46,104 nt of DNA, from positions 1 to 46,104 of the IMG/VR virus record IMGVR_UViG_3300046321_000130. One strand, given 5' to 3'. Of the stretch, positions 1-46,104 are shown piece by piece (the first letter of the stretch is position 1; each line of letters begins with the position of its first letter). The DNA comes from a virus. Position numbers and translations under genes: made by a program. The notes below the pieces were generated by a model. It had not been told where the DNA came from. It did not search any database and was given only the letters and a program-made list of their open reading frames with translations.

Positions 1-2
1 AT

Positions 3-794
3 TTATACCCTATGGTACCCTTACCTCCTTTAGCAAATAAAGTTGAGGGTCGTAGGAAGGCGGGACAAGCTGCTATTGTTGATTGTTTGTCCAGCTTAGG
101 GTTAAAAGACCAATGGGCAACTATTGTTATGCCACAGATCATTACACTTGTAGGCAACATGCCTATAGTTTATACAGCTGAGGGTAAAGTAGACGGTAAA
201 GCTTTTACTAGTAATTTCAAGACAGATTGGGAAAGGGGATTATACCTATTTCTTATGCTTGATTCCAGGTCTTGCTATTTAACAGGGCAACATAAAGGCC
301 CTGCAAAACCATACGGTGCTTTAGTACCTTTAATACTTTATGCACTTCGCCTTGTACAAGGCGTACCTTATACAGCTTGGGGTCACGATACTATTAGATA
401 TGTAGTTAATCATACTTTAGCTGAAGCCATGCTGTTTGAGACAGATGAGTGGCCCTCAGCTGAGGAAATTATGGAAGGCAGGACCCGAGGTCTAACTTAC
501 CAAACTTCCGATAAAGTAGGTACACTGCGTAATCCAGAGTCTACGCACAAGCTATGGTCTACTAAAGGTACCTGCTTTGAAGGCATGCCTAGAGATCTAC
601 AGGTAATGCTTGCACAAATATGGGTAGCTCACCCCAGTAATAGAAGCAAGTACATGGTCCTAGACCCTAAGAACTGGGACAAAGTACCAGCACCTTTAAT
701 TAGTACTGAGCTATTTAACCCCGACCCTAAACCGCAACAACCTTCTAACTACAACGGCTTAGGGTCTGATACACCTTGGTCCAAGTGGGGTTAA
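3..794 (+). CDS. Hypothetical phage protein, 5' end open
   Basis: I do not recognise this protein. The reading frame is open to the left edge of the window. The first ATG is at 12 but has no Shine-Dalgarno site in front of it, so the true start may lie upstream and the gene is probably truncated here. The visible 260 residues are soluble-looking, with no clear membrane segment or catalytic motif. The C-terminus is rich in Pro, Asn and Trp (DPKPQQPSNYNGLG, then a WSKWG end). It ends two bases before the next gene, so the two are probably co-transcribed. Copies of the dispersed CCCTAA motif occur at 92-103, 723-734 and 755-766. Confidence 0.6.
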   Translation, partial: LYPMVPLPPLANKVEGRRKAGQAAIVDCLSSLGLKDQWATIVMPQIITLVGNMPIVYTAEGKVDGKAFTSNFKTDWERGLYLFLMLDSRSCYLTGQHKGPAKPYGALVPLILYALRLVQGVPYTAWGHDTIRYVVNHTLAEAMLFETDEWPSAEEIMEGRTRGLTYQTSDKVGTLRNPESTHKLWSTKGTCFEGMPRDLQVMLAQIWVAHPSNRSKYMVLDPKNWDKVPAPLISTELFNPDPKPQQPSNYNGLGSDTPWSKWG

Positions 795-796
795 TA

Positions 797-1117
797 ATGA
801 AATACGACAAAGAATTAACTGATTTATTGGAAAAATTGTACCTTGCAGAAGTTTCGGTGCCAGAAATCGCTGTACAGCTATCAGCCAAAGTGGGCGAGGC
901 TGTACCTGAAAGGTCCATCATCGCCAAACTTAGCTCTATGGGCATTTATAAGAAGAAAGCCTACCTCACGAAGCGTGGTGAAGTCCCCGTAAAGAAAGGT
1001 GAGTACATCGAACGCATTGCCGTACTTCTAGATGTGTCAGCAGACCTACTTGAGAGTCTCGAAAAGGTAAATAAAAATATTTTAGCACTACTAGCTCAGA
1101 AGTTACCAGCCCCCTAA
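797..1117 (+). CDS. Small putative DNA-binding phage protein, paralogue of the gene at 4069-4446
   Basis: About 106 residues. I chose the ATG at 797 over an upstream in-frame TTG because GGGG sits at a normal distance before it and it follows the previous stop by two bases. The central block (RSIIAKLSSMGIYKKKAY) and the C-terminal SLEKVNKN segment are typical of a small phage family seen next to DNA-metabolism genes, usually left unannotated. The predicted shape is a helix-turn-helix-like N-terminal half and a helical tail. The minus-strand protein at 4069-4446 has the same block (RSVVAKLSREGVYEKKTY) and the same tail, so the two are paralogues. The DNA-binding role is inferred from this shape only. 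The stop codon overlaps a copy of the dispersed motif (1112-1121), and a strong terminator follows. Confidence 0.75.
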   Translation: MKYDKELTDLLEKLYLAEVSVPEIAVQLSAKVGEAVPERSIIAKLSSMGIYKKKAYLTKRGEVPVKKGEYIERIAVLLDVSADLLESLEKVNKNILALLAQKLPAP

Positions 1118-1137
1118 GCCGGAGATTTGACACAGAC

Positions 1138-1176
1138 AAAAAGCCTCCTCAATTGTTGAAATTGAGGAGGCTTTTT
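1138..1176 (+). terminator. Intrinsic terminator after the 797-1117 gene
   Basis: A 16-bp perfect stem, AAAAAGCCTCCTCAAT pairing with ATTGAGGAGGCTTTTT, has a 7-nt loop and ends in a T run. It closes the left gene group and separates it from the noncoding cluster. The flanking A tract would allow some function in the opposite direction. Confidence 0.92.
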
Positions 1177-1181
1177 CAAAT

Positions 1182-1219
1182 AGACTCAGGTTTTAGCAGG
1201 CACGCTTAAGCAAAAATAG
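1182..1219 (+). repeat. Copy 1 of a 38-nt hairpin repeat
   Basis: This 38-nt sequence matches 1831-1868 at 30 of 38 positions. Both begin AGACTC, contain a small hairpin and end AAGCAAAAAYAG. The stem changes in a compensatory way: AGC/GCT here, GGC/GCC in the other copy. The two copies flank the rightward RNA candidate. Confidence 0.6.
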
Positions 1220-1250
1220 TACACCAATAGTTAAATTACTTTAACCGCTA

Positions 1251-1290
1251 CAGCTTAGGGTAGGAAAATTTACACTTGCCCTAAGCTGCA
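1251..1290. repeat. Inverted pair of the dispersed CCCTAA motif
   Basis: CAGCTTAGGG (1251-1260) and CCCTAAGCTG (1280-1289) form a perfect 10-bp inverted repeat around a short AT-rich loop. The right arm overlaps the -35 element of the promoter at 1276-1304, so it could be an operator or, if transcribed, a hairpin. Confidence 0.75.
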
Positions 1291-1304
1291 TAAAGTGATA
1301 TAAT
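1276..1304 (+). promoter_or_regulatory. Sigma-70-type promoter for the rightward noncoding RNA
   Basis: TTGCCC, a 17-bp spacer and TATAAT, with TGA directly before the -10 (extended -10). The predicted start is near 1311, exactly where the first helix of the downstream RNA candidate begins. The -35 overlaps a copy of the dispersed motif. Confidence 0.72.
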
Positions 1305-1310
1305 ATATGT

Positions 1311-1804
1311 ATAGCACAAAGAAAGTGTTTTTGGCGGACCCACTTTATTCAGTAATGAATAGTATGACGAGGGGCTGAAAATAACTCAATGTGCTATGCC
1401 AAAAGTGTACAATCCTACCAACGGGGTTGAGCGATGCACCCGCCCAGTTAAGTAAGCCTGTCGCTAAGTAGATACATACGGGGCAAGTCAATCCTGATGT
1501 AGTTCGAACCTAGTATAAAAAGACTAATATAACTAGTGGAGACTAGTAATTCGGTGTTATCGAACAGAACGAATCTACTGACCCTAAGGTGTAACGTTAA
1601 GAGCGTGTTTTAGATATTAGCAAGAAAATACTAATCCGCACCCTTGTACGCTTTATTACTAGCCCCCTGCTTAGGATCAATACCCACCATACATTAAGTT
1701 GTTGGTGCTTTTGTCGTTCCTGAAAACGCACAGCGCATAAACTTCGCTTATACACTAAGTGTGCTGTGGGCGCAGGACTTACTCTATTATAGAGTTTTAT
1801 TTTC
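1311..1804 (+). ncRNA. Candidate structured noncoding RNA of about 490 nt
   Basis: No credible open frame exists here on either strand. From the predicted transcription start, ATAGCACA (1311-1318) pairs with TGTGCTAT (1390-1397), enclosing hairpins AAAGTG/CACTTT (1322-1327 with 1341-1346) and TTCAG/CTGAA (1348-1352 with 1375-1379), a three-way junction. Further helices include ACTAGT around a GGAG loop near 1535, ATTAG/CTAAT near 1615-1635 and CACAGC/GCTGTG (1729-1734 with 1763-1768). A small hairpin ACTCTA/TAGAGT (1781-1795) followed by TTTTATTTT may end it. Size and phage context recall large ornate RNAs such as ROOL and GOLLD, but I cannot assign a family. Readthrough to 1940 is possible. 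Confidence 0.5.
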
Positions 1805-1830
1805 AAATAAGACTAGTCAAGATCAAAAAC

Positions 1831-1868
1831 AGACTCGCGGTTTGGCAGGCGTGCCTAAGCAAAAACAG
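1831..1868 (+). repeat. Copy 2 of the 38-nt hairpin repeat
   Basis: This is the partner of 1182-1219. The hairpin here is GGCA-GGCG-TGCC, stronger than in copy 1. It is bracketed by two copies of AGACTAGTCA (about 1810 and 1867) and lies between the ends of the two converging RNA candidates. Confidence 0.6.
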
Positions 1869-1895
1869 ACTAGTCATTTTTCAGCAAAAATGAGC

Positions 1896-2777
1896 AAATA
1901 AAACAAAAGCCACCATACTCGGCCGAGTATGGTGGCTTTTGAACCGGTGAAGTTAGCTAGACCCATGTTGGTTTTTATCATAGAAGCTGGTCGTGGTAGA
2001 CATATCCCTCCGACCCTAAACTGCAATCGCCTACTTATCCTACTAAGTCATTGTCTTTTGACGGTAGGGGTTTCGGGTACAACCCTGCTAGTTAGTTGCT
2101 TCTAGAACTGGCACCTATAGTGAGGATGCTCAGGGGATGAGGCTTATTTTACATCTGGCCGTCTAGATTCTTTAGTGTATTAGAATTTTAACTATACAAG
2201 GGGTACTGTCACAATCGTCCAATACATTGCACCTCTACAGTTTAGGGTCTATCTACGAGTAGTTGGGCCATAACCACTACCTACTGAGCCCTTTCCCTGG
2301 TGCTTTACACTAAATAATATCTAAACATAACTCAGTATTCTGATTCGTGAAGCACAAACAGTAGGATTCGAGTCCATTAGCGGCTCCACATGTAATACTT
2401 ACGGCGGTGTATGTTTAGTCTTAGTTAATAATACTTAGAGTACTTCCATGAATTATCGACGCTCTTGCTGGTTGACATTTCGGGAACAACTTAAAATACA
2501 TAACTATCTTCTTACCCTAAGTTGCATCTGCTGGACAAAGTGTTGAAATCTTTGTGCGAACAGCCTGCTGAATGTGTAGCGCCATCACTTGGTATTAGTG
2601 GCCTACGGCTTAGGGTTTCGTTTCGGCCCAAGAAACTCATCAGAGAAGTTTAGTCTTACGACAGGGCATAGTATGAAAAAGCAGAATTTACGAACCTGGG
2701 TCTCTGTTATGCGTTAAGCAGTGTTGTGATCAGAGCCGGTGTAATTGAGTATTTGTTAACTCTTACTGCCTTTCCAT
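1896..2777 (-). ncRNA. Candidate large structured noncoding RNA of about 880 nt
   Basis: A strong leftward promoter (2784-2812) and a strong leftward terminator (1905-1940) bracket a region with no credible gene. Helices visible include GTAA+GAGT with ACTC+TTAC (2741-2766), CTCTG/CAGAG (2702-2735), ACAAAG/CTTTGT (2535-2555), a 9-bp helix 2300-2308 with 2347-2355, GAGCC/GGCTC enclosing it, and GGGTT/AACCC near 2068-2085. Inverted motif copies at 2012 and 2238 could form a 12-bp long-range helix. The strand is uncertain: two helices (2300-2355, and GGGTTTC near 2612 with GAAACTC) contain a G-U pair only if read on the plus strand. Length is similar to that known for GOLLD RNA. No family is assigned. 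Confidence 0.45.
1905..1940 (-). terminator. 18-bp perfect palindromic terminator for leftward transcription
   Basis: AAAAGCCACCATACTCGG is followed directly by its exact reverse complement. On the minus strand the stem is followed by TTTTGTTTTATTT, a good U tract. On the plus strand only TTTT then GAACC follows. It would therefore mainly stop leftward transcripts, and rightward ones less efficiently. Confidence 0.85.
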
Positions 2778-2783
2778 AATATA

Positions 2784-2812
2784 ATTATAACATTATTACA
2801 ACTTAGGGTCAA
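2784..2812 (-). promoter_or_regulatory. Leftward sigma-70-type promoter
   Basis: On the minus strand TTGACC, a 17-bp spacer and TATAAT, with the start predicted near 2777. The -35 is embedded in a copy of the dispersed motif (GACCCTAAGTTG, 2799-2810). No protein gene lies downstream, only the RNA candidate. Confidence 0.7.
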
Positions 2813-2814
2813 GA

Positions 2815-3025
2815 CAGAAATTTTATTTCTCAATGGCTGTCTTGTCTTTTATCGTCTTGAAGTATATATTATACTTGAAAGTGTTGTCGATTTCAAGATA
2901 AAATTTGTTATCGTATACTCATAGTCTAACAAATTTTGGAGGGTTTGGTATATGATTTTGTCGTAAGAGAGTTAGGTAGGCCCGTTGCAGTTTAGGGCCG
3001 GGAACGGTTTGTTTTCCCTGTTTAA
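2815..3025 (-). ncRNA. Candidate short structured RNA or leader of the large leftward RNA
   Basis: No gene is seen here. Read leftward from the promoter at 3032-3060, the segment is a chain of hairpins: GGGAA/TTCCC, GGCCC/GGGCC with a dispersed-motif copy (2986-2999) in its loop, an 11-bp helix 2900-2910 with 2927-2937, CTTGAAA/TTTCAAG (2874-2880 with 2891-2897) and CAAGACA/TGTCTTG around 2811-2850. The last one lacks a U tract on the minus strand, so the transcript may run on into the larger RNA. Confidence 0.4.
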
Positions 3026-3031
3026 GTATCT

Positions 3032-3060
3032 ATTATACACTTTTCAAAAAAGTTTTTCAA
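3032..3060 (-). promoter_or_regulatory. Leftward sigma-70-type promoter
   Basis: On the minus strand TTGAAA, a 17-bp spacer and TATAAT. The predicted start is near 3025. It points into the hairpin-rich segment 2815-3025 and supports leftward transcription of the noncoding cluster. Confidence 0.68.
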
Positions 3061-3157
3061 ATTCGAATTTACCCTCGTTTTAACACTCGCGCGGCATGTT
3101 AGATTTTACACTAGATTTTCCACTGGCGCAGGCTAAAATGGGGCGTTTTTGGTAACT

Positions 3158-3446
3158 GCGAATGAGAATGGCTCGCATTTCGATTCTGGTTGCTAAACGC
3201 AAATGAGAATGATTCGCGTTCTCATGTACATTTTGTTACAAATGTCATAATCCCCAAAGGGGTGCTTTTTCTGACCCTAAACTGTCATAATTGTAACAAA
3301 AACTGTCATAATCACCCTTTTGGGTTGTCCTAAATGTCATAATCCCCAAAACGGTGCAAAAATCCCCAATTTGGGGAAATTATACCTAAATTGGTGCTTC
3401 CGACCCTAAGCTGCACCGTTTTGGTGCTTCCGCACCAAAACGGTGC
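3158..3446 (+). repeat. Repeat-rich, origin-like segment
   Basis: Several repeat sets overlap here. TGTCATAAT occurs four times in the same orientation, at 3243, 3283, 3304 and 3335; the spacings of 40, 21 and 31 bp are close to whole helical turns. AATGAGAATGRYTCGCRTT occurs at 3161 and 3202, each able to form a hairpin. CCAAAACGGTGC occurs at 3346, 3435 and again at 3603, and inverted at 3413. Small CCCCAAAGGGG and CCCCAATTTGGGG palindromes lie between. No gene is seen. The arrangement looks like protein-binding iterons of an origin or control region; that role is inference. Confidence 0.6.
3413..3446 (+). terminator. 15-bp perfect hairpin, possible terminator
   Basis: GCACCGTTTTGGTGC, a TTCC loop, then its exact complement GCACCAAAACGGTGC, followed by ATTTTT. 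It could terminate rightward transcription. The right arm is repeated exactly at 3600-3614 inside the promoter-leader module, so the two hairpins could pair in trans or bind the same factor. Confidence 0.6.
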
Positions 3447-3550
3447 ATTTTTGGCGCTGAATACAAATCATTCGCATTTATACAGCCTGGCACGATTTTT
3501 GCTGTAGGCAATTATTGTGCCTGAAAAATATTTTTGAATTGTGCGAAAAA

Positions 3551-3614
3551 ACAACGCGAAAATGCTGTATAATGAGGTGGTGGTAATGTGGATTTTTGGC
3601 GCACCAAAACGGTG
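3551..3614 (+). promoter_or_regulatory. Promoter-leader module A
   Basis: ACAAC starts a 17-bp spacer before TATAAT (3568-3573). It is followed by the conserved leader GAGGTGGTGGTAATGTGG and a GCACC/GGTGC hairpin (3600-3614). Modules at 7541 and 7908 share the promoter, leader and hairpin. The ATG at 3586, preceded by GAGG, would open a 28-codon frame running through the terminator; I do not call it a gene. The predicted transcript is about 75 nt. Confidence 0.6.
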
Positions 3615-3615
3615 C

Positions 3616-3648
3616 ATCAAAGCCCCTACAAAATGTAGGGGCTTTGAT
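3616..3648 (+). terminator. Intrinsic terminator, probably bidirectional
   Basis: A 14-bp stem, ATCAAAGCCCCTAC with GTAGGGGCTTTGAT, has a 5-nt loop and is followed on the plus strand by GTTTT. It would end the short RNA from module A, and it lies just beyond the stop of the leftward gene at 3665. Confidence 0.75.
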
Positions 3649-3664
3649 GTTTTCGGGTTCTGTG

Positions 3665-3979
3665 TTATGTGATGTTTGGCAATTCTTGCGCGATGCTGTC
3701 AGCCAGTTCCTGTACATTGAAGGGCTGAGGCAGTAACAAACCTCCTTCCCAATCCATGCGATTCATTGCTGTATATTCACCAACTTTGCGGCGGTATTTT
3801 TGCTCATCTGGCGAACACAAAGCAGAATGAACACGCACCTTAGCGGTGTTCTCAGGTACAAAAAGCAAAGTTAGCCCTTCTGAGGGGTGGTGCGTGAAAA
3901 TGTAGGAAGGATTCAATTTTTTAAATTCCTTCAATTCTTGCTTTTGTGCTTTTGTCAATTTTGTGTTAGAAGTTTTCAT
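3665..3979 (-). CDS. Hypothetical small phage protein
   Basis: A 104-residue protein I do not recognise. The N-terminus is basic and helical (KLTKAQKQELKEFKKL). The middle contains a HHPSEGLTLLFVP strand-like segment and the C-terminus is neutral. There is no membrane segment or cysteine cluster. The ATG is preceded by AGGA about ten bases upstream. It is the last gene of the leftward block and ends 17 bases before the terminator at 3616-3648, so it is probably transcribed with the gene at 4069-4446. By position it is a candidate early gene. Confidence 0.75.
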   Translation of the reverse strand: MKTSNTKLTKAQKQELKEFKKLNPSYIFTHHPSEGLTLLFVPENTAKVRVHSALCSPDEQKYRRKVGEYTAMNRMDWEGGLLLPQPFNVQELADSIAQELPNIT

Positions 3980-4025
3980 TTTGGCTAGTTCCTAAAAATG
4001 GGTTTTTGAAAGTGTGGCAGAATCG

Positions 4026-4063
4026 AACCCTTGCCCCTTGAGTTCGTTACAGGGGCAAGGGTT
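4026..4063 (-). other. 13-bp hairpin between two leftward genes
   Basis: AACCCTTGCCCCT pairs perfectly with AGGGGCAAGGGTT across a 12-nt loop. On the minus strand it is followed by CGATTCTGCC with no U tract, so it is not a standard terminator. Read leftward, the edge (GGGTTCGATTCTGCC) resembles the 3' end of a tRNA, but no tRNA body can be folded. It may be an mRNA-processing or stability hairpin. Confidence 0.6.
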
Positions 4064-4068
4064 ACATT

Positions 4069-4446
4069 TTAGCCCTCAATGGGCTTTGAGTATGCCAATG
4101 CTGCAAAAATTTTCACAAGTGCCGTTTTATTGGCTTTTGTCAGACTTTCAATTTCCGATTCTGTCAACTTCAAAACTGCGCCGATTGCGTCGGCGGTTTC
4201 GTCCTTCTTCTGTGGCTTTTCGCCCATTTTGGTGGTGTATGTTTTCTTTTCATATACACCCTCACGGCTGAGTTTTGCGACAACGCTGCGTAGAGTTTTG
4301 CCCATTTCAAGCGCCAGAGCTTTCGCTGCATCCTCAGTTTTACCCTCTGAGGTGTAAAAATCAATCATGCGCCTAGTTTGTTCTGGCGTGTAATTAACTG
4401 GTTTTGCAGTTTTTGCGGCGGTTGTTGTTGTTGTTGCGGTTGTCAT
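4069..4446 (-). CDS. Small putative DNA-binding phage protein, paralogue of the gene at 797-1117
   Basis: A 125-residue protein. A Thr/Ala-rich low-complexity N-terminus (about 15 residues) precedes a helical region (NYTPEQTRRMIDFY) and the shared block RSVVAKLSREGVYEKKTYTT at roughly residues 54-73. Its C-terminal helix (ESLTKANKTALVKIFAAL) also matches the plus-strand paralogue. Residue conservation is clear while the DNA is diverged, so the duplication is old or the copies were acquired separately. AAGGAAC lies about ten bases before the ATG. The promoter at 4523-4545 is about 75 bases upstream. Nucleic-acid binding is inferred from fold-like features and family context only. Confidence 0.8.
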   Translation of the reverse strand: MTTATTTTTAAKTAKPVNYTPEQTRRMIDFYTSEGKTEDAAKALALEMGKTLRSVVAKLSREGVYEKKTYTTKMGEKPQKKDETADAIGAVLKLTESEIESLTKANKTALVKIFAALAYSKPIEG

Positions 4447-4522
4447 TTTTCAAAGTTCCTTATGGTCAAGAGAAAAAGAGGGATTTTTTAAAACTGGCAC
4501 CCTCTAATTAACCAGTGTATAC

Positions 4523-4545
4523 AGTATAGCATGCTTTTTTGTTTT
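4523..4545 (-). promoter_or_regulatory. Leftward promoter of the block-specific type
   Basis: On the minus strand AAAAC starts a 17-bp spacer ending GCATGC, then TATACT; TGC before the -10 gives an extended -10. It drives the gene at 4069-4446. The same spacer ending precedes the A1-like gene at 6248-6270. Confidence 0.65.
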
Positions 4546-4571
4546 CAACACCCCCTATATGGGGGGTGTTG
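4546..4571 (-). terminator. GC-rich hairpin after the A1-like gene
   Basis: CAACACCCCC pairs with GGGGGTGTTG across a 6-nt loop, four bases past the stop of the gene at 4576. It has no U tract on the minus strand and abuts the promoter at 4523-4545, so it may act as a weak terminator or an insulator. Confidence 0.55.
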
Positions 4572-4575
4572 TATT

Positions 4576-6180
4576 TTACATGAAAATAATCTGTCGTTGT
4601 CCGTTAGGCCATGTCAACACGTTGGCGAGTTTCCATGATGATGCGCCGATATTGTATCCCATTTCAAGGCTGCCCGCTACCCCTGCCGTATAACAAGCGC
4701 CCATGATGCTAGGCGTATGAGTGTGGCCTGTGTTTAACGCGATGCCCAATTTTCGGAACTGCGCGGGGCTACCTCGTGAACCATTGGTCCCCGTGTGGCC
4801 ATGCTGCCCCATTTCCACCCCTGCAAGAATCAGACTTTCATCGGTTTCATGGTATATCACATTGGGGGGGGCGTCGCCGAATTCACGCATACAGTAGGCT
4901 AGCATGTTAAATGCTTCGCTAGGGGTGTCGTGCAGGTGGTCATACCATGCAGACATACACCGTAAATACACCCGCGCATTATGGGGATCTGTTTTAAAAT
5001 CAGCATTTTTTAACCATGTGTTGATAGCCAAATCATGGTTAGATTCAATGATGTGAACCGCACCCCCTGTTACCACGTTAGCTAGTTCACCAATTACATC
5101 AGCGACTAACAAAATGTCATTTTCTACAGTATTGCCTAGGGTATGTTGTTGGAAAATGAAAGTACAGTCTTTTACATTGTGATGGTTTCTGCTTGAAAAA
5201 TCCATTACATCATGAAGTATAACATTTTCGGGCTTATATTGTAGAATCAAAGACTTGCATTTTTCAAGGTTTTGATCTTCCATTTTTTCGGCGTGAATGT
5301 CCCCAAACTGTAAAGCCGCAGGCTTCATGCCTGACACCCACGCCCCCCGTTCGTAAAAAATACCTTCATCATAGAAACCGCGTGCCCCCTGCATTATTTC
5401 TAGTTGCCTGAAAACTGGGGTTTCTTCTGTTGTATCGACGAACAGAGCGCCAATATTATGGTCTGAGGATGCGACCGCCCCCGCTTTTCTTAAGATGTAA
5501 TTGCGCTTTGTGATCGTGCCAGTAGACAGCAGAATTTTACCATGCGCCCCTTTAAGCGATGCGGTACAGTTCAGCGCAATTTTTGATGCAGGTATAACCA
5601 CATGTACCCCTTGCGGTGTGATACCTTCAAAACCTGACAGTGGATTTTTTGCAGTAGGGATTACGTTGGCTTGTGCAATAAAATGCACACCGCCAAGGGA
5701 TACTTGGCCCTCGACGATATAGGGCGTAATTTCTGGGGCATAGTATATGCCCTCGGTCACGTCTTGCGACTGCTGAAACCCGTTTTTGTTGTAGGTGAAT
5801 TTTGCCACCAACAAAACCGCGTCATTGATTGCGCAATATTCTTGCAAGGCCCCCAAGGCGACAGAATCCACTTCTGTATTGTTTTGAGCACACGTCAAAA
5901 CATAGCGGCCACGCGGTAACTGTTCGACGTGGCCTAGCGCATCATCCACGCCACCTGTAAGGGGTTTGGATTCCTGCTGTTCACGCTTCACAATGTCGTT
6001 TTTTGTTTTCAGAATGTAAGCATCGTGACGCTTTTGTAATTCTTTTTCGAGAAATTCTCCAATTTCAAAAGATGGATTTTCTTCTTGCAATTGCTCAAAA
6101 ATTGCATGCTGTTTTTCTACATTTTTTGTGCGGAAAAACCCTAACAATTGTGCAGTGGAAATAACTTCATTGTGTGGCAT
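4576..6180 (-). CDS. T5 A1-like calcineurin-type metallophosphoesterase
   Basis: A 534-residue protein of the phage metallophosphoesterase family that includes T5 A1 (similar length), a pre-early protein required for host DNA degradation and completion of phage DNA transfer. An N-terminal segment (GRYVLTCAQNNT, about residue 90) is typical of these phage proteins. The metal-binding motifs follow in order: GDIH (about 293), HDVMDFSSRNHHN (about 322), ESNHD (about 380), GQHGHTGTNGSRGS (about 460) and GHTHTP (about 485). A two-metal phosphodiesterase or nuclease activity is known for the fold; the host-takeover role is inferred from the A1 resemblance. It has its own promoter (6248-6270), and AAGGTG precedes the ATG. 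It sits next to a HAD phosphatase, recalling the A1/dmp pairing in T5. Confidence 0.82.
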   Translation of the reverse strand: MPHNEVISTAQLLGFFRTKNVEKQHAIFEQLQEENPSFEIGEFLEKELQKRHDAYILKTKNDIVKREQQESKPLTGGVDDALGHVEQLPRGRYVLTCAQNNTEVDSVALGALQEYCAINDAVLLVAKFTYNKNGFQQSQDVTEGIYYAPEITPYIVEGQVSLGGVHFIAQANVIPTAKNPLSGFEGITPQGVHVVIPASKIALNCTASLKGAHGKILLSTGTITKRNYILRKAGAVASSDHNIGALFVDTTEETPVFRQLEIMQGARGFYDEGIFYERGAWVSGMKPAALQFGDIHAEKMEDQNLEKCKSLILQYKPENVILHDVMDFSSRNHHNVKDCTFIFQQHTLGNTVENDILLVADVIGELANVVTGGAVHIIESNHDLAINTWLKNADFKTDPHNARVYLRCMSAWYDHLHDTPSEAFNMLAYCMREFGDAPPNVIYHETDESLILAGVEMGQHGHTGTNGSRGSPAQFRKLGIALNTGHTHTPSIMGACYTAGVAGSLEMGYNIGASSWKLANVLTWPNGQRQIIFM

Positions 6181-6221
6181 ATAAGCACCTTATCAAATAC
6201 CGGGACCGCCGGATTGTCGCG

Positions 6222-6241
6222 GATTGAACAAACTGTTCAAT
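6222..6241 (-). other. Leader hairpin upstream of the A1-like gene
   Basis: ATTGAAC pairs with GTTCAAT around a 5-nt loop directly after the predicted transcription start of the A1-like mRNA. A 5' hairpin of this kind could stabilise the message. Confidence 0.5.
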
Positions 6242-6247
6242 GCTGAT

Positions 6248-6270
6248 ATTGTAGCATGCTTTTTTGTTGC
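6248..6270 (-). promoter_or_regulatory. Leftward promoter of the A1-like gene
   Basis: On the minus strand GCAAC starts a 17-bp spacer ending AAAGCATGC, then TACAAT with TGC in front (extended -10). The start is predicted near 6241, leaving a leader of about 60 nt. AGCATGC is repeated immediately upstream. No TTGACA-like -35 is present. Confidence 0.68.
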
Positions 6271-6285
6271 ATGCTTACAACAAAC

Positions 6286-6774
6286 TCAAAAACCTTGTTT
6301 TGAAGGGACGTATACGCCCCGAATGTTGAACCTGTCGCTGATTTTCAATAATTGTGGCCCGTTGTCTTCGTACACGGTAAACTTGGCATTTTTAAATGGA
6401 ATAAGATTAAAAAATTTTACAAGCCCCGAAATCTTCAAAATTGCGCCACTCGTGCTGTCGCCGTGGGGTCTACTGATTAAATAATCGGGCGCCCCCAATT
6501 TATCGGCCAAAAATTTAAAATCAGGCTCTCGCATTTCCCGCGCAGTGGCGATTATCACATAACATGAGGGATCAAGCAAATCGGTTTTGTATTGTTCCCA
6601 GAGGGGGCCAGGTTGATCCTCGTATGCCCTATGTTCATTCTCTCGCCAATAGTCTAAATCAATTCGAGTACCTTTTTCGGGGTCTGTAATTGTTCGATAC
6701 CGGTGCAAACTACACACAACTACACCATCCATATCATAAATGGATACGCGCAGAATTTTAGATTTTGAAGGCAT
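6286..6774 (-). CDS. HAD-superfamily phosphatase, possible nucleotidase
   Basis: A 162-residue protein if started at the ATG at 6774; an in-frame TTG lies four codons upstream. HAD motif I is YDMDGVVV (about residues 13-20, nucleophile and acid Asp), motif II is the ATAR segment (about 84), and motif IV is YEDNGPQ near the end. Between them, SRPHGDSTSGAILK holds candidate motif III residues. Known members act on phosphorylated nucleotides or nucleic-acid ends. A deoxynucleotidase role like that of T5 dmp would fit its position beside the A1-like gene, but this is inference. It overlaps the upstream membrane-protein gene by 17 bases and is probably translationally coupled to it. Confidence 0.78.
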   Translation of the reverse strand: MPSKSKILRVSIYDMDGVVVCSLHRYRTITDPEKGTRIDLDYWRENEHRAYEDQPGPLWEQYKTDLLDPSCYVIIATAREMREPDFKFLADKLGAPDYLISRPHGDSTSGAILKISGLVKFFNLIPFKNAKFTVYEDNGPQLLKISDRFNIRGVYVPSKQGF

Positions 6775-6976
6775 GATAAAACCCAATCAGTGAAGTTAAT
6801 AGATATACAGAGTTTAACGCAACGAGATACAATTTTCGTTGTTTTATTTCAACAAAAATGAAAATAATTGTACCTACAATGAATAAAGAGTAGCCTATTT
6901 GGAAAGATCTAAAAGCCAGAAAGAAAGCCCCGGCTACGCTCACAGCAGTCGAAAACCAAATCAAGAATTTTAGCAT
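6758..6976 (-). CDS. Small membrane protein with three predicted transmembrane helices
   Basis: A 72-residue protein. I chose the ATG at 6976 because GGGAGAAA lies six to ten bases before it. Almost the whole length is hydrophobic: helices near residues 3-20, 26-42 and 48-66 are separated by short charged loops (EIKQRK). The pattern resembles one end of PnuC-like transporters and small phage membrane proteins, but it is too short to assign. It overlaps both neighbours (7 bases with the metalloprotease gene, 17 with the HAD gene), so the three form a tight operon. A role at the inner membrane early in infection is possible but unproven. Confidence 0.75.
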   Translation of the reverse strand: MLKFLIWFSTAVSVAGAFFLAFRSFQIGYSLFIVGTIIFIFVEIKQRKLYLVALNSVYLLTSLIGFYHAFKI

Positions 6977-7341
6977 TTTGTTTTCTCCCAAGCCTGCGCG
7001 GTGGAATATTCGCAAGGTTCAAGGCCACATTGTAGCATCAAAAGCGCCCATCTTTTACCGTGCCATTGTTTTTTGGGGGGTTCCCCATTTAAGCACGCAT
7101 CTACATAATGACACAATTCATGCACCAAAATTGTGCGCAAAGTGTATAGTGGGCTTGCCTGCATGAGTTTGTCGCAGATAACAATTTTTGCCCCCTGTTG
7201 ATACCCTGCTTTTGTTTTAAGCCTACCAGATAATGCAACAGTAGGAAAATAACAATTTTTTAATTGCGGATATTTTGCAACAAAAAAAGCCCATTGTTTT
7301 TCGAGTGTTTCTTGTGCTAGGTCTTGCCGTTCGTTTTTCAT
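6970..7341 (-). CDS. SprT-like zinc metalloprotease
   Basis: A 123-residue protein with the start placed at the ATG at 7341; upstream in-frame starts are only TTG or GTG. The zinc-binding site HELCHYVDA is at residues 74-82, and a third ligand candidate is in HGKRW (His 94), the usual SprT-like arrangement of HExxH then HGxxW. The length fits a minimal SprT domain without the C-terminal zinc ribbon. SprT/Spartan proteins are associated with cleaving proteins bound to DNA; in this phage block a role in clearing host DNA-bound proteins or in host takeover is conjecture. It is the first gene of the leftward operon with the membrane protein and the HAD phosphatase. Confidence 0.82.
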   Translation of the reverse strand: MKNERQDLAQETLEKQWAFFVAKYPQLKNCYFPTVALSGRLKTKAGYQQGAKIVICDKLMQASPLYTLRTILVHELCHYVDACLNGEPPKKQWHGKRWALLMLQCGLEPCEYSTAQAWEKTKC

Positions 7342-7417
7342 GGTTGATTGCGTGAAATAGTGAAGCCCAAAGATTAGCACATTTTCAGCCAATAATTATT
7401 TTATTTTGTGTGCAATA

Positions 7418-7440
7418 ACAACAAAAATTCATGCTACAAT
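7418..7440 (+). promoter_or_regulatory. Rightward promoter of the block-specific type
   Basis: ACAAC starts a 17-bp spacer ending CATGC, followed by TACAAT with an extended -10 TGC. It matches the leftward promoter of the A1-like gene but points away from the protease operon. Downstream there is only a GGTTTGCC/GGCAAACC hairpin (about 7444-7488) and no gene. Confidence 0.6.
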
Positions 7441-7540
7441 ATAAGGTTTGCCTAAAAATTTTTCAGCGCCTATAAAAATGGGCAAACCCCATTCATTGTA
7501 TCATGAAAATAGTTGAAAATAAATTTTATTTTTCGCAAAA

Positions 7541-7620
7541 ACAACACAAAAGCAGGGTACAATGAGGCAGTGGTAATGTAGGCCAAATTTTTGGCCCGAC
7601 TGTTGTTTTTAAACAACAGT
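7541..7620 (+). promoter_or_regulatory. Promoter-leader module B
   Basis: ACAAC, 12 more bases, then TACAAT (7558-7563), the leader GAGGCAGTGGTAATGTAG, and hairpins GGCCAAA/TTTGGCC (7581-7596) and ACTGTTGTTT/AAACAACAGT (7599-7620). The ATG in the leader is followed at once by TAG, a start-stop pair behind a GAGG box. No protein gene follows on this strand. Confidence 0.6.
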
Positions 7621-7676
7621 TTGCTCTAACACAAAATCCATACCTATGTCAAGTGTAGGGTTATTTTATTTCCACA

Positions 7677-7720
7677 TGTGGATAAGTCTAGGTTTTACCT
7701 ATGAAAAGCCATGTGGATAA
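7677..7720 (+). other. Two perfect DnaA boxes in direct repeat
   Basis: TGTGGATAA, the complement of the consensus TTATCCACA, occurs at 7677-7685 and 7712-7720, 35 bp apart in the same orientation, beside AT-rich DNA (TTATTTTATTT just upstream). This is the classic binding site of the host initiator DnaA and suggests an origin or a DnaA-regulated promoter. Confidence 0.7.
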
Positions 7721-7907
7721 CCTGTGAAAAGCTGTAGAATCGACGATCTTTATTTTTTGAGGGCATAGTATAGGTAACGCGAAAAATCGCATCTTGGGGC
7801 TTGTAGGTGCCTTGATGAGGATTCCCGATTTTCCCTACTTTCCCAAAATTTCCCCTTCTTCTAAGGGTTTACCCTATTAGGGGTTTTAATTAAATATTTG
7901 TATAAAA

Positions 7908-7960
7908 ACAACAGAAAAGTGTGATATGATATGGTTGTGGTGATGTGAGCCCCATTTTTG
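7908..7960 (+). promoter_or_regulatory. Promoter-leader module C
   Basis: ACAAC, 12 more bases, then TATGAT (7925-7930), the leader ATGGTTGTGGTGATGTGA and a GCCCCA/TGGGCG hairpin. The leader ATG is followed directly by TGA. It is the most diverged of the three modules. Its transcript would run into the terminator at 7986-8003, giving an RNA of roughly 70-80 nt. Confidence 0.52.
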
Positions 7961-7985
7961 GGCGCGCCTATTCCAAGGCAATAAA

Positions 7986-8003
7986 AAGCCCCTTTCGGGG
8001 CTT
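7986..8003 (-). terminator. Intrinsic terminator of the leftward small-gene operon
   Basis: AAGCCCC/GGGGCTT with a TTTC loop. On the minus strand it is followed by TTTTATT. It lies just past the stop of the gene at 8006 and could also stop the short RNA from module C. Confidence 0.82.
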
Positions 8004-8005
8004 GG

Positions 8006-8248
8006 TTATTTTTTCTTGAATTTTTCTTTGAACGCATTAAACACAGAATCAGGTGAAGTGAGTAACAGCCTGCCCCGTAGGTTCATGCCAGAATCTTTGG
8101 AGTATTTTTGTCTGTCTTTTAAGTGGTCATCTTGTTGCTTTGCCATACACTCAAAAGCCTGCGCATGCGGTGTGCTAATCCAATTATACGCTGATACGCC
8201 GTTAGCCCTTACAAGGGCTCTAGATGCTCTGTACTCTGCCTTGGACAT
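8006..8248 (-). CDS. Hypothetical small basic protein
   Basis: An 80-residue protein I do not recognise. It is rich in Lys and Arg and ends FKEKFKKK; the middle (AFECMAKQQDDHLKDRQKY) is helical and charged. There are no membrane segments. AAGGGG precedes the ATG at a good distance, which supports the start. A copy of the dispersed motif (8260-8270) lies just upstream of the gene, and the terminator at 7986-8003 closes it. It sits downstream of four smaller genes in the same orientation but is separated from them by about 120 bases, so it may have its own promoter in the TATA-rich stretch near 8300-8320. Confidence 0.7.
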   Translation of the reverse strand: MSKAEYRASRALVRANGVSAYNWISTPHAQAFECMAKQQDDHLKDRQKYSKDSGMNLRGRLLLTSPDSVFNAFKEKFKKK

Positions 8249-8366
8249 AATAACCCCTTACCCTAAGCCGTGGCGGTTGCCAGCAGTTTGCCTAGAGCGT
8301 GGGATTATTATATTATATTATTTCAAGTGTGAATGTAAGTTTAGCTAATTTATAGTATCTTTTTGT

Positions 8367-8540
8367 CTAGCCCCATTCGTCAGCATATTGCGCAGCCGTT
8401 GAAGGTAGGTAAAATTTTATGGCCTTGTCATAGTCTGAGGCAAACGACAAGGTTACCCAATAGCTATGTCCCATATAGCGCTGTAAGGCTCTGCCCTTGG
8501 AATCCAGAACTATATAGCAGAGGGTTGTTTTACTTGCCAT
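8367..8540 (-). CDS. Hypothetical 57-residue protein
   Basis: This small frame reads MASKTTLCYIVLDSKGR at the start and ends AAQYADEWG. Its ATG lies inside the end of the upstream gene (overlap 8530-8540, the ATG followed shortly by the upstream TAA), the usual layout of translationally coupled phage genes. The sequence looks like a compact beta/alpha protein with no membrane segment. Function is unknown. The coupling and sensible composition are the main support. Confidence 0.6.
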   Translation of the reverse strand: MASKTTLCYIVLDSKGRALQRYMGHSYWVTLSFASDYDKAIKFYLPSTAAQYADEWG

Positions 8541-8748
8541 GCTTGTCTACCTCTTCAAAGGGCACGAGCTTTTCACCCACATGGAAATACATTGTGTACC
8601 CATCACGCTTCATCGTGCCCACATCTCTGATGCTGCAATAAGGGCCATAGCCCAGCCTAAAATCAAGCCCCTTATGCCAGTCTATAGCACAAGCCCATAT
8701 AGTGTTGTATTTTCTGCCATAGGCAGCATGCAAGGTTACTAGCATCAT
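8530..8748 (-). CDS. Hypothetical 72-residue protein
   Basis: I do not recognise it. It is rich in aromatic residues and Gly (LDFRLGYGPYCSIRDVG) and has a charged C-terminus (VPFEEVDKHGK), suggesting a small beta-sheet fold. The start is an ATGATG preceded by AGGG. It overlaps the upstream membrane-protein gene by four bases and the downstream gene by eleven, so it is a middle member of the leftward operon 9039 to 8367. Confidence 0.65.
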   Translation of the reverse strand: MMLVTLHAAYGRKYNTIWACAIDWHKGLDFRLGYGPYCSIRDVGTMKRDGYTMYFHVGEKLVPFEEVDKHGK

Positions 8749-8921
8749 TTATCCCTAGTGAAATGGTCAAATACCATAAAAAGCAGACCCGACAAAATGA
8801 CCAGTATCAGGCCAATCATGGCTTTAGAGATACTTCCATACATCATAGCAGCTAACGCAATGAAGAATCCAAAAAAGAATAGATGATAAATAAAAAACAC
8901 CATACAGATATTTATAAGCAT
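8745..8921 (-). CDS. Small membrane protein, two predicted helices
   Basis: A 58-residue protein, MLINICMVFFIYHLFFFGFF at the N-terminus, with a second hydrophobic segment (MIGLILVILSGLLFMVF) and a short charged C-terminus (DHFTRDK). AAGGGGC precedes the ATG. The stop overlaps the next start (ATGA type). Two-helix proteins of this size are common among phage membrane effectors, including some holins, but it is not next to a recognisable endolysin, so lysis is only one possibility. Confidence 0.62.
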   Translation of the reverse strand: MLINICMVFFIYHLFFFGFFIALAAMMYGSISKAMIGLILVILSGLLFMVFDHFTRDK

Positions 8922-8922
8922 G

Positions 8923-9039
8923 TTAGCCCCTTATCAGTGTAACAAGTAAAGAAACCCAACCAGCAACAGCCACTAGCACAGTGATGATAACACCAAAACC
9001 TAGAAAGGTAGAATCGGTGTCTTGTTGTTTATTTTTCAT
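8923..9039 (-). CDS. Tiny single-span membrane protein, 38 residues
   Basis: A short polar N-terminus (MKNKQQDTDSTF) precedes one hydrophobic helix (GVIITVLVAVAGWVSLLVTL) and a basic end (IRG). A purine-rich GAAAG lies ten or so bases before the ATG. It ends one base before the next membrane-protein gene and is the promoter-proximal member of the operon. Function is unknown. The tight spacing and clean amphipathic layout argue that it is real. Confidence 0.55.
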   Translation of the reverse strand: MKNKQQDTDSTFLGFGVIITVLVAVAGWVSLLVTLIRG

Positions 9040-9068
9040 GATCTGCTTTCATGTGATGAAGTAATACC

Positions 9069-9097
9069 ATTACAACACATAAAAATAAATTGCGCAA
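9069..9097 (-). promoter_or_regulatory. Leftward promoter of the small-gene operon
   Basis: On the minus strand TTGCGC, a 17-bp spacer and TGTAAT with TGT in front (extended -10). It lies about 30 bases before the start of the 38-residue membrane-protein gene. Confidence 0.55.
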
Positions 9098-9316
9098 GTG
9101 GTGAAAATACAACTTGACAGACTAGCATAGGGGGTTATGACACAAGTGATTTTTGTATTTGGTGTATACCCACCCGCATGCGGTATTTTAGATAAAATCA
9201 TCAAAGTATTTGGGTGCCATAGCCTGTATAAGTTGACCCTAAACTGAATGAAGTAAGCAAACTGTAACATATACCCTAAACTATACTAACTTCCACAAGC
9301 CCCCCAAATTTATACA

Positions 9317-9346
9317 TTGACACCCACGCCCCCTAAGTGTTATAAT
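9317..9346 (+). promoter_or_regulatory. Promoter of the terminase operon
   Basis: TTGACA, an 18-bp spacer and TATAAT, both hexamers perfect. A partial copy of the dispersed motif (CCCTAAGTG, 9331-9339) lies in the spacer, and fuller copies at 9235 and 9273 lie upstream, so a motif-binding factor could control late transcription. Confidence 0.82.
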
Positions 9347-9364
9347 CAACGAAAAGGAGTACAC

Positions 9365-9862
9365 ATGTCTAAAAATTTACCGGCCACCAACACCCCCGCT
9401 GAGGTGTTAGCAATTTCCCCAGAAGCCCTAGAAGTAGCAAATTTATACTTGGAAACCCAAGACTTAAATATTGTAGCTAATGCCCTAGGTATCCCAGTTG
9501 CCCTAGTTACCCAAACTTTAGCACGTAAAGATGTTAAGTCTTATGTAGATAACGTATTCATGAACTTAGGTTTTAATAACCAGTTTAGGATGCGAGCTGC
9601 CATGGATGCTATTATTAAAAAGAAGTTTCAAGAACTAGAAGAAGCCGATATAGGGTCTAGTAAAGATATTCTAGAGATTATGGCCCTTAGTCATAAAATG
9701 TCTATGGAGTATCTAGCCAAACAAATCGAACTTGAAAAGCTACAGTCTAGCTCAATTAAGTCTCAAGTAAACGTCCAGATTAATGACTCTGGTATAGGTG
9801 ATGGTAGCAAGTATGGCCATTTAATGAAGCAGCTACTAACACTTAATAACGAGGCTGAATAA
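9365..9862 (+). CDS. terS: Terminase small subunit (putative)
   Basis: A 165-residue protein. I chose the ATG at 9365 because AGGAG lies five bases upstream; a longer frame extends to the left into the promoter. Residues about 25-60 (ANLYLETQDLNIVANALGIP, then VTQTLARKDV) form a helix-turn-helix as in small terminases that recognise the packaging site. The rest is helical, with a polar C-terminus that would contact the large subunit. Its stop shares a base with the large-subunit start, the usual coupling. The family is assigned from size, helix-turn-helix and position before the large subunit. Confidence 0.82.
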   Translation: MSKNLPATNTPAEVLAISPEALEVANLYLETQDLNIVANALGIPVALVTQTLARKDVKSYVDNVFMNLGFNNQFRMRAAMDAIIKKKFQELEEADIGSSKDILEIMALSHKMSMEYLAKQIELEKLQSSSIKSQVNVQINDSGIGDGSKYGHLMKQLLTLNNEAE

Positions 9863-11160
9863 TGTTAAAAATTTCTAGACCGGATATTGACCGTAAATCT
9901 ATTACAGAATTTCCTGTTAGCTCTAGGTTTATAAAACTACCAATTACTAACTATTTGAAATTGTTAGGTATTTGGGAGACTATTAACGAGCCTCAGATAG
10001 CTCTAATTAACGCTATTAATAATCCTAAGTATAGATTCGTATGCGCCGCGCTTGCGCGTCGTTTAGGTAAGACTTATATTGCTAATGTAATCGGTCAATT
10101 AACAATGTTAGTACCTGGATGCAATATACTTATTATATCTCCTAACTATACGCTTTCTAGTATTTCTTTTGAGTTGCAACGTAAACTTATTAGACACTTT
10201 GATTTAGAAATGGAGCGGGATAACGTAAAAGATCGTGTGCTAGAGCTGTCTAACGGTTCAACTATACGTCTAGGGTCGCTTTCTACTGTAGATAGCTGTG
10301 TAGGTCGCTCTTATGATTTAATTATATTTGACGAAGCCGCTCTAGGTGACGGAGAAGCAGCGTTTAATATTGCTTTACGTCCTACGTTAGATAAGCCTGG
10401 TGCTAAGGCTATATTTATTTCTACGCCTCGTGGTAAAGGTAACTGGTTCTCTCGCTTTTTTGACCGAGGATTTTCTCCTGACTTCCCTGAGTGGGCTTCT
10501 ATAACTGCCGACTATACAGAGAATTCTCGTATGTCTGAATCAGACGTAGCAGAAGCACGTCGTGTAATGTCTAAGGCTGAGTTTGAGCAAGAGTACATGG
10601 CTTCATTTACTACGTTCGAAGGGCAGATATATTCCCTTGACCCTGCTCTAGTATGTGACTATGTACGACGTGATGGCGATGAAGTAATTGCCGGTCTTGA
10701 CCCCGGGTATAAAGACCCTACGGCCTTCGCCGTAATTGTTTACTCTCCGATAGATGATACTTACCATATAGTTGATGAATATCAGGATGCTGGTGCTGTA
10801 ACTTCTGTGCATGTGGACCGAATGTCTGAGCTGATTGCTCGCTGGGGTATAGAAACAATATTTATAGACTCTGCTGCAGCGCAGATGGCTGCTGACCTTG
10901 CCTACACTTATGACATCGCTACAATTAAGGGTAAGAAGTCAGTACTAGATGGAATTGCACTTGTGCAGACACTAGTAGAACAGGGTCGTATAAAAGTATC
11001 CCCACATTGCGAACATACACTATACATGTTTGACCAGTATCGCTGGGATACTAAAGAAACTGCTAGCGGCAATAGTAAAGAAAAGCCCGAACACAAGATG
11101 CCTTCTCACATGGCCGATGCTGTTAGATACGCTATCTATACGTTTACTACTGGTGGTTGA
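9862..11160 (+). CDS. terL: Terminase large subunit
   Basis: A 432-residue packaging motor with ATPase and nuclease domains. The Walker A-like motif ARRLGKT is at residues 65-71, Walker B is LIIFDEAA at about 153-160, and a motif III-like ISTPRG follows near 185. The RNase H-like nuclease domain has its acidic residues in GLDPGYKDP (about 277), IDSAAA (about 334) and ADAVRY (about 417). The length is normal. The protein pumps DNA through the portal and cuts the concatemer. Its 3' end overlaps the convergent homing-endonuclease gene by 14 bases. Confidence 0.95.
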   Translation: MLKISRPDIDRKSITEFPVSSRFIKLPITNYLKLLGIWETINEPQIALINAINNPKYRFVCAALARRLGKTYIANVIGQLTMLVPGCNILIISPNYTLSSISFELQRKLIRHFDLEMERDNVKDRVLELSNGSTIRLGSLSTVDSCVGRSYDLIIFDEAALGDGEAAFNIALRPTLDKPGAKAIFISTPRGKGNWFSRFFDRGFSPDFPEWASITADYTENSRMSESDVAEARRVMSKAEFEQEYMASFTTFEGQIYSLDPALVCDYVRRDGDEVIAGLDPGYKDPTAFAVIVYSPIDDTYHIVDEYQDAGAVTSVHVDRMSELIARWGIETIFIDSAAAQMAADLAYTYDIATIKGKKSVLDGIALVQTLVEQGRIKVSPHCEHTLYMFDQYRWDTKETASGNSKEKPEHKMPSHMADAVRYAIYTFTTGG

Positions 11161-12586
11161 GGGTCCACACATCATTGCCGCAGTCAAACACTCGGTAATA
11201 CCCATTTAGTCTCATAATATCTTGCTCTGACAGCTCTTCCTGGAATGTATCTGGGAAGAGCTGTTTTAACTTGTGCTTTTGGCAGGTGTACCTACTAAGA
11301 CTTTTTAAACCTTTATAATACTTATAATTAGGTGCACTGCTATGGCTTAGGGTGAACCCTAAGGTGGAGTAAAGTTTACCTACGCTCCACCTCTTATCAG
11401 AATAAGAAACAATACTAGCATCTGGGTATGCTCTAGTGAAGGCCTTTAAAAGTTTGGAAGCTCCGCCTACTATATTATACCCTAAGCTGCAGCAATATCT
11501 AACTAACTCATAGTCGTGAGTGTTATCAAATCTTGGCTTGCTAAAGCACATAGCTGCCACTAATATATCATTATCAAATAGGCCATAGTTTATTGAACAA
11601 GGGCTGCCTACTCCTTGAAGGTGGTTATTTGCTAAAAACGTAGAAGGAAACGATATCTCTTTTACACTAAGGTTTCTTGCGTATAGTCTACTATTTTTAC
11701 CTAGTAAAGATAGTAGCCTTGATTTAACTATTTCTTGTTTGTATAGCCATTCGTCTTCAAATATATGTATAAGTTGAAAACCTACGGCCTCAACCGCTTT
11801 AGTCTTATCAATATGGTAGTCTTTACCCTTGGCTTCTTCTCTATGAAAATATACCCCATTAACCTCTACAGCGATACCTAAGTCTGGTAATACTATATCT
11901 AACTCTTTAGGGTACGTTATATCTTTATTACTTAACTCTATCCAGCCGTTGTAGTTTTGTTTTATAAAGTCAACTACTCTAAGCTCCATTGCACTAACAC
12001 CGTGCTTATCTGCCTCACAACTACTACATGCAAAACCTCTACCACCAATTAAGTTACCTGACAATACTCTAGTAGTAGCGCCACACCTATTATCTAGCAC
12101 CAAGGAATGGGATAGGCTAGTATTATATTCTATTAGTGATAAAAATGGGTAGTTATCTTGTATTTTTTGCTGAGCCTCTTCTAGTGAGTACCTATTGTAG
12201 ACTTTTTGAGGATTGCATTTATAGCATATGCCATCACTATCTCTACTTAATAAGTTAGTTGGTAAAACTTCCCAACTATGCCCACTAATACAGCTTACTT
12301 CAATAGGTACCTTTGCTCCTATGTACTCACCTAGTATAATTAAATTAGGATACTTCTCGTAAACTTCGGATAGAAACTTAGTGTGAGATTTTTTACCTAC
12401 TTGTTTACCTTCACATTGCTTACAAGTAGTACCGTTATTCCTGGCAAACATATTACTTGGAATGATACTTCTAGTGTGTCCATTAGCACACTGTAACTCC
12501 ACTTTAGTTTTTGCTGTAGTATACTTAGTAAGTAATTCTGTACCCATTTCGCATAGGTCCAGAATTTTTTGTTCAAATTTATTCAT
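11147..12586 (-). CDS. Free-standing homing endonuclease with zinc ribbons and a Vsr-like nuclease domain
   Basis: A 479-residue protein. The start at 12586 is set by AGGAGGA six bases upstream. The N-terminal half has three zinc-ribbon-like modules: C33...H37 with C55/C58, C99...H103 with C121/C124, and C168 with C187/C190, likely DNA-binding. A PD-(D/E)xK/Vsr-like (EDxHD-type) core follows: E201 in MELRVVDF, D230, the EVNG segment (241-244), YHIDKT and HIFEDEW (274-280). The C-terminal part (about 300-479) resembles regions found with such nucleases. It lies opposite to all neighbours and is inserted between the large terminase and HNH genes with its own promoter, as mobile phage endonuclease genes often are. 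It would cut phage DNA lacking the insertion. Confidence 0.85.
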   Translation of the reverse strand: MNKFEQKILDLCEMGTELLTKYTTAKTKVELQCANGHTRSIIPSNMFARNNGTTCKQCEGKQVGKKSHTKFLSEVYEKYPNLIILGEYIGAKVPIEVSCISGHSWEVLPTNLLSRDSDGICYKCNPQKVYNRYSLEEAQQKIQDNYPFLSLIEYNTSLSHSLVLDNRCGATTRVLSGNLIGGRGFACSSCEADKHGVSAMELRVVDFIKQNYNGWIELSNKDITYPKELDIVLPDLGIAVEVNGVYFHREEAKGKDYHIDKTKAVEAVGFQLIHIFEDEWLYKQEIVKSRLLSLLGKNSRLYARNLSVKEISFPSTFLANNHLQGVGSPCSINYGLFDNDILVAAMCFSKPRFDNTHDYELVRYCCSLGYNIVGGASKLLKAFTRAYPDASIVSYSDKRWSVGKLYSTLGFTLSHSSAPNYKYYKGLKSLSRYTCQKHKLKQLFPDTFQEELSEQDIMRLNGYYRVFDCGNDVWTLNHQ

Positions 12587-12609
12587 AGAGATCCTCCTGT
12601 TCTTCATAT

Positions 12610-12638
12610 ATTATACTATAAACTTATTGTAAATTCAA
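12610..12638 (-). promoter_or_regulatory. Promoter of the homing endonuclease gene
   Basis: On the minus strand TTGAAT, a 17-bp spacer and TATAAT, about 25 bases before the start codon. It lies back to back with the HNH promoter at 12676-12704. Confidence 0.75.
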
Positions 12639-12675
12639 GTTTATTTTTGTACGTGCAGGTACCTAAAATTAGATC

Positions 12676-12704
12676 TTGACTTTAGTTTGCATATATGCTA
12701 CAAT
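12676..12704 (+). promoter_or_regulatory. Promoter of the HNH gene and downstream head genes
   Basis: TTGACT, a 17-bp spacer and TACAAT, with TGC in front of the -10. The start is predicted near 12711, leaving a very short leader of about 15 nt. It would restore head-gene transcription downstream of the inverted endonuclease gene. Confidence 0.75.
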
Positions 12705-12725
12705 AGGAGCATCAAACAATAGTGC

Positions 12726-13163
12726 ATGCAAAAAATGGCAAAGAATACAGGAAACAACCGCATCCCTGTCAAATGGGTAAGGGATAAAGCTAAAGCAGCC
12801 TATGAGAAAAAAGACACATGCTGTATTTGCGGCACAAAGGAAGACTTGGAGTTACATCACTTTAATTCAGTAACACTACTGCTAGAGAGATGGGCTGCTA
12901 AAAATGGCTACGATATATCTACTGATGACGGAATATTAGCTGTACGAGACAAGTTTATTGCAGAGCATCGTAGCGAGCTTTATGAGCAAGTTAGAACCTT
13001 ATGTAATAAGCACCATGTAGCGCTACATAGAGTATTCGGAAAAGCTCCTCCATTAAATTCAGCCCCTAAGCAAGAGCGCTGGGTAGGTATTCAAATAGGC
13101 AAAGCATCAGGTATACAGACTGTATCTAGTACATCAGGGTCCTTATTTAGTGCCTTTACATAA
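12726..13163 (+). CDS. HNH endonuclease
   Basis: A 145-residue protein. The first Cys pair is in CCICG, followed by LELHHF (the HH of the HNH core), and the second part is LCNKHHVALHRVFGK, giving a complete zinc-bound ββα-metal site. The basic N-terminus (RIPVKWVRDKAKAAY) probably contacts DNA. HNH proteins beside terminase genes are often required for cleavage and packaging in HK97-type phages; a second homing nuclease is the alternative. Either ATG (12726 or 12735) could be used, since neither has a good Shine-Dalgarno site within the short leader. Confidence 0.85.
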   Translation: MQKMAKNTGNNRIPVKWVRDKAKAAYEKKDTCCICGTKEDLELHHFNSVTLLLERWAAKNGYDISTDDGILAVRDKFIAEHRSELYEQVRTLCNKHHVALHRVFGKAPPLNSAPKQERWVGIQIGKASGIQTVSSTSGSLFSAFT

Positions 13164-13171
13164 GGAATATA

Positions 13172-14386
13172 ATGGCCTGGTATAATAATATGTTAGGGTT
13201 TCTGCAAAAACAAAACCCTGCCCAAGTAATAATTAGTAGAGAAGAAGGTAGTAACGTAGGAACAAACGCTTCTGTAGGGTACAGAAGCTCTTTTAAGAAG
13301 TTAGAAACAGTTAACAGAGGTACTAGCTTAATAGTTACCGGATGTGCTAGCCTAGACTTCGACATAAAAGATAAAGTAATATCTGACGTTTTTCCAGGTA
13401 TGCGACAAAAGCAGTTAAATAATCTGCTTAACTTTAGACCTAACCCCTATCAGTCAGCACAGGATTTTAGAAGTAATATATTTACTGACTTTGTATTAGA
13501 AGGCAATATATTTATTTACTTTGATGGTGTGTTTATGTACCATCTACCTGCTGCTAATGTACAAATTAATCCCGACCCTAAAACTTATGTAAGTAGCTAT
13601 ACTTACAACAATGAGCAAGAATTCAAACCCTCAGAGATTATTCATATACGTGATATATGTAGTAACTCAATATACAGAGGTAGTTCTAGACTAGAAGCCG
13701 CAACTAGAAGCATGGATATATTGTACAAGATGCAAAACTTCCAAGACAGCTTCTTTGAGAACGGTGCAGTGCCTGGAATTGTACTTACTACAGAGAATAC
13801 TCTTAGTCAAGTAGCCAAAGATAAAACACTACTTAGATGGAAGCAGGACTACAGCCCTAAACGAGGAGCTAAAAGTCCCATGATATTAGACTCTGGTCTA
13901 AAACCTAATCCGCTTCTAAATGCAAGTTTCCAAGATATGGACTTTGATAACTCTATCAAAGCTCACGATATTAAAATACTAAAAGCTCTAGGTGTGCCCC
14001 CCATCTTATTAGACGGAGGTAACAATGCTAATATTTCTCCAAATATGCGCCTGTTCTACTTAGAGACTGTACTACCTATAGTAAGAAAGTATATTTCTGC
14101 AATAGAAAGATACTTTGGATACGATGTAGATGCTATTACTTCTAACGTATCAGCACTACAGCCAGAACTAAAAGATATTGCCACATACAATACTACATTA
14201 GTAAATGGTGGAATTATATCACCTAACGAAGCTAGAACAGAACTAAGATACGACCCTAAACCGGGGCACGATGATCTTCGTATACCTGCTAATATAGCGG
14301 GTTCTGCAGCTGATCCCTCACAGGGTGGAGCACCTAAGAAAGAGCCCACCCCCTCAGCAGGACCTCCTGCGCCTAAACCAAAGTAA
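13172..14386 (+). CDS. Portal protein, HK97 family
   Basis: A 404-residue protein. AAGGAA precedes the ATG. Landmarks of the family are NFRPNPYQSAQDF near residue 90, the GNIFIYF strand, EIIHIRDI, a central helix (LEAATRSMDILYKMQNF), LGVPPILLD and the C-terminal GIISPNEARTELRYDPKPG before a Pro/Ala-rich tail. It forms the dodecameric ring at the capsid vertex through which the terminase drives DNA. It lies between the HNH and capsid genes in the standard order. Length and motifs are complete. The dispersed motif is embedded in its DPKPG codons (14252). Confidence 0.93.
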   Translation: MAWYNNMLGFLQKQNPAQVIISREEGSNVGTNASVGYRSSFKKLETVNRGTSLIVTGCASLDFDIKDKVISDVFPGMRQKQLNNLLNFRPNPYQSAQDFRSNIFTDFVLEGNIFIYFDGVFMYHLPAANVQINPDPKTYVSSYTYNNEQEFKPSEIIHIRDICSNSIYRGSSRLEAATRSMDILYKMQNFQDSFFENGAVPGIVLTTENTLSQVAKDKTLLRWKQDYSPKRGAKSPMILDSGLKPNPLLNASFQDMDFDNSIKAHDIKILKALGVPPILLDGGNNANISPNMRLFYLETVLPIVRKYISAIERYFGYDVDAITSNVSALQPELKDIATYNTTLVNGGIISPNEARTELRYDPKPGHDDLRIPANIAGSAADPSQGGAPKKEPTPSAGPPAPKPK

Positions 14387-14398
14387 ACTAGGAGTACG

Positions 14399-16357
14399 AT
14401 GGATAAAAATAAAATCTTATTTTTAAATAGTACTTTTACTAAAACTCTTCCCAGCTCTGACGACCAAATCGATTCGATCTACATTGAGGGGTACGCAAGT
14501 ACTAATGACGTAGATAGATCCGGCGATGTGATCTCGGCCAGTGTATGGGAAAAGGGGCTTGAAAACTACCTAAAAAATCCTATAATTCTATCACAACATG
14601 ATCACGATGATCCCATCGGACGAATGGTAGAGCACAAGATTGACGGTAAAGGTCTCTGGGTTAAAGCTAGAATCTCCGCTGCGGCTGAGGTATTTAGTTT
14701 AGTAAAAGATGGGGTAGTAACCGCGTTTAGCGTAGGATTCAGAATCTTAGATGCTGAATACAATGCCGTAGCAGAGCTATTTATTATAAAGGAAGTGGAA
14801 CTGGTAGAGATATCTGTTGTTTCAGTACCTTGCAACCAGAACACACTGTTCAGCTTATCTAAATCGTTCAATAACGATGAAGAATATAAGCACTTTAAAT
14901 CACAATTCGCTTCAAGTACTACACCTAAACCGGTGTCAAGAAGTAAAAGTATCCAACCTAAGGAATTTAGTATGAATCCAGAAGAAATTCAACAATTAGT
15001 AGCCGAAGCCGCAAAAGCCGCTACCCAAGAAGCTATGAAATCCGTAGCAGCAGAAGCTGAAAAAGCCCTAGCTGCTAAAGCTGCGAAAGAAGCTGAAGAT
15101 GCAGCTCTTGAAGCAAAAATCAAAAGCGCTGTAGCTAACATCCAAACTGGTGAAACCGGTGCAGAAAAGCTAATGGCCGATATCGAAAAGCGTTTTGAAG
15201 ACCAAGCAACCTCTACTAAGAGCGTTCTAGCGGGTTTAGAAGAAGCCCTTCGCGAGAAATCCGCCGAAATCAAGGCTATGCAAGATTCTAAAATGAACTT
15301 TGCTGACAAGGGTGGTAACACATCTACTTATACTGAACGTGAAAAAGCTGTTATGCTTTCGAAGATTTCAGGTAAGGCCATTGAATCTACCAAATACGGT
15401 ACTTTAGTAATTGAGAAGACCGGCGCTCACTTACCTTCAGCTACATGGGAATTAGAGGTATCCCTAAATATGGAAGCTGAAATTCGCCGTCGTCTAGTTC
15501 TAGCTCCGTTATTCCGTAACGTTCAGATGAAGACTAACGTTATGACTATGCCGATCAATCCAGAAGCTGGATATGGTAAATGGGTAAATAACAGCGAGTT
15601 CGGTGCTGTTCCAGCTACCCTAGGTGCTGCGGGTGCTTCTGCTGGTAATACTGCTGTTCATCAGTTGAAAGAAATTACGCTAAATGCGTACAAACTTGCA
15701 ACGAACGAATATATGGCCTACGAAGAAGAAGAAGATTCGTTAATCACTCTTCTACCTATCATCCGTGATGCCATGATTCGTCGTACAGCTCGTAGCCTAG
15801 ACAAGGCTCTTGCTCTAGGTGTTGGTGCAGTTAACGATCCTGTTAAGGGTCTAGCTCAATATGCTGGTGTTTCAGCAACTACTGGTGCTGTAGCTACTCC
15901 TATCACTATCGCTAAAATGCGTTCACTACGTAAGGACTTAGGTGCTCTTGGTCTAGACCCTAACGAAGTAACCTTCGTAGTTAATACTGACGTATACTAC
16001 GACTTGCTAGAAGATGCGACCTTCCAGTCTATGAACCAAGTAGGTACACAAGCTACCTTGCTAACTGGTCAGATTGGTCAAATCGGTAACAGCCCTGTTC
16101 TAGTATCTTCAGAATTGCCTTCAAAAGCTTCTGGTACTAACGTTGCTGCTTCTGGTGTATTCCCGATTAACAACATTGGCGCTTTTGCTATCTATACTCC
16201 AAACTTCATCGTTGGTAACCAACGTGGTCTTCGTATGGATACTCAAGAATTGGTAGAAACTCAGCGTCGTGTACTAGTAGCTAGCCTACGTACTGGCTTT
16301 GCTCAAGTTGCTACTAACCTTGGTAGTGGTGTTGCTGCACTACGTTACACAGCTTAA
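14399..16357 (+). CDS. Prohead protease fused to HK97-fold major capsid protein
   Basis: A 652-residue polyprotein. Residues 1 to about 165 are an HK97-type (U35/S78) prohead protease: the catalytic His region SQHDHDDPIG near 65-75, the serine motif TAFSVGF near 110 and the conserved VEISVVSVPCN near 140-150. Residues about 190-300 are Ala/Glu/Lys-rich coiled coil, equivalent to the scaffold or delta domain. From about 310 to the end is the capsid protein (ATWELEVSLNMEAEIRRR and onward). In HK97 protease and capsid are separate genes; the fused layout is uncommon but known. GGAG lies before the ATG at 14399. An internal start at 14972 probably provides excess capsid subunits. Confidence 0.93.
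   Translation: MDKNKILFLNSTFTKTLPSSDDQIDSIYIEGYASTNDVDRSGDVISASVWEKGLENYLKNPIILSQHDHDDPIGRMVEHKIDGKGLWVKARISAAAEVFSLVKDGVVTAFSVGFRILDAEYNAVAELFIIKEVELVEISVVSVPCNQNTLFSLSKSFNNDEEYKHFKSQFASSTTPKPVSRSKSIQPKEFSMNPEEIQQLVAEAAKAATQEAMKSVAAEAEKALAAKAAKEAEDAALEAKIKSAVANIQTGETGAEKLMADIEKRFEDQATSTKSVLAGLEEALREKSAEIKAMQDSKMNFADKGGNTSTYTEREKAVMLSKISGKAIESTKYGTLVIEKTGAHLPSATWELEVSLNMEAEIRRRLVLAPLFRNVQMKTNVMTMPINPEAGYGKWVNNSEFGAVPATLGAAGASAGNTAVHQLKEITLNAYKLATNEYMAYEEEEDSLITLLPIIRDAMIRRTARSLDKALALGVGAVNDPVKGLAQYAGVSATTGAVATPITIAKMRSLRKDLGALGLDPNEVTFVVNTDVYYDLLEDATFQSMNQVGTQATLLTGQIGQIGNSPVLVSSELPSKASGTNVAASGVFPINNIGAFAIYTPNFIVGNQRGLRMDTQELVETQRRVLVASLRTGFAQVATNLGSGVAALRYTA
14960..14974 (+). promoter_or_regulatory. 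Internal ribosome binding site in the protease-capsid gene
   Basis: AAGGAA (14960-14965) followed after six bases by an in-frame ATG at 14972 (codon 192), between the protease and scaffold-like regions. The spacing is near ideal and better than most gene starts here. Confidence 0.62.
14972..16357 (+). CDS. Predicted internally started scaffold-capsid product
   Basis: If translation starts at the internal ATG, the product is 461 residues beginning MNPEEIQQLVAEAAKA: a coiled-coil scaffold-like segment followed by the capsid domain, which is the layout of a normal HK97 gp5 precursor. The protease would then come only from the longer, less abundant chain, which would set a protease-to-capsid ratio. 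Evidence is the Shine-Dalgarno site and the exact position at the domain border; expression has not been shown. Confidence 0.55.
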   Translation: MNPEEIQQLVAEAAKAATQEAMKSVAAEAEKALAAKAAKEAEDAALEAKIKSAVANIQTGETGAEKLMADIEKRFEDQATSTKSVLAGLEEALREKSAEIKAMQDSKMNFADKGGNTSTYTEREKAVMLSKISGKAIESTKYGTLVIEKTGAHLPSATWELEVSLNMEAEIRRRLVLAPLFRNVQMKTNVMTMPINPEAGYGKWVNNSEFGAVPATLGAAGASAGNTAVHQLKEITLNAYKLATNEYMAYEEEEDSLITLLPIIRDAMIRRTARSLDKALALGVGAVNDPVKGLAQYAGVSATTGAVATPITIAKMRSLRKDLGALGLDPNEVTFVVNTDVYYDLLEDATFQSMNQVGTQATLLTGQIGQIGNSPVLVSSELPSKASGTNVAASGVFPINNIGAFAIYTPNFIVGNQRGLRMDTQELVETQRRVLVASLRTGFAQVATNLGSGVAALRYTA

Positions 16358-16365
16358 TGTAACTT

Positions 16366-16389
16366 AAGATAGGGCTTCGGCCCTATCTT
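16366..16389 (+). terminator. Hairpin after the capsid gene
   Basis: AAGATAGGGC/GCCCTATCTT with a TTCG tetraloop, followed by a second AT-rich hairpin (about 16388-16418). With only a short T tract it may be a partial terminator or a stabilising 3' end for the capsid mRNA. Confidence 0.75.
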
Positions 16390-16434
16390 TTAAAAGCTTA
16401 CTAAGTGAGCTTTTAAAAGATAAAGGATCATAAA

Positions 16435-17043
16435 ATGGGACTACCATTAATTACTCGGGCTGAATATAAGGCCTTTGCTGGTATTGCTAGCACTAATAGT
16501 GATGCTATAATTGATTCGCTAATACCTAAAATAAGTGAGCTAGTAAAAACATACTGCCGCAGATCATTTATTGATTACGCAGACGACCCTAAGCTGGAGT
16601 ACGCAGAAGGCGGGCTCCCTATTATAGTTTTAGATGAGACTCCAGTAATAAATGTATCAAGTATAGAAGTATCTACTGACTACGGTAATACGTACACTAC
16701 TTTAGAAGAATTTAAACATTACGTAGTATCAAAAGTTACTGGAAATATAAAAGCAATAAACATTATTGCTGCTAATGAAGATAACACACCTAGAAAGTTG
16801 GCTTCATTTCCTTTGTTAACAAATGGTTACAAAATAACTTATACCGGTGGATACGAAAAAGTACCAGAAGACCTCAAGTTAGCTTTATACGACCTAGTAA
16901 CTTATTATATTAAGAATGATAGTGCAATTCATAGCACTAAAGCTCCGGGTAGTAATACTGTACAAATAGAATATATAACTACTACTTCCTTGCCTGCACA
17001 TATACGCAGAGTACTTGACCTATATAAATCATACTACTCATAA
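16435..17043 (+). CDS. Head-tail connector, gp6/gp15-like
   Basis: A 202-residue protein. The N-terminal helical part (LITRAEYKAFAG, then IIDSLIPKISELVKTYCRRSF) and the following beta-rich part with YTGGYEKVPEDLKLALYDLV are typical of adaptor proteins (HK97 gp6, SPP1 gp15) that bind below the portal ring. AAAGGA precedes the ATG at normal spacing. It is the first gene after the capsid and overlaps the next start by one base. A dispersed-motif copy lies in its DPKLE codons (16585). Confidence 0.82.
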   Translation: MGLPLITRAEYKAFAGIASTNSDAIIDSLIPKISELVKTYCRRSFIDYADDPKLEYAEGGLPIIVLDETPVINVSSIEVSTDYGNTYTTLEEFKHYVVSKVTGNIKAINIIAANEDNTPRKLASFPLLTNGYKITYTGGYEKVPEDLKLALYDLVTYYIKNDSAIHSTKAPGSNTVQIEYITTTSLPAHIRRVLDLYKSYYS

Positions 17044-18119
17044 TGGCCCTATCAATAAATAACATACTAAGAGATGTTATACGTAAGATTGATGCTTCTG
17101 AGTCCTCAGACACAACTGATATTTACTCAGTAGATTTATCTTATGATACTCTACTAGAACAAGACCCTAAGCTGGACAAGGATACGTATACCAGATTACT
17201 ATATAGATTATCTACTCAGTATAAGCCCTATACCAAACTTAAAACTGCTTTAGCAGATATTAATAAAGCAAAAACAATACTAGTTAGTGACAAAAGTTAT
17301 GGTACTATATTTTTATCACTAGGTAGGTCTGGTATAGTTAGTAAGTTGTCTGCCATTTTGGAGAACGTAGGTTTAGACAAAAAGGTTTCATCTAGTACTA
17401 TTAGTAGAGTTACTGGAATAGTTAATAAGCTACCCCAATCCGTAGCTACGCCAATATTACGTGAATTAGTTGAGTCAGCTAATATAACTTTAAAACATTC
17501 TCGTAGTGCACTTAATAAGCATACAATTGAATTAAAGCTAGTAGACCCAAATACTCACTCTGACAGCTATGCACGAGATGCAAAGATAGTAGCAATACTA
17601 CTAAATGCCATAGAAGAAGATTTAGGTATACGCACGGAAATAGCTGAAAATACTAGAGATTTAATAGTTGATATACTACAAGGTAGGTCAACTACTAAAA
17701 AAGCAACTGACTCTAAGGCCTCTGGTAACCTTAAAAAGCAAAATGTACTGAAAAGTAAACCTCCTGCAATTAGAACTAATGACGGTAGATTTTACTCTTT
17801 AGCTTTACTAGCTGATTTAATAAATAATAGATTAGAAAGTACAATTGCCAAAAATATGGGTAATGGTAACTTCAAAGACGTATTAAATTATAGAACAGGT
17901 AGATTTGCTGATTCTGCTAATGTTGTAAAACTCACACAAAGTAGAGATGGGCTAATTTCAGCGTTCTATACGTACATGAAATACCCCTACCAAACGTTTG
18001 AGCCAGGGTTTAATCAAGGTTCTCCTAGGTCTCGAGACCCTAAACTGTTAATTGGTGGAGCCATTAAAGAAATAGCTGCGCAAAAGGTTAGCAATAGAAT
18101 GAGAGCTGTATTAATATGA
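17043..18119 (+). CDS. Putative head-tail joining or neck protein
   Basis: A 358-residue protein I cannot place firmly. Most of the chain is helical and Ser/Lys-rich. The C-terminal part (AFYTYMKYPYQTFEPG, then KEIAAQKVSNRMRAVLI) has the look of tail-completion or gp10-like neck proteins, but it is much longer than those. It lies between the connector and the tail-terminator-like gene and is coupled to both (one-base and four-base overlaps), so a neck role is likely by position. Dispersed-motif copies at 17163 and 18035 fall in DPKL codons near each end of the gene. Confidence 0.6.
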   Translation: MALSINNILRDVIRKIDASESSDTTDIYSVDLSYDTLLEQDPKLDKDTYTRLLYRLSTQYKPYTKLKTALADINKAKTILVSDKSYGTIFLSLGRSGIVSKLSAILENVGLDKKVSSSTISRVTGIVNKLPQSVATPILRELVESANITLKHSRSALNKHTIELKLVDPNTHSDSYARDAKIVAILLNAIEEDLGIRTEIAENTRDLIVDILQGRSTTKKATDSKASGNLKKQNVLKSKPPAIRTNDGRFYSLALLADLINNRLESTIAKNMGNGNFKDVLNYRTGRFADSANVVKLTQSRDGLISAFYTYMKYPYQTFEPGFNQGSPRSRDPKLLIGGAIKEIAAQKVSNRMRAVLI

Positions 18120-18550
18120 GTAGAAGAACCTCTATAGTTAAAGCTATATGTGAAAAGCTAAAAGATATTAACGGTGAAAGCCCTTATAGTAGTAATATCT
18201 TCCGTAATGCTTATGCTAAGTTAAAATTTTGGGACGAGGTATCTGATTTCCCCAGTATATACAGTTCCCCAGGAACAGAGACCAGAGAGTATTTACCTGG
18301 AGGGTTTACATGGGCCTACCTAGGGGTATGTCTTAAAGTATACTGCAAGGGTGAAGATGCCCAAGATCAGCTAGAAGCCCTTCTAGAAGATATAGAAAAT
18401 GTTATTAACAATAATCGTGTGTTAGTATACGATATTAACACTAATAGTGAAACTACTGAAATCTTAGTAGTTTCTATAACCACGGATGAGGGCTTACTAA
18501 CCCCGTATGCTGTTGGTGAAATCAACATACAAGTAAGATACCCGCTCTAA
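18116..18550 (+). CDS. Putative tail terminator or tail completion protein
   Basis: A 144-residue protein starting inside the previous stop (ATGA overlap). Features of gpU-like tail terminators include an N-terminal helix, a beta-rich centre (YLGVCLKVYCKGEDAQDQLEAL), an acidic helix LLEDIENVI and a final strand INIQVRYPL. It is the last gene before the tail tube, which is the usual place. The protein would cap the tail tube and join it to the head. The identity is from size, predicted fold pattern and position. Confidence 0.7.
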   Translation: MSRRTSIVKAICEKLKDINGESPYSSNIFRNAYAKLKFWDEVSDFPSIYSSPGTETREYLPGGFTWAYLGVCLKVYCKGEDAQDQLEALLEDIENVINNNRVLVYDINTNSETTEILVVSITTDEGLLTPYAVGEINIQVRYPL

Positions 18551-18583
18551 TGCTTTCAGGCATTATCATTTAAAGGAATTAAA

Positions 18584-20044
18584 ATGGCATTAAATTTAGT
18601 ACGTAATAGTAGAGTATTCTTCACTACTAACGTAGATTCTACATCCGGTGTTGTAGCCACTTCCGGCTTTACCAATACAAATACTTATGAAATCCAAGTT
18701 TTAGATGGATTCTCATTCTCTCAAAACTCTAACGCAGATACTGTTACGATCTCTGAAGCTGGTGTTGCCCCCGTTCGGGGTCAGCGTTCGTTCAATACTT
18801 CGCTAGCCCCTGTAGACTTCTCGTTCTCAAGCTATCTACGCCCTGACTTTGCTAGCTCTGTTGTTACTGCTGAAGAATCTGTTCTATGGAACGCATTATT
18901 TGGCGACAAAGAAATATCTACTGCTAATACTATAACAATTGGTGGTACTATATCCGGTATTACATATGCGTATTCTGCTGGCGTTGGTACAGTAACTATT
19001 GCTGGTACTAGTTTAACAACTACTGGTGCAGCCCTAGGTGATGTATTAGTAATTGGGGGTGCTACCGGTGCTACGGCTCTTGGTTTAACTTACATTAACG
19101 CTCCCGCAGTTCTAAAAACAACCAGCGGAACTAGTATTACTCTAGAACTAATTAACTCTTCCACAGCTGCTATTACCGGTATTACTGGTAGCGCTATCAA
19201 GCTATACAAATCAGCTTGGGCTCCTGCAGGTGGGTCTACGTTCTCTTTAGCCTCTACAGCTGCTTCTAACAAAAACCAACTACTAAAGTTTGGTATGTTA
19301 TTCTTAGTTGACCAGGTTACTTACGCTGTCGATAACTGTGCTCTTACTCAGTTAAATATTGATTTCGGACTAGATGCTATTGCTACTGGTGCATGGACTG
19401 GTCAGGCTACAAACCTACGTAAACTAGCCGATGGTGCAACTGCTACTGGTGGTACATTTGGTGGTGGAACTATTTCTGGTTCATACGCTGTTAAAAATAC
19501 TGCAGCCGGTTTTATTACAAATAAACTATCGACAGTTAGCCTAAAACTAGTTAACCCTCTAATTAACTCAGCAGGTACTACAATTGCTGCAGCGGGAACT
19601 GCTTATGCTGTTGCTCTAACTGGTGGTTCTATCACTATTAACAACAACATTAACTATGTAACTCCAGCTAACTTGGGTGTTGTTAACTTACCAGTTACAT
19701 ATTACACAGGTCAACGCGCTATTAGTGGTACAATTAACGCCTACCTAAAAACAGGTGCTGGTGTTGGAAGTACTGGTCAGCTATTGGCGGATATGTTGGA
19801 CACTGCTACTGCAACAATTGAACCTATGTTCGCACTGCAAATCGCAATTGGTGGTAGTGGAAATAACGACAAGGTTGTACTAGATATGCCTTCAGTTACA
19901 CTAACTCTACCTGCTGTAGACGTGCAACAAGTTGTTTCAGCTAACATTAACTTCACTGCTCAAGGTTCAGTACCTGGAGCTTCTACTAGTACTTACGATC
20001 TGACACAAACGAACGATCTAACAGTTCGTTACTACTCAGTTTAA
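18584..20044 (+). CDS. Major tail tube protein
   Basis: A 486-residue protein. AAAGGAA precedes the ATG. The N-terminal core (VRNSRVFFTTN, then TISEAGVAPVRGQRSFN and FSFSSYLRPDF) and the C-terminal part (DKVVLDMPSVTLTLPAVDVQQVVSANINFTAQGS, here given in summary only as residues about 425-460) resemble tail tube proteins. A Gly/Thr-rich insertion at about residues 110-180 and an Ig-like region near 285-350 make it larger than usual and may decorate the tail surface. It precedes the frameshifted chaperone genes, as in lambda-type tails, and is followed by a terminator. Confidence 0.82.
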   Translation: MALNLVRNSRVFFTTNVDSTSGVVATSGFTNTNTYEIQVLDGFSFSQNSNADTVTISEAGVAPVRGQRSFNTSLAPVDFSFSSYLRPDFASSVVTAEESVLWNALFGDKEISTANTITIGGTISGITYAYSAGVGTVTIAGTSLTTTGAALGDVLVIGGATGATALGLTYINAPAVLKTTSGTSITLELINSSTAAITGITGSAIKLYKSAWAPAGGSTFSLASTAASNKNQLLKFGMLFLVDQVTYAVDNCALTQLNIDFGLDAIATGAWTGQATNLRKLADGATATGGTFGGGTISGSYAVKNTAAGFITNKLSTVSLKLVNPLINSAGTTIAAAGTAYAVALTGGSITINNNINYVTPANLGVVNLPVTYYTGQRAISGTINAYLKTGAGVGSTGQLLADMLDTATATIEPMFALQIAIGGSGNNDKVVLDMPSVTLTLPAVDVQQVVSANINFTAQGSVPGASTSTYDLTQTNDLTVRYYSV

Positions 20045-20055
20045 TAAGTTTTATG

Positions 20056-20077
20056 GTACCGGGTTGATCTCCGGTAC
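20056..20077 (+). terminator. Intrinsic terminator after the tail tube gene
   Basis: GTACCGG/CCGGTAC with an 8-nt loop, followed by TCTTTTT. It would lower expression of the chaperone genes relative to the tail tube. Confidence 0.8.
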
Positions 20078-20121
20078 TCTTTTTCCTCCTGTCTTATAAT
20101 ATATCTTAAAGGAACCAAATA

Positions 20122-20553
20122 ATGGCTACTTCTACACCTACTCTAAGCCTAAAGAGCTTACTAGTACCCTCTAAAGCTACTGAAGTTGAATACCCAGGAT
20201 TTCCGGGTTTTAAACTAAATGTAGTATTTCTATCTCGTGAAACTCTACAAAACATTCGTAAGAAAGCTACTAAATCATCTTTCAAAAACCGTCAACAAGT
20301 TGATGAGTTAGATGATAAGCTATTCTTAAAACTTTATGTTGCTGAGACTATTAAGGGATGGGGCGGGCTAAAATTAGCGTACTTAAACGAGCTAGCACCA
20401 GTTGATCTTACTGGACAAGACTTAGATAATACGTTGCCATATGATGAAGATAATGCCCTATTCCTAATGCAATCTTCTTCTAACTTTGATACCTTTATCT
20501 CTGAAACTGTAACTGACCTTACAAATTTCACGAAGACCAGTACGTCGAACTAA
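20122..20553 (+). CDS. Tail assembly chaperone, gpG-like
   Basis: A 143-residue protein. AAAGGAACC precedes the ATG. It is a small acidic protein between the tail tube and tape measure genes, the position of lambda G. The N-terminal part (LKSLLVPSKATEVEYPGFPGF) is typical of these chaperones. Near its end, the slippery heptamer A AAT TTC at 20523-20529 lets a fraction of ribosomes shift -1 into the frame that runs to 20909. The chaperone coats the tape measure protein during tail assembly and is not part of the finished tail. Confidence 0.88.
   Translation: MATSTPTLSLKSLLVPSKATEVEYPGFPGFKLNVVFLSRETLQNIRKKATKSSFKNRQQVDELDDKLFLKLYVAETIKGWGGLKLAYLNELAPVDLTGQDLDNTLPYDEDNALFLMQSSSNFDTFISETVTDLTNFTKTSTSN
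20523..20529 (+). promoter_or_regulatory. Programmed -1 frameshift site, AAATTTC
   Basis: In the upstream frame the bases read A AAT TTC, an exact X XXY YYZ heptamer. The -1 frame is closed by TGA at 20514 and open from 20517 to the stop at 20907-20909, while the zero frame stops at 20551. The shift must therefore occur between 20517 and 20553, and this is the only good heptamer there. Confidence 0.85.
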
Positions 20554-20909
20554 GTAAACAGTTAGAGTCCTATTTTGCTAATAGCATAGTAGGTATGACA
20601 AGGGAAACATACTTTGAAATGTGTGAGGCCCTTGGCTCTGAGCCTGTAGAGGAAGATATACCTGTTGAATACTCGGATTTTCCAATACAAGCTCAAGAAG
20701 CTTTATCTATATACTCTAAACTACGTGACGAGTGGGATACTATAAATGGTAACTACTTAGGAAAATCCTACGCAGGGATTCTAGATATATTTACTATACT
20801 AGAGGTACCGGTCGAAGACAGAAGACAAGTTTTTGATCTGATTAACTTAATAGATACTTATAGATCAAAAGCTATAAGCGCTAATAAGCCAAAACCACAA
20901 ACCTCCTAA
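20529..20909 (+). CDS. -1 frame extension of the tail assembly chaperone (gpT-like)
   Basis: The second frame has an ATG at 20595 but no Shine-Dalgarno site. It is open far upstream and lies in the -1 frame of the preceding gene. After slippage the fusion reads ...LTNF-HEDQYVELSKQLESYF and continues to the stop, giving a product of about 262 residues. This is the lambda G/GT arrangement, where the long form binds the tape measure protein and recruits the tail tube protein. The stop codon lies within the following terminator stem. The ratio of short to long form is normally important for tail length control. Confidence 0.85.
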   Translation, partial: HEDQYVELSKQLESYFANSIVGMTRETYFEMCEALGSEPVEEDIPVEYSDFPIQAQEALSIYSKLRDEWDTINGNYLGKSYAGILDIFTILEVPVEDRRQVFDLINLIDTYRSKAISANKPKPQTS

Positions 20910-20930
20910 ACTCCTTAGTTTAGGAGGTTT
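20899..20930 (+). terminator. Intrinsic terminator after the tail chaperones
   Basis: A 14-bp stem, AAACCTCCTAAACT with AGTTTAGGAGGTTT, has a CCTT loop and is followed by TTTATT. It overlaps the stop codon of the frameshift product. Confidence 0.92.
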
Positions 20931-20956
20931 TTTATTGTGGGTAGAAAATTTAACTA

Positions 20957-20985
20957 TTGACAAGCAAATGCAATTATGTTATAAT
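20957..20985 (+). promoter_or_regulatory. Consensus sigma-70 promoter of the tape measure gene
   Basis: TTGACA, a 17-bp spacer and TATAAT, with TGT before the -10: every element matches consensus. It directly follows a terminator, so tape measure expression is independent of the upstream genes. Confidence 0.92.
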
Positions 20986-21038
20986 GTAGTAACAAATAAT
21001 AATGCATCTAATTTTTATGCGGTTACGCAGGAGAGCTT

Positions 21039-24000
21039 ATGGCTAATGGGACAACTAAGGTATCGGTTAACGTTGATGCCCCCGGCTTAGAGAACGTAAA
21101 TGCTTTAGCCAAGCAATTAAAGGTAACTTTAGAAGGTGCTGCAAAAGCAGCAGCTAAAGTTATAGTACCTCGCGCTATGAACCAAGCAGCCCATAAAGGG
21201 GCTATGGCTCAAGGGCTCGAGGCAGGTAGAGATTCTAGCACAGCTCGTAGTCTAGGGGCAGGTACAGGTGCGTCTGCTAGAGACTTTGCTAAACAAGCTC
21301 AAGGGTTAGGTGGATTAGTTCACGTATACGCTACTTTTGCTGCAAATATATTCGCATTAAGTGCTGCATTTAATGCGTTATCAAAGGCTGCTGATACCAC
21401 AAATATGGTTAAGGGCCTAGATCAGTTAGGTGCTCAATCAGGAAAATCCTTAGGTAGCCTAGCTAAACAGATGGTAGCTGTATCAGATGGTGCACTATCT
21501 ATGAAAGATGCAATTACTAATACTGCACTTGCAACAGCAGGCGGTATGACTAGTGACGCTATTCTAAGAATGACAAAGGTAGCAAAAAATGCTTCCCTTG
21601 CACTAGGTAGAGATTTACCTGATTCTATGAATAGACTTACACGAGGTATTGTTAAAGTAGAGCCAGAACTACTAGATGAATTAGGTATTATGACTCGTGT
21701 TATTCCTGCTCAGCAAGAGTACGCCCGCATGATTGGTAAAACCGCTAGTACCTTAACAGAATTTGAAAAGAAACAAGCCTTTGCAAATGCAGCACTTGCT
21801 GAAGGTGAGCGTAAATTTGGCGCTATAGACCTACAAACTAATAACTACAGCAAGATTCTTGCTAGTATGACTAATATAACTACGGCTGGACTAGAGTTAG
21901 TAAATTACGTCCTAACTCCTGTAGTAACATTATTAGCGACGTCCCCCGCAGCACTTAGTATTGCTATGGCTACGTTATCTGCAGTATTGCTAAAACAAGC
22001 TATACCTGCTATAGGCTCCTATAGAGCCAGCCTAAAAAAGATGGAAGAAGATTCTCTACGTTCTTTAGTATTAAAGAAAGATGAGATGGAAGAAAGAACT
22101 CGTATCTCTAACGTAGCCGCTGCCAGAGAAGGAGAGGCTCAGTTCTTGATAGCAAAAGATACGCAAAAAAGAATTAGTGCCTTACAAAACTCTAATATTG
22201 CTACAGGTATAAGTATACCTGGAGGTAGAGAGGTTAGGTCTCTAACTAAGAAGAGTGCATTTGAGTTAACTGAGCAAGATCAGGCAGCTCTAAAAGCTAG
22301 AGAAAAAGCCTGGTTAGATAGTGATATTAATACTCACAGATTACAAGGTATAGAGTTACAAAAATACAACAATTCGGTAGCTTCTATATTACAGGATAGA
22401 AAAAACGCGGGGGATTCGGCTACTGAAGCAGAAATTGAAAAATCAAGCAAATTCTATAATTTTAGAAATATACAGGAAGCAAACTATTCTAGAACAGTAC
22501 AGCAGGCAGCTAGAAGTAGAATACTATCAATAGTAGCTGAAACCACTGCTCTAGAAGGCCCTGCAAAAGCATATAGGCTTCTTAATCAAGAAATTGCCAG
22601 ATCCAGATCTGGCAAGCAGTCCTTGAACGTTGATGTAATTGATCCTGATACTGGTAAAAAAGTAGGGCAAATAGCCGAAGCAGTGAAGCCTATAAATAGA
22701 CTACAAGCGGGGGTTTTACGAGTTAGCGGAGCCTTCAGTATTTTAGCCGGTGTAGTAGGTGCTGTTGGTACTAGATTGATGGCGTTCTTGCCGTATGTAG
22801 GATTAATAATAGCAGGTTTTGGAGCTCTAAATGAGCTACTTAGTTCAAATAGTGAGCAGTCTGCAAAATTTAGTGCGTCATTAGACGAGTCCACAGATTC
22901 CGTCGCTAATATGGGAAGGACGTTAGATGCTATAGCCAAGAAAGACCCATTAGAAAAATTAAACGTAGAAAGTATTCAAGCTAAATCTACTGCTCTAATT
23001 GGTTTGGCGGATAGTGCGTCAAATCTAGTAACTGATTTCAAGAAACTAAGATCGGCGTCTAGTACTTTTGATAAAATATTAGACGCAATGTGGGGTGGTA
23101 TAGGTAAAGGGTCGGACGATAAATTAGCACAAAATCTTACTAAGTCTGTAGGAGCAGCCTTAGATGCTTTGCCTGAAGGGGTAAATAAAGCTAAAGCCAT
23201 AGAAGCAATTAGTAAGGCTGCTAGAGGTATGGATCCAACTAAGCCTAAAGAATTCCAACAAGCTATAAGTAGATTAGATGATCCAACAATAGTATCTACT
23301 GGAGAGGCCATTTCTAGAGCAATAGCAAGTATATCTAGAGAATCCGGAGAAGCTACCAACTCTTTAGTTGAGTACAAATCGTCCTTAGATAATATTTCTA
23401 AAAGTGTAGGAAGTATATCTGCTAGTATAGCTTTTAAAGACCCATTAGGTTTACTAGGATCTGAACTTATAGCAAATAGCTCTAAGTTAGATAAAGCTAT
23501 TAAAGATCCTATCAACGGTATAACAGCTTTAAAGCAACTAGTTGATAGTCCACAAATGCTAAGCTTACTACCTGAAGATACGGCTACTAATCTTATCTCT
23601 GCCAGAGGAAATATAGACGACATAACCAAGTCTTTAGTAAAAGCTAGAGAAGAAGCTACTGCAGCTAGTACTGCTTTGGCAGCAATAGACCCTAAAGATG
23701 ATAAGGCTAAACAGGCACAGCAAACTGTAGTAAGTCAAGCTAATGTTACACTTAAAGAAATAGAAACTCGTGCAGCTAAAGCCGTTACTAGTTATACTGC
23801 AGGCATATCCTCAGCTATATTTGAAAAAGGCGTAAAAATTCTAGAAGCAGCAGTAGCTGGTGCTATGGAAGAAGGTGCTATTTCAGCTGCTAAAGGCTAC
23901 CTATCTGCTCTAAGTGCGGCAGGTGGTGCAACTGCTGAGCAAGAAGGAAAACTTCAACAGCAGCAATTTGCAATACAAAGAAAAATTGTAGAAGCCTCTT

Positions 24001-27000
24001 ATGCTGCAGCAAGAGCTCAAGAACGTAATACTTTAGCTATTGAGAAAAATACTATTAGTCAAGAAATGGTTGCCAATGCGGCAGTTATATCTTCTAGTGC
24101 TCCTGGTTCTGAAAAGTTTTTAGAGGCTATGAAAAAAGCTGAACAGTTAACTTCCAGAAGCATTGTTTTACAAACTAAACAAGCGGTAGTTGATAGCCCT
24201 AATCTGGGCACTATCAAAGAGTTAATGAAAGGTACACAAGAGCAGAAACAAGCGGCCCAAGAGCTAAATGGTTTTGTTACTTCTATGTACGCAAGAACTG
24301 CGGAATTAGCTAAAATTGATGGATTAGCTAAAGAGGCAGCATTTAACAGTATGCGTAAACAGTTTGTAGAACAAGCTAACCAAGAAAATAAATCTAGAGA
24401 TAACAGTATTAGGGACCAAGAAAACCTACAAATAAAATTAAATACTCAACAACAGATATTAGGCGTTTATAACGAGCAATTAGCTTCACAGAAACTATCC
24501 TCTGATATAGAATTAGTTAAGCTAAAGGCCGCAAAAGAAGTACGAGTAGCTCAAGCAGACGTAGACACTTTAAATAATTTAGGCGGTAAATCCTCAAAAG
24601 ATTCTAGAGTAGTTAAAGCCTTAAAAGAGGCAGAAGATTTACAAAGAGATCTTAGAACCAAGAGTGCTGAGGATATTAGATCATTAGAATCTAAGTATCA
24701 GTTAGATGCACTAGCGGAGCTTGAATCTAGATCACAAAAAGAGCGAGAATCTTACGAAAAGTCTAGAGAGTATATTGATTTAATATCTAAAGCTAAATTA
24801 GATTCTATCGAGTCTGAGCTTAAATATAAAGAAAATATGAGGTATATAGACGAAGTATTGGCTGCAGAACAAAGAGCTAGTATTGAGTTAGCAAGACAAA
24901 AACTAGACCATGAAAAAGATGTATTAGCCACTAAAAATGCTCAGGCTAATTTAGATAGCCTTACTAGTCGCGTAGCTATAGGTGAGGCAGCTGGTTTAGA
25001 TACTACGGCTTTATCAGACGAACTAGCTAGACAGACTGGATTAATTTTAGACCAAAAAGACGCAAATGATGCAGTAAATGCTAGTAGAATTAATAGTATA
25101 GAACTAACTAAACAGCAAACTATAGAGCAGGCAAATCTTAATGAGATGTTAAAAGGGTTAGCTAGCGCTTTTGGTGACGTAGGTACTGCTATGGGTAACA
25201 CCTTGGTAGCATTTGAGCAGTTAATTAATAGCCAACAATCTGCAATAGAGCAACAAAAAAATTATAATGATATAATATCTAAATTACCTGAAGGCGATGA
25301 AAGAGCTACCGCACAGAAGAAACTAGCAGACTTAGTTGCTAAAACTAATAAACAGGAATTACAAGGTTACGGAAAAGTAGCTGGTGAAGCTAAAAAAATG
25401 TTTGCTGAAAAAACCGGTGGATACAAGGTACTAGATAAAGTAGAAAAAGCATCCCACTTAGCTTCTATGGCTAGAACTGCTTTGGAATATGGTACTAAAA
25501 TATCTACTTGGTTTGCAGGATTAGCTGCTAAATCTACAGTAGTAGCTGGTGAAACTGCTTTAGAGCAAGCAGGGTTTATGGCTAGAATACCTATATACAT
25601 AGCTGAGATATACGCCAGAACTATTGGTCAGTTGGGGGTTTTTGGACCCCCAGTTGCAGCAGGTTTAGTCGCGCTAGCTTTAGGTAGTATGGGCGGTGGA
25701 GGAAAAGGTGGCGTAGTCGATATGACTGGGCTTACTTCTAAAGATAGACAAGAGACACAAGGTACCGGCCTATCTTGGAGGACTAATGCTGACGGTAGCC
25801 GTTCTAAGCAGGAGAATGGTGGAGGGATATTTGGAGATGCAGAAGCTAAGTCAACTGCTATAGTAGATTCATTAGCAATAATGAAAGAAAACTCTATAGT
25901 TGGGCTAGACTATGATAACAAAATGCTAAAAGCCTTGGAAACACTGGCTAGTTCTGTGGAAGGGGCCGCTAAGTCTCTGTACTCTATTCCCGGACTACGT
26001 CAAGGTACTAATTTTGGCTCTCAAGAAGGCACCTCTACTATTAGTGGTGGGTTTGGTTCATCTGTACCTATAATTGGGGGTATACTGAGTGGGTTATTTG
26101 GGGGTAAAACTACACAGTCTAACTCCATAACCTCTGCAGGTATTCAGTTAAAGGGTACTTTTGATGATTTAATTAAAGGTACCTCAGGTAGCATACTACA
26201 GTACAAAGATGTACTAAGTCAGTTTAATAAGAGTGGGGGATTATTTGGTAGTAGCAAGAGCTGGAGTACTCTAGAGCGCCAAACACAGGCTCTAAGTGCT
26301 AACGTTACAACTGCTATATCCGATATATTTAGAGACGCTAATAGTTTGTTCGTAGAAATTGGTACTAAGACTAACGTCAGTGCAGACCAAATCTCTATGG
26401 CACTAAAATCAGTAGACGTAAGTATGCCTATTGACATAATGAATCTTACAGGTCAAGCGCTGGTAGATGAATTAAATGGTGTAATAGGGGCTAAGTTAAG
26501 TGATGCTGCAAAAGTCATATTTAGTGGGTTCGATAAATTCCGCACCTTTGGTGAGGACTATTTAACAACTGTTTTACGAGTAGTAGACGCTAATAATAAA
26601 GTTGACCAGTCGTTGCGTTCTATTGGTAATAGCTTTAATATTATTAGTAATTTCGATGTATCGGAAAGCTTAATAAATGCAGCTGAAGGTTTAACAGCCT
26701 TCATGGATCAAGCAAGTTTCTTTAAAGACAACTTCCTATCTGCTGCAGAAAAACTAGCTCCAGTACAAGCAAGCGTATCTAAACAGTTATTAAGCCTTGG
26801 AATCAGCTCTAGTATTACTAGAGAAGAGTTCAAACGATTAGTACTAGCCCAAAATCTAAATACCTATAGTGGAGCAAAAATGTATCAAAGTCTAATGGAG
26901 CTTGCTCCTGGATTTGATGAGGCTACTAAGGGTGTTGATAGTCTTAATAGTAGTGTACTAGACCTACAAGCTGCGCTGCTTACTGCCCAAGGCAGAACTT

Positions 27001-28316
27001 ACGAAGCTTTACAAGCAACTAGATCTTCGGCTTTAGCTAGCATGAGTTTAGAAGAAGCCGCAATCCGTAGACAGATAAATGCTTTAGAAGACGAGGCTAA
27101 AACTAGAGATATTAGTATTACTCTACTAACTTTACAGGGTAAAGTTACAGAGGCTACTCAAATAACTAGAAGTAAAGAACTACTAGCTCTTAAAGATACA
27201 GATAAACTAATTCAGCTAAGAATATACGCTCTTCAGGATGAGGCAAAAGCTTCATCACTTGAATCAGCTATATACACTGCACTAGGTAACTCTGCAGAAG
27301 CTTTAAGAATAACTAGAGAGCAAGAGATCAAAACGTTAGAGGAATACTTGATACCTTCTAAGAAGTATCTGTATGCCCTGCAGGATGAAGCTACTGTTAA
27401 AGGTAAGTTAACTACTGCATATAACGCTCAATCTAATGCACTCAATTCCACAATTAGTTCTTTAGGTAACTCTATAAAGTCTATTAACGACTATAAAGTA
27501 TCTTTAACTGGTGGACAAAGTTCTATACTAACTCCTGCTGAGAAATACGCGCAAGCTAAGTCTCAGGTAGATCAGTTAGCTGCTATATCTGCTATGCAAA
27601 TATCTACTACAGGTACTGCAGCAGAAATTACGGTACAGACAGCTCAACGTGATGAAGCATTAGGTAAACTAACTGCTGCTACTAGTACTTTCTTGGAAGC
27701 CTCTAAAGACATGAACTCTATGGGTTCAGCTCAATACCAGGCAGACTTTAGTAGTGTACTATCCGTACTTAATACTACCGGTGACCTACTAACTAGTCGA
27801 AAGACTGATGCTGAAAGACAGCTTGAGACTTTAGATAGAAGTCTTAGTTTCCTTGATGTTATTGCAGGAAACTCTGATACTATTGCTTCCTTAATGGTAG
27901 AGTACTTAGCTATACACAGTAACAAATCTGTAGCGCAGCAATCTGCTATACATTCCGGTTCTGCAGCTGCTGCTTCAGCTACTGTATTACCCGGATTTGC
28001 TATGGGTGGTTTAGCTTCGGGGGTTGCTGTAGTAGGTGAAGCTGCTCCAGAAATTATAGACTTCAAAACACCTGGCAGAGTATACTCTAATAGGGATAGT
28101 AAAAGCCTATTTAATACCCAGGAACTAGTGGATGCTGTTAATTCGTTAAGAGCTGAAGTTACCCAGTTGCGTAACGAGCAACGTGAACAAACTAGACACT
28201 TAATAGCGTCTAACTACGATGCTAATAGTAAAAATGCTGACGCAATTAATCAAACTGCTGAAGCCAATTCTATACAGCAAAGTTGGAAAGAACGTTCACA
28301 AGTAAAACTATCATAA
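21039..28316 (+). CDS. Tape measure protein
   Basis: A 2425-residue protein, the largest gene here. AGGAGAG precedes the ATG. Long helical and coiled-coil stretches fill the chain. Hydrophobic segments occur near residues 90-110, 285-320, 570-600 and 1520-1550. About residues 1975-2125 contain three tandem repeats of about 47 residues (each with an LxxxGxxxEAL/ATQ...R core and ending ALEDEAK or ALQDEA). The C-terminus (FAMGGLASGVAVVGEAAPEII) is typical of siphovirus tape measures. At about 0.15 nm per residue it predicts a tail near 360 nm. It sets tail length and is thought to be ejected with DNA. No lysozyme or peptidase motif was recognised. Confidence 0.95.
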   Translation: MANGTTKVSVNVDAPGLENVNALAKQLKVTLEGAAKAAAKVIVPRAMNQAAHKGAMAQGLEAGRDSSTARSLGAGTGASARDFAKQAQGLGGLVHVYATFAANIFALSAAFNALSKAADTTNMVKGLDQLGAQSGKSLGSLAKQMVAVSDGALSMKDAITNTALATAGGMTSDAILRMTKVAKNASLALGRDLPDSMNRLTRGIVKVEPELLDELGIMTRVIPAQQEYARMIGKTASTLTEFEKKQAFANAALAEGERKFGAIDLQTNNYSKILASMTNITTAGLELVNYVLTPVVTLLATSPAALSIAMATLSAVLLKQAIPAIGSYRASLKKMEEDSLRSLVLKKDEMEERTRISNVAAAREGEAQFLIAKDTQKRISALQNSNIATGISIPGGREVRSLTKKSAFELTEQDQAALKAREKAWLDSDINTHRLQGIELQKYNNSVASILQDRKNAGDSATEAEIEKSSKFYNFRNIQEANYSRTVQQAARSRILSIVAETTALEGPAKAYRLLNQEIARSRSGKQSLNVDVIDPDTGKKVGQIAEAVKPINRLQAGVLRVSGAFSILAGVVGAVGTRLMAFLPYVGLIIAGFGALNELLSSNSEQSAKFSASLDESTDSVANMGRTLDAIAKKDPLEKLNVESIQAKSTALIGLADSASNLVTDFKKLRSASSTFDKILDAMWGGIGKGSDDKLAQNLTKSVGAALDALPEGVNKAKAIEAISKAARGMDPTKPKEFQQAISRLDDPTIVSTGEAISRAIASISRESGEATNSLVEYKSSLDNISKSVGSISASIAFKDPLGLLGSELIANSSKLDKAIKDPINGITALKQLVDSPQMLSLLPEDTATNLISARGNIDDITKSLVKAREEATAASTALAAIDPKDDKAKQAQQTVVSQANVTLKEIETRAAKAVTSYTAGISSAIFEKGVKILEAAVAGAMEEGAISAAKGYLSALSAAGGATAEQEGKLQQQQFAIQRKIVEASYAAARAQERNTLAIEKNTISQEMVANAAVISSSAPGSEKFLEAMKKAEQLTSRSIVLQTKQAVVDSPNLGTIKELMKGTQEQKQAAQELNGFVTSMYARTAELAKIDGLAKEAAFNSMRKQFVEQANQENKSRDNSIRDQENLQIKLNTQQQILGVYNEQLASQKLSSDIELVKLKAAKEVRVAQADVDTLNNLGGKSSKDSRVVKALKEAEDLQRDLRTKSAEDIRSLESKYQLDALAELESRSQKERESYEKSREYIDLISKAKLDSIESELKYKENMRYIDEVLAAEQRASIELARQKLDHEKDVLATKNAQANLDSLTSRVAIGEAAGLDTTALSDELARQTGLILDQKDANDAVNASRINSIELTKQQTIEQANLNEMLKGLASAFGDVGTAMGNTLVAFEQLINSQQSAIEQQKNYNDIISKLPEGDERATAQKKLADLVAKTNKQELQGYGKVAGEAKKMFAEKTGGYKVLDKVEKASHLASMARTALEYGTKISTWFAGLAAKSTVVAGETALEQAGFMARIPIYIAEIYARTIGQLGVFGPPVAAGLVALALGSMGGGGKGGVVDMTGLTSKDRQETQGTGLSWRTNADGSRSKQENGGGIFGDAEAKSTAIVDSLAIMKENSIVGLDYDNKMLKALETLASSVEGAAKSLYSIPGLRQGTNFGSQEGTSTISGGFGSSVPIIGGILSGLFGGKTTQSNSITSAGIQLKGTFDDLIKGTSGSILQYKDVLSQFNKSGGLFGSSKSWSTLERQTQALSANVTTAISDIFRDANSLFVEIGTKTNVSADQISMALKSVDVSMPIDIMNLTGQALVDELNGVIGAKLSDAAKVIFSGFDKFRTFGEDYLTTVLRVVDANNKVDQSLRSIGNSFNIISNFDVSESLINAAEGLTAFMDQASFFKDNFLSAAEKLAPVQASVSKQLLSLGISSSITREEFKRLVLAQNLNTYSGAKMYQSLMELAPGFDEATKGVDSLNSSVLDLQAALLTAQGRTYEALQATRSSALASMSLEEAAIRRQINALEDEAKTRDISITLLTLQGKVTEATQITRSKELLALKDTDKLIQLRIYALQDEAKASSLESAIYTALGNSAEALRITREQEIKTLEEYLIPSKKYLYALQDEATVKGKLTTAYNAQSNALNSTISSLGNSIKSINDYKVSLTGGQSSILTPAEKYAQAKSQVDQLAAISAMQISTTGTAAEITVQTAQRDEALGKLTAATSTFLEASKDMNSMGSAQYQADFSSVLSVLNTTGDLLTSRKTDAERQLETLDRSLSFLDVIAGNSDTIASLMVEYLAIHSNKSVAQQSAIHSGSAAAASATVLPGFAMGGLASGVAVVGEAAPEIIDFKTPGRVYSNRDSKSLFNTQELVDAVNSLRAEVTQLRNEQREQTRHLIASNYDANSKNADAINQTAEANSIQQSWKERSQVKLS

Positions 28317-28322
28317 TAGTTT

Positions 28323-28350
28323 AAATAAGCCTCCGAAAGGAGGCTTATTT
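28323..28350 (+). terminator. Intrinsic terminator after the tape measure gene
   Basis: AAATAAGCCTCC/GGAGGCTTATTT with a GAAA tetraloop and a T run. Confidence 0.93.
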
Positions 28351-28373
28351 TTTGCCCCTACATAAAATTACTC

Positions 28374-28402
28374 TTGACTATACTTCCTTAATAGTGTATA
28401 AT
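28374..28402 (+). promoter_or_regulatory. Sigma-70 promoter of the tail-tip operon
   Basis: TTGACT, a 17-bp spacer and TATAAT, directly behind the tape measure terminator. It would drive the genes from 28427 to about 40187. Confidence 0.88.
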
Positions 28403-28426
28403 AGGGAGAATTGACGTAGGAATAAT

Positions 28427-30316
28427 ATGGCATTAAATTACACACAGGCATGGCTAGAGGACCAAACCTCGATAAAAGGCATATTTGTAGAAGTAGGCGT
28501 AAAAGATATAGCAGGAGCATATGGAGCTTCGGGGGCCGAAGCAACACTATACTTATCTAATCTTGGTTACACTACATCGGATGCATCTATAAGTTTTTTA
28601 CCGTACCTATCCGGTCAACTTCAAACTACAGAATCCTTGTCTTTTGACAATTCATTGTCACTTAGTTTTGGGGATTTAGAAATAGCAAATCCTAATGGTG
28701 AGTTAGACGATTGGTTAGATAGCTCAAAATTCATATGGGTTAATAGGCCTATAAAGATATACCTAGGAGACCCTAGATGGGTACTAGCTAATTTACCTGC
28801 TATAAGGGATACAGCTAACGGTGGATTTGAAAAGATATTTGACGGAGTAGTAGCAGACATAGACTCCGGCGCTAGAGAAGTGCTAAATCTAAAAATTAGA
28901 GATAAGCTACAAAGACTTAATGAACCCGTATCAGATAGTATATTAGGTACATACGGTACATGGTCAGGCGGGCAGAGTAACCAGGATACAATTAGACCAA
29001 TTATATTGGGTGAGGTTAATAATATATCTCCTATACTTGTAGACCCAAGTACTTTAGAGTATATGTTCCACGATACAAACGTAGGTGCCTATGTTACTTC
29101 AACATCCTCTGGTACTAACCTAATCTCGTGCAATAGTACTTCAGGATTTACGTTAAATGCACTAGCAAAATTCAGTGGAGATATGTTAGGTGGGCTGCTA
29201 TGTACTAATAATTACTACATAAAAACAATTAATAGTGACAAGACTTTTACAGTAAGTAGCACCCCTGGCGGTGCCGTAGTAGCTTCAACATCTGGAACCA
29301 CTACACCTACTGGGAGGTTATTAGTTCAGGTAAATGTAGGGAGTACAGAGTCTGTTATTGAGATTAGAGATAATGGATTTCCTATATATACTAATCCTGC
29401 CTTTTATACAGGTAGTACAGCTAGACCTGATAACGCTATTATAGATCTAAATGCCGGTAAATTTAAATTAAAATCATCTACTAGTGGTACTATAACCGCA
29501 TCTATACAAGGTACTACTACCTCCATAGACTTAGCTACAGGTCAATATACTAGCAGTTATACTAATGGAATAGCTCAATTAGTAGCTGTTTTAGTAACTA
29601 AGTACGGTCCCTCTAATACAAGACTAGCTATATCCGATATAGATTTAGTTAATTTTTTAGCTTTTGCACAGAATTCTAATAACATTCCCACAGCAGTAGT
29701 TGGTTACGCAGCACTAGATAGAACAAATATCTTAGCAGCCTGTCAAGATATTTTAGCTAGCTGTAACGCTCAGCTATTTATGAATAGAAAAGGTTTGTTA
29801 CAACTTATTCAGCTAGGAGTGTATACTTCTGACCCTGTAGTATCTATATATGACTATAACATTGTACAGCATAGTTTACGAGTAGTTAATAGACCCGAAG
29901 TTGTAGCAGCTACAAAAATAGGTTATTGCAGAAACTATACAGTACAGACATCTCTAGCAGCTAGTCTACCTAGCGCACATAACGTAATGTTTGGTACTGA
30001 GTGGTACACTACTACAGTAGTAGACTCTCAAGTTCAGTCTGATTATAAAACAGACGTGTCTCCTACTCAAAAAAATACAGCGCTACTTACTAGTTCTGCA
30101 GCTAATAGTTTAGCCACTAGACTTAATAATTACTATAAGATACCTAAAACTGTCTATGGGTTTACTGCAGACGCGTCTATGCTATCCCTTAAATTAGGTC
30201 AGCAAGTAGTACTATACCATAACAGATTTGGGCTTAGTTCTGGTAAGTCTGGACAAGTAGTATCATTAACACCTAACTGGATATCTGGTTCTATAGAGGT
30301 AGAGGTAATAATTTAA
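28427..30316 (+). CDS. Tail-tip or baseplate hub-like protein
   Basis: A 629-residue protein. GTAGGAA precedes the ATG. The first 150 residues (SFDNSLSLSFGDLEIANPNGELDDW shown in short: residues about 73-97) resemble the first domain of tail proteins that follow the tape measure. IRPIILGEVNNISPILVD (about 187-204) is a recognisable feature of this group. The centre carries a small beta-rich insert, and the C-terminal part (residues about 420-629) looks like a hub domain, ending in strands with SVVSLTP-like pattern. It probably forms the distal ring that closes the tube. It overlaps the next start by one base. Confidence 0.7.
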   Translation: MALNYTQAWLEDQTSIKGIFVEVGVKDIAGAYGASGAEATLYLSNLGYTTSDASISFLPYLSGQLQTTESLSFDNSLSLSFGDLEIANPNGELDDWLDSSKFIWVNRPIKIYLGDPRWVLANLPAIRDTANGGFEKIFDGVVADIDSGAREVLNLKIRDKLQRLNEPVSDSILGTYGTWSGGQSNQDTIRPIILGEVNNISPILVDPSTLEYMFHDTNVGAYVTSTSSGTNLISCNSTSGFTLNALAKFSGDMLGGLLCTNNYYIKTINSDKTFTVSSTPGGAVVASTSGTTTPTGRLLVQVNVGSTESVIEIRDNGFPIYTNPAFYTGSTARPDNAIIDLNAGKFKLKSSTSGTITASIQGTTTSIDLATGQYTSSYTNGIAQLVAVLVTKYGPSNTRLAISDIDLVNFLAFAQNSNNIPTAVVGYAALDRTNILAACQDILASCNAQLFMNRKGLLQLIQLGVYTSDPVVSIYDYNIVQHSLRVVNRPEVVAATKIGYCRNYTVQTSLAASLPSAHNVMFGTEWYTTTVVDSQVQSDYKTDVSPTQKNTALLTSSAANSLATRLNNYYKIPKTVYGFTADASMLSLKLGQQVVLYHNRFGLSSGKSGQVVSLTPNWISGSIEVEVII

Positions 30317-33075
30317 TGTCAGCACTAGTAAATGATCGTGATTTAACTCTACAAGCTACTGGATTTAGGACGAAAACAACCGCTCTAAGTATCTCTGGTA
30401 GTAGCAGTAGTTTTAAAACGCCAAAAAATGGCGCCGCTACAGTACCTTCTGTACTTACTTTAACGGCTGTACCTAGCCCTATTTATACAAATAATGCAGT
30501 TTTTACTTGGCACTATGCTCTCAGTACCTCACCTAACACCTGGGAACTACTAGCTACAGGTAGCACTCTAAATTTATCTAGTAGTAATTTTTTAACTATA
30601 CTAGGAAGTACTGCTTTATCATTATCTATTAGATGTACTGCTACAGAATCTTTATTAGATACTTCCTACGCCTTCTTTACTATTGACTACAGTAAAGAAG
30701 CCTCCGACCCTATAGTTGTAGATATTTCTAGAGTCGCCGCCGTTATTCCCTGCGACTATTCCGGAACTCCAAAAGCTAATGCTTTTAATAATACGGATAC
30801 TACAATATCTGTATTTAGAGGCGCGCAATTAGCATATAGTTCAATAGGGGCTCCAAATACCTTTAAGGTGACTATTCAAGATACTGCAGGTAGAGTACTA
30901 GGCCCCCCTAGTAACACTTCCACTAGTTTTACATTAAGCGGTATTACTGCTATAAGTGCAGACTATGCTAAGGTAGTATTTGTTATTACTATATACGATG
31001 CCTCTGGAAATCCTGAGTCCGTAACTATAGGTAAAGAAATAGGATACTCAAAAATAACTGATGGATTAGTGGGCGGAGATGCGTCCTACTACTACATAGA
31101 TACAACTACAGACATAGTGGTTAAATCAACCGCCAGTGCTAGTATACCAGGTACTCATACTAATTTTACTGCCACCGCTAAAAGAATAGTAGGTAATGGA
31201 ACTCCCACTAACTACGGGTTTTTAACCCTTACGGGTAATGCGGATGTTGAAGCCACCACAGCTGTTAATAGCATAACTACCAATATTAACAACACAGCAG
31301 GTAAGACTAGCTATACTGTAAAAATGTACAATATAGCTAATGTAGCCTCAGCTATACTTTTAGATACTCAAATAGTCCCAGTAATATTTTCGGGAGCTAG
31401 TGCTGTAAACGTAGTACTAACTAATAGCACTACTAATATACCTACTAACAGCGCAGGTACTGCAGGTATTTACAGTAATTCCGGTACTAATATTTTAGTA
31501 TATGAGGGTACAACCGCACTCACATACAATGGGGCGGGAACCACACCAGGTACTTGGAAAATTCAAAGCATAACTGCTAGTAGTATAACTGCTGGTACCG
31601 CTTCTACTCTTAATTCTACAACTGCGGCCATATCTGTTGCGTCAAATATAGTAGCTAGCACGGCTACTATATCGTATGTTATTGCAGGCACAACCTTAGC
31701 AGGGGTACCCTTCACTACTCCTTCCTATGCTCAAACATTTTCAAGATCTTTAGCAGGTGCTGCTGGTGCTGATAGTATTGTTCCTGGGCCTTCAGGTAGT
31801 AAATCTATTACTATTAACGCATACAGATGGTTACTAACTGCTCCCCCTGTTCCTACTCAAGCATTTAATTATGTATGGGGTACGGGTCCTTCTGCTTATC
31901 CTACAGGATATACAGCTTCGGCCCCTGCCAGTCCTGGTACAGGGTACAGTTTATACCAGCTAAGTTTAACTATAACGGAGGCTAATGCCTCTGCAGCCTC
32001 CACTTCCAGTAACTGGAGTGGTAGCATTATAAATACTGTTGGTTATACAGAAAAAGGTAGTAATGGTGTTCAAGGTAATTCAGCCAGAACTGCGTATATT
32101 GTTACTACTAGCAGCACCGCTCCCACGCCCCCTACACCAGCCGCGGGGGATGCACCTCCCACTAATTGGTCTTTTTCTGCTATATCTACTCTTACATCAG
32201 GGCAGTATATGTATCAGGTTGATGGTATTCTAGCTTTTGGTGGCAATATTACCTGGGGTAACCCGTACCTTAGTACACTTAAAGCAGGATCTTTAAGTGT
32301 ATTATCTGCTGATTTAGGTACTGTAGGAATTAGTAATACCGGTAGTTTAAGTACTAACAGTAAAACATATGGTTCAGGTTCGGGGGTATTTATAGGATAT
32401 AGCGGCTCCGCGTATAAATTTGATGTAGGTTCTGCTAATAGTTATCTAAGATTTGACGGAACAACAGTAATTGCTACAGGGCTAGCTATAAAATCGCCTA
32501 ATGGTAACAGTATATTTGCTACTGGAGACGGTTTATCTTTTGCTGCTAGGTTTCCTAATACTACAAACATGCCTGCAGAAAACGCTACAGTAGGGGCTGT
32601 TTTAGGTAGCAATCTAAAAGACGCCGACAGTACAACAGTACTTACTAGCAATGATATAAAAAATTCTGCTCTAACTTCAGTAATTTCAGCAGCTCAACAA
32701 GCAGCTGAAGATGCACATGCACTAGCTTCTTCAGTAGTAAGTTCTAGGGGTAGTACTAGCGCTTATTTAAGCGGATATAGTGTATGGAGCAACGCTGCAG
32801 CTAATACTTATTTTACTACTGCTCCTTTCTTCTCACCTATTATTAATGATAGGTTAACTCAGTATGATGGATTAGGGTTTAGCGAAACTAGAGTATGGGA
32901 CGGTAATGCCTGGATTAAAGTATCAGGAATATTTGACGGTAGTTTGGTAGTGGTAGGGACTGTGACTAGTGATGCTTTATCTACTAATTTAGTTACTGTA
33001 GGGCAAAGAATAGAATCAGTAGATAAAAACTTTGTTATAGATTTAGCTAATAAGTTCATAAGTGTAAGTGTATGA
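30316..33075 (+). CDS. Large tail-tip protein with Ig-like repeats
   Basis: A 919-residue protein. After a short N-terminus come several Ser/Thr/Gly-rich beta-sandwich repeats (roughly residues 45-480) with FTWHYALST- and TWKIQSITAS-type strands. A central region near 500-650 has W-rich segments (YVWGTGPSAYPTG, NWSFSAIST). The C-terminal part (about 750-919) contains a helix and a WDGNAWIKVSG strand near the end, then SLVVVGTVTSDALSTN, similar to the end of J-type central tail fibres. A structural and possibly receptor-contacting role is inferred. It overlaps the peptidase gene by four bases. Confidence 0.65.
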   Translation: MSALVNDRDLTLQATGFRTKTTALSISGSSSSFKTPKNGAATVPSVLTLTAVPSPIYTNNAVFTWHYALSTSPNTWELLATGSTLNLSSSNFLTILGSTALSLSIRCTATESLLDTSYAFFTIDYSKEASDPIVVDISRVAAVIPCDYSGTPKANAFNNTDTTISVFRGAQLAYSSIGAPNTFKVTIQDTAGRVLGPPSNTSTSFTLSGITAISADYAKVVFVITIYDASGNPESVTIGKEIGYSKITDGLVGGDASYYYIDTTTDIVVKSTASASIPGTHTNFTATAKRIVGNGTPTNYGFLTLTGNADVEATTAVNSITTNINNTAGKTSYTVKMYNIANVASAILLDTQIVPVIFSGASAVNVVLTNSTTNIPTNSAGTAGIYSNSGTNILVYEGTTALTYNGAGTTPGTWKIQSITASSITAGTASTLNSTTAAISVASNIVASTATISYVIAGTTLAGVPFTTPSYAQTFSRSLAGAAGADSIVPGPSGSKSITINAYRWLLTAPPVPTQAFNYVWGTGPSAYPTGYTASAPASPGTGYSLYQLSLTITEANASAASTSSNWSGSIINTVGYTEKGSNGVQGNSARTAYIVTTSSTAPTPPTPAAGDAPPTNWSFSAISTLTSGQYMYQVDGILAFGGNITWGNPYLSTLKAGSLSVLSADLGTVGISNTGSLSTNSKTYGSGSGVFIGYSGSAYKFDVGSANSYLRFDGTTVIATGLAIKSPNGNSIFATGDGLSFAARFPNTTNMPAENATVGAVLGSNLKDADSTTVLTSNDIKNSALTSVISAAQQAAEDAHALASSVVSSRGSTSAYLSGYSVWSNAAANTYFTTAPFFSPIINDRLTQYDGLGFSETRVWDGNAWIKVSGIFDGSLVVVGTVTSDALSTNLVTVGQRIESVDKNFVIDLANKFISVSV

Positions 33076-33596
33076 TTAGTTTATATGAATTAGTTGTTAA
33101 TAATATAGGTAAATACATAAGTATTATAGACGGTGAACCTGTACTACTAGATACAGGTTCATTTATTATATCTGATACCTTAAAAGCTAATTCGGTTTAT
33201 GTTGATAAATTTACTAAGACAGCTACCCTAGTTCCAGGAAAGTATCAATATACTGGGTATTGCTGGAATGTATTAAACAGTAATTGCGCTACTCTATGTG
33301 CTAGATGGTTAGATGATACAAATGGCACTAAGTTACTTAGTGCCATACTAAGCCTTAGTATAGAACATCGTCTTAAGGTATATAAACATGGCTATGAGGA
33401 CATACTATACCAGTATGGGTTCTCTGATAGTTCCATACCTTCTCCAGGATGTATAGTAAGATACCAATACGATAATCATATTGGTATACTTTTAGATAAT
33501 GGTAGAATACTACACCATTTAGCTAATAAGTACTCTAGTATTGATATATTAGATGCTAATAAAATTAAGAGTATTTTATGTTATTCAAAGATTTAA
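33072..33596 (+). CDS. NlpC/P60-type tail peptidase
   Basis: A 174-residue protein. The catalytic Cys is in NCATLCARWL (about residue 72), followed by a DDTNGT loop. The His is in NHIGILLDNGRILHH (about 135), and a further His pair at about 148. The layout (Cys with a WL helix, then PGCIVRY before HIG) matches tail-tip peptidases such as the NlpC/P60 part of lambda K. They cut peptidoglycan cross-links for local entry. It lies between the two largest tip proteins, with a four-base overlap upstream and a 19-base overlap downstream. Confidence 0.83.
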   Translation: MISLYELVVNNIGKYISIIDGEPVLLDTGSFIISDTLKANSVYVDKFTKTATLVPGKYQYTGYCWNVLNSNCATLCARWLDDTNGTKLLSAILSLSIEHRLKVYKHGYEDILYQYGFSDSSIPSPGCIVRYQYDNHIGILLDNGRILHHLANKYSSIDILDANKIKSILCYSKI

Positions 33597-36500
33597 CTGT
33601 TTATCCTAAAGCTCCTTTGACAAAATATGAAAATACTTTGTCAAAGGAGCAGCAATTATCTAGACAGCTACAGAAAGCTGAACCTGGCTCTTTTCTAGTA
33701 GGGGAGGGGTCGTACACGTCTGTGTCCCGCTTGGCCACAAAAGTATCTTACGTTGATTTAAATGGTAATATTGGGTCTTATGACCTACCTATATCTCCTC
33801 AAATTGCAAGTAATACATTTAGTATTATAGATTCAATATCAGATGCTTTTAATGTCTTTCCTTATTTTATTAATAGTACAGCTATAGTACCTATAGCTTT
33901 TGGTAGTACAACCATACCTAAAGTCTATACTAGAGTCTATAGAATGGGTAGTAGAGATTATTCAGTATCTACCAGCTCTAATATTGAGTTCGATGATAAT
34001 ATATTCCGACAGATGACCCCTACATCAGGTATATCTTCATACTCTTTAGACACTGTGAAACTAAGATATAATATTATCTTTGACTCCGCTACTGAGGGGG
34101 TTATATCCAGTAGTCGGACATTAGGTACTACTCTAAATGGGTCTACTGATATATCCTTAACTGGGTATACTGCTTCTAATACTTTGGCTACTATTAAATT
34201 TTACAGTGAGTTAACGTACGATACTTATATTGGGGAAAGTACTTCAAATCTTGCAATACATTGGCCTCGTACTAGCTCTGTATTTACAGCACCTTACGTT
34301 GGGTGTACTATTACCTCAATAGTATTTCCGGTAACGGAAGACGGTAGTGTAATAACGCCCTATATGGTAGGTAGCCCCGAATACCCAGCTATTGAGATTT
34401 TATGTAGGAGATCTGTAACACCTATGTATCCATTACACTATGGTGGATGTATACAGCCCGACGCATATGATTATAACCAATACGGATCTTGGTTAGGCTA
34501 CAATGTTTATAATGCTACTTACTTTAATGATGATGATAATACCGGCACTCAATCCTACACGTTTAAAGATACAGATGACCAAATAAGGAGCTTAGGTGGC
34601 TATACTGTTAGGCCTACTATAACTATAAAAAGCTTGTCTGGTACAATAATTGAAACTATTAAAAGGTTTATAGTTAAATCTAAAAGAGTGTATGCTTACA
34701 GCCAAGATAACTATGAGAATAATATAGTTCAGCAAAGAACGGAACTAACTGATAATGCCCCTAATTATGTTACTAGAAGTTCTATATCGTCACCTAGTTC
34801 TCCTATAGGTGGAGCATACGTAGACTTACAAGTAGCTTATATACCCTACGAAGAACTATACGATTTATACCTACAATATGGTGCTTGTAGAGTACTATTA
34901 ACAGTAGATATTAATAGTACTGAGCCGTATGTTTGGGATGGTATAGGTAAAGCCTCTTCCTGGAAAAGTGGTATAAGTAATACTACTGTAGAAATTAAAC
35001 TACAAGAACGGCTAGTAAAGATGGTTACCCCTATTAAACCATTTATAGAATCATCTTCCTACTATCTATTTAAACCTCCTGCGGGTGCCTCCACTTTTAC
35101 AGCTAACTACTCTTCAAAATTAGTTACTACAAAATACGATATATCTCAAGTATTTAGAGTACTAAGCGTTAACCATCTAGATGATACAATATCTTTAGGT
35201 TCGCATAATTTGACCAATACTGAACTAGTTCAATATACTAGTAGTACGTCTAGTACTATTAGTGGATTAACTAAAGACGCCTTTTACTACGTCATATACT
35301 TAGATAAAAATAACATAAAGTTAGCTACATCCTTAGATAATGCTTTAGCAAAAATACCCGTAAATATTGGTACTAGTACCTTTACTGGCATATCTAGTAT
35401 TAAGACAGCCTATTCTGTGACAGTACCTTCAAGCACCTCAGTTAGTAATAATGCTGTACAGTTTAACAACCATGGATTAGTGTCGGGGGATAGAGTAATA
35501 TATAGTAGGGTTACTGCAGGCATTGTTGGTATAGCTTCTGGTGTAGAGTACTATGTCTTAGTTATAGATAAAAACTTCTTTAAGCTCTGTGCAGCCTGGC
35601 ATCATATAGCTTTAGGTGTTACTATACCTATAAGTAACGCTAGTTCAGCAGGTACTTCTAATTTTACTAAATTAAACTCGTATACTACAAAAACACAACC
35701 TTACGGATATTTATCAGTTATACCTAACGGACAGCCTGCCTCTACTCCCACATCAAAAAGTGTTACACTAGAGTCGCTAACCTACTCTAATCATGTTATA
35801 AATATGCATGCGGATAAGTCCTTACAATCTGATATACTTTATAGCATTAGCGTACCTACAGTATCTGGGTATGTTATAGGCACTACACCAGTAACTGTAA
35901 AATCTAGTGTAGATCTAAATAACTTAAATGAGATTTTATGTACTTTAACTAATATACCTAAAGTAAGCTATCAAGATAGTTTTGTAGAGTATTATAATTA
36001 CAATACTACTAATGATAAAAATACACAATCAAGCGTATTTTTATCTTTTAATAGCTTGTCAGCAGTATCTTCTAATAGTATTGCTAGTGCAGCTCATGGG
36101 TTAACCACAGGGCAGCCAGTTAGATTTAATAATAACTCGGTAATTTCTATCGATAAGTTAAATATAGTAACTGGAGAGTACTATTTAGCTAGCCATGGAT
36201 TACTAGTTGGTACAGAGATCACGTATAAAAGTGGAGGAATATCTGTAGCAAATTTAATAGATGGTGGAGTATACTATGCTATACCTACAGGTACTAATAC
36301 TATAAGGTTGGCTAGCACTAAAAATGCGGCAACAGCAGGATCCTTTCTACCTATACCTTTATACGGTAGTTTTGGTGGTTTACGCATAGCTCAAATAGCA
36401 GATACTTCGAATTCTATAGAATTCGAAGTCCCTCACAATTTAGCTACAGGGGCAGTAATACAGTATAAAAGCGGAACACTTACTTTACCAGGATTTACTA

Positions 36501-37600
36501 ATAATACAAATTATTACGCAATTTTAGTTAATAGTACTACAATTCAGTTAGCTACTACTAGTGATAACGCCTCTTTAGGGGTAGTAAAGACTATAGCTTC
36601 TTTAGGGTCCTTAAGTGATGCTAAGAAGTTCCCTAAAGGACTTAGTTTGTATCCTACTTACTACGTAATAAAAACCGGTGCTAATTCTTTAAAACTAGCC
36701 TTGGACGAGGATTCTGCATACGCTGGAAACTATATATCTATATTGCCAGCAACAGTTGGAGACACTTGTAGTTTAGTAGGGGAAGTAACAATGCCTTCTT
36801 TAATTACAACAAGTACAGTACAGGCTATAGTACAGGGGGTTTCTAAATTAAAAAATGGTAAAGGTATACTTAGTTTAGGTTGGAAATACACTAAATCTAC
36901 TAGTTTAGCCTCTTCTCAGAATATTGACGGATTTATAGTATATCTATACGCTTCTAGTACTGACCAGGCTTACGAATTTGGTACTGATGGGGCCAATGAG
37001 AAAAAATTCTTAGTTAGCTATAATAACTCGTTTTCTTCTACAGGTAATGGTTTAATAATAACCGACGTAGATGTTAGTAAATTTTACACTGTAGGAGTTG
37101 CAGCATATCAAATACGAAGCTCATTTCTAGCTAATACTGGATTATTTTTCAATACTTATCCTTCTGAGTTTTTACGTAGTAGGATATTTAAAGATACAGG
37201 CAGAGTATCTTTTTCTTTAATTGAGGAAATGTGGTTACAATATGAGCCCGGAATATTATTAGCTGATTCAAACATAGCTAAATCAGCGTTATTTACTTTT
37301 AGAAATAAGAAAGAGTCTGTTAGATATGAGATAACTCAAGGATACCAAACTCCTAAATATCAGTTATATTTAAACGGAGCAGACGGTACATTATTTATTA
37401 CAGATTGGCTAAATGCTAGTAATATTAGGGCTAATTACTCAAGTAACGCCAATATTGATAAAATATACTTTGCAGCGGGAGCTTCCGAGTATAAGTATTT
37501 AGTCCAGAAGCAATCCCTAAGTTCTAACATAAGCTTCCCAACTAGGCAGTACGTAACGTATACTTACTCTACAGATGGCGGCTCATCAGGTAAAAAATAA
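33578..37600 (+). CDS. Giant tail-tip protein with adhesin-like repeats
   Basis: A 1340-residue protein. The N-terminal 500 residues look like a tail-tip host-specificity scaffold (QLQKAEPGSFLVGEGSY near residue 32). From about residue 525 to 1060 there are at least five repeats ending in YYVI/YYAI...IKLA...A..G, at DNA positions about 35283, 35547, 36267, 36510 and 36658. Repeats of this form are known from bacterial and phage surface adhesins. The final 270 residues have a fibronectin-like strand pattern and end in a Gly/Ser/Lys tail. It starts inside the peptidase gene. It is likely the main host-contact protein of the tip, inferred from repeats, size and position. Confidence 0.68.
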   Translation: MLFKDLTVYPKAPLTKYENTLSKEQQLSRQLQKAEPGSFLVGEGSYTSVSRLATKVSYVDLNGNIGSYDLPISPQIASNTFSIIDSISDAFNVFPYFINSTAIVPIAFGSTTIPKVYTRVYRMGSRDYSVSTSSNIEFDDNIFRQMTPTSGISSYSLDTVKLRYNIIFDSATEGVISSSRTLGTTLNGSTDISLTGYTASNTLATIKFYSELTYDTYIGESTSNLAIHWPRTSSVFTAPYVGCTITSIVFPVTEDGSVITPYMVGSPEYPAIEILCRRSVTPMYPLHYGGCIQPDAYDYNQYGSWLGYNVYNATYFNDDDNTGTQSYTFKDTDDQIRSLGGYTVRPTITIKSLSGTIIETIKRFIVKSKRVYAYSQDNYENNIVQQRTELTDNAPNYVTRSSISSPSSPIGGAYVDLQVAYIPYEELYDLYLQYGACRVLLTVDINSTEPYVWDGIGKASSWKSGISNTTVEIKLQERLVKMVTPIKPFIESSSYYLFKPPAGASTFTANYSSKLVTTKYDISQVFRVLSVNHLDDTISLGSHNLTNTELVQYTSSTSSTISGLTKDAFYYVIYLDKNNIKLATSLDNALAKIPVNIGTSTFTGISSIKTAYSVTVPSSTSVSNNAVQFNNHGLVSGDRVIYSRVTAGIVGIASGVEYYVLVIDKNFFKLCAAWHHIALGVTIPISNASSAGTSNFTKLNSYTTKTQPYGYLSVIPNGQPASTPTSKSVTLESLTYSNHVINMHADKSLQSDILYSISVPTVSGYVIGTTPVTVKSSVDLNNLNEILCTLTNIPKVSYQDSFVEYYNYNTTNDKNTQSSVFLSFNSLSAVSSNSIASAAHGLTTGQPVRFNNNSVISIDKLNIVTGEYYLASHGLLVGTEITYKSGGISVANLIDGGVYYAIPTGTNTIRLASTKNAATAGSFLPIPLYGSFGGLRIAQIADTSNSIEFEVPHNLATGAVIQYKSGTLTLPGFTNNTNYYAILVNSTTIQLATTSDNASLGVVKTIASLGSLSDAKKFPKGLSLYPTYYVIKTGANSLKLALDEDSAYAGNYISILPATVGDTCSLVGEVTMPSLITTSTVQAIVQGVSKLKNGKGILSLGWKYTKSTSLASSQNIDGFIVYLYASSTDQAYEFGTDGANEKKFLVSYNNSFSSTGNGLIITDVDVSKFYTVGVAAYQIRSSFLANTGLFFNTYPSEFLRSRIFKDTGRVSFSLIEEMWLQYEPGILLADSNIAKSALFTFRNKKESVRYEITQGYQTPKYQLYLNGADGTLFITDWLNASNIRANYSSNANIDKIYFAAGASEYKYLVQKQSLSSNISFPTRQYVTYTYSTDGGSSGKK

Positions 37601-37906
37601 ATGCCAGTAGCTAATATACTATCAGCGGGAATTCAGACTACTACATTAGGTTCTCTGGATTCTAGTATTATAACTCCAATACCTATTATAAGCTATACTA
37701 ATAGTGAGGGTAAAAAACTATCTTCTATAGGCCCTTTAGTTGTACAGGACTCTATAAACTCTAACACTACTACAAATAGTGTTAGGTTTATTATGCCAGT
37801 TATTGAGGGAGGGCAGGTAAAAGTTGTAGAAATGTGGCATACTTTTGGCGCGGAACTGTCAGAGGTATTAGATATACCAGTAACTGTAGATATAATAGGA
37901 CTATAA
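37601..37906 (+). CDS. Hypothetical tail-region protein
   Basis: A 101-residue protein I do not recognise. It begins at the base after the previous stop. The sequence alternates polar and hydrophobic residues with few charges, as in a small beta protein (SIITPIPIISYTN, VRFIMPVIEGGQVKVVEMW). It lies between the giant tip protein and three further unknown genes, all in one operon, so a tail accessory or fibre-attachment role is plausible. No motif decides. Confidence 0.68.
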   Translation: MPVANILSAGIQTTTLGSLDSSIITPIPIISYTNSEGKKLSSIGPLVVQDSINSNTTTNSVRFIMPVIEGGQVKVVEMWHTFGAELSEVLDIPVTVDIIGL

Positions 37907-37909
37907 TAC

Positions 37910-38650
37910 ATGGTAGAAAAAATAAGAATTGAACCAGACAGAATAGTTATTAAAGATTCTTTTGGTAATATATCATATGCTGCTGGTATAAGTGATACCG
38001 GCATACCATATCCTGCATATTTACGTTCAATGAACTCGTATGAAGTAAATGCTACGTATGCAAATACTTCTCAGGTATACTACAATCAATTGGCACCGAC
38101 TATATACCCTATTGATAATGTTAATTTCCCTGTGACCGCTTTACCTACCTGTGCGGGGCATATATATAAGATACTACCTGCTACTAATACGGTGGGTGCA
38201 AAAATATCTGAGTCTTCTTTGGATATAGGAGTATACTTAATGGTACCTACATTACTATATACTCAAAACGGCTCTTTAAGTAGTTATGGTAATCTAGTTG
38301 TTACAAATAAATTAGTGTCTTTAAACGCGTACACTTTTGGCAATGTATCCGTAAACGTAGTTAGATTAACATTTAATAATGGAGCTATAGGCTGGTATGG
38401 GCCTTGTGATACTGCAGGTAACTTAATTTATGTAGCGTGTAATTCGTCTCTATACTCTGCTAGCTATAAATTAACATCAAAGATTGGTACTGATGCTAAA
38501 GACACAGTTCAAGCAGCATATGCCGCTTCTGAAGCCTATACCTCTAATGTATACTTATACCAAAATACTGCGCCTTTTTCAGGCACAGGAGGTATTATAA
38601 AAATATTATTCTATTCTAGAGGAAGTCAAAAATTAAGGTTTACTAAATGA
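37910..38650 (+). CDS. Hypothetical tail-region protein
   Basis: A 246-residue protein that I do not recognise. The N-terminus (MVEKIRIEPDRIVIKDSFGN) looks like a short strand-rich attachment motif: residues 1-40 recall the start of tail proteins that read IEPDRIVIKD then YAAGISDTG. The remainder is rich in Tyr, Thr and Asn with beta-strand periodicity and ends RGSQKLRF. The next gene starts inside its stop codon (ATGA). It probably belongs to the tail-tip or fibre set by position. Confidence 0.68.
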   Translation: MVEKIRIEPDRIVIKDSFGNISYAAGISDTGIPYPAYLRSMNSYEVNATYANTSQVYYNQLAPTIYPIDNVNFPVTALPTCAGHIYKILPATNTVGAKISESSLDIGVYLMVPTLLYTQNGSLSSYGNLVVTNKLVSLNAYTFGNVSVNVVRLTFNNGAIGWYGPCDTAGNLIYVACNSSLYSASYKLTSKIGTDAKDTVQAAYAASEAYTSNVYLYQNTAPFSGTGGIIKILFYSRGSQKLRFTK

Positions 38651-39129
38651 TACATATGTCTCCCACAGGTATATACATAGCTAGCTCAGGAAAAGAACCT
38701 GAGTTACTATTATCTACTAAGTTATGTCATTTTAGATACTATGCAAGTGGTTCTATATCCTACTCTGCTAATACAGGGTCTTATTCTCAAACTGTTGCCT
38801 TGTCAGGAAAAACTTATAGAGGCAATCAGAAGGATATATATGTAGTATATATTACCCCTACTAGTGCTTCAGTAGGTAGTTTGGCTAATACTACTTATTT
38901 GAATAAGAAAATACAATTAGGTATGGCATTACCAATAAATATACAAAATAGTACTACTAAACAAAGGCTATCTACTTTTGATATACTAACTTGCAAACTA
39001 CTAGGAGATAATACTTTTGCCTCTTTAGAGTTTCAGGCCGTAGATACTTTAAACCTACATAGTAGTAACCCTGTTACTACTACTTCTATCTCCTTTAATT
39101 GGGAGCTTATTGTTTTTTCTTATGGATAA
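38647..39129 (+). CDS. Hypothetical tail-region protein
   Basis: A 160-residue protein I do not recognise. It opens MIHMSPTGIYIASSGKEPEL, similar in style to the previous protein's first residues: a short strand, then a turn. The rest is polar and strand-rich and ends SFNWELIVFSYG, a hydrophobic end strand. Either Met (38647 or 38656) could start it; the ATGA overlap with the preceding stop favours the first. It is coupled to its neighbours and is likely a small structural or fibre-associated protein. Confidence 0.67.
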   Translation: MIHMSPTGIYIASSGKEPELLLSTKLCHFRYYASGSISYSANTGSYSQTVALSGKTYRGNQKDIYVVYITPTSASVGSLANTTYLNKKIQLGMALPINIQNSTTKQRLSTFDILTCKLLGDNTFASLEFQAVDTLNLHSSNPVTTTSISFNWELIVFSYG

Positions 39130-39132
39130 ATT

Positions 39133-39351
39133 ATGGATACTAGTAACAAGCAGTTGGTAGTAAAAAGCTTACTAACTACTACTTTGCCTTATACGGAAAC
39201 TATTGCAACTGTTGCAGTATATGAAAGTGTGTCCGAAGGCATAAGGAAGTTAATTGGGGAATACGATATTACTCTACTAGATGAGTTTATAACTAATAGC
39301 AACGACCCTAAACTGTTGCTGCTTTTAATTGATAAGTTAGCGAGTATTTAA
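39133..39351 (+). CDS. Hypothetical 72-residue protein
   Basis: I do not recognise it. The first half is polar, and the second half is acidic and helical (EGIRKLIGEYDITLLDEF, then NDPKLLLLLIDKLASI). It overlaps the following start by one base and follows the previous stop closely. The codons for NDPKL contain a perfect copy of the dispersed motif (39304-39315). It could be a small chaperone or adaptor, but nothing in the sequence shows this. Confidence 0.6.
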   Translation: MDTSNKQLVVKSLLTTTLPYTETIATVAVYESVSEGIRKLIGEYDITLLDEFITNSNDPKLLLLLIDKLASI

Positions 39352-40187
39352 TGGCTTCAAATAATTTAAGAATAATATATAATAACGTAGTAGACTTAGC
39401 TACTACTACGTTATCTGCATCTACTACTGCTGGAGTAGGTACTCCAATAAATAACTTAAAAAAGCCTAGTAAAACTTTGGTATGGAGAAGCACAAATACT
39501 ACGGCTACTATAACTGTATCTTTTGGTTCATCTAAAAGTATTAGAGGAGTTGTACTGCCTTTTACTAATTTAAGTAAAACCGCTACTATTTCAGTAACAT
39601 TATCAGGAGGGGATACTTATTCTAGTGGTAATGTATTATGTTGCCCATATCAAACAGATAAAGGTATAGATGCCAGTTATCTTCCTCCAGGGGCTAGTTC
39701 CTATTCTTATGGTGGTGGTACCTATGCTAGAGTATGGTTTCCAGCTACAAAAACGTGTACTGGCTTAACTATAACTATAGTAGATACTGCTAACGTTCAG
39801 GGCTACATAGAGTGCGCTTATTTAGTAATTGGAGATTACTGGTCCCCAAAATACAATACAGGATTTGGGCTATCAATATCTCCAAAGGATGATTCTAGTA
39901 ATACTAGGATGGAGTCAGGGGACCTATTATCTACAAGAGGAACAAAACATAATAGCCTTAGTTTTGATCTTAATTGGCTTACTGATTCTGATAGGGAGTC
40001 TATATTGAATCTATTATCTAATGTAGGTACTTCTAGAGCTTTACTATTAAGTGTCTTTCCGGATAACTCTGAGGATTGGACTAGGGAAAGAGTTTATCAA
40101 ATATATGGTAAACTTACCGAGTTACCGGGAGTCACTCACCCTATGTTTGGTATATATTCTACATCTTTAGAAATTGAAGAAGTTTAA
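39351..40187 (+). CDS. Putative tail protein with jelly-roll (discoidin-like) domain
   Basis: A 278-residue protein. The N-terminal half (NVVDLATTTLSAST, then VWRSTNTTATITVSFGSSK and IRGVVLPFTNLS) has the strand order of F5/8-type or galactose-binding-like domains, which often read as a solvent-exposed binding module. The second half (SISPKDDSSNTRMESGDLL, then HNSLSFDLNWLTDSDRESI) resembles a separate domain found in tail-associated proteins, ending with TSLEIEEV. It is the last gene before a bidirectional terminator. Carbohydrate or surface binding is inferred, not shown. Confidence 0.65.
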   Translation: MASNNLRIIYNNVVDLATTTLSASTTAGVGTPINNLKKPSKTLVWRSTNTTATITVSFGSSKSIRGVVLPFTNLSKTATISVTLSGGDTYSSGNVLCCPYQTDKGIDASYLPPGASSYSYGGGTYARVWFPATKTCTGLTITIVDTANVQGYIECAYLVIGDYWSPKYNTGFGLSISPKDDSSNTRMESGDLLSTRGTKHNSLSFDLNWLTDSDRESILNLLSNVGTSRALLLSVFPDNSEDWTRERVYQIYGKLTELPGVTHPMFGIYSTSLEIEEV

Positions 40188-40190
40188 AAA

Positions 40191-40234
40191 AAAAAAATAC
40201 CTACCCTGTCTATTGATAGGGTAGGTATTTTTTT
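40191..40234. terminator. Bidirectional intrinsic terminator
   Basis: A 17-bp stem, AAAAAAATACCTACCCT with AGGGTAGGTATTTTTTT, around a 10-nt loop. A and T tracts on both sides make it efficient in both directions. Confidence 0.94.
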
Positions 40235-40237
40235 GTC

Positions 40238-40266
40238 TTGACAGTTAATAGCATACGTGGTATAAT
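40238..40266 (+). promoter_or_regulatory. Consensus sigma-70 promoter of the fibre operon
   Basis: TTGACA, a 17-bp spacer and TATAAT, both hexamers perfect, starting only four bases after the terminator stem. It leaves a leader of about 58 nt before the gene at 40331. Confidence 0.93.
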
Positions 40267-40330
40267 AGATCGAAATATGCACATAAAACTATTACGTGCT
40301 CGAATTACTATCTGGATGTATGGAGATATT

Positions 40331-40672
40331 ATGGCAATAATTACTGGGGCAGGAAATTACTTAGCGGAGTTAGCAGTTACTGGGCTATTAGCAGTTAGTG
40401 CTCTCGCAGTAGGCTTTCAGACTATACTTAAGAACTGGAAAAGCACTGCTACCGAAAGCTCTCTTTTAAAGATGATGCACGAAGAGCTAGAACGTATGAG
40501 TTCTCAAAACTTTACGTTGTCTAACGAAATAGGTAAACTTCAGTTAGAACTAATAAGACTAGGTACTCAATTATCTGAGTTAACTAGAGAAAACCAAAAA
40601 CTACATGGTGAAGTTAGTCTTTTAAACAAAGAAATATCAAGACTTCAAAGTATGATTACAGGAAAAGAGTAA
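40331..40672 (+). CDS. Membrane-anchored coiled-coil protein
   Basis: A 113-residue protein. I chose the ATG at 40331 because GGAG lies five bases upstream; longer in-frame starts lie inside the leader, close to the promoter. A hydrophobic segment (LAELAVTGLLAVSALAVGF, about residues 9-27) is followed by a long heptad coiled coil (about 40-110: LSNEIGKLQLELIRLGTQL and on) ending SMITGKE. It heads an operon of fibre proteins and has its own strong promoter. The layout resembles some phage spanin, holin-like or virion-anchoring proteins; I cannot choose between these. Confidence 0.72.
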   Translation: MAIITGAGNYLAELAVTGLLAVSALAVGFQTILKNWKSTATESSLLKMMHEELERMSSQNFTLSNEIGKLQLELIRLGTQLSELTRENQKLHGEVSLLNKEISRLQSMITGKE

Positions 40673-40673
40673 T

Positions 40674-41261
40674 ATGTCCAGTCCAGCTAAACTTAATTTT
40701 AAAATATACCAAGGTAGCACTTTTCAAGAAGTTTTACGCTGGGAATCCGGAACTAAGCAGTATTTTCCTATTACTGCAATAACTAAATCTGCTCCTATTA
40801 CTATTACAGCTCCCGGTAATGAAATGCTAGTAGGTTGGAGATTTAAAGTAACCAACGTAGTAGGCATGACAGAAATAAGCTCCCCTGATATATACCATAT
40901 ATCTTCAGGTTCTGCAGGTAGTCTTATAACAATAAATGCTGTAAATAGCCTATCGTATAAAGACTACGCTAGCGGCGGAGTTATAGAGTATAATAAGCCA
41001 GTAAGTTTAATAGGTGTAACTGCTAGAATGCAAATTCGGGCAAAAATAGGTGACCCTACTGTACTTTATGAGCTAACTACAGAGAACGGCGGCATCATAA
41101 TTAATACGGTTACAAGTACTATAACTATAAATATACCTCCTAGTGTAACAGCTGGTTTTACATTCGCAACAGGTGTATATAGCTTAGAAGTAGTAAATTC
41201 TAATATAGTTAGTACTTTAATTGTTGGTAATATATCTGTAATAGCTGAGGTAACAAGATGA
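40674..41261 (+). CDS. Putative tail-fibre base or baseplate accessory protein
   Basis: A 195-residue beta-rich protein. The pattern KIYQGSTFQEVLRWESGT at the start, VTARMQIRAKIGDPTVLYEL in the middle and a final VGNISVIAEVTR is recurrent in small proteins encoded just before phage collagen-like fibres. Together these suggest a two-domain protein that anchors a fibre. It begins one base after the previous stop and overlaps the collagen-like gene by four bases. The exact role is inferred from position and that recurrent pattern. Confidence 0.68.
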   Translation: MSSPAKLNFKIYQGSTFQEVLRWESGTKQYFPITAITKSAPITITAPGNEMLVGWRFKVTNVVGMTEISSPDIYHISSGSAGSLITINAVNSLSYKDYASGGVIEYNKPVSLIGVTARMQIRAKIGDPTVLYELTTENGGIIINTVTSTITINIPPSVTAGFTFATGVYSLEVVNSNIVSTLIVGNISVIAEVTR

Positions 41262-42535
41262 CAGATAGTTTAGTACTAAGTACCTCAGATAGTCCTATAG
41301 TTATAGAAGAACTATCTTCACATATTGTAACGTCAACAGACAACACTAATATAGTAGTTGGAGGACTATTAGTACTAGGTGACCAAGGGGATAAAGGACC
41401 TACTGGAGATAAAGGACCTCAAGGAGATAAAGGCCCTACAGGAGATAAAGGCCCTACAGGAGATAAAGGACCTGTAGGGGATATGGGTGTACAAGGGTCT
41501 ATAGGAGATAAGGGCCCTACAGGCGACCAAGGGCCCTTAGGTAATAAAGGGCCTGTAGGGGATAGTGGTGTACAAGGACCTAATGGTGGGATAGGGCCAA
41601 GCGGTTTAAGTGCCTACCAGATTGCAGTATTAAATGGTTTTGTAGGCACTGAAGTAGAATGGCTAGCCTCGCTAAACTCTTCTGCTACACTGACGAAAAA
41701 TATAGTAGTAACAGGTACAACTTTAGGTGCTAAAGGTCCTGGTGACGTACTTCCCTTAGGTTCCACATTAACTGAAATTATAGAATCTATAGCAATTAAA
41801 TCAATACCTCCAACGTATACCCAGCCAACCGTATCCTTGTCAGGTATACCCACTTCCACTAACTCTATGGAAGTGGGTACTATATATAATATTAATTTTA
41901 CGTCAATATACACACAAAATAATGGTGGTTCTCTAACTAATAAAGTAATTGAGAAGAATGGTAGTTTTTTAGCCTCTATTGGCGATACGTACTCTGATAC
42001 TATAACAGTAACGGCCTCTAACATATCTTATAGAGTAGCTGCTGGGTACTCACAAGGGCCTGTCTTAAATAGCAATTTAGGTATACCTGATCCTACTGGA
42101 AGAATTTCCGCAGGTACTGCGTATTCTTCAACTTTAAATTACCAAGGTAAACGATATTGTTTTTATGGTACAACTACTACTACTATACCAACCACTTCTA
42201 GTAGTATTAGAGTACTTACACCTAGTTCAGACAGTACAAATAACTCTACCGTAGATAGCTCTGGTAACAGTACAGGAGGTACTGTTACTCCTAGCTTTAC
42301 AATAACTGTACCCGCTGGAGCGACTCACGTAATCTTTGCTTATCCAGCTACTTTAAGAGAGGTAGCCTCCGTAAAATATGTACAATTAGCTGATTCAGAA
42401 ATAAAATCAAATTTTATTCAGTCTACTATAAATGTAGAGGGTGCTCAAGGGTACACAGCTATTGCTTATAGAGTATATAGGTACACTCCAGTAGAGCCTT
42501 TTAGCTCTGACGTAACTTATAAAGTATTTATATAA
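41258..42535 (+). CDS. Collagen-like tail fibre protein
   Basis: A 425-residue protein. An N-terminal beta segment (about residues 1-37) leads into a Gly-X-Y collagen-like run (about 38-115: GDKGPTGDKGPQGDKG and on), then LSAYQIAVLNGFVGTEVEWL, a motif that commonly follows collagen repeats in phage fibres. The C-terminal 280 residues are strand-rich with Ser/Thr-rich stretches and are the probable receptor- or surface-binding part. The repeat would form a trimeric stalk. Its start overlaps the upstream stop and its end shares a base with the next start. Confidence 0.85.
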   Translation: MTDSLVLSTSDSPIVIEELSSHIVTSTDNTNIVVGGLLVLGDQGDKGPTGDKGPQGDKGPTGDKGPTGDKGPVGDMGVQGSIGDKGPTGDQGPLGNKGPVGDSGVQGPNGGIGPSGLSAYQIAVLNGFVGTEVEWLASLNSSATLTKNIVVTGTTLGAKGPGDVLPLGSTLTEIIESIAIKSIPPTYTQPTVSLSGIPTSTNSMEVGTIYNINFTSIYTQNNGGSLTNKVIEKNGSFLASIGDTYSDTITVTASNISYRVAAGYSQGPVLNSNLGIPDPTGRISAGTAYSSTLNYQGKRYCFYGTTTTTIPTTSSSIRVLTPSSDSTNNSTVDSSGNSTGGTVTPSFTITVPAGATHVIFAYPATLREVASVKYVQLADSEIKSNFIQSTINVEGAQGYTAIAYRVYRYTPVEPFSSDVTYKVFI

Positions 42536-43131
42536 TGACAGCAACTTTATTTCCCTTACAGTATAGAAGACAGCAATCGGCTCCTATTGATGAAGATAGT
42601 GTATTTAACACTACTGCAGAAAGACTAGCTTATTTAACAAATCCCAGAAGGTATCCTGGGCAAATAGTATCCGATCTGCAATTAAACGCAGCTTTTATAC
42701 TTAATAACACTGCTACAGCCTGGCTAACTTATGTATCAGGGGATAAAGGTCCCACAGGTGACAAAGGCCTTGTAGGTGATCAAGGTGCTCAGGGTACGCA
42801 AGGACCTATGGGAGACCAAGGCGCTACAGGTGATCAGGGTATGCAGGGACCTACGGGGGATAAAGGGCCTACAGGAGACAAAGGGTCGATAGGTGATCAA
42901 GGTGCTTTAGGATTTCAAGGTCCAACGGGCGATAAAGGCCCTACAGGGGATCAGGGTGTTCAAGGTATACAAGGACCTCAAGGAGATAAAGGTCCCACAG
43001 GTGACAAAGGGTCGATAGGTGATCAAGGCCCTCCAGGTCCTACAGGTGACCAAGGCCCTCCAGGTCCTTCAGGAGGCGGAGACGGTACCGGTATACCTAG
43101 TATAGTGTATGCTATAATTTTTGGAACTTAA
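42535..43131 (+). CDS. Second collagen-like fibre protein
   Basis: A 198-residue protein. Residues 1-68 form a compact head (LFPLQYRRQQSAPIDEDSVF, ending AWLTYVSG). Residues about 69-182 are almost pure Gly-X-Y repeats with GDKGPTGDKG, GDQGAQG and GPPGPTG units. It ends in a short hydrophobic tail (IPSIVYAIIFGT). Within the repeat, 26 bases at 42877-42902 recur exactly at 43003-43028, so the run has grown by recent internal duplication. Unlike the upstream gene it has no large C-terminal domain, so it is probably a linker or a surface fibre working with its neighbours. Confidence 0.85.
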   Translation: MTATLFPLQYRRQQSAPIDEDSVFNTTAERLAYLTNPRRYPGQIVSDLQLNAAFILNNTATAWLTYVSGDKGPTGDKGLVGDQGAQGTQGPMGDQGATGDQGMQGPTGDKGPTGDKGSIGDQGALGFQGPTGDKGPTGDQGVQGIQGPQGDKGPTGDKGSIGDQGPPGPTGDQGPPGPSGGGDGTGIPSIVYAIIFGT

Positions 43132-43132
43132 T

Positions 43133-44386
43133 ATGGCATCTTTTATATCTAAACCAATACTAATTAATAATACAAATACTGACATATTTGTAGCTCAACC
43201 AACTTTAGAAAGTATAGTACACGGCCTAGTTTTTAATAATACTACTGATATTGCAGCTACACTTACTATTAAGCTATTAATAGCTGGTCAAACTTCCACT
43301 GTCTATAACACAACTATACAGCCTAAAAGCCAGTACACTTGGCCTAAGCCAATTAACCTACAAGCGGGCGAAAAGATAATAGCTATATCTCAAACTGCCA
43401 ATGCTATTACTGCAGTATACTCTGTATTTACTCAACTACAAAATACTATAACCAGCACTCTAACAGCTAAAGGGGAGTGGAGTGATTTAGTAACCTATGC
43501 CATTAATGATATAGTTTATGTTAGGTATGACACTGTAGTTAATGGGGTCACTTATCCACATACTGACTCGTATTTATCTTTAGCCAGTTCTAATATTAAT
43601 AAGAATCCTAGAACTGAAACCGCTCACTGGATGCCTTTAGCTACAGGAAGTGCTATATACTTAAGTTTTGGAGATGGACTTAATGGTGGTGTAGTTGATT
43701 TTAATAATCCTAGTGCAGCTGTTTCATTGGATAATACAGTAGTACGTACTACAGGAGTACAGGTTTTAGTTGATAAAGATCTATCAAGAGCTACTATTAG
43801 TTCCGGATATTTTGCTATACCAGGAGACCCATTAAACTACTCCATAAGTTCTAGAGACAGAATAACACTACCAATACTAGCTACTTCTACTCCAGGTGAA
43901 AATGCTAGTAATAGTGATTATTATAGTATTTCAGATACACTAGTAGCTAGAAATACGGTAGATACTCTAACTAATAAAACACTGGTTTCACCTATATTAT
44001 CTGGAAGTATTAGTGGTTCTGGTAATATAACTTTAACTGGATGTACTGCAACTATTGATACTTTAGTACTTAATATAGGGTATACAGAAAAAGTTAATAC
44101 AGCAACAGCTACTATGGCGTATACTGTAAACTTAGGGTTAGGTACTGTACACGTAGTACCTTTAAACGGTACTAGTAATACTATAACTATGCCAGCAGCC
44201 GCACCTGGTAAGTCTTTTACGCTATTTGTAACTATGACACAGGCCAATGCTACAATTACATTTTCTTCCTCAGCTAAGTTTACTTCAGCACCTATAGCTA
44301 GTATTACTGCAGGTGCTTTCGACTTATACAGTTTTGTATGTATAGGCACTAGCTGGTATGGGGTACAGTGTGACAAAGGATTCTAA
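43133..44386 (+). CDS. Tail fibre-like protein
   Basis: A 417-residue protein. The start at 43133 follows the previous stop by one base; an upstream TTG in frame is less likely. The N-terminal 110 residues are strand-rich (LINNTNTDIFVAQPTLESIVHG, described here as residues about 9-30). The WSDLVTYAINDIVYVRYD segment (about residue 116) is a carbohydrate-binding-like module common in phage fibres. NTVDTLTNKTLVSPILSG (about residue 283) is a classical phage tail-fibre signature. The C-terminus is a beta-strand domain. Together these indicate a fibre or virion surface protein. Confidence 0.78.
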   Translation: MASFISKPILINNTNTDIFVAQPTLESIVHGLVFNNTTDIAATLTIKLLIAGQTSTVYNTTIQPKSQYTWPKPINLQAGEKIIAISQTANAITAVYSVFTQLQNTITSTLTAKGEWSDLVTYAINDIVYVRYDTVVNGVTYPHTDSYLSLASSNINKNPRTETAHWMPLATGSAIYLSFGDGLNGGVVDFNNPSAAVSLDNTVVRTTGVQVLVDKDLSRATISSGYFAIPGDPLNYSISSRDRITLPILATSTPGENASNSDYYSISDTLVARNTVDTLTNKTLVSPILSGSISGSGNITLTGCTATIDTLVLNIGYTEKVNTATATMAYTVNLGLGTVHVVPLNGTSNTITMPAAAPGKSFTLFVTMTQANATITFSSSAKFTSAPIASITAGAFDLYSFVCIGTSWYGVQCDKGF

Positions 44387-45963
44387 TGTTTTCATCTAAT
44401 ATGAGAAAAGCCCGAGGGTCCGGTATTGTAGAAGAGCCCTCAGACCTTAGTTTTCAAAATGTAGCCCTACTAGTGAAAGCTGTTAAGGCTGCCGGTAATA
44501 CAATTAACAATAATATCTATTCTGGGTTTACTCTTGTTAATTTTAACTCAGAAAAACTTCAAACAGAAGTTTCCTTGCCATTAGGTCTAGGGATGGGTAC
44601 AGTAAGAACATCACCGTTTCCTTCTACTTCTCTAAGAAGTTATGTATTTGGTAGAGTATACAATGGAGCATCCCTGTCTTATCAAGGAGCGCGCAGCAAC
44701 CTATTACCTAGTACCAGCGATATATCCTCTGTACCCTTTACTTTAGAAACTTGGATATACTATGATCCTAAAATTTCCACAATATCTTACACAATTTTAG
44801 GTATAAGTAGCAATGGATCAATATTGTTTGATATGCAGGCAACAGGTAGACCAAGGTTTAGGTTTAACCCTTGGTCTACCCCAGATTTTTCTGGTAAGAG
44901 TGTAACTTATACTCCTTATGAAATATCTTTTATATCTGGTTCCTCGCTATCTACCGGGTGGCATCACTTAGCAATTACCTCCTCTTCTAGTATAACTACT
45001 TCTCAAGGGTCAGTAGTATCTTTCTATATAGATGGTATAAGAGTGTACCAAAGTACTTATGCCCCAACTTCTACTATGGTAAGTAGAATGCCGTATCATG
45101 CTAGTAGTAATCCTACTGGTAATAAGTTTACATTGAATTCAGCGCTACCAATCTGCGGTGCCCGGTTTGTAGAAGAATGTCTAAGTAGCTCCTTGTCTTT
45201 TATAGTACCAACTACGCCATTCGGTGTTATGAATAGTTACAAAGGGTGGGATAATGATAATACTACTGTTGTACCGCAAAAGTTTAGGCTAACTGGGGAT
45301 CCCAATAATGCTTCTTCGGATGTTGGTATATACGATGCATCAAGCTATTATCACTCTATAGCCCCTACTGGTATAGTAACTACTTTAGCAAGCAGTACTG
45401 CTTACGGCTCTGGTTCTACAAATGCCGCCGTTGAGTTTGCGTCTACTAATTATAGTGGTAATGCTGCCACATCCCCTACAGATTATTTAGCTATACCTTA
45501 CCATGAAGCGTATTGGATAGGTAATAGATCTGCTACTCTAGAGTTTTGGATAAATCTTAGATCTTTATCTGCTGATGGAGTTATTGGACAAGGTATATCA
45601 ACTAATGGGTGGGGTATTGACCTTACTAGTGCAGGCAAACTTAGATTTTTAATTGGTTCCAGTGTATATATTACTTCTACCGCAAATTTAGTTGTAGGGA
45701 CTTGGCACTATGTAGCTATTGTTATGACAGCTACTACAGTATCTATGTATATAGATGGAGCAGCCCAGACCTTAAATGTCGGCACTGGCACTATAGTTGT
45801 ACCTACTGAGCCTTTAATAATAGGGGCGTTAAGAAAGACTAGTTATGCGGTAGCGCCCTCGGTGTCTAGTACATTGAATGGCTCGTTACAAGACATAAGA
45901 ATTACTATTGGAGCTTCCAGAACTGTAACTAGTAAACCTACTTTACCGTTCCCAATAAAATGA
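44386..45963 (+). CDS. LamG/concanavalin-like surface protein with two lectin domains
   Basis: A 525-residue protein. Two LamG-type jelly rolls are visible: about residues 115-265 (FTLETWIYYDP, then GWHHLAITSSS and SFYIDGIRVYQS) and about 370-520 (ATLEFWINLRS, then GTWHYVAIVM and MYIDGAAQTLNVG, ending LNGSLQDIRIT). An N-terminal region of about 70 residues probably attaches it to the virion. Such domains bind sugars or surface polymers; in phages they are typical of appendages aiding adsorption. It starts one base into the previous stop, and its own stop overlaps the next start. Confidence 0.83.
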   Translation: MFSSNMRKARGSGIVEEPSDLSFQNVALLVKAVKAAGNTINNNIYSGFTLVNFNSEKLQTEVSLPLGLGMGTVRTSPFPSTSLRSYVFGRVYNGASLSYQGARSNLLPSTSDISSVPFTLETWIYYDPKISTISYTILGISSNGSILFDMQATGRPRFRFNPWSTPDFSGKSVTYTPYEISFISGSSLSTGWHHLAITSSSSITTSQGSVVSFYIDGIRVYQSTYAPTSTMVSRMPYHASSNPTGNKFTLNSALPICGARFVEECLSSSLSFIVPTTPFGVMNSYKGWDNDNTTVVPQKFRLTGDPNNASSDVGIYDASSYYHSIAPTGIVTTLASSTAYGSGSTNAAVEFASTNYSGNAATSPTDYLAIPYHEAYWIGNRSATLEFWINLRSLSADGVIGQGISTNGWGIDLTSAGKLRFLIGSSVYITSTANLVVGTWHYVAIVMTATTVSMYIDGAAQTLNVGTGTIVVPTEPLIIGALRKTSYAVAPSVSSTLNGSLQDIRITIGASRTVTSKPTLPFPIK

Positions 45964-46104
45964 CGTACTATATTGCTGTAAATAATGGTTTATCTTCTAA
46001 TGAGATAACAGATAAACCATGTGAATTAGACAAAGTTACTTGGGTTAAGTTTTCGGGTACTCCTCCTAAGTTTGGTAGTAAGTATATTAATGGAAAGTTT
46101 ATAG
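45960..46104 (+). CDS. Unidentified protein, 3' end beyond the window
   Basis: The ATG at 45960 lies in an ATGA overlap with the previous stop. The first 48 codons read MTYYIAVNNGLSSNEI and continue without a stop to the window edge. Composition is polar with Tyr, Asn and Lys, like the fibre genes before it, so it is probably another member of this operon. Too little is visible to name it. Confidence 0.62.
   Translation, partial: MTYYIAVNNGLSSNEITDKPCELDKVTWVKFSGTPPKFGSKYINGKFI

Follow-up and report, generated by a model that had tools for sequence, protein, structure and literature searches.

An internal start codon conserved at the protease–capsid border of a T5-type phage fusion gene suggests two products from one reading frame

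A single gene in the DNA of an uncultured phage, 46,104 nucleotides long (IMG/VR record IMGVR_UViG_3300046321_000130; the whole stretch is called the window below), joins a prohead protease to a scaffold-like region and a T5-type major capsid protein (MCP), and very probably yields two proteins from two starts, a 70 kDa protease–linker–scaffold–MCP chain and a 49 kDa scaffold–MCP chain (Table 1). Production of both a polyprotein and a normal capsid precursor had been suggested in the initial annotation, and comparative sequence evidence supports it: the internal ATG is invariant, its Shine-Dalgarno (SD) motif is conserved at the nucleotide level, mRNA structure around it is low, and the arrangement recurs in unrelated fusions. 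We posit that ribosomes initiating at 14399 would make the full-length chain and that ribosomes initiating at 14972 on the same mRNA would make the capsid precursor, the counterpart of T5 pb8. The internal-start product would form most of the several hundred shell subunits, and a minority of full-length chains would co-assemble through their MCP part, placing the protease inside the prohead beside its scaffold targets. Synthesis of both products, their ratio, their co-assembly and their cleavage are what we infer; an excess of the short product is not predicted from the sequence, because a simple initiation score places the internal start above the first start in the window but in just 28 of 71 relatives.

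Table 1. The fusion gene and associated signals, in window coordinates
Feature	Position	Strand	Details
Protease–MCP fusion ORF	14399..16357	+	652 aa, 70.4 kDa
TAGGAG, SD of first start (full-length fusion)	14389..14394	+	hybridisation -6.8 kcal/mol
Peptidase_S78 prohead protease domain	14468..14857	+	residues 24-153; PF04586 E=1.9e-17; TIGR01543 77.8 bits
Variable linker	14912..14971	+	residues 172-191; lacks CAGCTAAAGGGCTAGA in the window
AAGGAA, internal SD	14960..14965	+	conserved at the nucleotide level
Internal start ATG, codon 192	14972..14974	+	invariant across the clade
Predicted second product, MCP precursor	14972..16357	+	461 aa, 49.1 kDa; T5 pb8 counterpart
Scaffold-like (delta) region	14972..15418	+	residues 192-340; helical in a low-confidence model
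Mature HK97-fold MCP	15419..16354	+	residues 341-652, 33.2 kDa; PF05065
Terminator-like hairpin, GATAGGGC-TTCG-GCCCTATC-TTTT	16368..16391	+	directly 3′ of the fusion gene; read from the sequence

The protease–capsid fusion described earlier is confirmed by Pfam, which finds PF04586 and PF05065 together in one frame, the combination that identifies an S78–MCP fusion, with the Phage_capsid domain at residues 361-580. The MCP part aligns over residues 342-634 with the capsid chain of PDB 5tjt (E=1.2e-33) and also matches 8ho3 and 8zvi. Equally present is the in-frame ATG opening the sequence MNPEE, six bases downstream of AAGGAA. Its reported position between the protease and the scaffold-like region agrees with the Pfam boundaries, Met192 falling between the two domains, and with an AlphaFold model (pLDDT 52; too weak for a fold search and used for secondary structure only) in which residues 172-193 are without structure and a long helix begins at 194 (low-confidence helices 194-245, 255-269 and 277-296). 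Of the 17 in-frame ATGs in the gene, three follow an SD-like motif at suitable spacing, namely codons 1, 192 and 358; mRNA structure around the internal start is among the lowest in the gene, at rank 11 of 626. A sigma-70-like site at 14559-14586 was dismissed, as chance alone yields such sites at this rate.

Over 100 loci carrying this fusion, from a large group of uncultured T5-related phages, were recovered in scans of IMG/VR; their proteins share about 55-71% identity with that of the window, and every one of the 101 distinct clade fusion genes has an ATG at the codon-192 position. In a set thinned to 72 sequences (<90% identity), ATG and SD occur together at this codon in 72/72 relatives and at any other internal column in at most 5/72; codon 358 has an SD in 2/72. 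The annotated first start is spread over two alignment columns in the same set, and many linker columns near the internal start show an identity of just 30-70%. Judged from these alignments, the conservation of ATG and SD at codon 192 far exceeds chance. A pair left over from a recent fusion of two genes, and now unused, would also look familiar, since separate-gene relatives have an SD and ATG at the same place; in so diverse a clade, however, with a diverged linker, neither element has ever been lost, and we consider such a relic very unlikely.

Conservation could also arise from the protein if Met192 and the preceding Lys-Glu were needed for folding of the scaffold helix: Met192 lies two residues ahead of the predicted helix, and K188 and E189 are ~90% conserved in the relatives. 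Codon choice, however, is fixed in favor of the SD. Lysine is encoded in the SD zone by 67 AAG and 22 AAA codons, as against 1197 and 1839 elsewhere (p=1.6e-11, a value computed from related sequences that are not fully independent), and synonymous identity at codons 188 and 189 is 1.0, compared with an expected 0.64 and 0.74. Four relatives (L022, L027, L113 and L121) replace Lys with Glu through GAG, giving GAGGAA. In four others, residues or position are altered while AGGA still stands 6-9 nt 5′ of the ATG: L098 and L124 retain AGGAAA in another frame, with Gly-Lys as the residues instead, and in L014 and L105 the SD is displaced by three bases. These substitutions make a constraint on the protein alone highly improbable; by the same evidence, the internal SD is not a by-product of conserved Lys-Glu and is selected as nucleotides. 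It is of moderate strength in the relatives (mean -5.8 kcal/mol), the first-start SD being stronger on average (-7.5).

The full-length chain appears to be under selection too, because each clade locus that spans both parts is a single open frame, with no stop in any member, and linker lengths differ only in multiples of three; dN/dS of the linker is unusable, since synonymous sites are constrained there. Self-cleavage of the full chain within the linker could be an alternative source of free MCP. Taken as the sole source, it would leave the gene with one start, the protease cutting the linker to free the MCP precursor and the internal ATG encoding an ordinary Met, and a linker motif well conserved in the relatives, SAKGLE, with a Lys like that of the T5 cleavage site, would suit this scheme. 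Yet SAKGLE, too, is conserved at the nucleotide level and does not occur in the window, and a single start accounts neither for the nucleotide conservation of the SD, including its retention in another frame, nor for the same arrangement in other fusions. A polyprotein alone is thus an unlikely explanation, and initiation at two starts is the reading we prefer.

The linker of most relatives (about 100) contains a nearly invariant 16-nt motif, CAGCTAAAGGGCTAGA. Its 3′ end lies 43 nt (range 40-49) 5′ of the internal ATG, and one example is L003:2622-2635 in the fusion-gene linker. Synonymous sites are frozen across it, and the constraint acts on nucleotides, because CA is kept although the codon with which the motif opens differs in its first base between relatives (encoding Ser, Thr, Pro or Ala). 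The motif occurs once per genome: with up to one mismatch allowed, 16 of 17 long records match it at a single place. Of its exact copies in the sample of IMG/VR, 112 in all, 109 lie inside the fusion gene. It is absent from the window, L026, L071 and L119; the L026 lineage has lost the linker copy and has only a two-mismatch match elsewhere. Its possible roles are regulation of the internal product, mRNA processing or some other function as a DNA site. It resembles the T3 promoter core, CTAAAGGG. A T7-like promoter is nevertheless unlikely, given a single motif per genome and no PF00940 match in the 17 records searched, although a control of the same search likewise matched nowhere. RNA structure at the motif amounts to a weak, inconsistent self-hairpin, and a programmed frameshift was considered, but the site has no canonical slippery sequence.

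Gene order in the window, assigned with Pfam and PHROGs, is terminase, portal, fusion, head-completion protein, p143-like protein and tail terminator, which shares the portal–protease–MCP–head completion–p143-like–tail terminator order of a T5-like head module. T5 (Demerecviridae) has a homologous protease (T5.150) and MCP (T5.149, pb8), and an N-terminal scaffold domain of ~150 aa is common to the T5 MCP and the window fusion. The two proteins are nonetheless encoded separately in T5, where pb8 is a 458-aa gene of its own, and in Vibrio phage 234P1, with a gap of 13-17 nt, whereas the window clade has a single continuous frame. In both phages the MCP ATG is preceded by its own SD, GGAG in T5 and TAAGGA in 234P1, where it overlaps the protease stop. 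A terminator is annotated 3′ of pb8 in T5, and the window has a terminator-like hairpin after the fusion gene, a hairpin that has no entry in a consensus scan of the window. We infer that the fusion arose from two adjacent genes, probably by loss of the protease tail and stop with retention of the MCP start signal.

Two other frames of the window deserve mention. Between terminase and portal lies an opposite-strand ORF of 486 aa (11147-12607, -) with a weak REase_MTES_1575 match (E=1.7e-4, below the curated cut-off), possibly a mobile endonuclease. A 2425-aa ORF (21039-28316) follows the tail assembly chaperone, a location that makes it the probable tape measure gene.

In T5, 775 copies of pb8 make up the prohead, and the protease removes their scaffold domain (PMC5292684). 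The cut falls after K159 of pb8, as deduced from the length of the 5tjt chain (299 residues); by alignment with T5, scaffold cleavage in the window fusion would probably follow K340, a residue invariant in the clade. Even with initiation at the internal ATG, virions are therefore not expected to show an MNPEE N terminus, because by analogy to T5 the scaffold domain should be cleaved off.

The same border signal is found in other protease–capsid fusions. Peptidase_S78 matches from several hundred genomes were retained if they lay in open frames of at least 448 aa; a first batch showed the pattern and a second tested it under a criterion fixed in advance. By an energy criterion, an in-frame ATG with an SD of -5 kcal/mol or lower, located from 10 codons before to 60 codons after the protease end, is present in 30 of 32 other S78–capsid fusions from bacterial genomes, as compared with 11/64 for other frames of the same stretch and 44/162 for in-frame stretches elsewhere in these genes. 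The 32 fusions cluster into 16 groups at 40% identity, or 4 groups at 30%, and are not fully independent. A motif criterion gives 29/32 at the border, 4/64 in other frames and 10/162 elsewhere in frame. The second batch alone gives 16/17 (p=1.9e-6 vs other frames). The 32 include L192, which was classed as a capsid fusion because its border region is nearly identical to that of L191. Border starts are not enriched in the six long S78 frames that lack a capsid domain. A further observation concerns L190:1203-2546 (-), a 448-aa S78 frame with no detected capsid domain and with CAGGAG..ATG after the protease, which may be a nested protease–scaffold gene of the lambda/Mu kind. Among four ClpP-like fusions (NF045540), the border SD and ATG are clear in L308 (gaggaatttgaaaaaATG), L309 and L311 and unclear in L310. 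We give an even chance to the broader proposal that the protease–capsid fusions of tailed phages are a dual-start class in which minority subunits bring the protease, the choice of start in the T5-type perhaps being tuned by the 16-nt element.

Protease–MCP fusions are already known as a kind, as are nested starts in protease–scaffold genes. NCBIfam names a prohead protease/MCP fusion family, NF045541, and a ClpP-like protease/MCP fusion family, NF045540; in both, as in the window, protease, scaffold-like region and MCP share one gene, and most of the fusions examined have an internal SD and ATG like that of the window, a feature of which we found no mention for these families. The window protein matches NF045541 over residues 62-326 only, with 58.3 bits, and because this is far under the cut-off of 525 bits, the window represents a separate, T5-type fusion. 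The Gifsy-2 “tripartite capsid gene” of Effantin et al. in 2010, a title listed in PMC8538268, is reportedly also a protease–MCP fusion.

Nested protease/scaffold genes with an in-frame internal start are familiar from lambda C/Nu3 and herpesvirus UL26/UL26.5. In these, and in Mu and PaMx73, the internal start lies between the protease and an assembly domain, as in the window, and in the phage cases it has an SD; the window gene shares with Mu I/Z and lambda C/Nu3 an in-frame start with an SD at the protease border, which in the window's clade is under selection. The short product of these nested genes is scaffold only, whereas that of the window is predicted to be the scaffold and the MCP itself. 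In-frame internal starts are reported for the protease–scaffold genes of Mu and PaMx73 (PMC4378225). S78 protease–MCP fusions have been described in the thaumarchaeal proviruses NCAV2-Pro1 and NitIsl-Pro1, which have the same domain combination as the window but are archaeal, and the passage of PMC6563490 that presents them makes no mention of an internal start. With a named NCBIfam family and these published examples, the view that the fusion is unusual by itself does not stand. For an internal start in a protease–MCP fusion we found no report in the open-licence literature, an absence that is weak evidence.

Two starts would be a simple way for one fused gene to supply hundreds of shell proteins but few proteases, and the prediction, which is testable, extends to a large set of phages and prophages. 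Database entries for fusion capsid proteins probably describe only one of two products, in which case the N terminus of the capsid precursor would be misannotated. Covalent delivery of the protease by a minority capsid subunit would, if true, be a bacterial-virus counterpart of Gag-Pro, and a dual-start rule for the whole class, if true, would be comparable to Gag versus Gag-Pro.
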